Shown here: positions 1-32,338 of the stretch, in pieces | How the letters are laid out: every line of letters starts with the position of its first letter | How positions within the stretch are numbered: position 1 is the stretch's first letter | Assembly (NCBI GenBank): GCA_000998045.1 | Contig: LCCS01000010.1 | Location: 1 to 32,338 of the forward strand | DNA length: 32,338 nucleotides | Source: Parcubacteria group bacterium GW2011_GWD2_42_14 | GTDB lineage: Bacteria; Patescibacteriota; Minisyncoccia; Phycocordibacterales; UBA12088 | Direction of reading: 5' to 3' | Program-made: the position numbers and the translations under genes | Notes under the pieces: model-generated | What the model was told of the DNA's origin: nothing | Database searches by the model: none | What the model saw: only the letters and a program-made list of their open reading frames with translations

Positions 1-71
1 TTTACGTTATATGTTTGTAAATAGAAATATCCCCAGCTACCAGTACTCAATCAACCCGAAAAGATAAAGAT

Positions 72-99
72 AGTATAGTCAAGACTGGGTATTTGTCAA
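72..99 (-). promoter_or_regulatory. sigma70-type promoter reading out of the window
   Basis: On the minus strand TTGACA (94-99) is followed after 16 nt by TATACT (72-77). This is a near-consensus promoter pointing leftwards. No start codon is visible between it and the window edge, so any gene it serves lies outside. The call rests on sequence match alone. Confidence 0.5.
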
Positions 100-180
100 T
101 AGGGGTCAAGAGCCATATTGCCTAATATGGGGATAAGTTATTCAAGTACTGAGTAACGAGTTGCGAGTTGAAAAAGCATG

Positions 181-210
181 CCCTGTACCGAGCTTTGCTC
201 TGGTACAGGG
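181..210. repeat. strong hairpin
   Basis: CCCTGTACC-GAGC (181-193) pairs with GCTC-GGTACAGGG (197-210) around a TTT loop, with a single bulged T at 201. No T-run follows on either strand, so it is not an obvious intrinsic terminator. Role unknown. Confidence 0.6.
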
Positions 211-328
211 TTCCTAGTTTCCACCCGATGGCGGACCCTCCTGCGTGAGGGCAAGTCAAAGCTTGCACTGAGCCTGTCGAAGGGTTCGAAAAACAAGATT
301 AGAAGTCAAGGCACTGAGCCGAAACAAA

Positions 329-366
329 AAATACTAGTATTAATTACGTAATTAATACTAGTATTT
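329..366. repeat. 38-bp perfect palindrome
   Basis: The 19-bp arms are exactly complementary with no loop, centred on the CG at 347/348. The arm ends are AAATACTAGT and ACTAGTATTT. The same 10-bp ends recur at 19240-19265 around a different centre. It lies 40 bp downstream of the stop codon of the 406-729 gene and could end its transcript, but the long palindrome exceeds what a simple terminator needs. Confidence 0.75.
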
Positions 367-405
367 ACATGCACCACATGGAACTTAACTTGTGCAAATC
401 TTCTG

Positions 406-729
406 TTACGAGTTGGAGAAATGCTCCCAGAATTCTTGTGCTTCTTCTTTCGTCAATGGTAAGCAGAGTCGTGGATGACAGCCGGAAGTAACCGCAATAT
501 CGTGGAGCGGTCGAAAATCAATATGAAATTGTGCCGACCAAATCTCTTTATCGCGTTGAAAATCGTCCACATTGGTTCTCGAAAATTTTGCCATCTCCTC
601 AACTGAAGTGAAGCGAGTTGCAGAAGTGTAACAGGATGCATATGGATAGCCATCTCGCATTGACTCATACAACACCTTACCCTCAGTCAACACCTTATAC
701 ACACGTAGGTTATAAACTTCCTTTTCCAT
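406..729 (-). CDS. hypothetical protein, 107 aa
   Basis: I do not recognise this protein. It is soluble, mixed alpha/beta in appearance, with three cysteines, no signal peptide and no membrane segment; the C-terminal third is Glu-rich (KEEAQEFWEHF). The start is supported by a G-rich Shine-Dalgarno (GGGGGAG about 6 nt before the ATG on the minus strand), one of only three such sites noticed in the window. It stands alone between trmD and a repeat-rich gene desert. Coding is likely because of the good ribosome site and a full-length open frame, but no function can be assigned. Confidence 0.6.
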   Translation of the reverse strand: MEKEVYNLRVYKVLTEGKVLYESMRDGYPYASCYTSATRFTSVEEMAKFSRTNVDDFQRDKEIWSAQFHIDFRPLHDIAVTSGCHPRLCLPLTKEEAQEFWEHFSNS

Positions 730-843
730 TGAACGCTCCCCCTTGTCTTTAAGGATATTTTTCGTTGCGAAATTTCTGCGTATGATAATTACACAGCATT
801 AGACATTTGTCAAATTTACAACAAGCAAAATTCTCGGTTCCTT

Positions 844-1530
844 TTATGTAATTTTTGTAGAATTTTTCCAAGCTTCGATATCTTTGTGATTTCCTGAGAG
901 GAGTACTTTTGGTACTTTGTACTTCTTCCCTTTCCATACAAGCACTTCGGGGCGGGTATACACCTCACTCGCAGACACACGTCGTTCTTCGATAGACTCA
1001 TCTTTTCCCAACACACCTTTGAGTCTCCGGGTAATCGTATCTAGCACTACCATAGCAGGCAGTTCCCCACCCGTGAGCGTGTACGGTCCGATAGTCACCC
1101 CTTCAGCACGTAGGATTTTCTTGACCCGTCCATCTATCCCCTCATAACGTCCACATATCATAACAATATGTTTGTAATGAGTGCTTGCCTTATCTGCGTA
1201 AGCAGTATCAAGCTGTTTTCCGTTCGGTTCAAAGAACACCACCTTCACGGTGCGACGATTTTTGCGACCGAGCGCTTTTGCAACAGCCTTGAGAACACTT
1301 TCCGCTTCGAGAACCATCCCCGGTCCTCCACCATAAGGTTTTCTATCAACACGACCATGTACATCCTTTGTAAACGCACGAGGATTATAAAAAACAACAC
1401 GTATCTTATTTTCTGCTATCGCACGTTTGATAATGGACTCATTTAGGTACGAGTCAAAAGCACTCGGGAAAAGTGTGATAATGTGAAAGGTAATTTGCTT
1501 TGAACTTATTTCAGGGGTGCTTTTTCTCAT
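844..1530 (-). CDS. trmD: tRNA (guanine-N1-)-methyltransferase TrmD
   Basis: TrmD methylates G37 next to the anticodon using S-adenosylmethionine and prevents +1 frameshifting. The 228-aa protein carries the expected SPOUT knot motifs: the N-terminal HIITLFP strand, YGGGPGM at residues 66-72, CGRYEGIDGR at 126-135, the IGPYTLTGGELPAM segment near 147-160, and a C-terminal YTRP...LLSGNHKDIEAW region. The length is close to normal. It sits just after the rpsP-khpA transcription unit, matching the usual rpsP/trmD neighbourhood, but rimM is absent here and a hairpin terminator separates it from khpA. A -10-like TATATA lies 6 nt before the ATG with TTAACT 17 nt further up, so the mRNA may be leaderless. 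Confidence 0.95.
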   Translation of the reverse strand: MRKSTPEISSKQITFHIITLFPSAFDSYLNESIIKRAIAENKIRVVFYNPRAFTKDVHGRVDRKPYGGGPGMVLEAESVLKAVAKALGRKNRRTVKVVFFEPNGKQLDTAYADKASTHYKHIVMICGRYEGIDGRVKKILRAEGVTIGPYTLTGGELPAMVVLDTITRRLKGVLGKDESIEERRVSASEVYTRPEVLVWKGKKYKVPKVLLSGNHKDIEAWKNSTKIT

Positions 1531-1568
1531 AATTTGTATATACCTTATACTCTAAGTCCAGTTAAAAT

Positions 1569-1597
1569 AAAAGGCACAATATTTAATTGTGCCTTTT
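1569..1597 (-). terminator. intrinsic terminator after khpA
   Basis: A 12-bp stem (AAAAGGCACAAT 1569-1580 with ATTGTGCCTTTT 1586-1597) closes an ATTTA loop and is flanked by A/T runs on both sides, so it could work in either direction. The gene arrangement makes it the end of the rpmF-to-khpA minus-strand unit, upstream of trmD. Confidence 0.75.
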
Positions 1598-1613
1598 ATT
1601 ATCAAGAGAATAT

Positions 1614-1737
1614 TAGAACTTTCGAAAACAGATGCAATTCAAGGCGCGCAAACAAAATAGAACGAGTTGTATGAGTAATACTACGAGAGATATTTTGTGT
1701 AGCGCAACGCTGAAGTGCGCTGTTTTCGAATGTTCTA
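1614..1737 (+). repeat. structured dispersed repeat, copy 1
   Basis: First of three related elements (others at 10254-10373 and 29896-30008). The outer stem pairs 1615-1631 with 1720-1736 (16 of 17 positions). The inner stem pairs GCGC plus ACAAAATA (1646-1649, 1652-1659) with TATTTTGT plus GCGC (1691-1698, 1702-1705). The core between the stems is strongly conserved among copies. The element starts right beside the khpA stop codon and runs opposite to the neighbouring genes. Its reading frame equivalent to the open one in the other copies has two stops. Confidence 0.85.
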
Positions 1738-1739
1738 GA

Positions 1740-2099
1740 CTAGTCCATCTTTAGATCAGCCATAGCCTCATCTAGAGACTTGCTTACTTCTGAAGGTGTA
1801 GGTGCTGCAGTCTCAGATGCTGCTGCACTTGCTGCTTCCTGTGAACGAAGTCCACCTTCTGGCTCATTGATTTTAAGATTCACGCGTGAATTGTTCTTCA
1901 TTCCTACAACACGTAGAAGTGTTCGGATAGCCTTAGCGGTGTTTCCACTGCGACCTATGATTTTACCCATATCTGCAGCGTCTACATCAAGCGTAAGTAA
2001 TACACCCATCTCATCTACTGTTCGTTGTACCTTTACAGCGTCCGGTGTATCCACAAGACCCTTAACAACATACTCTAAAAATTTCTGATCGAATTCCAT
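1740..2099 (-). CDS. khpA: KH-domain RNA-binding protein (KhpA/YlqC-like)
   Basis: This 119-aa protein has a single type-II KH domain in its first 80 residues, with the RNA-gripping GxxG loop visible as IGRSGNTAKAIRTLL. KhpA proteins bind RNA broadly and, with KhpB, affect cell elongation and division in Gram-positive bacteria; here the role is inferred from family. The domain is followed by a low-complexity Ala/Ser/Thr linker and a short acidic tail, making it longer than the usual 75-80 aa. It lies 111 bp downstream of rpsP in the same direction, the conserved rpsP-khpA pairing. A terminator and repeat copy 1 follow it. Confidence 0.9.
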   Translation of the reverse strand: MEFDQKFLEYVVKGLVDTPDAVKVQRTVDEMGVLLTLDVDAADMGKIIGRSGNTAKAIRTLLRVVGMKNNSRVNLKINEPEGGLRSQEAASAAASETAAPTPSEVSKSLDEAMADLKMD

Positions 2100-2210
2100 A
2101 CTCTTTTTTACTGATTACAGTTTGTCTGATAACAAATACCGATATAACGATATTACGTCCTATTGTACCTATATGCAAGATATACGCAACAGGTACTATT
2201 GGAAGCCTGC

Positions 2211-2579
2211 CTACTTTTCTTCAACTGCTACTGCAGGTTCAGACGCAGGAGTTTCCTCCACTTCTTTCGTCGCAGTAGGGGCTACTGCTTCTTCTGCTTT
2301 TTTAATAGGTGTCTTCTTTGGAAGCACGTTCTTCTTTTTGCCTTCAATAACTTTTTGAGAAACCAATAGGTTGTGAACAGTATCGGATACTTGCGCACCT
2401 TGCTGAATCCAATAGAGCACGCGTTCACTATTCACCGTCACACTATCATCGTGAGGATTGTAATGCCCTACCAACTCAACATAATTTGAACTCTTTGCTG
2501 CTCGTGTTTTTTCAGTAACCACTACGCGAAATTCAGCGTAGTTTTTCCTTCCAACACGTTGTAGTCGAATCATTAACAT
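2211..2579 (-). CDS. rpsP: 30S ribosomal protein S16
   Basis: The protein begins with the family signature MIRLQRVGRKNYAEFRVVV and continues with the conserved ...YVELVGHYNP... segment and the RVLYWIQQGAQVSDTV helix. I place the start at the MLMIRLQ methionine (2579), or two codons later at 2573. A longer open frame reaching 2633 adds residues that do not belong to S16 and would overlap the end of rnc. After the roughly 80-residue core there is a Lys-rich stretch and an Ala/Glu/Val-rich tail of about 40 residues, an extension beyond the typical length. It is co-directional with rnc (45-bp gap) and khpA. Confidence 0.95.
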   Translation of the reverse strand: MLMIRLQRVGRKNYAEFRVVVTEKTRAAKSSNYVELVGHYNPHDDSVTVNSERVLYWIQQGAQVSDTVHNLLVSQKVIEGKKKNVLPKKTPIKKAEEAVAPTATKEVEETPASEPAVAVEEK

Positions 2580-2623
2580 AATGCGGGGTACTGTACCAGA
2601 TACTCGGCTTAGGGTCAACCCTT

Positions 2624-3334
2624 CTACACCCACGCTTTCGCCTTGAGCGCAGCCAATGCCGCCACTTGTTCAGCCTCTTGTTTACTCCTTCCCTTTCCTT
2701 GTGCTACTTCTTCCTTCCCAAGGAAGGCTCCTACGGTAAACTGCTTGTCATGGTCTGGGCCGGTCTCAGAAACTATAGAATAGCTCGGTGTAATAGAAAC
2801 ATGCTCCTGTGCTTTTTCTTGAAACAAGCTCTTGCTATCTTGCCAGAGACGCTTTGACACCACGTCCTCAACTAAGTGGAAAATATTTGTTTCAATAAAC
2901 TGCTTGGCTACATCATAGCCCTGATCCAAGTATATGGCTCCAATAACAGCCTCAAAGGTATCAGCCAGAATGTACAGCCGAGCTCGGCCGGTGTCTTTTG
3001 CCTCTCCACGTGAAAGGTATAAACAGTCGTTCATCTGCAAACGAGTGGCCGCATCGCCTATTGTGTTGGTGTTTACCAGTGCCGCTCGGTATGCGGTAAG
3101 GTCTCCCTCAGTTTTGTGGGGATATTTTTCAAAAAGGAATCGTGTAACAACAAGCTCAAGTACGGCATCTCCCAAGAACTCCAGTCGTTCGTTGTGTTCG
3201 ATATAGTCTCCACGATGTTCGTTGACATAGCTCCTGTGTGTAAACGCGGTATGTAAAAGCTTCGGGTCAGTAAAAGTAACTCCAATCTTGGTAGAAAATG
3301 TATCAATATTATGTTTTATTTCTTCTATATCCAT
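2624..3334 (-). CDS. rnc: ribonuclease III
   Basis: RNase III cleaves double-stranded RNA in rRNA maturation and mRNA decay. From the start chosen at 3334 the protein is 236 aa. The catalytic signature ERLEFLGDAVLE is at residues 49-60, and the second acidic cluster appears in DTFEAVIGAIYLD. A C-terminal double-stranded RNA-binding domain follows (SLFQEKAQEH to GRSKQEAEQVAALAAL). The frame extends up to 3409, but those 25 residues precede the conserved MDIEEIKHNI start and are not family-like. Both RNase III domains appear complete. Confidence 0.95.
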   Translation of the reverse strand: MDIEEIKHNIDTFSTKIGVTFTDPKLLHTAFTHRSYVNEHRGDYIEHNERLEFLGDAVLELVVTRFLFEKYPHKTEGDLTAYRAALVNTNTIGDAATRLQMNDCLYLSRGEAKDTGRARLYILADTFEAVIGAIYLDQGYDVAKQFIETNIFHLVEDVVSKRLWQDSKSLFQEKAQEHVSITPSYSIVSETGPDHDKQFTVGAFLGKEEVAQGKGRSKQEAEQVAALAALKAKAWV

Positions 3335-3418
3335 TTTTATTTCTTCTAATCCATAAGTAATAACTTCGCGTTTATATATAAAACACGAGACATGGAACTG
3401 CAATTTCATTCCATGAAT

Positions 3419-4348
3419 TTATTTTTTGAGACTCAACAAAATGTTGATAGCTTTGGTAATGATCGGGAGCATATCATGGTAAAAGTTGAGCTCAAGAATA
3501 TCTGCAAGCTTAAACCATCGTGCGTCATCAAGTCCTCCTTTGCCCTCCTCAAGCTTCACTTCCGTAAAGGGTGACTCTGCCAAATAATAACTCACATGTT
3601 TTCGTATCTTACCTTTTTCCGGGTGTGAAGCAACATATTCATTTTCACCCAACTTTTCTACTATTTTTATATCAAGGTCCATTTCTTCCTTAATCTCTCT
3701 CACCGTCGCCTCTTCATCAGACTCACCTTCTTCTACACCACCTTTAGAAAGTGTCCAGTGGCCAAAGACATCATGCACAAGTGCCACATATACGTCACCA
3801 TCGTGCTCTGCATACACCACCGCTCCAGCTTTGCGGTCAATAGGCATCAATTCATAAGGGACCAAGGGTTGCGTGCGTGATTTTTTGTTTTTTGTGGAAA
3901 CTTCGTCCTTTCCAGGTTCACCGAGTTCCTTGTACACGCCACCTATAACACCATTAATGAATCCGCCAGAGGAATCTCCGCCAAAGTTCTTGGCAAGCTC
4001 GATTGCTTCATTGATGGCTACTTTTGCAGGAACTTCCTTACGGTCGCTAAACAGTAATTCATACAATCCTAACCGCAATATATTTCTATCGACTCTGGCT
4101 ATTTTGTCAATAGGCCATTCCGGTGCAGCTTTAGATATAACTGCATCTAAATCAGATTGTTTTGTTATAACACCATCAAGCAACCTCTTCATGAAGGGTT
4201 TGTCTTTGCTATCAGTAGCGAATTCTTCTATATTTCTACTAAGGATAACCTCAGGTGCGTCAGTTTTGCCGTTACCTTCTTCATTGTTAGTGTCCCACTC
4301 AAAAAGTGTTTGTAGGACAATTGATCGTGATAAGTGTCTATTCGACAT
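3419..4348 (-). CDS. nusB: NusB-Nudix hydrolase fusion protein
   Basis: Two domains lie in one 309-aa frame. Residues 1-145 are a NusB fold: the N-terminal RHLSRSIVLQTLFEWD helix, the KIARVDRNILRLGLYELLF segment and the VAINEAIELAKNFGGDSSGGFINGV motif match the transcription antitermination factor that works with NusE/S10 on rRNA operons. After a basic linker (150-162), residues 163-309 are a Nudix hydrolase. Its box at 203-225 fits G-x5-E-x7-RE-I-x-EE-x-x-L, with Asp224 where Gly is usual; the metal-binding REIKEE core is intact. Nudix enzymes hydrolyse nucleoside diphosphates linked to another moiety; the substrate here is unknown. It sits between rpmF and rnc. The linker is intact, so this is a real fusion and not two overlapping genes. 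Confidence 0.9.
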   Translation of the reverse strand: MSNRHLSRSIVLQTLFEWDTNNEEGNGKTDAPEVILSRNIEEFATDSKDKPFMKRLLDGVITKQSDLDAVISKAAPEWPIDKIARVDRNILRLGLYELLFSDRKEVPAKVAINEAIELAKNFGGDSSGGFINGVIGGVYKELGEPGKDEVSTKNKKSRTQPLVPYELMPIDRKAGAVVYAEHDGDVYVALVHDVFGHWTLSKGGVEEGESDEEATVREIKEEMDLDIKIVEKLGENEYVASHPEKGKIRKHVSYYLAESPFTEVKLEEGKGGLDDARWFKLADILELNFYHDMLPIITKAINILLSLKK

Positions 4349-4418
4349 GTGCTCAAATGAACTTGCGTATGACGCTTTAAAGTCCCCATAGTACGTATAC
4401 TATTGGCACTTCAAAACG

Positions 4419-4679
4419 TTACTTTTTTTCCACGGAAGCGTTTTTTGTAGCTTTTTCTTTCGCAGGAGCTTTCTTAACCTTACTTCCTTTTGTGGCTTTA
4501 ACTACTTCGGGTTTTCCTATGGTGATAATACTTTTACCACGGTACATCCCTGTGTCAGGATCAACAAAATGACGGCGTCGAACACCTGTTTTTGTTGCAA
4601 CAAGACGAGGTGTACCCATGTGATGGTGTGCACGGCGACTTGCAGTCTTGCTATGGCTAAGCTTCATTCGTACTGACAT
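4419..4679 (-). CDS. rpmF: 50S ribosomal protein L32
   Basis: The conserved core SHSKTASRRAHHHM and the FVDPDTGMYRGKSII segment identify L32. The protein has no cysteine, so it is a zinc-free type, and it carries a Lys/Ala-rich C-terminal extension of about 25 residues. I choose the MSVRMKLSHS methionine (4679): the longer frame to 4697 adds six residues and would place its start codon inside the candidate promoter. It heads the minus-strand unit rpmF-nusB-rnc-rpsP-khpA. Confidence 0.9.
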   Translation of the reverse strand: MSVRMKLSHSKTASRRAHHHMGTPRLVATKTGVRRRHFVDPDTGMYRGKSIITIGKPEVVKATKGSKVKKAPAKEKATKNASVEKK

Positions 4680-4686
4680 TGGGTCT

Positions 4687-4714
4687 ACTATAACCAAAAA
4701 CTACAACAATGCAA
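4687..4714 (-). promoter_or_regulatory. rpmF promoter, probably giving a leaderless mRNA
   Basis: TTGCAT (4709-4714) and TATAGT (4687-4692) are separated by 16 nt on the minus strand. The -10 box ends only 7 nt before the rpmF ATG, so transcription would begin at or next to the start codon. Confidence 0.5.
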
Positions 4715-4891
4715 GACCCATTAGAGGCAGCACAGTGCAAAAAGTTTTTAACCTTTTTCAACTTCTTCAAATACATATTCAAACACGGCAAAGGACATAT
4801 TTAGTCGTTTGGCGAGCTTTTGAGTTCGCCGGAGGCGAAAGAGCTTTCAATTTTTAACTTTCAACTCAGAAGGTGTTAGAGTAGGGACAAC
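4698..4891. other. divergent intergenic region rpmF/rnhB
   Basis: It contains the rpmF promoter, two patches of AAGTTAA-like heptads (about 4740-4770 and 4850-4868), and a hairpin with TTCGCC/GGCGAA arms near 4829-4843. No coding region is seen. Confidence 0.5.
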
Positions 4892-5494
4892 ATGGAGCTA
4901 GAAAAAACATTGTGGACCATCGGGATAGATGAAGCTGGTCGTGGACCACTCGCTGGTCCCGTATCTGTAGGAGTATTTGCAGTGTCAACTGAGTTTGCGA
5001 TGAATAAACTAGAAGGTATTAGAGACTCAAAACAAATTTCTGAAGAAAAACGTAATGAATGGTACGTAAAATTTCCTTCTTTTGAGCACTGCCGTTGTGC
5101 TGTCTCTTTTTCTAGCCCACAACTAATAGATACTGAAGGTATTGTATTTGCTATCCAAAACGCATTGAACCGCGCTCTCATCAAGCTAAATCTTGAACCT
5201 GCTGTTTGCACAGTGCTTCTTGATGGTTCCCTCCATGCGCCAAAGGAGTATTTAGCTCAAAAAACCATAATTCGTGGTGATATAACGGAGCCGGTGATTT
5301 CTGCAGCGTCCATACTCGCAAAAGTAAAACGTGATCTGTATATGAAAAAAGTTGCCAAGGAATATCCTGATTACCTTTTTGAAAAACACAAAGGATATGG
5401 CACCAAACAGCACTTTGATTTACTACGTACGTATGGTTTGAGTTCACTCCATCGAACGTCGTTTTGCAAGAATATTCTTCAGAGCCGTGAGTAA
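4892..5494 (+). CDS. rnhB: ribonuclease HII
   Basis: RNase HII cuts RNA in RNA-DNA hybrids and starts removal of misincorporated ribonucleotides. The 200-aa protein has the GIDEAGRGPLAGPV signature with catalytic Asp13 and Glu14, the LLDGS strand with Asp111, and AASILAKVKRD with Asp148, so the four-residue active site looks complete. The C-terminal HKGYGTKQHF motif is also present. The gene is co-directional with dnaE, and a heptad repeat cluster begins at its stop codon. Confidence 0.95.
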   Translation: MELEKTLWTIGIDEAGRGPLAGPVSVGVFAVSTEFAMNKLEGIRDSKQISEEKRNEWYVKFPSFEHCRCAVSFSSPQLIDTEGIVFAIQNALNRALIKLNLEPAVCTVLLDGSLHAPKEYLAQKTIIRGDITEPVISAASILAKVKRDLYMKKVAKEYPDYLFEKHKGYGTKQHFDLLRTYGLSSLHRTSFCKNILQSRE

Positions 5495-5605
5495 GCGAGT
5501 AACGAGTAACGAGTTACCGAGTTTTGAACATTTCACCTTCGGGCGAAATGTTCTCTATCTAACTCGTTTTCACTCGCTACTCAGAACTCGGTAACTCGCT
5601 ACTCG
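5487..5605. repeat. heptad repeats as inverted arms around a hairpin
   Basis: GAGTAAC-type heptads begin at the rnhB stop codon. A 21-nt arm (5503-5523) is complementary to 5585-5605 with one mismatch. Between the arms, 5526-5553 forms a hairpin (GAACATTTC/GAAATGTTC arms, TTCG tetraloop). No T-run follows the inner hairpin. The right arm ends just before the dnaE -10 box. Confidence 0.7.
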
Positions 5606-5611
5606 TCGTGG

Positions 5612-5617
5612 TATACT
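5612..5617 (+). promoter_or_regulatory. dnaE -10 element, probably leaderless
   Basis: TATACT ends 6 nt before the dnaE ATG. No convincing -35 lies 17 nt upstream, because that position falls within the repeat arm. A transcript from here would start at the initiation codon, and no Shine-Dalgarno is present. Confidence 0.4.
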
Positions 5618-5623
5618 CTCTCC

Positions 5624-8600
5624 ATGGCAAACTTTGTGCACCTACACACACATAGTCACTACTCACTCCTCAACGGCGTACCAAAACTCAAACCTCTCAT
5701 TGCGCGAGCAAAAGAATATGGAATGACTTCCCTAGCCCTTACTGATAACGGGAACATGTATGGTGCTATTGAGTTTTACCAACAATGCCACAAACAAGGT
5801 ATCAAGCCGATACTGGGTGTGGATGCATACATGGCGGCTCGTTCACGTTTTGACCGAGAAGAGGACATGGATCGGAAGCGAACGCGACTAGTGCTTCTCG
5901 CAGAAAACAACGATGGCTATCACAACCTCATCAAGCTTGTCACAAGCTCGTACGTTGATGGTTTCTTTTACAAACCACGCATCGACCGTGACATCCTTGA
6001 AAAGTTACATGGGGGACTTATAGCTATTTTGCCGTTTTTCTCTGGAGAACACGTGAGTGCCTTGAAAGCCAACAACCTTGAACGGGCTACTGACGTCATA
6101 GAATGGCACAAAAGAATCTTCGGCGAGGGAAACGTATTTTTAGAAATCACGCATCACAGAGAAGTCGAGGGAGAGGAGTACCTTCTGAACCAAACAAAGA
6201 AACTCGCGAAGAAGACTGGTGTGCCACTTATTGCAGCTCATGACACCTACTATCTTGACCCGAGTGATAGAGACGCACGCGAGACAATGATTAAGATTCA
6301 AACTGATGGAACTCTTGAAGAAGAGGGTTTTGTTGAAAACGAAGATTTTTCATTTATTGATGCCCTCACGGCAGAAGACCTCTTCCGAGAAGAGCCTGAA
6401 GCACTTGCGAACACAGAGCGAGTCGCAGAACGATGCAATGTAAATATAACACTCGGACAGTGGTACTTCCCAGCATTTACCATAGCTTCAGGAAGAACTC
6501 CAGATGAGGAACTGGTGCATGTTGCTCGAGAAGGGCTCGCTTGGCGCAAACTCCCCTACGAAGGAGCGCTGAAGGAAAGACTAGATTATGAATTACAAGT
6601 AATAAAAGACAAGGGATACAGCACGTATTTTCTGGCTGTGGCAGACCTTCTGCGTGAGGCACGCGAAAGAGAAATCCTAACTACGATTCGAGGATCAGTC
6701 GCTGGCTCGCTTGTAACCTTCGCCATGGGTATCACTAACGTCGACCCTATTCGATTTCATTTACCGTTCGAACGTTTCCTGAATCCCCATCGACCCAGCG
6801 CCCCCGATATCGACATGGATTACGCTGATAACCGTCGGGATGAAATGATTGAGTACACAAAAGAAAAGTACGGCCATGCAAACGTGGCACAGATAGGCAC
6901 CTTTGGAACCATGATGGCTCGAGCTGCAGTGCGCGACGTCGCACGAGCACTTGGATACCCGTATGGAATCGGTGACAAAATAGCCAAGGCAATACCTTTT
7001 GGTTCTCAGGGTTTTCCTATGACTATTGATACCGCACTCGAAACTGAGAAAGAATTTGCAAACCTCTACAAAAAAGACTCGGACACGAGACGTATCGTCG
7101 ATCTCGCAAAAAAAATTGAAGGGTGCGCGCGACATGTGGGTGTACATGCAGCGGGCGTCGTCATTGCACCTAGCCCTCTGTCAGGATTTGTACCCATACA
7201 GCCAGATCCAAAAGGAGGTGGAAAATACATCACGCAATACGATATGCATAGTGTGGGTGAAGATGGCGTTGGTCTCCTCAAGTTTGACTTTCTCGGTATT
7301 AAGAACCTTTCGATTCTTGCTGATGCCATCAAGCGAGTCAAGGAACGACACGGCGTTGTTATTGATATAGAGAACATACCACTTGATGATGAGAAAACTT
7401 TTACCATGTTGGCGAAGGGAGACACGGGCGGAGTCTTCCAGCTAAACGGTACAGCAATGACACGGTACTTGAAGGAGCTCAAGCCGACACGTATTGAGGA
7501 CATCAACGCTATGATTGCGCTCTATCGTCCTGGACCGATGAAAAACATCCCTGAGTACATTGCTCGCAAGCAAGGACGTTCACCTATCCAGTATTTCCAC
7601 CCCAAAGCAAAAACATTCTTGGAACCTTCGTATGGAATATTGGTATACCAAGACGACCTTCTCTTTACCGCGCTTGAACTCGCAGGCTACAACTGGGAGA
7701 CGGTGGACAAATTTAGAAAGGCTGTAGGTAAGAAGATACCTGAAGAAATGGCTAAACAACACGTTATTTTCGTTGAAGGATGTCAAAAGTTCTCAGGCAT
7801 GACCGCTCGAGATGCGGAGAAAATATGGGATCTCTTTGAACCATTCCAAGGCTACGGTTTCAACAAGGCACATGCCGCAAGCTACGGTAAAGTTGCGTAC
7901 CAAACAGCGTACCTTAAAGCCAACTATCCGGTAGAGTACATGGCAGCTATTCTTACCGCTGATGCTGGCGACGTCGATAAGGTATCTGAGGGAATTACCC
8001 AGTGTATCAAAATGGATATACCCGTACTTCAGCCTGACATCAACCAAAGTATTGGAAACTTCACAGTAGTAAAGTACGGTGAGCGTGACGCGATACGCTT
8101 CGGACTCAACTCAATAAAAAACTTTGGCGAAGGAATTGCACAGATTATTATTTCCGAACGAGAAAAGAATGGTGTCTTTAAAAGTCTAGAAGATTTTCTT
8201 ACAAGGATCCAAGACAGAAATCTCAACAAGAAATCTCTAGAGTCACTTGTGAAGTGTGGTGCCCTTGACTCATTTGAGTACACACGTGGGCGTATGCTCA
8301 CCTACCTTGAAGATTTACTTACCTTTAACAAAGACCTTGCAAAGGAGACTGCACAGGTTTCACTTTTCGCTCTTACTGACGGACACAAGACACTCACCTT
8401 GCCGGAAGCTGATCAAGCACCACAACGGGACATGCTCAGGTGGGAAAAAGAACTCCTTGGGCTCTACATTTCTGGTCATCCACTCGACCCCTATAAAGAA
8501 CGTCTCGAAAAGCTAGGACAAACAATCGCGAATGCCAAGAAATGTTACATTGGACTAGAAACAAAAGTAGGAGGTATTCTTTCTGAAGTAAAACCATTTA

Positions 8601-8845
8601 CGACCAAGAAAGGAGACAAGATGGCTTTTATAAAGCTCTCCGATTACACAAACACTATCGAAGCAGTAGCGTTTCCAAAAATCTACGAAGAATACCGAGA
8701 TATACTCACGGTTGAGAATTGCGTAGTGTTTAAGGGACGAGTAAATGACCGTAATGGCGAGCGAAGTTTCGTTATCGACAAAGTTAAAGAGCTCAAGGAG
8801 CTCATTACTCCCCCTCTTCCTGAACCTATATCTACACCTACTTAA
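5624..8845 (+). CDS. dnaE: DNA polymerase III subunit alpha
   Basis: This is the catalytic subunit of the replicative polymerase, 1073 aa. An N-terminal PHP domain begins HLHTHSHYSLLNG (His8, His10) and includes LALTDNGNMYG, where Asn42 replaces the His often found in active PHP domains. The catalytic palm aspartates are in PDIDMD (residues 394-399). The fingers and helix-hairpin-helix region follow (ALYRPGPM, GFNKAHAASYG, LNKKSLESLVKCGALD), then an OB fold near residues 960-1060 (VGGILSEVKPF, FKGRVNDRNG). It ends right after the OB fold, so the C-terminal tau-binding region of the roughly 1160-aa E. coli protein is missing. Its 3' end overlaps the convergent gene by 8 bp. Confidence 0.97.
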   Translation: MANFVHLHTHSHYSLLNGVPKLKPLIARAKEYGMTSLALTDNGNMYGAIEFYQQCHKQGIKPILGVDAYMAARSRFDREEDMDRKRTRLVLLAENNDGYHNLIKLVTSSYVDGFFYKPRIDRDILEKLHGGLIAILPFFSGEHVSALKANNLERATDVIEWHKRIFGEGNVFLEITHHREVEGEEYLLNQTKKLAKKTGVPLIAAHDTYYLDPSDRDARETMIKIQTDGTLEEEGFVENEDFSFIDALTAEDLFREEPEALANTERVAERCNVNITLGQWYFPAFTIASGRTPDEELVHVAREGLAWRKLPYEGALKERLDYELQVIKDKGYSTYFLAVADLLREAREREILTTIRGSVAGSLVTFAMGITNVDPIRFHLPFERFLNPHRPSAPDIDMDYADNRRDEMIEYTKEKYGHANVAQIGTFGTMMARAAVRDVARALGYPYGIGDKIAKAIPFGSQGFPMTIDTALETEKEFANLYKKDSDTRRIVDLAKKIEGCARHVGVHAAGVVIAPSPLSGFVPIQPDPKGGGKYITQYDMHSVGEDGVGLLKFDFLGIKNLSILADAIKRVKERHGVVIDIENIPLDDEKTFTMLAKGDTGGVFQLNGTAMTRYLKELKPTRIEDINAMIALYRPGPMKNIPEYIARKQGRSPIQYFHPKAKTFLEPSYGILVYQDDLLFTALELAGYNWETVDKFRKAVGKKIPEEMAKQHVIFVEGCQKFSGMTARDAEKIWDLFEPFQGYGFNKAHAASYGKVAYQTAYLKANYPVEYMAAILTADAGDVDKVSEGITQCIKMDIPVLQPDINQSIGNFTVVKYGERDAIRFGLNSIKNFGEGIAQIIISEREKNGVFKSLEDFLTRIQDRNLNKKSLESLVKCGALDSFEYTRGRMLTYLEDLLTFNKDLAKETAQVSLFALTDGHKTLTLPEADQAPQRDMLRWEKELLGLYISGHPLDPYKERLEKLGQTIANAKKCYIGLETKVGGILSEVKPFTTKKGDKMAFIKLSDYTNTIEAVAFPKIYEEYRDILTVENCVVFKGRVNDRNGERSFVIDKVKELKELITPPLPEPISTPT

Positions 8846-9449
8846 CAGTAACTACTCGCTCCCCCTTACCGTAACCTGGGTACTCTACTTCAAAGCGATA
8901 CTTCCCTGACTTCAGTGCGTACTTACCTACATCATGCGTGATAGGGAAAATACGCGTCGCTCCCGCTTCAAGAATATAGGAGACTTTCTCTGAAGTTTGA
9001 CACTTACTCTCATCTGCATAATCGTACACCAGCGAATCTTCCTCATCATAGATGCGATATACTACTTGACACTGTCTTTTTGCATCAAGTGTATGTGCCT
9101 TACTTCCATTGTTCTTAACTGTAAGCAATAATCCCTCAATATTTTCAAACATATTGTAGGTAAGATTACCGTGTTCAATAAACTGACTCACTGATACGGT
9201 GATATCTTCTGGGGAAGGATTACTGGAAGTTTCTGATTTTTCAGTTTTCATAATAACCGCTCCCATTTCACGCGCACGTTCCACTTGCTGAGTAGCAATA
9301 ATTCCTCGTGATATAAGTAAATCAATAAATCCATACGTGGTGTACAGCTGGTGCGTAGCACCATATACCTGAGGGGCGGTGAATAATGTTGCGCTTATAA
9401 AAACAGCGCAGAGCGCTATGCGCACAATAGTTTGTTTTCTCTTTTTCAT
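8838..9449 (-). CDS. secreted protein with BsuPI-like domain
   Basis: The 203-aa protein has a lysine-rich N-terminus, a hydrophobic segment and an APQVYGA-type cleavage region near residue 30, so it is probably exported. Residues 100-203 look like the all-beta BsuPI proteinase-inhibitor fold: LLLTVKNNGSKAHTL, a VVYRIYDEEDSLVYDY strand pair, ILEAGATRIFPI and LKSGKYRFEVEYPG match its typical pattern of strands. Whether it inhibits proteases is unknown; the domain is also found in general extracellular proteins. The two cysteines (in KRQCQ and SKCQT) could form a disulfide. It converges on dnaE with an 8-bp overlap. Confidence 0.65.
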   Translation of the reverse strand: MKKRKQTIVRIALCAVFISATLFTAPQVYGATHQLYTTYGFIDLLISRGIIATQQVERAREMGAVIMKTEKSETSSNPSPEDITVSVSQFIEHGNLTYNMFENIEGLLLTVKNNGSKAHTLDAKRQCQVVYRIYDEEDSLVYDYADESKCQTSEKVSYILEAGATRIFPITHDVGKYALKSGKYRFEVEYPGYGKGERVVTVK

Positions 9450-9605
9450 ACACTCATGATGCCTTGAGTTTGTATTTTGTGCAACATCCTATCATTTTAT
9501 TGCTCTTTTTATTTATTTTACAAAATCTGCTACATATGGTTAAATCAACTTTAGGACTGTACTATATATAATCAAACAAACGCAAGTCAACTTGGGGGTG
9601 ATTAA

Positions 9606-10013
9606 ATGAATACTAAACTGTGTAAAAAATTTCCCTCCTCTGCAATGTGCGTACGTGAACTTACGTGTCTTATAGAGCAAGGATTTCCGGAAAAAGAAAA
9701 AAACTATGAGGCCTATGTCAAGGACATAAAACCAAGAGTTCCCTCGGAAACAGAGTGTGAACTCAAAAATCTTGCAAAACTCGGGCGACGTTTTCTTATT
9801 GACAGTGACCCCGAATTTCGCAGAATAGTGGAGAGGCGGTTTGTTTATCTCCTTGAAGAAAATAAATCAAAACCAAAAACTTGTTTGGTCCTCTGGTTGT
9901 TAACACACGGCGAAGTGAAGATTTCTGAGGAAACTCGCCAAGCTCTTGCTGAGTTTAAAGCAGACCCAAACAACAAAGCAATAGTGGACGTGTGCATGTA
10001 CTCAGATACATGA
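9606..10013 (+). CDS. hypothetical protein, 135 aa
   Basis: I do not recognise this protein. It is soluble and mostly helical, with five cysteines (four in the first 60 residues) and no membrane segment or signal peptide. The start is well supported by a strong Shine-Dalgarno (GGGGGTGA, 5 nt before the ATG). A TATAAT at about 9567-9572 gives a short leader. A hairpin terminator follows the stop codon by 5 nt. It is a stand-alone transcription unit between the BsuPI-like gene and the candidate small RNA. Confidence 0.65.
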   Translation: MNTKLCKKFPSSAMCVRELTCLIEQGFPEKEKNYEAYVKDIKPRVPSETECELKNLAKLGRRFLIDSDPEFRRIVERRFVYLLEENKSKPKTCLVLWLLTHGEVKISEETRQALAEFKADPNNKAIVDVCMYSDT

Positions 10014-10018
10014 AAGAC

Positions 10019-10051
10019 AAAACCGCGTGATGGTAAACACCGCGCGGTTTT
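10019..10051 (+). terminator. hairpin after the 135-aa gene
   Basis: A 9-bp stem AAAACCGCG (10019-10027) / CGCGGTTTT (10043-10051) lies just past the stop codon. The T-run is only the four Ts in the stem, so it is a moderate terminator. Confidence 0.6.
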
Positions 10052-10091
10052 AGACTTCTCCTTTGGACTCACAAGACTACCCCACTTACGC

Positions 10092-10120
10092 TTTACAAAA
10101 AATGGTATGGGGAATACGAT
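10092..10120 (+). promoter_or_regulatory. promoter of the candidate small RNA
   Basis: TTTACA (10092-10097) is followed by a 17-nt spacer and TACGAT (10115-10120), close to the sigma70 consensus in sequence and spacing. The expected start is near 10127. Confidence 0.5.
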
Positions 10121-10126
10121 ATGGGT

Positions 10127-10218
10127 ATATGTATTGTTTTAACACAACAACTACAACAACCTAAGCAAGCCTGCGCGGGAGTCGTTGTGAAATAAGACCC
10201 CGCAAAGCGGGATTTTTT
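10127..10218 (+). ncRNA. candidate small RNA of about 90 nt
   Basis: The segment is bounded by the promoter above and an intrinsic terminator: stem CCCGC (10199-10203) / GCGGG (10207-10211) followed by six Ts (10213-10218). The 5' part is A/C-rich (ACAACAAC-type repeats) and can pair partly with GTCGTTGT near 10181-10188. It lies upstream of thrS but has no T-box GGTGG-like motif. A 24-codon frame starts at 10121, but its ATG falls before the predicted transcript start. I infer a small RNA or an attenuator-like leader; there is no family match I can name. Confidence 0.4.
10199..10218 (+). terminator. intrinsic terminator of the small RNA
   Basis: A short GC-only 5-bp stem with an AAA loop is followed by A and six Ts. 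It is a classic compact terminator shape. Confidence 0.65.
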
Positions 10219-10253
10219 ATAATTACACAATTAGATACAATTATTAAAATCTT

Positions 10254-10373
10254 GAACTTAGGCAAACGGATGCAGTTCGAGGCGCCCAAACAAAATGGAA
10301 TGAGTTGTATGAGCAATACTACGAAAGACATTTTGTGACGGGCAACAAAGAAATGCGCCGTTTGAGTAAGTTC
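10254..10373 (+). repeat. structured dispersed repeat, copy 2
   Basis: The outer stem pairs 10254-10269 with 10358-10373 (14 of 16). The inner stem pairs GCCC plus ACAAAATG (10284-10287, 10290-10297) with CATTTTGT plus GGGC (10329-10336, 10340-10343). It ends about 20 bp before the thrS start and is in the same orientation as thrS, so it could be present just upstream of, or within, a thrS transcript. Confidence 0.85.
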
Positions 10374-10391
10374 TGTATACTAAACACTAAC

Positions 10392-12173
10392 ATGAACAAA
10401 GAAGAACTAAACCACATACGCCACACGCTCTCACACCTCCTCGCTTCCGCCGTACGAGAGCTGTACCCTCATGCCAAACCTACTCTCGGTCCCGCTATAG
10501 ATACTGGTTTTTACTATGATTTTGACTTTGACGGAGGGGATAAACCAGCACCCAAGGATTTGCAAAAAATAGAGCAGAAAATGCGCGAACTCCTAAAAAA
10601 ATGGGAGTCGATGCAGAGGGAGGTTGTTACAGACACGCAAGCACTCGCTTTTTTCAAAAACAATCCGTACAAAGTCGAAATGATTACTGATATCGCCAAA
10701 GGTGGTTCACCAATCACTTTTTACCACTCTGGAGCATCAGGTGATACGCTCACGACTGAAAATGCTCTCTTTACCGATCTCTGTGAGGGCGGACATGTAG
10801 AAACACCGAACAAAGATTTGCGTGACGTTGCATTTAAGCTTGACCGCATTGCAGGCGCATACTGGCGTGGAGATGAAAACAATACCATGCTCACTCGTAT
10901 CTACGGACTTGCGTTTGAGAACAAAGAGGCACTCGTGACCTACGAGACAAACCTCGAAGAAGCTAAGAAAAGAGACCATCGGAAACTTGGAAAAGAGTTA
11001 GACCTCTTTACATTTTCTGAACTAGTCGGTCCTGGGCTACCGATGTGGACTCCACGAGGAGCTATTGTGCGCCATGAGCTTGATTCATATATATGGGAAC
11101 TACGCCAGAAACATGGATATTCACGTGTCACTATTCCCCATATCACGAAAAAAGATTTATACGTCACGAGCGGTCACTGGGAAAAATTTGCAGATGAACT
11201 CTTCAAGGTAGCAACACGTGAAGGAAAAGAGTATGCCTTGAAACCAATGAACTGCCCGCACCACACGCAGATATTTGCACGGAAGCCACATAGCTACAGA
11301 GAAATGCCACAGCGGTATGCTGAGACCACCATGGTGTATCGTGACGAACAGTCTGGAGAGCTGGGCGGGCTTACCCGTGTACTCTCTATTACCCAAGATG
11401 ATAGCCATGTGTTCTGTCGAAGTAGCCAAGTAAAGGAGGAGTTTAATAAAATCTGGGATATTGTTGATACGCTGTATAGCACCTTCAACTTCAAACTGCG
11501 CGTACGGCTCTCTTTCCACGATCCTAAAACAATGGAGAAGTATCTTGGCGACACCAAGGTATGGGAGAACTCTGAGAAGGCATTGAAAGAAATAGCCATC
11601 GAAAGAAAAGCCGACTATTTCGAAGGTATTGGTGAAGCTGCTATGTATGGACCGAAGCTCGACTTTATGGCGACGGACTCTATCGGTCGAGAACATCAAG
11701 TTGCTACCATACAGCTCGACATGAACCTACCAGAGCGCTTTGACCTCTCCTGTATCAATGAACAAGGTGAGAGTGAGCGTATTGTGATGATTCACGCTGC
11801 TATCATGGGCTCAATAGAACGATTTACTGCTGTGCTCATAGAACACCTTGCAGGCAACTTCCCTCTCTGGCTTGCACCAGTACAACTGCGAGTACTACCT
11901 ATCGCGGAAGCACACCAGAAATACGCTAAGGAACTTTTTGACAAGCTTATACAATCACAGATTCGAGTAGAACTGCGTGATACTGGGGAATCCTTTGGAA
12001 AACGAGTACGCGCATCAAAAGTTGATAAAGTACCGTACTTCATCTGTGTTGGAGACAAGGAGATAGAGTCAGGAACACTACGACTAGAGGCACACGATGG
12101 TACGGTGATTGAAAAAAACATAGACGACACACTCTCCTTCCTTACGGAAAAAATCAAAGATCGGAGTTTGTAA
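10392..12173 (+). CDS. thrS: threonyl-tRNA synthetase lacking the TGS domain
   Basis: ThrRS charges tRNA-Thr and edits Ser-tRNA-Thr. I start at ATG 10392 (593 aa): an in-frame extension back to TTG 10305 is made of repeat copy 2 and is not family-like. The protein begins directly with the editing domain (HTLSHLLASAVREL with its HxxxH zinc motif, and DLCEGGHV), so the N-terminal TGS domain of typical ThrRS is absent. The class II catalytic core follows (GPGLPMWTPRG; MNCPHH; motif 2 MVYRDEQSGEL; LDFMATDSIGREHQ), then the C-terminal anticodon-binding domain (PVQLRVLPI onwards). A TATACT lies 10 nt before the ATG, so the 5' leader may be only a few nucleotides. A terminator follows. Confidence 0.95.
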   Translation: MNKEELNHIRHTLSHLLASAVRELYPHAKPTLGPAIDTGFYYDFDFDGGDKPAPKDLQKIEQKMRELLKKWESMQREVVTDTQALAFFKNNPYKVEMITDIAKGGSPITFYHSGASGDTLTTENALFTDLCEGGHVETPNKDLRDVAFKLDRIAGAYWRGDENNTMLTRIYGLAFENKEALVTYETNLEEAKKRDHRKLGKELDLFTFSELVGPGLPMWTPRGAIVRHELDSYIWELRQKHGYSRVTIPHITKKDLYVTSGHWEKFADELFKVATREGKEYALKPMNCPHHTQIFARKPHSYREMPQRYAETTMVYRDEQSGELGGLTRVLSITQDDSHVFCRSSQVKEEFNKIWDIVDTLYSTFNFKLRVRLSFHDPKTMEKYLGDTKVWENSEKALKEIAIERKADYFEGIGEAAMYGPKLDFMATDSIGREHQVATIQLDMNLPERFDLSCINEQGESERIVMIHAAIMGSIERFTAVLIEHLAGNFPLWLAPVQLRVLPIAEAHQKYAKELFDKLIQSQIRVELRDTGESFGKRVRASKVDKVPYFICVGDKEIESGTLRLEAHDGTVIEKNIDDTLSFLTEKIKDRSL

Positions 12174-12200
12174 CTAGTTTAGAGTTAATATCAGATATAA

Positions 12201-12228
12201 AAAAATGGACGCACATGCGTCCATTTTT
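12201..12228 (+). terminator. intrinsic terminator after thrS
   Basis: A 12-bp stem (AAAAATGGACGC / GCGTCCATTTTT) closes an ACAT loop. A-run and T-run flanks make it bidirectional in form. Confidence 0.8.
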
Positions 12229-12273
12229 ATAACGGTACCAACTTCTACCGTCACTAACTTCTCGTATCTTTCC

Positions 12274-12302
12274 TAACCTTTCGGTTAACCGTAAGGTTGG
12301 AA
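12274..12302. repeat. imperfect palindrome
   Basis: CCTAACCTT and AAGGTTGG flank a perfect CGGTTAACCG centre, giving a 29-bp palindrome with a few mismatches between the thrS terminator and the next terminator. Role unknown. Confidence 0.4.
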
Positions 12303-12387
12303 AAAGAGTGAATGCACACCAAAGAGAATTAAATATCTAATTCACGTGAGTGAATAAATAGTCGTCATTTATTTGCAATTCTATACA

Positions 12388-12421
12388 AAAAAAATTACCA
12401 CCATATGGTGGTAATTTTTTT
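12388..12421 (-). terminator. intrinsic terminator of the surface-protein gene
   Basis: A 15-bp stem of 7 A, ATTACCACC / GGTGGTAAT and 7 T closes an ATAT loop, 17 bp past the stop codon. It is symmetrical and could end transcription from both sides. Confidence 0.85.
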
Positions 12422-12437
12422 CTAGTAACTATTACTA

Positions 12438-14708
12438 TTACGCTTTTTTCTCGAAGTGCTCAAAAGCCTTTGTAAGTGCTACTTTGGTTCCAATGTGATT
12501 GTTTGCGTACGTGTAATCAATACACTCTACAAGGATACCCAGTACATTTTCAAAGTCACCGTTACTCCATGTTGCTGTTTTACCAGCAATCTCTTTATCT
12601 GGAATACGTCCTCCTTCTAGGCGATATCGGTACACTTCATCAAGCTTACGCACGACAGCCGTGATTACCGCGCCGACGTCATTACCGCGTGATGCAAAAT
12701 CACGTAGGGTATCGAAGACTTTCTTTTTTTCAAGGTTTACAAGACTGTCGATAAAAATCATAGCAGTCTCATCACTTGATGATGGAGTACTCTTTACCTC
12801 AGGCTTTGTTCCTGTAGCTTGTGAAGAGTTGGTCACAGGAGCAGGAGAGGACATGGGTGCTGAATACTTCTTGCTGATTTGCTTCTGCTCTACCCTAAAC
12901 GCTTTCGGTTCAGCACTTGATAGTACATTGTTGATAGTAGTGTGCGGGATAGTATCCTGTACATCAAGAACGATATTGTTCTGTGATTTTCCAAGAAGTT
13001 TTTCTGCTCGTTCCTTTGAGAGAAGTATCCAACCATCTTCTTGAGGATATTCAGTTTTTGCGATTTCAAATAAACCAGTTAGATACTGTGTTGGACTTGA
13101 TTCAGTTTTTCGTATCTCTGCATACATGAGACGAAGTGCTTCAGGAGAGAGTAGTATGTTTTCCTTATGCGCCATGTCTTCAATAATGCTAATAGGATCT
13201 GAGGAGTTTGATCCATGAGGTGCTGTAGGGATTTCTGATAGTGCTGGGATGCTGTGGACTGGGGCCATGACGGACTTCATTTCTACAACCTCAGATACAT
13301 CCTCCTTGATGTTGTAAGCATACGCAGTTGAGAATGCTACCTTAAGCCGATCCATAGGGTGGTACCGTGTAGAAACGTAAGCAATAAGGACACTCAGTGC
13401 GAGTACCATTAGCCAGAAGAATGTCGTAAGCATAGGGCCAGCTTCAAATCCTGTGTATGGTACTTGGTCAAGCGTTATATAACTCCCTGTTTTGGTAACC
13501 GTTTTTCCAAGAATAATAGTTGGTTCTGGGTCATCTTCGTCCTCGTCTTCTTCATCCTCGTCTTCATCGTCGTCGTCATCACAATTTATACATTTACCAC
13601 CTCCACCACTTGATTTGATAGAGACACCTGCAGAACAAGTTACCTCCTTTCCATTTGAATCTTTAAATGTGCCAGTAAATGTTGTAGCCGACTGTATCGT
13701 CATGTTCTTTGAACCAGATAGAGTTGTGGCACCTATTCCCTGGTCTATAAATGCAGAGGATGTATTGCTACTACTCCAGTTTAGGGTTACCGTATCACCT
13801 TCTCTAACCTGTGTAGGAGATACATTCATACTACAACTCGGTGCTGGGTCTTCTGATTTCTTTTCAAATGCGACACATACAGGCACTACTGAATTTGGAG
13901 AAGAATTGTCTCCTGCAACTGCATGCACGACGGCGATTGAAGATCCTGCTTCAGTGAGAACAATTGCGTTTGCAAATGTGTTGTTCTTTGAATCCTGTAC
14001 AACATAATCCGCAATGTCTGTGGTAGGACCTACTGGACCTTTTTCCCACGAACTTCCACGAACCAACACATTCCATTGCTCTTTTGGCTGTGTAACATTT
14101 ACTCGGTCAGTGTATCCATCCCAAGAGGCAGTTTTAACCGTGTACGTACCTGCAGGAAGTGATTGAGATTTTGCGATTTCGTATTTGTTAGAATCATTAG
14201 AAAGAAGCAACGTCGCATCATTTCGCTCTTTACCACCATTGAAGTTAACAACCGTAACATTCTCTGATGCTGTGTATGGACATGCAGGAACTCGTGGTTC
14301 TTCTTTAGGAGGTTCTGTCACCGATACTGTTACACTACACTCAAATGTTTTTGGAGAATTGAGTTGGTGCGCAACGGCAGTGTACGTAGTTGTTTGTGTT
14401 GGAGACACAACAGTACTTCCTGTAACACCATCCCATTTTCCAGGAACACCCTCTATACTCACCCAAATATTTTCATCATCTGCAAAAGCCCATGTGAGTG
14501 TTGACGACTGACCGCGCTCAATCGATGCAGGACTTGCAGTCATTGACTCACAGTGCCAAGCAAGTGCTTCTTGTGAAGCAAAGCGTGTTACTGGTGCAGC
14601 TTCAAAAGCAAATAGTGAAATAAGGGTAAAGATAACAAAAAATACACCACCAAGCGCCATTGTGGTGTTTTTGCGTATTGTATCGATAAATGAAAAATTT
14701 GTTTTCAT
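12438..14708 (-). CDS. large Ig-like surface protein with internal sortase-like motif and cytoplasmic domain
   Basis: The 756-aa protein has an N-terminal hydrophobic segment (residues 18-36, signal or anchor). Two Ig-like repeats (about 52-130 and 291-364) share the pattern SPxxxxxGxxxTLxWxxxxx. A Gly-rich CINC motif (373-376) and a pure Asp/Glu run (377-393) follow, then VPYTG at 416-420, a membrane helix (425-446) and about 310 cytoplasmic residues. The cytoplasmic part has two folded-looking regions (500-575 and 645-756) joined by a Ser/Pro-rich linker. VPYTG plus a hydrophobic segment resembles an LPxTG sorting signal, and a sortase gene lies immediately upstream. It ends with four in-frame stops (TAA TAG TAA TAG). 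TATAAA lies 6 nt before the ATG, suggesting a leaderless mRNA. Substrate status is inferred. Confidence 0.75.
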   Translation of the reverse strand: MKTNFSFIDTIRKNTTMALGGVFFVIFTLISLFAFEAAPVTRFASQEALAWHCESMTASPASIERGQSSTLTWAFADDENIWVSIEGVPGKWDGVTGSTVVSPTQTTTYTAVAHQLNSPKTFECSVTVSVTEPPKEEPRVPACPYTASENVTVVNFNGGKERNDATLLLSNDSNKYEIAKSQSLPAGTYTVKTASWDGYTDRVNVTQPKEQWNVLVRGSSWEKGPVGPTTDIADYVVQDSKNNTFANAIVLTEAGSSIAVVHAVAGDNSSPNSVVPVCVAFEKKSEDPAPSCSMNVSPTQVREGDTVTLNWSSSNTSSAFIDQGIGATTLSGSKNMTIQSATTFTGTFKDSNGKEVTCSAGVSIKSSGGGGKCINCDDDDDEDEDEEDEDEDDPEPTIILGKTVTKTGSYITLDQVPYTGFEAGPMLTTFFWLMVLALSVLIAYVSTRYHPMDRLKVAFSTAYAYNIKEDVSEVVEMKSVMAPVHSIPALSEIPTAPHGSNSSDPISIIEDMAHKENILLSPEALRLMYAEIRKTESSPTQYLTGLFEIAKTEYPQEDGWILLSKERAEKLLGKSQNNIVLDVQDTIPHTTINNVLSSAEPKAFRVEQKQISKKYSAPMSSPAPVTNSSQATGTKPEVKSTPSSSDETAMIFIDSLVNLEKKKVFDTLRDFASRGNDVGAVITAVVRKLDEVYRYRLEGGRIPDKEIAGKTATWSNGDFENVLGILVECIDYTYANNHIGTKVALTKAFEHFEKKA

Positions 14709-14744
14709 GATTATTTTATAAGTGAATAATGTTAATTACTATGA

Positions 14745-15449
14745 TTATCGTTGCTCTTTGGCTATCAACCTCGCGGTAACTATCCAACGTTCCTGCTTTG
14801 TACCAAAACTATTACAAGTTGCAAGAGTAAGCTTTGGATACGACGAGTTAAAGTCTACACGCACATCCTCTGCTTCAGAAAGCTCGACTGTTTCAGTTGC
14901 GTACGTATACACATGTGTATCTGAATACACGGTAATGTGATCACCAGCCTTCAGCTTACTAAGCTCATTAAAAGCTTTAAAAGCTTTGTTGTTTATAACA
15001 GGTAAGTAACTTGAGTGTCCAAACAAAAGCATGTTTGCATTTTCTCCCAAATTTCCTGAGCCTGGGTAATGCACTGCTCCATTAAGTAACGCTCTATCAA
15101 GCACATCGATATCGGTACTCTGAGGTGTGATGATGGTAGTATCTAATGCAATTTTCTCAATCGAAATACGAGTAGGGAAAGTTGATTCAGGTACCAAGGG
15201 CTCATCTGCCATTTTTGAAGGAGCAACAACATCTAGAGATGAAGTAGCATTTTCTTCATACGCACCTATTCGCATTTCAGGCACAAAGTCAATTGAAACA
15301 AGCAGAACTGTAAGTAACAAAAAAGAGCCAACAACACGCAAAACAAAGGCTTTCTGGTTTTCAGTTGACATTTGTTCTTTTTGACTCTTTTGAAAATTTC
15401 TCATGCACGTTTTCTTTAAAATTTCACACTTCGTGTGCGAGAAAGACAT
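14745..15449 (-). CDS. sortase (class D/E-like transpeptidase)
   Basis: Sortases cleave an LPxTG-like signal and join the protein to another surface amine. The 234-aa protein has an N-terminal membrane helix (about 36-54) and the sortase beta barrel (90-234). The catalytic triad is visible as His145 (LFGHSSY), Cys212 in the TLATC motif and Arg221 (QERW). The start at 15449 fits an exact consensus promoter that would begin transcription at or beside it; in-frame methionines at residues 16 and 27 are alternatives, and the first 30 residues are not typical sortase. The 756-aa membrane protein 36 bp downstream is its likely partner. Confidence 0.92.
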   Translation of the reverse strand: MSFSHTKCEILKKTCMRNFQKSQKEQMSTENQKAFVLRVVGSFLLLTVLLVSIDFVPEMRIGAYEENATSSLDVVAPSKMADEPLVPESTFPTRISIEKIALDTTIITPQSTDIDVLDRALLNGAVHYPGSGNLGENANMLLFGHSSYLPVINNKAFKAFNELSKLKAGDHITVYSDTHVYTYATETVELSEAEDVRVDFNSSYPKLTLATCNSFGTKQERWIVTARLIAKEQR

Positions 15450-15457
15450 CTTAGTAT

Positions 15458-15486
15458 ATTATAGCAGTATATTTATATACTGTCAA
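15458..15486 (-). promoter_or_regulatory. consensus sortase promoter with palindromic operator
   Basis: On the minus strand TTGACA (15481-15486), a 17-nt spacer, and TATAAT (15458-15463) match the sigma70 consensus exactly, with TGC before the -10 as an extended element. The spacer and one flanking base hold an 18-bp palindrome (15465-15482) with 8-bp arms CAGTATAT/ATATACTG. A repressor bound there would block RNA polymerase. The promoter overlaps the last codons of the gene ending at 15473. Confidence 0.75.
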
Positions 15487-16213
15487 TATTTTGCATAGAC
15501 GACTTTGCTCCGTACCGCAACTCGTTATATAGAACAGTAAGAGTATACACAAACATATTGAGAACAGGGCTATGGACAGAACTCCTTCTTACTTCAAATT
15601 GATTTGGAAGTTCTCGTCTTATCGCTGGTACGAGTTGTGTAATAGTATGTGGTGGAGTCACTATCGAGTGAGTAGCATCATAAAGCAGTATTGGTTCTTC
15701 ATCATGCACTTCCCTTCTGATGTCTGCTTGCGCTACTACATGCGACACTATTTTTCTTCGCCTCTCTTCAGAGGTCTCTGAGACAGCTTGCACATACGCA
15801 TTTCCTGTTGTCAGTAACCTTTCACAAAGGGTATCTAATTTTAGAAGAAATACCACAAGTAAGTTCCCTACTAAAACTACGACTTCAAAAAGCTTTTTTG
15901 AAACAAGAACGATATTTTTTTCAAGTTCTGTAATCGAATATTTTTTTATTTCATTCTTAAAGAAACTTTCTTCGGCACCATAGTCTTTACGAGGAAATAT
16001 CCTTGCAGAAACGACATCTTCATGAACTACAGAGTCATCTACACCATCAAGGTTGATAGCATACGTGTTTCCATAATGAGAAAAATCATGCAGTAACTCA
16101 GATGACGCACTGAATCCTTTTTTTAAACAAGTATCAATCTCTTTCTGAGCTCGCTGAAAATGCCCAAAGAGTTTTGAGGGTAGTCCCACCAGTTGTATGT
16201 TTGAATTAGCCAT
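15473..16213 (-). CDS. hypothetical protein, 246 aa
   Basis: I do not recognise this family. The protein is mostly soluble with one strongly hydrophobic stretch (about residues 101-127, LFEVVVLVGNLLVVFLLKL) that could be a membrane helix or a buried one. The N-terminal half has many His and Asp; the middle is rich in charged helices. It is driven by its own strong promoter, which is back-to-back with that of the CARDB-like gene, and it precedes the sortase gene by 23 bp. The position suggests a role tied to surface assembly or its control, but nothing in the sequence proves it. Confidence 0.6.
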   Translation of the reverse strand: MANSNIQLVGLPSKLFGHFQRAQKEIDTCLKKGFSASSELLHDFSHYGNTYAINLDGVDDSVVHEDVVSARIFPRKDYGAEESFFKNEIKKYSITELEKNIVLVSKKLFEVVVLVGNLLVVFLLKLDTLCERLLTTGNAYVQAVSETSEERRRKIVSHVVAQADIRREVHDEEPILLYDATHSIVTPPHTITQLVPAIRRELPNQFEVRRSSVHSPVLNMFVYTLTVLYNELRYGAKSSMQNIDSI

Positions 16214-16252
16214 ATGTAGATTTCTATAATTACCTCATACTATGATTCGTAG

Positions 16253-16281
16253 TATATACAATATTATTAATATAATGTCAA
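16253..16281 (-). promoter_or_regulatory. promoter of the 246-aa gene
   Basis: TTGACA (16276-16281), a 17-nt spacer and TATATA (16253-16258) on the minus strand. It diverges from the plus-strand promoter whose -35 begins 22 bp away. Confidence 0.65.
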
Positions 16282-16302
16282 GCTCCTGTATATTTGGCTG
16301 TC

Positions 16303-16331
16303 TTGACAATTGAATTTTGATATGCTATATG
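16303..16331 (+). promoter_or_regulatory. promoter of the CARDB-like surface gene
   Basis: TTGACA (16303-16308), a 17-nt spacer and TATATG (16326-16331) preceded by TGC (extended -10). It gives a leader of about 85 nt. A second TATAAT at 16412-16417 lies 4 nt before the annotated ATG and may give a leaderless form. Confidence 0.65.
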
Positions 16332-16421
16332 TGTAGACATAAATTACAATAATAAATTTGGCAGGAATAAAATTATATTAAAAATTCACCTGTTCCCTTT
16401 ATTTACTGAACTATAATTACT

Positions 16422-17507
16422 ATGAATGAGAATCAAATGAAGAAAAGCGAGAAGGTAGCGTCCACAATACTAAGAATTTTAGCAATTGTTGGACTTATCG
16501 CTATACTTGTTCTTGCAACATGGGTCGTTGTACAAGGCTCACGCGCGTTACCAAATATTGGAGAGAATCTAAGCGCCGCGGCTTCATCTGTACGTTCAAT
16601 ATTTAGTACTGCTCCTTCAGAGTCATTGGTTTTTGAACTTGAAAACAGAACTCTCGCAGTAAACGAGCCTTTTAAAGTCAGTTGGACATACACTGGTGAA
16701 AATCAACCTACTTCCTATACATTCACCTATGAATGTGGTTCCAATGTTGAACTCAACATTGAACATGAGTATGGTTGGGATAAGCTTCCTTGTGGAACAG
16801 CACAGAACATAGAGAAAAACCAAGTATCTATTGTTGCGACCAACAATCAGACTCGATTTGAAGATATTACGTTGACTGTAGATGCAGATACGCTTCGTGA
16901 TACTACAGTTATCACAATCATGAACGCTGACATTGCAACCTTGCATGTACCAGGAAGCACGAGCACAGCAACCACAACTACTCAAGCCACCTCGACTACC
17001 TCTACAGAGACGAAGACAACAACTACGGAGCCTAAGGCTGCGACAACCAAACCTACTACCGTAGCAACTGTTACACCGAAACCAGTTATAAAACCAACAC
17101 CTATCGTTGTTCCTCTTTATTCTGGTCCTGCTGATCTTGTTGTTGAAATAGCACAAACTGGTGTGTTGGCAGAAGTGAGAGGTGAAGATACGTTCTTCCC
17201 TGTCTCACCAATACCAAGCAACAAGGTGGCTGCTGTGACGTTCACCGTCACCAACAGAGGAGGTCTTGATTCTGGTGCATGGATATTCAAGGCTGAACTC
17301 CCTACAGAAGGTGATAGAGACTATTCATACACCTCACCTGTTCAAACATCTTTGAGCTCTGGCATGCAGGTAGAGTACACACTTGGATTCGATGAAATCG
17401 TCGAAAGTAGCAAAGGTACGATTAAAATCACCATCTTACCTACGAATAACGCTGACAAAAAAACAAACAACGTTGATTCAGTAATCATAAAGATTGACGA
17501 AAGGTAA
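16422..17507 (+). CDS. membrane-anchored surface protein with Thr-rich stalk and CARDB-like domain
   Basis: The 361-aa protein has one N-terminal membrane helix (about 14-38) and no C-terminal sorting signal. An extracellular beta-rich region follows (65-175, with FKVSWTYTG and a Cys pair at 105 and 124 that may form a disulfide). A Thr/Ala/Pro-rich stalk (180-230) looks extended. The C-terminal domain (237-361) resembles CARDB folds: ADLVVEIAQTGVL, VAAVTFTVTNRGGLDSGAWIFKAEL and a closing NVDSVIIKI strand. It is a probable adhesion or scaffold protein; the specific ligand is unknown. It is divergent from the sortase-side genes with which it shares the intergenic region. A methionine at residue 6 is an alternative start. 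Confidence 0.75.
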   Translation: MNENQMKKSEKVASTILRILAIVGLIAILVLATWVVVQGSRALPNIGENLSAAASSVRSIFSTAPSESLVFELENRTLAVNEPFKVSWTYTGENQPTSYTFTYECGSNVELNIEHEYGWDKLPCGTAQNIEKNQVSIVATNNQTRFEDITLTVDADTLRDTTVITIMNADIATLHVPGSTSTATTTTQATSTTSTETKTTTTEPKAATTKPTTVATVTPKPVIKPTPIVVPLYSGPADLVVEIAQTGVLAEVRGEDTFFPVSPIPSNKVAAVTFTVTNRGGLDSGAWIFKAELPTEGDRDYSYTSPVQTSLSSGMQVEYTLGFDEIVESSKGTIKITILPTNNADKKTNNVDSVIIKIDER

Positions 17508-17510
17508 ACG

Positions 17511-17544
17511 GAGTTGAATGTTAAAAGTATAATATTAAAAGTTC
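17511..17544 (+). repeat. heptad patch after the CARDB-like gene
   Basis: AGTTGAA/TGTTAAA-type heptads start 4 nt after the stop codon and run into the terminator. Similar patches follow gyrB and the PEGA gene. Confidence 0.5.
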
Positions 17545-17568
17545 AAAAGCCTGCATTTGCAGGCTTTT
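17545..17568 (+). terminator. intrinsic terminator after the CARDB-like gene
   Basis: AAAAGCCTGC / GCAGGCTTTT, a 10-bp stem with an ATTT loop, followed by GTGTTT. Confidence 0.8.
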
Positions 17569-17585
17569 GTGTTTCTCAAGGGTGC

Positions 17586-17632
17586 TTATTAATGAGGTCG
17601 GACCTCATTAATAATCATGTATCAAATACTAG
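17586..17632. repeat. composite palindrome element, left copy
   Basis: A 29-bp palindrome (17586-17614, 14-bp arms around a single G, core GAGGTC-G-GACCTC) is followed by AAATACTAG at 17624-17632. A related pair of elements lies at 19215-19265, on the other side of the mazG-like and EamA genes. Confidence 0.65.
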
Positions 17633-17637
17633 GAGTT

Positions 17638-17988
17638 CTATTTTTCGATTTTCTTCTGTGAACGTTCGTAGGTACGTTGGTCGATTTTAGATTCTTTATT
17701 GAAATACTCTTTTTCAATATCGATTTCCAATTCTATTCCTACACCAAACAGCATATTCAAAACATCAGTAATCTCTTCCCCGACTTTATATTTGTCCTCA
17801 CGCCCAGTATCTATATTCATTCCCGATATTTTTCTACACGCTTTGGCAAGTTCACCAACTTCTTCCATAAGCAAAACAAGCCTTTCGTGAAGAGTCTCAT
17901 TTTCAAATCCACGTTCTTTAATTTTAAATTTTATGTAATCCTGAAGCTGGTTAATGGTGCCTTGTTGTAATGTTTTTTGATTGTCCAT
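17638..17988 (-). CDS. MazG-like nucleotide pyrophosphohydrolase
   Basis: The 116-aa all-helical protein has the MazG metal site: LLMEEVGELAKACRK (Glu42, Glu43, Glu46) and GEEITDVLNMLFGVG (Glu71, Glu72, Asp75). Such enzymes hydrolyse (d)NTPs to monophosphates for house-cleaning or stress control; the substrate is not predictable. The size fits the single-domain MazG-like group. It is flanked by composite palindrome elements at 17586 and 19215 together with the EamA gene. A TATACA 8 nt before the start could be its -10. Confidence 0.85.
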   Translation of the reverse strand: MDNQKTLQQGTINQLQDYIKFKIKERGFENETLHERLVLLMEEVGELAKACRKISGMNIDTGREDKYKVGEEITDVLNMLFGVGIELEIDIEKEYFNKESKIDQRTYERSQKKIEK

Positions 17989-18074
17989 AAGGAATATGTA
18001 TACGTAATGTTACCTATAATCACAGACGCAGTCTTGATAGTCAAGAATATAAAACATGAAGAATTCAATAAACA

Positions 18075-18108
18075 AAAAAGGTCTATCATTCAGATGACAG
18101 ACCTTTTT
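18075..18108 (-). terminator. intrinsic terminator before the EamA stop region
   Basis: AAAAAGGTCT (18075-18084) pairs with AGACCTTTTT (18099-18108), with an inner TCAT/ATGA pair. It touches the EamA stop codon (18110-18112). Confidence 0.7.
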
Positions 18109-18109
18109 A

Positions 18110-18991
18110 TTACTGCAACAAGAAAAGTGCTACAAAGGAGAGTCCTATTGCGCTCACTTTTTGTAGATTCCAATGCTCCTTGTAGTAAATAATAGAGAGC
18201 ACTATCGGTATAAGTATATACAGTGAATATACCGTGTGCACAATTACCAAAGGTCCACCAAGTACAAAAGAGTAGACATAGCATAGATATGCAATGACAT
18301 TTGCCGCTCCTCGCGCCATAGCAAGAAACACAAAGCTTTTCGTTCTCTTCTGTACAAGATGTTCAGTAATTTTTACAAAACCCTTCCTTTGTAAAGCAAA
18401 CAAAAATGAACCCATCAACACTCCACTTGAGACCGCAGTCACAATCCATAAGACATCTTGATAGTTACCTGAGACATACTTTCCAAGTGCTGAGACAAGT
18501 GCTGAAATAGCACCTGTAACTAAAACGAGCACAATACCAAGTAGTAAATTGTTTTGCCTCTTACTTTCTTTTTTTGTAACAAGTAGCAAGGGCACAAGTA
18601 TGCCCAAAAGAAGTCCAGCCCACTCCACACCTGTAAAAGATTCAGAAAAGAGTGTTACTCCAAAAGCAATAACAATTGCAGGAGAAAACAATTTCTCCAA
18701 CGGGTAGTAAATAGTAGTGTCAACATAACACAATGCATGGATTCGAAAAATGCTTCCAAGAGCTGCAAAGAACCCCACAACTAACGCGACGAGCATCATC
18801 CTCCAGTTAATACTATCAACACCACTTCTTATGAGTGCCGTAGGGATAAGTATAATAATTGATGCCAAAGCTCCGAAGAATATAAATACCTCTGAGTTGT
18901 ATTTTCTCTGTGCAGCAACCTTCAGTATAAATGAGGGTATACCTGCCAGTATCGCAGCAAAAACTGCATACAGTAGCCACATTTTATCCAT
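18110..18991 (-). CDS. EamA/DMT-family transporter
   Basis: The 293-aa protein is almost entirely hydrophobic with about ten predicted membrane helices in two halves, the EamA repeat pattern (PSFILKVAAQRKYN near residue 19, and LEKLFSPAIVIAFGVTLFSESFTGVEWAGLLLGI in the first half; VIAYLCYVYSFVLGGPLVIVHTVYSLYILIPIVLSIIYYKEHWNL in the second). Members export or import metabolites such as amino acids; the substrate is unknown. The start has a GGGGGT Shine-Dalgarno about 7 nt before the ATG. It stands between two related palindrome elements and could be a mobile or acquired cargo. Confidence 0.85.
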   Translation of the reverse strand: MDKMWLLYAVFAAILAGIPSFILKVAAQRKYNSEVFIFFGALASIIILIPTALIRSGVDSINWRMMLVALVVGFFAALGSIFRIHALCYVDTTIYYPLEKLFSPAIVIAFGVTLFSESFTGVEWAGLLLGILVPLLLVTKKESKRQNNLLLGIVLVLVTGAISALVSALGKYVSGNYQDVLWIVTAVSSGVLMGSFLFALQRKGFVKITEHLVQKRTKSFVFLAMARGAANVIAYLCYVYSFVLGGPLVIVHTVYSLYILIPIVLSIIYYKEHWNLQKVSAIGLSFVALFLLQ

Positions 18992-19275
18992 AACAGAACC
19001 CCCATTATGTTTGATTGAAGAGAATAGTGACCTTCACAATTATTTTACACAAATTGTTAAATATCAGTTCTATTTAGTAATCTAACACTTCCGTTAAAAC
19101 ACACAAGAAAAACACAAGTACTCGTACTCGTGGGTGACTTGCTTTGTGTAAATATTTAGATGTGCACCAAAGCTCATGAAGGTCTGATGCAAATACTTCC
19201 CCCTCTTGATTATTAAGGAGGTCCGACCTCCTTGGGAGAAAATACTAGTGGGAATACTAGTATTTGTTATCTATA
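18992..19275. other. intergenic region
   Basis: Besides the palindromes at 19215-19265 I see no gene. A short direct repeat (GTACTCGTACTCGTG near 19117-19131) is present. Confidence 0.4.
19215..19265. repeat. composite palindrome element, right copy
   Basis: A 19-bp palindrome (19215-19233, core GAGGTC-C-GACCTC) is followed by a hairpin (19240-19265) with arms AAATACTAGT / ACTAGTATTT. These arms are identical to the ends of the 38-bp palindrome at 329-366. The left copy at 17586-17632 has the same order of parts. Confidence 0.65.
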
Positions 19276-19773
19276 CTAGTTACTAATAAAAAAATCATTC
19301 ATTACAAGAAATGAGTTTAATTTGTCACTTGCTCTCCTGAGGTGTTCTAATTCAGGTAGATTTTTACCTCCCGTAAACATTTCATACTTAATTGGTAACG
19401 TGAAATATTCTAATCCCTTTTCTTTAAAAAATGGACTTATTTTATGGATAGCATCAACGTCTCGATTTTTTAAAAAAGAAGAGTCAAACAATTTTGAAAA
19501 TTCATTCATGGCTTTCTCTAAATCGTGTCCGATTTTATTTTTTACGAAATCAATTTTACCTTTTGATGAGTCCTTGCTTAGGATTGATGCCTTCAGAGCA
19601 AGTTCAATTGCGACAGAGTGCATATAAAAATAAAAAAGTGAAATGTTTTCATTTTTAATTTTATATTCGAGGGTTGCGTTATAGAAATGGTTTGACATTT
19701 TTGCAAACGCATAGGGGGTTAAAGAAACATTGAGGGTTTTTATATTCACTGTAACCGATTCTTCTATATTCAT
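19276..19773 (-). CDS. HEPN-like protein, 165 aa
   Basis: The protein is helical and soluble. Two segments resemble HEPN-type nucleotide-binding or RNase helices: MHSVAIELALKASILSKDS and KIGHDLEKAMNEFSKLF, the latter like the GHDLxKL motif in many HEPN proteins. The strict RxxxxxH RNase motif is not clearly present. A possible toxin or defence role is inferred only. It lies 58 bp after a two-helix membrane protein in the same direction, and the pair sits beside gyrB. Its A+T content looks higher than that of neighbouring core genes. Confidence 0.5.
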   Translation of the reverse strand: MNIEESVTVNIKTLNVSLTPYAFAKMSNHFYNATLEYKIKNENISLFYFYMHSVAIELALKASILSKDSSKGKIDFVKNKIGHDLEKAMNEFSKLFDSSFLKNRDVDAIHKISPFFKEKGLEYFTLPIKYEMFTGGKNLPELEHLRRASDKLNSFLVMNDFFISN

Positions 19774-19831
19774 GTAATTATTTAAAAATTTAAATTAAGC
19801 AGTATTCCATATTACTTAAGTGAATAGAAAG

Positions 19832-20611
19832 TTATTTCTCAAGAATTTTTTTTAAGAAGTATTTCCCTTTTTCGGTCAATTGATAAATATCTGAAGTATT
19901 CTTCTTTAATTCAAGAAGTCCGTTCGTGTCTGCATACGCAAGTTCATCAGTTTGAATGGTTGAATTATTCCAAGAATCGACAAGCTTTCCTCCATATTTA
20001 TACACCATCTCACTAATATTCTTCAAAACTTTTTGTTTAAAATACTCATTAAGTTTTTTATATTCCATATCCCACGATGCCTCTCGTGCATAAATATTTC
20101 CAGCAACGTTTTCTTCAATTTCAAGTTTTTTTTCTGATTCAGTAACAATATCCTTAAGAATTTTCGTTTGCTCCTTTGTTACTTCATTAAATTCCTTTAA
20201 TTTCGAATTCTTTAATCGTTGATATTTTGTATTTTCAGAATCAAACAAACTTCTTCGCTCAAAATAAAATTTTAATTGCCGCTCATGTGCAAGGTTATTC
20301 ATATAAGGCAACCACCAAATTGCAAAGTAGGTGACGATTAGAGGAACACCAAAAAGTATAATATGATTCAAGACAAACGAAACCACTTCATTGTCGAGAA
20401 GAAAATATCCAGTATTAAACTTTTCAAGATGATGTGAAAACTTCTCAGCATAAGAAAGTGTTGTCACATCTCCAACAATGTTATCTTCAAGAAAAAGAAC
20501 ATAAAACATTCTCCAATTCCAAGCGATAAAAGCAATAATATAAATACCGTAAACAGAACTGTTATGCTTTTCTTTAAACCATTCTGAAAATGAATCCATT
20601 ATATCAGTCAT
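19832..20611 (-). CDS. membrane protein with coiled coil and winged-helix-like tail, 259 aa
   Basis: I do not recognise a family. There are two membrane helices near the N-terminus (about 21-41 and 78-101), then a long charged coiled coil (about 115-170, Lys/Glu-rich), and a C-terminal segment (about 195-259) with the look of a winged-helix domain (NGLLELKKNTSDIYQLTEKGKYFLKKI). It could sense something at the membrane and bind partner proteins or nucleic acid. The HEPN-like gene follows 58 bp downstream and may be its partner. A+T content looks high. Confidence 0.55.
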   Translation of the reverse strand: MTDIMDSFSEWFKEKHNSSVYGIYIIAFIAWNWRMFYVLFLEDNIVGDVTTLSYAEKFSHHLEKFNTGYFLLDNEVVSFVLNHIILFGVPLIVTYFAIWWLPYMNNLAHERQLKFYFERRSLFDSENTKYQRLKNSKLKEFNEVTKEQTKILKDIVTESEKKLEIEENVAGNIYAREASWDMEYKKLNEYFKQKVLKNISEMVYKYGGKLVDSWNNSTIQTDELAYADTNGLLELKKNTSDIYQLTEKGKYFLKKILEK

Positions 20612-20723
20612 AAAAATTTATGATAATTGGTTTCAGTATACTTTTTAAAATTATTTTCCGCAATAAATGCTACAACAAAAATAACTAAACTGTCTCTTCA
20701 TGCTTACAATTTTGTGTCTAAAC

Positions 20724-20744
20724 AAAACCCCATATGGGGGTTTT
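20724..20744 (-). terminator. intrinsic terminator of gyrB
   Basis: AAAACCCC / GGGG(G)TTTT with an ATAT loop, about 30 bp past the gyrB stop codon on the minus strand. Confidence 0.75.
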
Positions 20745-20773
20745 ACTTTAAACATTTAACTTTCAACTTTTAA
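20745..20773 (-). repeat. heptad patch after gyrB
   Basis: On the minus strand TTAAAAG-TTGAAAG-TTAAATG heptads begin directly after the gyrB TAG and run to the terminator. Confidence 0.6.
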
Positions 20774-22858
20774 CTAGATGTCAAGCTGTGCAAGCTTCGC
20801 ATTCGACTGAATGAAAGACTTACGTGCAGAAACATCGGTACCCATGAGTGTGCTAAAGACATTGTCAGCTTCCGCTACATCAAGCACCGTCACTTGTTTC
20901 AGTACTCTGTTTGCTGGGTTCATACTGGTCTCCCAAAGTTCTTCAGGGTTCATTTCTCCAAGTCCTTTGTATCGTTGTATGTTGACCTTGGCACTCTTCT
21001 TTGCTTTTGCATCATCTTCAGTAACTTCCTCTTCGTTTTCGACAACCTCTTCTCCCTCAGAATCTGTTTCTAAACTTTTCTCAAAGTCCCTAGGCTCAAC
21101 ACCCAACTCTTTCATGACTTTGACTTTTTCTTCCTCGACATACGCATAGCGGACTTCCTTACCTTTGGTTATCTTATACAGAGGTGGTTGTGCGATGTAG
21201 AGAAAACCGCCATCAATCACCTTCGGAAAATGTCTAAAAAAGAGTGTAAGCAACAGCGTTCGTATGTGCGCACCATCGACGTCGGCATCAGTCGCTATGA
21301 TTATCTTGTGGTATCTGAGCTTTTCAATATTAAACACATCCCCTATCGCGGTACCGAGAGCCACGACGAGGTCCTTGATAGAGTCACTCGTAAGCATTCT
21401 GTCGATACGTGCTCGTTCGACGTTTAAAATTTTACCTCGTAGAGGAAGTATAGCCTGCGTTCTCCTGTCTCTACCCATTTTTGCGGAACCACCTGCAGAA
21501 TCTCCCTCCACAATGAAGAGTTCGGATTCCTCGGCTTTTTTTGTCTGGCAATCAGCAAGCTTACCGGGGAGCGTCATTCCGTCGAGTGCCCCTTTGCGCA
21601 ATACCGAGTCTTTTGCCGCCTTTGCCGCCTTTCTCGCCTTGAGTGCCAAAATAGACTTATTGATGATAGCGCGCGCATCGTCAGGGTGTTCTTCAAGGAA
21701 GTTCGTGAAGAAGTCGTTAAACACAGACTGTACTGCACTTTGTGCTTCCATACTTCCGAGCTTTGCTTTGGTCTGTCCCTCAAACTGCACCTCTCGCAAT
21801 TTGACGGAGATAGCAGCCGTTAGACCCTCAAGTACATCGTCTCCGGTAAAGTTGTCGTCGTTTTCTTTAAGGAAATTTGCCTTACGTGCATAGGTGTTTA
21901 TAGAACGCGTCAGAGCAGTTTTAAAACCAGTAAGGTGCGTACCACCCTCAGCATTGTAAATATTATTGGCAAACGCAGTAATGCGCGAGTTTATATCATC
22001 TACGTACTGAAGAGCGATTTCTACAGAAACAACGTTGGCGTCAATGTCTAGTTTCTCACAGTAAAAGATATTCTTATGGAGTGGCTGTTGATGATGATTG
22101 TAGAAAGTAATCAAAGACTGCAGTCCACCTTCAAAGTAGAAGCTCATGGAAGGAGCGTTCAAGCGAAGATCTCGTGCATAAAACACTCCATCTAATTTAA
22201 GCTGTTTTTCATCTACCGCCCGCAAATCAAGCACAGTGATATGCATTTTCTTTACCAAGTATGCTTGTTGTCGTAAGTGCGAAACAATTTTATTGAAATC
22301 AAACTGCACTTCTTTAAATATTTCTACATCTGGCTCAAATGTGATAATGGTTCCATGGAGTTTGGAAGCTCCAATTTTCTTAAGTGGGGCTTTCTTTTTT
22401 CCTTGCGAATACTCTTGGAAATACGCACCACCGTCTTGATGTACTTCCGCGCGAGCATACACAGAAAGAGCGTTTACGACAGACACACCCACACCATGTA
22501 ATCCTCCTGATACTTTATAGCTATCATTATCAAACTTACCTCCAGCATGCAATGTCGTCATGACAGTCTCGAGAGCTGATACTTTGGTGAGCTTATGAAT
22601 ACCGACCGGTATACCTCGTCCATTATCTACGACGCGGACACGATCGTGCGGTAGTAGTGCAACTTCAATATCGTCTGCAAATCCACTCATCGCCTCATCT
22701 CGTGAGTTATCAAAAACCTCCCAAACTAAGTGGTGGAGTCCATCTGGCCCAGTCGTACCAATGTACATCCCAGGACGCTTGCGTACCGGATCCAAACCCT
22801 CTAAAACGGTGATTGAATCTGCACCATAGTCTGATTTATCTGTTGATTTTTTTGCCAT
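20774..22858 (-). CDS. gyrB: DNA gyrase subunit B
   Basis: GyrB is the ATPase subunit of gyrase, which introduces negative supercoils. The 694-aa protein carries the GHKL ATP site (Glu47 in WEVFDNSRDEA; DNGRGIP at 78-84; the GGLHGVGVSVVNAL lid at 118-131), the transducer, and the TOPRIM site EGDSAGGSAKMGRD followed by DADVDGAHIRTLLLT. The C-terminal QRYKGLGEMNPEELWET motif is present. Between TOPRIM and this motif is an acidic insert (SEGEEVVENEEEVTEDDAKAKK) that many GyrB lack. It has no gyrA nearby. No Shine-Dalgarno is visible close to the ATG. Confidence 0.97.
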   Translation of the reverse strand: MAKKSTDKSDYGADSITVLEGLDPVRKRPGMYIGTTGPDGLHHLVWEVFDNSRDEAMSGFADDIEVALLPHDRVRVVDNGRGIPVGIHKLTKVSALETVMTTLHAGGKFDNDSYKVSGGLHGVGVSVVNALSVYARAEVHQDGGAYFQEYSQGKKKAPLKKIGASKLHGTIITFEPDVEIFKEVQFDFNKIVSHLRQQAYLVKKMHITVLDLRAVDEKQLKLDGVFYARDLRLNAPSMSFYFEGGLQSLITFYNHHQQPLHKNIFYCEKLDIDANVVSVEIALQYVDDINSRITAFANNIYNAEGGTHLTGFKTALTRSINTYARKANFLKENDDNFTGDDVLEGLTAAISVKLREVQFEGQTKAKLGSMEAQSAVQSVFNDFFTNFLEEHPDDARAIINKSILALKARKAAKAAKDSVLRKGALDGMTLPGKLADCQTKKAEESELFIVEGDSAGGSAKMGRDRRTQAILPLRGKILNVERARIDRMLTSDSIKDLVVALGTAIGDVFNIEKLRYHKIIIATDADVDGAHIRTLLLTLFFRHFPKVIDGGFLYIAQPPLYKITKGKEVRYAYVEEEKVKVMKELGVEPRDFEKSLETDSEGEEVVENEEEVTEDDAKAKKSAKVNIQRYKGLGEMNPEELWETSMNPANRVLKQVTVLDVAEADNVFSTLMGTDVSARKSFIQSNAKLAQLDI

Positions 22859-23088
22859 ATAAAATAAAAAGCGCCCTTAGACGTGCTTACATACTAGCAT
22901 ATTTTAAAGAATTTTGCTCATATTTATATATACTTTTTGTCTTATTTTTCATTATTTTATTAATTCCTTATACTATGATAAAGATATATAATTAATACAC
23001 ATAATCCATTTCTGATGTTTGTTGATTATATTGAGTTATGCTAATATTGTGACTGGAAAGGGTTTTTAACACCCCTTCCAGTCACAAT
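22859..23088. other. divergent AT-rich region gyrB/abiE
   Basis: Very AT-rich, with no coding region. It contains the abiE promoter and left operator arm; I could not fix a gyrB promoter with confidence. Confidence 0.4.
23019..23047 (+). promoter_or_regulatory. candidate abiE promoter
   Basis: TTGTTG (23019-23024), a 17-nt spacer and TAATAT (23042-23047). The -10 overlaps the left arm of the inverted repeat, so binding there would compete with RNA polymerase. Confidence 0.4.
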
Positions 23089-23090
23089 AT
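23044..23090 (+). promoter_or_regulatory. inverted repeat over the antitoxin start codon
   Basis: 15-bp perfect arms (23044-23058 and 23076-23090; ATATTGTGACTGGAA and its complement) with further near-pairing AGGG/CCCC. The right arm includes the first two bases of the antitoxin ATG. AbiEi-type antitoxins are known to repress their own promoters by binding inverted repeats, so this is a likely operator; as RNA it would also fold over the start codon. Confidence 0.65.
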
Positions 23091-23682
23091 GAGTAAAATA
23101 CCAGCAAAGGGCGAATATTTAGAAGTCTTATTGAGATCTAAAAAGAACATCTTTTCTACAAAAGATGTGGCTTTGTTGTGGAATGAAGACGATAATAAAG
23201 TTGTTACCGACAGATTAAAGAAGTATGTAAACGCCGAAAAATTATTTAGACCATATAGAGGATTATATGCAAAGGACAAAAACTACGATCAATTTGAATT
23301 AGTAACCCGTATCTATACTCCCTCATATATCAGCTTTGAAACAGTCTTGACTCGTAAGGGCATAAATTTTCAATATTACAAAAATATCTTTGTTGCCTCA
23401 TACATAAATAGAGAAATTACTGTTAACGAGCAAAAAATTACTTTTGTCCGAATGAAGGATTATGTTTTGAGTAGTACGTTAGGTATAGAACATAAAGATG
23501 GATATGCCATCGCTACACAAGAACGTGCTTTTTTAGATCGTATATATGTAAGTAAGGAATATCATTTTGATAATTTGTCGAGTTTGAATTGGGATGCAGT
23601 CTTCGAAATTGTACCTATCTACCATAACAAACGAATGGAAAAGAGGGTCAAAGAATATTATAAAAGCTATCAAAATATTTAG
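23089..23682 (+). CDS. AbiEi-like antitoxin / transcriptional regulator
   Basis: The 197-aa protein has an N-terminal winged-helix-like domain (YLEVLLRSKKNIFSTKDVALLW, then KKYVNAEKLFRPYRGLYAKD) and the C-terminal region typical of type IV AbiEi antitoxins, including GYAIATQERAFLDRIY, matching the family's ATPERALLD motif. AbiEi represses the operon and counteracts the nucleotidyltransferase toxin. The toxin gene follows immediately. It is AT-rich compared with the core genes, consistent with horizontal transfer. Confidence 0.8.
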   Translation: MSKIPAKGEYLEVLLRSKKNIFSTKDVALLWNEDDNKVVTDRLKKYVNAEKLFRPYRGLYAKDKNYDQFELVTRIYTPSYISFETVLTRKGINFQYYKNIFVASYINREITVNEQKITFVRMKDYVLSSTLGIEHKDGYAIATQERAFLDRIYVSKEYHFDNLSSLNWDAVFEIVPIYHNKRMEKRVKEYYKSYQNI

Positions 23683-23694
23683 GTGAACTTTACT

Positions 23695-24390
23695 ATGACA
23701 TTAGATTATTCAAAACATAAAAATATTTTGTTGAGAATTTTGAAAGATATCTATTCTGACACTTCTATAGCTCCCTACTTAGGATTTAAAGGTGGTACAG
23801 CAGCAATGATGTTTTATGATTTACCTAGAAATTCTGTTGATTTAGACCTTGATTTATTAGACGACACAAAGGAAAAGATAGTTTTTGATAAAATTAACAA
23901 AATTATATCTACCTATGGGGAAATTACTGATTCAAGTATACAAAAACATAATTTGAGGAATGTTATTTCTCATGATCCAAAAGCTCAAAATATTAAGGTC
24001 GAGGTGAATCGCAGACAGTTCGGATCAAAATATGAGATGAAAACTTTGCTTGGTATTTCGATGCTCGTCATGGTTCAAGAAGATATGTTTGCCCATAAGT
24101 TAATGGCGATGCTTGAGAGAATAGGTAAAACTAGTAGAGATATTTTTGATGTACGTTACTTTGCTGAAAATAACTGGCCGATAAACAGAAAGATTGTAGA
24201 GGAAAGATCAGGAGTTTCTTTTAAGGAGGCTTTAAAAAAATGCATTAACAAGCTTGAAAAAGTTGATAATAGACACATTTTAGATGGTCTTGGAGAATTA
24301 CTCACTGATTCACAAAAAGATTCTAACCGAACAAAATTAAAAAGTGATACGATTTTTTTATTGAAAATGATGCTTGGTAACGAGAAATAG
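23695..24390 (+). CDS. AbiEii-like nucleotidyltransferase toxin
   Basis: The protein has the AbiEii/MenT nucleotidyltransferase core: GFKGGTAAMMFYDLPRNSVDLDLDLL (GG plus DLDLD metal site) and the downstream EDMFAHKLMAMLERIGKTSRDIFDVRYF motif. Such toxins modify RNA or proteins with nucleotides and stop growth, giving abortive phage infection. A GTG start directly after the antitoxin stop (23683) is possible, but AGGTGA at 23681-23686 lies 8 nt before the ATG at 23695, so I use that start (231 aa). No catalytic residue appears lost. Confidence 0.85.
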   Translation: MTLDYSKHKNILLRILKDIYSDTSIAPYLGFKGGTAAMMFYDLPRNSVDLDLDLLDDTKEKIVFDKINKIISTYGEITDSSIQKHNLRNVISHDPKAQNIKVEVNRRQFGSKYEMKTLLGISMLVMVQEDMFAHKLMAMLERIGKTSRDIFDVRYFAENNWPINRKIVEERSGVSFKEALKKCINKLEKVDNRHILDGLGELLTDSQKDSNRTKLKSDTIFLLKMMLGNEK

Positions 24391-24515
24391 TCCATAGCAA
24401 AGTTTGAAAAAGGAAAAAAATGGCACCCTTCAAATTTAATAAACAACACCTTGTTACGCAAGAATTACGAAATCCGTTTTAAACTCACACCTGACTGTGT
24501 AGAACCTTACTTTTT

Positions 24516-26432
24516 CTATCGGACTTCCCACCCCGAATGGCTCTGAATATTCTCCGTAATCTTCGCCATAATTGCGTTTATTTCAACATCAGTGAGCGTC
24601 TTCTCATATGACTGAAAAACAAGGTGCCACGCGTATGAAATCTTTTCATCCTTTTCGAACTCGTCAAACTGTGTGTGGCGAACAAGTAGTTCTGTAGCAT
24701 CCTTCATAATACTAGCTAACACTTCTTCACTCGACACCGCCTTGGGTACCCATACGGAAATATCTCGCAACACAAACGGGTATGAGGACCATCGCGTATA
24801 TCGAGCATGAGTGTTCCATGACAACCCCGACTCATATGCTTCGACATCCGGAAGTAGCGCAAATATATTTTTAAGCGATATTTCAAATATGCCATCCTCG
24901 AGTACAACTTTCTCTGGAGAACCTACCATTTCAAGTACTTTCTCGATGTCACTTTGTAGGATGCCATCAATAACGCGTTGTTTTCCAGACACCGCCCTGC
25001 CCCCTATAGCAAGTGAAATTTCTTCACCTTCCGTTGTGAATACGGTGCCTAGCTCAAACAACTTAACAGCCTCAAGACTGAGGAGTGGCGCGTTTTGTAC
25101 ATTGAGTTCAAGTGCTTTAAGAAGCCCATCAGCAATATTCCTGCGCATAAAGGCCTTGTCAGATGCCAAAGGGTTGAGGAGCTCCACTTCACCACGCTCA
25201 GCAAGTGTGTAGGTAAGCACTTCTGAGTATCCCATATCTAAGAGTGTTTTTTGAATCTTCTCAATGTAGTATTGATTTTTATTGACCGGAGGTTTCGATG
25301 ATAGCGTCGGTACCATCTGAGAAGAAATATTACTGTAACCGTACACGCGTCCTATTTCTTCGATGATTGCTTCTTTGATTGTCACGTCTGACCTCTCCCA
25401 AGCACTCGTCACGGCAAATTCTTCAGCATCACGAGAAAACTCCCATTCAAATCGTACCAGGATACCCTCTACGTCGGTTACTGAGAGGTTAGTGCCAAGA
25501 AGGGAATTTATTTCGGATAGTGTTACCGTAACAGGAATACGTTCTCCAACTCCAGTAAACTCATCAATGACTCCCACAAGCTCTCCTTCCGAAACGTCCT
25601 CGATAAGTCTAATGAGATCACGCATAGCAAATGCAGGTAAGAGCGGAGAAGGCTCGTTTTGAAAACGCACCGATGCATCAGTAGCAAGTTTAAGTTCGTT
25701 TGAAGTCTTACGAACATTTACAAAATTGAAATTTGCTGACTCGAGGATAACGTCCACGGTACCTTCCGTAACTTCCGCAACCTTTCCACCCTTGATACCT
25801 GCTAGAGCAAGTGGTAGACCAGAGACACCGTCAGCTATGAGCTGGTGTGTATCACCAAGGGTATAGGTGTCCCCTGTGAGGGTAGTAATCTCTTCTCCCT
25901 TTTTTGACAATCGTACCGATAGGTGACGGGTACCTTCCTCATCTGTAGCGAGGAGTGAGTAATCAAAAGCATGGAGTGGTTGCCCTACGTCATGCATAAC
26001 GTAATTGGTGGCATCGACGATGTTATTGATAGACTTCTGTCCAAGTGTTTTTAGGGCTTTTTGCAACCATGGAGGTGAAGGCTCTACTCGCACTCCGCGT
26101 ATAAGTGCGGCCATGTAGCGTGGGCATAATGCGTTGTTTTCGACAGAGACTTTTGTATGTGTGAGAGGTTTCCAAGCTGGGAGCGTGTCTCGTAGGGGGT
26201 CGCTTTTAAGTGGTATTGAGAGAAGTGTCGAGATCTCACGAGCAATCCCTCGATGTGACAAACAATCAGAAGAACGGTTCGGAAGTATGTCTACGTCAAT
26301 AACCCAATCATCTTCAACCTGTGTCACTTCTTCTACTTCAAACGAGTGAAAGGTAAACAAGTCTGCAAGCTCTTGCGCGCTAGGTAGTGTGCTATCAAAA
26401 TATTTTTGGAGCCAATTGCGTGAAATCTTCAT
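24516..26432 (-). CDS. pheT: phenylalanyl-tRNA synthetase beta subunit, minimal form
   Basis: PheT forms the heterotetramer with PheS. I start at MKISRNWLQKYF (26432), one base after the pheS stop, giving 638 aa against roughly 790 in typical bacteria. After the first strand the sequence passes straight from FHSFEVEEV to DWVIDVDILPNRSSDCLSHRGIAREI, so the EMAPII-like tRNA-binding domain is missing. The B3/B4 editing region (ALIRGVRVEP, NNIVDATNYVMHDVGQPLHAFDY), B5 and catalytic-like regions are present, and the C-terminal FDX-ACB anticodon-binding domain (RWSSYPFVLRDISVWVP onwards) is intact. Confidence 0.95.
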   Translation of the reverse strand: MKISRNWLQKYFDSTLPSAQELADLFTFHSFEVEEVTQVEDDWVIDVDILPNRSSDCLSHRGIAREISTLLSIPLKSDPLRDTLPAWKPLTHTKVSVENNALCPRYMAALIRGVRVEPSPPWLQKALKTLGQKSINNIVDATNYVMHDVGQPLHAFDYSLLATDEEGTRHLSVRLSKKGEEITTLTGDTYTLGDTHQLIADGVSGLPLALAGIKGGKVAEVTEGTVDVILESANFNFVNVRKTSNELKLATDASVRFQNEPSPLLPAFAMRDLIRLIEDVSEGELVGVIDEFTGVGERIPVTVTLSEINSLLGTNLSVTDVEGILVRFEWEFSRDAEEFAVTSAWERSDVTIKEAIIEEIGRVYGYSNISSQMVPTLSSKPPVNKNQYYIEKIQKTLLDMGYSEVLTYTLAERGEVELLNPLASDKAFMRRNIADGLLKALELNVQNAPLLSLEAVKLFELGTVFTTEGEEISLAIGGRAVSGKQRVIDGILQSDIEKVLEMVGSPEKVVLEDGIFEISLKNIFALLPDVEAYESGLSWNTHARYTRWSSYPFVLRDISVWVPKAVSSEEVLASIMKDATELLVRHTQFDEFEKDEKISYAWHLVFQSYEKTLTDVEINAIMAKITENIQSHSGWEVR

Positions 26433-26433
26433 A

Positions 26434-27132
26434 TTAAAATTGATGCGTAAATCGTAAATCGCCTGTGTGGAAAAATCGCACATCATCTATTTCCGCCCCT
26501 ATCATGAGCAGTCGCTCAATACCTCCACCAAACGCAAATCCCGAATATTTTTCCGGATTGATTCCTCCCGCTTTAAGCACATTGGGGTGCACCATACCTG
26601 CCCCAAGTACTTCTACCCAAGCAGTGCTACCGTCTTTTTTCTTGAGGAGCATGTCCACCTCCACCCCCGGCTCGACGAAGGGAAAGAATCCTGGGCGGAA
26701 TCGAACGGTCACCTCGCGCTCATAAAACTTGGTGAAGAAATACTCTAGGAGACCTTTGAGCTGTGCAAGAGATGCATGTTCATCTACCACCAAGCCCTCA
26801 ACTTGGTAGAATTGAGCCTCGTGCGTCGCGTCTGTCGCTTCATTACGAAATACACGTCCAGGAGAAATAATGCGTATAGGAGGCTCGTGTGACTCCATAT
26901 AGCGCACCTGTACAGTACTTGTATGTGTACGCAACACTGTTTCTTCCCTTCCACGTACCCAAAAGGTGTCCTGCATGTCTCGTGCGGGATGGTCTCGTGG
27001 TACGTTTAGTGCGTCGAAATTGTAGTACTCACTTTCAATAAGGGGGCCTTCAGCAAACTCAAATCCAAGCTCGTTAAAAATTGCGTTAATCCTAGATATG
27101 GCTATAGATATTGGATGTAGGTGACCTTTCAT
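26434..27132 (-). CDS. pheS: phenylalanyl-tRNA synthetase alpha subunit, minimal form
   Basis: The 232-aa class II catalytic subunit has motif 2 (GRVFRNEATDATHEAQFYQVEG) and motif 3 (FAFGGGIERLLMI). It begins at GHLHPISIAISRI, which in ordinary PheS (about 340 aa) comes after an N-terminal coiled-coil domain that contacts tRNA. I see no ATG, GTG or TTG in frame just upstream, so the coiled coil is truly absent. Together with the reduced PheT this is a minimal PheRS. TATACT lies 8 nt before the ATG. The pheT start follows the pheS stop by one base. Confidence 0.95.
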   Translation of the reverse strand: MKGHLHPISIAISRINAIFNELGFEFAEGPLIESEYYNFDALNVPRDHPARDMQDTFWVRGREETVLRTHTSTVQVRYMESHEPPIRIISPGRVFRNEATDATHEAQFYQVEGLVVDEHASLAQLKGLLEYFFTKFYEREVTVRFRPGFFPFVEPGVEVDMLLKKKDGSTAWVEVLGAGMVHPNVLKAGGINPEKYSGFAFGGGIERLLMIGAEIDDVRFFHTGDLRFTHQF

Positions 27133-27149
27133 GCTTTTGCAGTATACAT

Positions 27150-27314
27150 CATGAAGTTTAAAGTTAAAAGTTCGAAGTTGAATGTTAAAAGTTAAATGTT
27201 AAAAGTTGAAAAAAAGGATATCCACCTACCCGCTGACAAGCTGTGCTTCGCGCGTGCAGAGCACAAAAGCTCGCGTAGCGAGCTACTTTCAACTTTTAAC
27301 ATTCAACTTTAAAC
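27150..27314. repeat. heptad arrays as inverted arms between pheS and the PEGA gene
   Basis: A run of AGTTAAA/AGTTGAA heptads (about 27150-27210) and its complement (about 27282-27314) flank two GC-rich hairpins (GTGCT/AGCAC near 27243-27264; AGCTCGC/GCGAGCT near 27268-27284). The right arm abuts the PEGA-gene stop codon. Confidence 0.7.
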
Positions 27315-28301
27315 TTATTTACCAACTCGTCTCAAAATAGCTTTGGCCGTCAAACACCACCAACGTGCCATCATTCTTAAGTCTGAAATCAAGATTTCTC
27401 TCTTCACGAATTGTTTATTGTCTAGCTCAACCACGTACAGTCCCCGCTCACTTAGAACAAGGAGTAAATCATTCCTGTTTGGATAAAACTCATACCTAAG
27501 AATCGGTTCATGCCAGTTAATAGAGAGCCTATCCGCACACGATTCCATACAAAAGAAATACGGTACCGGATCATTGACTCTTCCCCATCCCGCATATATA
27601 TCTCCATTCTCAATCCATGTCACCATTCCCTCACGCTCTCGAACCATTTCTTTCTCACTCAATCGAGACGTACTCGCAAACTCATTCAGCCATTGCGGGA
27701 ACTTCGTTTCAAGTATCGTCGTAGTCGTCGCAGTTCGCACCCCACGGATATACTCATAGGTTGTGGTTGCTACTTCTACTTCGAATTGTTCTTTGTCCTC
27801 TGCAAAGTACTCCGCCAGCTCCACATATTCAGGATTGAGTACTTCTTGCGTGGTGGTAGCATCTTCATCACTGGTCGTAGCCACCTCTGTGTCTGTAAGC
27901 TCAAGCGTCGTACTCGCCCAGATTTGACGCCACGTAAATTCAGTCGGTAACATAAGCACTCGTGCCTCAGTTACTAAGTTTGGCTTTACCAAGAGCACTT
28001 TGACCCAGCTCTGGTATCCATCCCGTTCTACACGTAGTGCGTAGTAGCGATTTGGCAACAAATCCTGAATAAGCGTATTTTTAAGAAAAGCACCATTATT
28101 TTCCAAAAATTCATCATCAATAAAAACAGACGTATTGGCAACATCTGAGTGCAGATAAATGCCACCAGTCTGAATGAGTCCTAGGGCATCGTCCAGACGA
28201 TACCCTTGCGAGTATCCAATCAGGATTGGGGTCAAAACAACAAACAGTGCGAGAAGTACCCAAAGAACTCGAGAGCGGATTTTTCTTGAAAGAGGCTTCA
28301 T
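27315..28301 (-). CDS. PEGA-domain membrane protein, 3' end probably frameshifted
   Basis: The 328-aa protein has a short basic N-terminus, one membrane helix (about 12-30) and a PEGA domain (about 46-118, GGIYLHSDVANTSVFIDDEFL to YQSWVKVLLV), followed by a Thr-rich, protease-like-target linker and a C-terminal beta-propeller-like region (YEFYPNRNDLLLVLSERGLYVVELD). The last 18 residues (MMARWWCLTAKAILRRVGK) do not look natural. In the neighbouring frame the same DNA reads NDGTLVVFDGQSYFETSW-stop, a much better beta-strand ending. A lost A in the run near 27375 would explain it. The GT2 gene is 1 bp upstream. Confidence 0.75.
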   Translation of the reverse strand: MKPLSRKIRSRVLWVLLALFVVLTPILIGYSQGYRLDDALGLIQTGGIYLHSDVANTSVFIDDEFLENNGAFLKNTLIQDLLPNRYYALRVERDGYQSWVKVLLVKPNLVTEARVLMLPTEFTWRQIWASTTLELTDTEVATTSDEDATTTQEVLNPEYVELAEYFAEDKEQFEVEVATTTYEYIRGVRTATTTTILETKFPQWLNEFASTSRLSEKEMVREREGMVTWIENGDIYAGWGRVNDPVPYFFCMESCADRLSINWHEPILRYEFYPNRNDLLLVLSERGLYVVELDNKQFVKREILISDLRMMARWWCLTAKAILRRVGK

Positions 28302-28302
28302 A

Positions 28303-29874
28303 CTATTTTTTTAGATCACGATGCTTTGGGGTCACCCAGAATTCACCGACATACTTCCCAAATGCAAGCCTCGTTTGCGCATGTATGCCTGGGATGGCAC
28401 CAAAGATTACTATGGTAAATGGTACAAGTAACCACTGCGCCCCCGCAAAGAAGTACTTCCGTTTACGATTGGGGTAATCAAGGGGTAATTGTGGCATAAA
28501 TGAAAATGCTACAGCCATAGCAAGTACGAGGCCAAGCATAGCTGCTAACATAAGATTCCGAGTGATATACGGAAGGTTGTAAGAAAGTACCGTATCGCGA
28601 AACGCATCGCCCCCCAATACAAGTGGCAACCACCCCAAGAGTAGTATCAATAACGGATGTGTCGCGAGCGACCACCACCCTTCAAGCTGTACCATGGTAT
28701 GGTACACACGTTTCTTGAGAGGAATTGCTTTATTTTTTATAAAACCAAAAAGCATGTACGGAACATTCTCTACACCCCACAACCAGCGAAACTGTTGTCT
28801 ATAAATATTCTTGAGCGTCATCCATGTAGTAGGAGCTGTGGTCGCATCCATAGACACAGGATAGCTTATCGCAACAGTCGAGTAGTCACCATTGTTCGCT
28901 AGGTACAGATTCCAGAAAATTCGGGAATCATCTGAAATCATATTTTTTTGCCAAAAACCAACCTCATTAAGTGCCTTAAAAGAAATAGCATGCGATGAAA
29001 ATGTGGTAAGTTTTTCTGCGCGCTCCTGCTGAATCATTTGCCAGAATGTACTTGAGAAGGCGGCAACTCGTGACACTGCAGTCGCTTCCCAAATGTTGTT
29101 GTTATACAGAGGTACAGGCTGAAACGAAGTTTTGTGTGGATTCTCACACGTCAAGAAATACCACGTCAAGCAAAGAAAATATTGTGGCAAAATAACCGTA
29201 TCAATATCAAATGCAGATACGATAATATCTTCATACGGAATATGTTCCGGATTGATGTAATTTTTCTTTACCTCCTCTGCTGCAAATGTGATATTCGGAC
29301 CCTTCCCTTTAATCTCACCACCCTTACCTTCAGGGTGAATGGCAACAGTAATATGCCCAAACTGGCTTTCATACTTCTCCTTCATCCGATGTGCAATACT
29401 GACCGCCTCTTTCCCTGCACGTTCCTCAGCGGCAAGCGCAAGGATGATATGTGATTTGTCGTACGTTGATGCCAAGATTGACTGTATGGCTGCTTCGACC
29501 ATATCCTCAGGCTCTTTGTAAAAGGGTAAAATGACAAGATGGTAAATATGCTCGTACTTAAGAGTACCAATCTTTTCACCCCAATCTACCTGCATGTTGT
29601 GTTTAAGCCTTCTCCAGTTATATCGCTGATGCATGGAGAGGTAGAACGTCTTAAGAAGCCAATATAAATCAAAGGCAATAATAAGATACGCTGCTATGGT
29701 GGGACGGTAGATTGAGAGACCAATAATAGCAAGTATGGTTGACCACGAAATAAGTGCCGGCACCATTTCAAGAGCTCTATATAACACACGATCAGACCCC
29801 TTTAAATCGCGGGCATGCGCTACATGGAAATATGGATTTTGCGCGTATGATTTAAGCGTCTGATTTTTATTCAT
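28303..29874 (-). CDS. membrane glycosyltransferase family 2
   Basis: This 523-aa enzyme is a processive GT2 like cellulose or hyaluronan synthases. Two N-terminal membrane helices (about 40-58 and 61-80) precede the cytoplasmic GT-A domain: Asp223-x-Asp225 (AFDIDTV), the SDDS site (314-317) and the acceptor-side QQFRW motif (360-364). About four C-terminal helices follow. It probably builds a surface polysaccharide. It heads a two-gene unit with the PEGA protein (1-bp gap), and repeat copy 3 lies just upstream, its small open frame ending in TAATG so that stop and start overlap. Confidence 0.9.
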   Translation of the reverse strand: MNKNQTLKSYAQNPYFHVAHARDLKGSDRVLYRALEMVPALISWSTILAIIGLSIYRPTIAAYLIIAFDLYWLLKTFYLSMHQRYNWRRLKHNMQVDWGEKIGTLKYEHIYHLVILPFYKEPEDMVEAAIQSILASTYDKSHIILALAAEERAGKEAVSIAHRMKEKYESQFGHITVAIHPEGKGGEIKGKGPNITFAAEEVKKNYINPEHIPYEDIIVSAFDIDTVILPQYFLCLTWYFLTCENPHKTSFQPVPLYNNNIWEATAVSRVAAFSSTFWQMIQQERAEKLTTFSSHAISFKALNEVGFWQKNMISDDSRIFWNLYLANNGDYSTVAISYPVSMDATTAPTTWMTLKNIYRQQFRWLWGVENVPYMLFGFIKNKAIPLKKRVYHTMVQLEGWWSLATHPLLILLLGWLPLVLGGDAFRDTVLSYNLPYITRNLMLAAMLGLVLAMAVAFSFMPQLPLDYPNRKRKYFFAGAQWLLVPFTIVIFGAIPGIHAQTRLAFGKYVGEFWVTPKHRDLKK

Positions 29875-29895
29875 TATTTAGGGTTGCTTGTGTAA

Positions 29896-30008
29896 GACTT
29901 ACGGAAACGGCGTCCTTCTTCGTTGCCCTGCATAAAATGTCTCTCGTAGTATTGTTCATACAACTCGTTCCATTTTACTTGGGCGAACTGCATCCGTTTG
30001 CGTAAGTC
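29896..30008 (-). repeat. structured dispersed repeat, copy 3
   Basis: The outer stem pairs 29896-29910 with 29994-30008 (14 of 15). The inner stem pairs GCCC and TAAAATG with CATTTTA and GGGC (29925-29928, 29933-29939; 29971-29977, 29981-29984). The inner arms differ from copy 2 at paired positions. The minus-strand frame through it is open for 39 codons (MQFAQVKWNELYEQYYERHF onward) up to the GT2 start, but the same frame has stops in copy 1. Confidence 0.85.
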
Positions 30009-30047
30009 CTATATTTATTGAAAGGTGTTTTTTTGCTTTTTTTATAC

Positions 30048-30121
30048 TTATCACGCTAGAGCCGAAGGCGAGATTAAAACTCGCGACCTACCCAACTTTA
30101 TATAAAAGCCAAGGCGGTTGC
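30048..30121 (-). pseudogene. decayed partial tRNA-Thr copy
   Basis: It repeats the 3' half and 3' flank of the tRNA-Thr at 30161: the T-arm and acceptor half are near-identical (CGCTAGAGCCGAAGGCGAGA shared), as is AAGGCGGTTGC from the anticodon region. The T-loop is altered (TTTTAAT in place of TTCGAGT), the anticodon stem-loop is replaced by an AT-rich insert, and the 5' half is missing. It cannot fold as a tRNA. The offset to the intact gene is about 100 bp. Confidence 0.75.
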
Positions 30122-30160
30122 CTTTCAGCGTTTCAATATACTTATTTATTATCACGCTAG

Positions 30161-30233
30161 AGCCGAAGGCGAGACTCGAACTCGCGACCTACCGCTTACA
30201 AGGCGGTTGCTCTACCAACTGAGCTACTTCGGC
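30161..30233 (-). tRNA. tRNA-Thr (UGU)
   Basis: The cloverleaf is complete: acceptor GCCGAAG/CTTCGGC, D-arm starting TAGCTC, anticodon stem ACCGC/GCGGT with loop CTTGTAA (anticodon TGT), and T-arm GCGAG/CTCGC with loop TTCGAGT. The discriminator is U73 and the CCA end is not encoded, so it is added after transcription. It reads ACA codons and is the substrate of the ThrRS in this window. Confidence 0.93.
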
Positions 30234-30301
30234 TCTAACGTGACACGTAACAGTATATTCACCCAACCTACACAAAGAACAAATATTATAAATTCCACTC
30301 A

Positions 30302-30664
30302 TCACATCCCTACCCCATCTCCACGTTCAATACTTTCATGAGCTGTTTTTCTTTTTTCACTTTTCTTTTTTTTTCGAAATGAACGTAAAAAAAGTGTACC
30401 CTTTTCAAGACGATTTTCAATGAAACGTACAAATAACAAGGCTACATAAGTCATCATATGTAGTCCGTTTAAAAATACATCCTTGTGAACATATTCTATA
30501 CCATACTTCAGTCCCGCAACAAGATTGTGGTTTGTTCTATCTGTCGTCTGATCCAAGTAGAGTCGTGTTGTTTCGAATACCCGTTCACCTCGAATATACT
30601 CAAAATGTTTTAAACCCAAACTTAAAACAAGTAACGTTGCAGATACTAACAAAAGTATGGTCAT
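30302..30664 (-). CDS. small membrane protein, 120 aa
   Basis: I do not recognise a family. The N-terminus is a membrane helix (about 2-18), a second hydrophobic helix lies at about 64-84, and the C-terminus is very basic (RSFRKKKKSEKRK). It follows tsf by 18 bp in the same direction, so it is probably co-transcribed with rpsB-tsf. It might associate with nucleic acid or ribosomes through the basic tail, but that is only a guess. Confidence 0.55.
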   Translation of the reverse strand: MTILLLVSATLLVLSLGLKHFEYIRGERVFETTRLYLDQTTDRTNHNLVAGLKYGIEYVHKDVFLNGLHMMTYVALLFVRFIENRLEKGTLFLRSFRKKKKSEKRKTAHESIERGDGVGM

Positions 30665-30681
30665 ACAATTAGGCAGTAGCT

Positions 30682-31269
30682 CTAGCGGTTAACACTAAAG
30701 CGGGTGTACTCAGAAATTTCAATGCGCTCTCCAAATTTCTGCGTTGCTTGCTCAACAAGATTAGTGATAGTGAGCGAAGGGTCTTTTATATACTGTTGTT
30801 CAAGAAGTACTTGTTCCTCCAAGTAACTGTTTAGTTTCCCTTCAACAATAGCTTCTCTTTTGTCTGCTGGCTTTTCCTTCGCCTCATCCTCAAAGAGTTG
30901 TCGGGCCTTTGCAATGTCTTCTTCTTTTACCTGAGTTCGAGAAATGAATTTTGGGTTTGTAGCTGTAGCATGCATGGCGATATTTCTAGCCAAAGCTATA
31001 AATTCTGCATTTTTTGCAACGAAATCAGTTTCGCATGAGAGAAGGACTAAAGCACCAACATCGAGCGACGCATGCACGTATGCTTGTACAACGCCCGCTC
31101 CAAGTGTTCGTTCTGATTTTTTGGCAGCAGCGGAACTTGATTTTTTTCTAAGCACAATAAGTGCTTTCTCCATGTCGCCCTCAGTCTGTACAAGTGCATT
31201 TTTGCAATCCATCACCGAGAGCCCCGTGTGTGCCCTAAGCTTTTTTATATCTTCTGTTGTGACTTCCAT
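30682..31269 (-). CDS. tsf: elongation factor Ts
   Basis: EF-Ts recycles EF-Tu by exchanging GDP for GTP. The 195-aa protein shows the N-terminal TGLSVMDCKNAL helix motif (UBA-like), the core SCETDFVAKNAEF motif and a final subdomain. It is one of the short forms (about 195 aa, versus 283 in E. coli). It is 61 bp downstream of rpsB, the classic rpsB-tsf pair. Confidence 0.95.
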   Translation of the reverse strand: MEVTTEDIKKLRAHTGLSVMDCKNALVQTEGDMEKALIVLRKKSSSAAAKKSERTLGAGVVQAYVHASLDVGALVLLSCETDFVAKNAEFIALARNIAMHATATNPKFISRTQVKEEDIAKARQLFEDEAKEKPADKREAIVEGKLNSYLEEQVLLEQQYIKDPSLTITNLVEQATQKFGERIEISEYTRFSVNR

Positions 31270-31330
31270 AAGAAAAAAATTAGTTTACAAAAATAAACGC
31301 GCACGTATTTACGATAGAACGTAGTGTTCT

Positions 31331-32083
31331 TTATCTACTTCCGATATTTGTTTTCGGTGCTACAACGACAGGAGCCGTACTCAATCCTTCCTCATATGCT
31401 TCTGCAATTTCATTCACAAAATATTCAATAGATTTTCGTGCCGAGTCATTGGCAACGATAGGGTAGTCAATCATCGAGACATCACAGTCACTGTTAGCAA
31501 GAGAAATGACAGGTATCTTCTTTACATGAGCTTCTTCTACAGCAATAGCCTCACGACGAGAATCAACAACAAACAGTGCTTCTGGCAACTTGTCACCAAG
31601 TCCTAGAAGGCCACCATACATTTTCTGAAGTTTCTCAATCTCTCGATCAATGTAGAGACGTTCGAGTTTTGTATACTTTGCGAGCGAACCTGATTCTCTG
31701 TCTTCGGTAAGCTTTTTTAATTTATTAACTCGTTTTTTGATTTCTGCAAAGTTGGTGAGTGATCCTCCAATCCAACGTCCTATGCAGTACGGAGCATTAA
31801 TTCGCTCAGCAGCATTTTTAACGATTCTGTGGCTTTCTGGTTTACCAGCAATAAAAAGAAGTTTCTTTCTTTCTGAGCCTAGCTTCTTTGCAAAAGCCTT
31901 GGCTTGGTTTAGAAGAAGCTCTGTCTTTTCTAGGTCAAAAATATCAGTCTTTTGCTTTAATCCATAAAGGTACTTCTTAACAGAAGGATGACGTCTAGCC
32001 TTTGGAAGCCCAAAATGCGCACCAGCACCAAACATGCTGTCCACAGCTTCTGAGCGTTCGTTCTTTGTTTCAGTTATATTCAT
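31331..32083 (-). CDS. rpsB: 30S ribosomal protein S2
   Basis: The 250-aa protein matches S2: MFGAGAHFGLPKARRHPSVKKYLYG, FDLEKTELLLNQA, CIGRWIGGSLTNFAEI, and PEALFVVDSRREAIAVEEAHVKKIPVISLANSDCD. An N-terminal 15-residue leader (MNITETKNERSEAVDS) precedes the conserved core. The start codon lies directly next to a 14-bp arm of an inverted repeat (see regulatory entry). tsf follows. Confidence 0.96.
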   Translation of the reverse strand: MNITETKNERSEAVDSMFGAGAHFGLPKARRHPSVKKYLYGLKQKTDIFDLEKTELLLNQAKAFAKKLGSERKKLLFIAGKPESHRIVKNAAERINAPYCIGRWIGGSLTNFAEIKKRVNKLKKLTEDRESGSLAKYTKLERLYIDREIEKLQKMYGGLLGLGDKLPEALFVVDSRREAIAVEEAHVKKIPVISLANSDCDVSMIDYPIVANDSARKSIEYFVNEIAEAYEEGLSTAPVVVAPKTNIGSR

Positions 32084-32177
32084 CCCGTTAGAAATTACAC
32101 TAGTAACACTTATTAATACTGATTTTTATACTACACATTATACTTTTCCCCGTTCTTTATATGATTTCTAACGGGAT
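32082..32177 (-). promoter_or_regulatory. inverted repeat in the rpsB leader
   Basis: 14-bp perfect arms (32082-32095 and 32164-32177) would pair the sequence just before and into the rpsB ATG with the 5' part of its leader. The sequence between contains a TATAAT (32137-32142). It is a candidate control structure for S2 synthesis. Confidence 0.55.
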
Positions 32178-32201
32178 TCATATTCATATGTAGTGGGTCA
32201 G

Positions 32202-32229
32202 AGTGTACCAAATATCCTCAAAATGTCAA
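32202..32229 (-). promoter_or_regulatory. candidate rpsB promoter
   Basis: TTGACA (32224-32229), a 16-nt spacer and TACACT (32202-32207). Transcription would start near 32195 and include both arms of the inverted repeat in a leader of about 112 nt. Confidence 0.45.
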
Positions 32230-32250
32230 AAATGTTGTCAGGTAAATTCT

Positions 32251-32337
32251 CTACCGAAATGCAACTACTTTTAATAATGAGATTCTTGGAACTTTTGTAA
32301 TAATACCTTGTTCAAGTGCAACCTCATAGGAACTACG
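32251..32337 (-). CDS. 3' end of an unidentified gene (partial)
   Basis: A minus-strand frame enters from the right edge and ends in TAG at 32251-32253, with 28 codons (SYEVALEQGIITKVPRISL...). The codons look plausible, but the fragment is too short to identify or to prove coding; another frame is open for 21 codons over part of it. Confidence 0.3.
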   Translation of the reverse strand, partial: RSSYEVALEQGIITKVPRISLLKVVAFR

Positions 32338-32338
32338 G

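Follow-up and report, generated by a model that had tools for sequence, protein, structure and literature searches.

An uncultured Parcubacterium encodes a 756-residue membrane protein in which what is very probably, judging from its conservation, a real sortase signal stands in the middle of the chain. Sortase signals are usually regarded as disposable C-terminal tags, and the cell-surface biology of Parcubacteria is poorly known. Here, the side of the signal that would be discarded is a conserved pair of folded domains, and predicted fold and profile similarity indicate that the pair is derived from a clamp loader: an AAA+ lid followed by a collar, free of the ATPase. The safest reading is that cleavage would leave behind a membrane-tethered docking or oligomerisation module.

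The gene lies in a window (the whole stretch of DNA that was analysed, 32,338 nucleotides) on contig C10 of an assembly of 1.08 Mb and 94% completeness. Among named relatives, the closest is Parcubacteria group bacterium GW2011_GWA2_43_11, in which the whole protein is matched, with 86% identity in the best segment. Every genome of the GTDB family has a homologue (10/10), as do 85 of the 297 genomes of the order. Scanned as a single sequence against Pfam and NCBIfam, the protein has zero matches over cut-off. The signal sequence is likely cut after Ala48-Leu49-Ala50, a site read by eye. For the ectodomain, AlphaFold gives a pLDDT of about 75-94 per block, and the Foldseek/VIA matches are Ig/PKD-like modules. 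Residues 140-283 or thereabouts form a module with a WDGY ... SPNSVxPxCxAF pattern, which recurs in several homologues and corresponds to no Pfam family above cut-off. The first-pass annotation had placed VPYTG and a membrane helix in mid-protein, ahead of about 310 residues; the open reading frame and hydropathy agree, giving a tail of 308 residues that begins with a net basic stretch. In context the motif reads VPYTGF (416-421), and the cut is predicted between Thr419 and Gly420.

The same annotation had drawn attention to a pure Asp/Glu run beside a CxxC, just before the motif. Both are real; the run comprises 17 Asp/Glu, and the CxxC is present in 9/9 proteins of the GTDB family and in 10/91 loci in all. 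The run itself varies among close homologues, some of which have Pro/Thr- or Gly-rich linkers instead, and on this comparison it is a variable linker. The idea that run and CxxC form part of the sorting signal was rejected, because the run is missing from some close homologues.

Table 1. Features of the sortase substrate and of its neighbourhood (positions in the window).
Feature	Position	Strand	Basis or remark
Gene for 756-aa sortase substrate with long predicted cytoplasmic tail	12438..14708	-	ORF
Residues 1-50, hydrophobic signal sequence	14559..14708	-	Hydrophobic at 14-41
Residues 51-366, ectodomain of Ig-like beta-sandwich modules	13611..14558	-	AlphaFold; Foldseek/VIA matches
Residues 377-393, pure Asp/Glu run after CxxC (373-376), disordered linker	13530..13580	-	pLDDT < 50
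VPYTG, residues 416-420, putative sortase recognition motif	13449..13463	-	Conserved in 91/97 true members
Residues 423-448, membrane helix (stop-transfer)	13365..13442	-	Hydropathy
AAA+ lid-like domain, residues about 501-578	12975..13208	-	pLDDT mostly > 90; HHalign; Foldseek/VIA
Clamp-loader collar (DnaX/HolA domain III-like), residues about 640-756	12441..12791	-	VIA; HHalign
Sortase	14745..15449	-	PF04203, E 2e-21; same apparent operon, upstream of substrate
246-aa protein, upstream of sortase	15473..16213	-	Genus-restricted
Divergent membrane-anchored ectodomain protein, conserved sortase neighbour	16422..17507	+	57 homologous ORFs in fetched loci

When the whole genome is searched with the DNA patterns P[Y/H]TG[hydrophobic] and [VILFM]PxTG, the VPYTG of the substrate is the sole match that has a membrane helix after it in an open frame. 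By itself the motif is as frequent as the control, and its meaning therefore rests on conservation. In the GTDB family, [V/I/L]P[Y/H]TG stands directly before the helix in the nine genomes that are readable to the motif. Aligning homologues was the check that the first-pass annotation had proposed, and it bears the motif out: a profile built from motif, helix and tail was searched against the 297 genomes of the order, and of the 97 true family members, 91 have P-x-T-G directly before the membrane helix. These 97 are the 99 matched ORFs of the first-fetched loci (91/99 with the motif before the helix), minus the fragments L044 and L133 and a HolA (L162), plus G183. A class-wide sample contained relatives in 20 of 384 genomes, 15 of the 20 inside the order. 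The commonest residues in the 91 motif ORFs are L-S-Q-[V/I]-P-Y-T-G-[F/L], with Y at the x position in 82 and Q in 72, while P, T and G are set by the search rule itself. The flanks are also conserved, LSQ before the motif and E/D after it, and the mean net charge after the helix is positive across the family (+1.7 to +3.1 over 12 residues).

Whereas the usual sorting signal lies at the very end of the chain and has a short tail, that of the 756-residue protein does not. Across the motif proteins, the length after the membrane helix ranges from 4-5 to about 370 aa; it exceeds 150 aa in 38 of the 91 and is 60 aa or less in 23, which makes a folded tail dispensable for sorting in general. Some genomes (L129, L123, L138, L128) have two to four PYTG proteins per cluster, with tails of 8-89 aa and without lid or collar.

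The sortase gene that the first-pass annotation had described as adjacent is separated from the substrate gene by 36 bp, lying upstream on the same strand. Its product passes the curated cut-off of PF04203 (76.3 bits versus 26.6), and its H-C-R catalytic triad (H145, C212, R221) is invariant in 10 homologues; matches to the models for sortase classes E, D and C are below their cut-offs. The assembly has no second PF04203 match. With one sortase and one helix-linked motif in the genome, the pair looks dedicated.

Across the order (n=297), a sortase is present in 81 of 85 family-positive genomes and in 58 of 212 family-negative ones, with a Fisher value of 2e-29 that overstates independence because the genomes are related. 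Six true members are without the motif, four of them in sortase-less genomes that represent four different families (G108, G183, G134 and G191). An intact P-x-T-G is found in 0/4 of the sortase-less cases versus 91/93 in sortase-bearing genomes (Fisher 4e-6). The substrate gene lies near gyrB, thrS or dnaE in 74/91 loci, and since the motif-less homologues share this location, they are positional orthologues. In G108 (L122), APYIG stands where VPYTG stands elsewhere; this locus is a natural double loss. LPETS occupies the motif position in G183 (L250), and G134 and G191 (L102, L104) have lost ectodomain and motif alike. Same-genus relatives with sortase and motif exist for G108 (G028) and for G191 (G250). 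In G126 the sequence is YLAEVAKVE, versus YLSQVPYTG in its genus-mate G057; the fetched stretch around the gene has no sortase, and a divergent one lies elsewhere in the genome. A sortase-adjacent homologue without the motif, which the first-pass annotation had held would speak against it, occurs once: G050 (L105) retains the adjacent sortase, and there the ectodomain was lost together with the motif. The loss cases fit a rule by which the motif is kept only while cargo and sorting enzyme both exist, and conservation combined with co-loss led to rejection of a chance motif.

These data also bear on the notion that the motif is a structural juxtamembrane look-alike and that the sortase acts on other proteins. 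Cleavage of VPYTG is a prediction, and the conservation of the LSQ and E/D flanks would suit such a role; even so, it is very improbable, given that exactly Thr or Gly is lost or mutated in the sortase-less genomes, that family and sortase co-occur tightly, and that the searched motifs point to no further candidate substrate in this genome.

Among the neighbours of the sortase, the 246-aa protein has six homologues, every one in the same genus, and no Pfam match above cut-off; it was rejected as a general partner because homologues outside the genus are absent from the fetched loci. Across the order, genes of the 16422-17507 type are divergently oriented and lie less than 2 kb from 51 of 60 complete sortases, and their products may act as acceptor or partner. 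No partner gene for the substrate tail was identified. The 16422-17507 protein has an N-terminal membrane anchor, a Ser/Thr-rich stretch and a C-terminal part that is CARDB-like by eye. Locus L122 of G108 contains a C-terminal sortase fragment (7487-7630, +) between gyrB and the substrate-family gene (6002-7201, -), in which an ectodomain of the divergent-neighbour type is fused to PYIG, membrane helix and lid.

Structure prediction of the C-terminal part, another check proposed by the first-pass annotation, yielded two confident domains of a kind that it had not foreseen. Based on 34 sequences, AlphaFold gives a pLDDT above 90 over most of positions 51-128 and 191-306 of the 306-residue tail; the stretch between the two is predicted to be a disordered linker. 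In a Foldseek search of the tail against the PDB, the first 33 matches are all E. coli clamp loader subunits, and the best of these, DnaX (E 5.8e-6), spans both domains. The collar alone matches DnaX residues 242-361 with a VIA Z of 16.2 (2.2 Å over 112 residues), and the lid is also like an 80-residue N-terminal stretch of the human replisome chain 7pfo_A (Z 11.3). Since a Z of 13 can arise by chance between helical bundles, evidence from sequence is important. When the tail was aligned by HHalign with a cleaned set of 29 DnaX proteins of the same order, the result was Prob 88, E 3e-6 and a score of 50.7, versus scores of at most 21.4 for the controls (twenty column shuffles and the reversed profile). 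Lid and collar come in the same order as in DnaX, with tail positions 52-127 aligned to DnaX 154-217. HolA alone gave a weak profile match (E 0.004). Proteins of about 450 aa that were first taken for DnaX look DnaA-like and are without the YRKYRP start, and that comparison was dropped. In one-by-one scans of tail members, weak matches to holA (10/34, NCBIfam) and to the dnaX, RFC and DNA_pol3_gamma3 models were all below curated cut-offs; holA and dnaX are the models weakly matched by most members.

Of the three domains of a clamp loader subunit, the collar (domain III) is thus recognisable by its fold and in HHalign, and the lid (domain II) beside it by fold and profile only. Domain I, the AAA+ domain with Walker A, is absent from the tail, in which the lid comes after a short juxtamembrane stretch; as the ATPase domain is absent, the tail is not a clamp loader subunit. 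It could be supposed that the collar still binds DnaX, HolA and HolB, tethering or titrating them at the membrane and coupling surface growth to replication. The homology of lid and collar to DnaX domains II-III would allow this, as would the position of the cassette near gyrB, thrS and dnaE in many loci. However, the substrate family has conserved tail residues of its own (L239, D240, R246, E270, D281 and Y284), and the gene neighbourhood may be mere shared synteny, so that such a link is improbable.

Selection was compared by segment as dN/dS between the gene of the 756-aa protein and an 89% identical homologue (L032). The lowest values are those of motif and helix (0.023, with dS near saturation in the motif segment), collar (0.045), acidic linker (0.054) and lid (0.066), followed by the ectodomain (0.107) and by the juxtamembrane stretch and the lid-collar linker (0.20-0.28). 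Lid and collar are under strong purifying selection. The lid/collar tail also persists where ectodomain, motif and sortase have been lost (L102, L104), and its conservation in such orthologues implies a cleavage-independent role. G191 (L104) apparently keeps the collar without the membrane helix, suggesting that membrane tethering is not essential everywhere.

The first-pass annotation had gone further and suggested that the freed membrane fragment might signal that the surface is assembled; the Thr-Gly cut would alter the state or stability of the lid-collar fragment and so report surface installation. In G057 (L097 5377-6219, +), the mature ectodomain is reduced to about 17 residues while VPYTG, the adjacent sortase and the collar tail are intact, and the cut therefore seems worth keeping with almost no cargo. 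The SrtA remnant of Streptococcus gordonii provides a precedent (Hall 2019, in PMC11502775). Against this stand the conservation of the tail in L102 and L104, which points to a function independent of cleavage, and the scanned neighbours, among which neither a histidine kinase nor any other regulator was seen. Signalling of this kind is possible, though doubtful, and the interpretation offered by the first-pass annotation is, overall, partly supported. More speculative, and rather unlikely, is a version in which cleavage frees or re-sets a membrane-tethered collar ring with the replication machinery, or some other cytoplasmic protein, as its binding partner; if true, surface building would be reported inward by a repurposed clamp-loader piece.

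The reading that is probably correct is that of a dedicated sortase substrate whose remnant carries the collar as an ATPase-free docking or oligomerisation module. Retention of the tail without a sortase speaks against cleavage as its only purpose, and retention in G057 with almost no cargo suggests that the cut itself may matter; together, these two observations favour docking over signalling, though by a small margin. Motif conservation, sortase coupling, the clamp-loader ancestry of the tail and the selection on it were computed here, and the scheme that we infer extends them to topology, cleavage, acceptor and the binding partner of the tail. By means of its signal sequence, the 756-aa protein would be exported by Sec, cleaved by signal peptidase and halted at the stop-transfer helix. 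The adjacent sortase would then cut VPYTG between Thr and Gly, and the Ig-like ectodomain would be passed to an amino acceptor outside the cell. What remains, one helix with the lid-like domain and the collar, would be held in the membrane facing the cytoplasm. There, the collar would bring together precursors, or a cytoplasmic partner, beneath the site of assembly, and cleavage would not change this function. In clamp loaders (DnaX, RFC), the collar holds the ring subunits together, and it is by analogy with this activity that a docking or oligomerisation role may be assigned to the collar of the tail.

With the LPXTG-type signals of Gram-positive bacteria, the protein shares P-x-T-G, a hydrophobic helix, basic residues after it, a signal sequence and an adjacent sortase gene. 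It differs in that the signal is not C-terminal, with about 308 residues and two folded domains after the helix, and in that the motif core is [V/I]PYTG. The literature was searched for sortase signals that are extended at the C-terminus and have a cytoplasmic domain, and none was found; a search for sortase and clamp loader returned no paper joining both in one protein. Domains II-III of DnaX (gamma/tau) and HolA (delta) resemble the tail in lid and collar folds, in their order and at the profile level, whereas the tail is without ATPase domain I and Walker A, has a linker of about 60 residues separating lid and collar, and is part of one chain with a membrane helix and an exported ectodomain.

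Sortases of the CPR are described by Meheust et al. 2019 (PMC6744442), who report the family fam000526 from over half of CPR. A PF04203 sortase in a CPR genome is common to both cases, matched by description only; that description names no substrate motif, whereas in the present case the enzyme comes with a motif defined across the clade and with a divergent neighbour gene. In Streptococcus gordonii, an intramembrane histidine kinase is the target of the residue that SrtA leaves behind (Hall 2019, cited in PMC11502775). The idea of a functional membrane remnant of a sortase substrate is shared with this C-peptide signalling; as cited there, the streptococcal remnant is a transmembrane end that acts through the kinase, whereas here there are two folded domains and no kinase was seen. 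The present case adds a sortase motif for a CPR order, an enzyme-substrate pair of a size suited to work in vitro, and natural loss mutants. CPR sortases are already known, as is a functional remnant in streptococci; in the literature searched, no sorting signal followed by clamp-loader-type domains was found.
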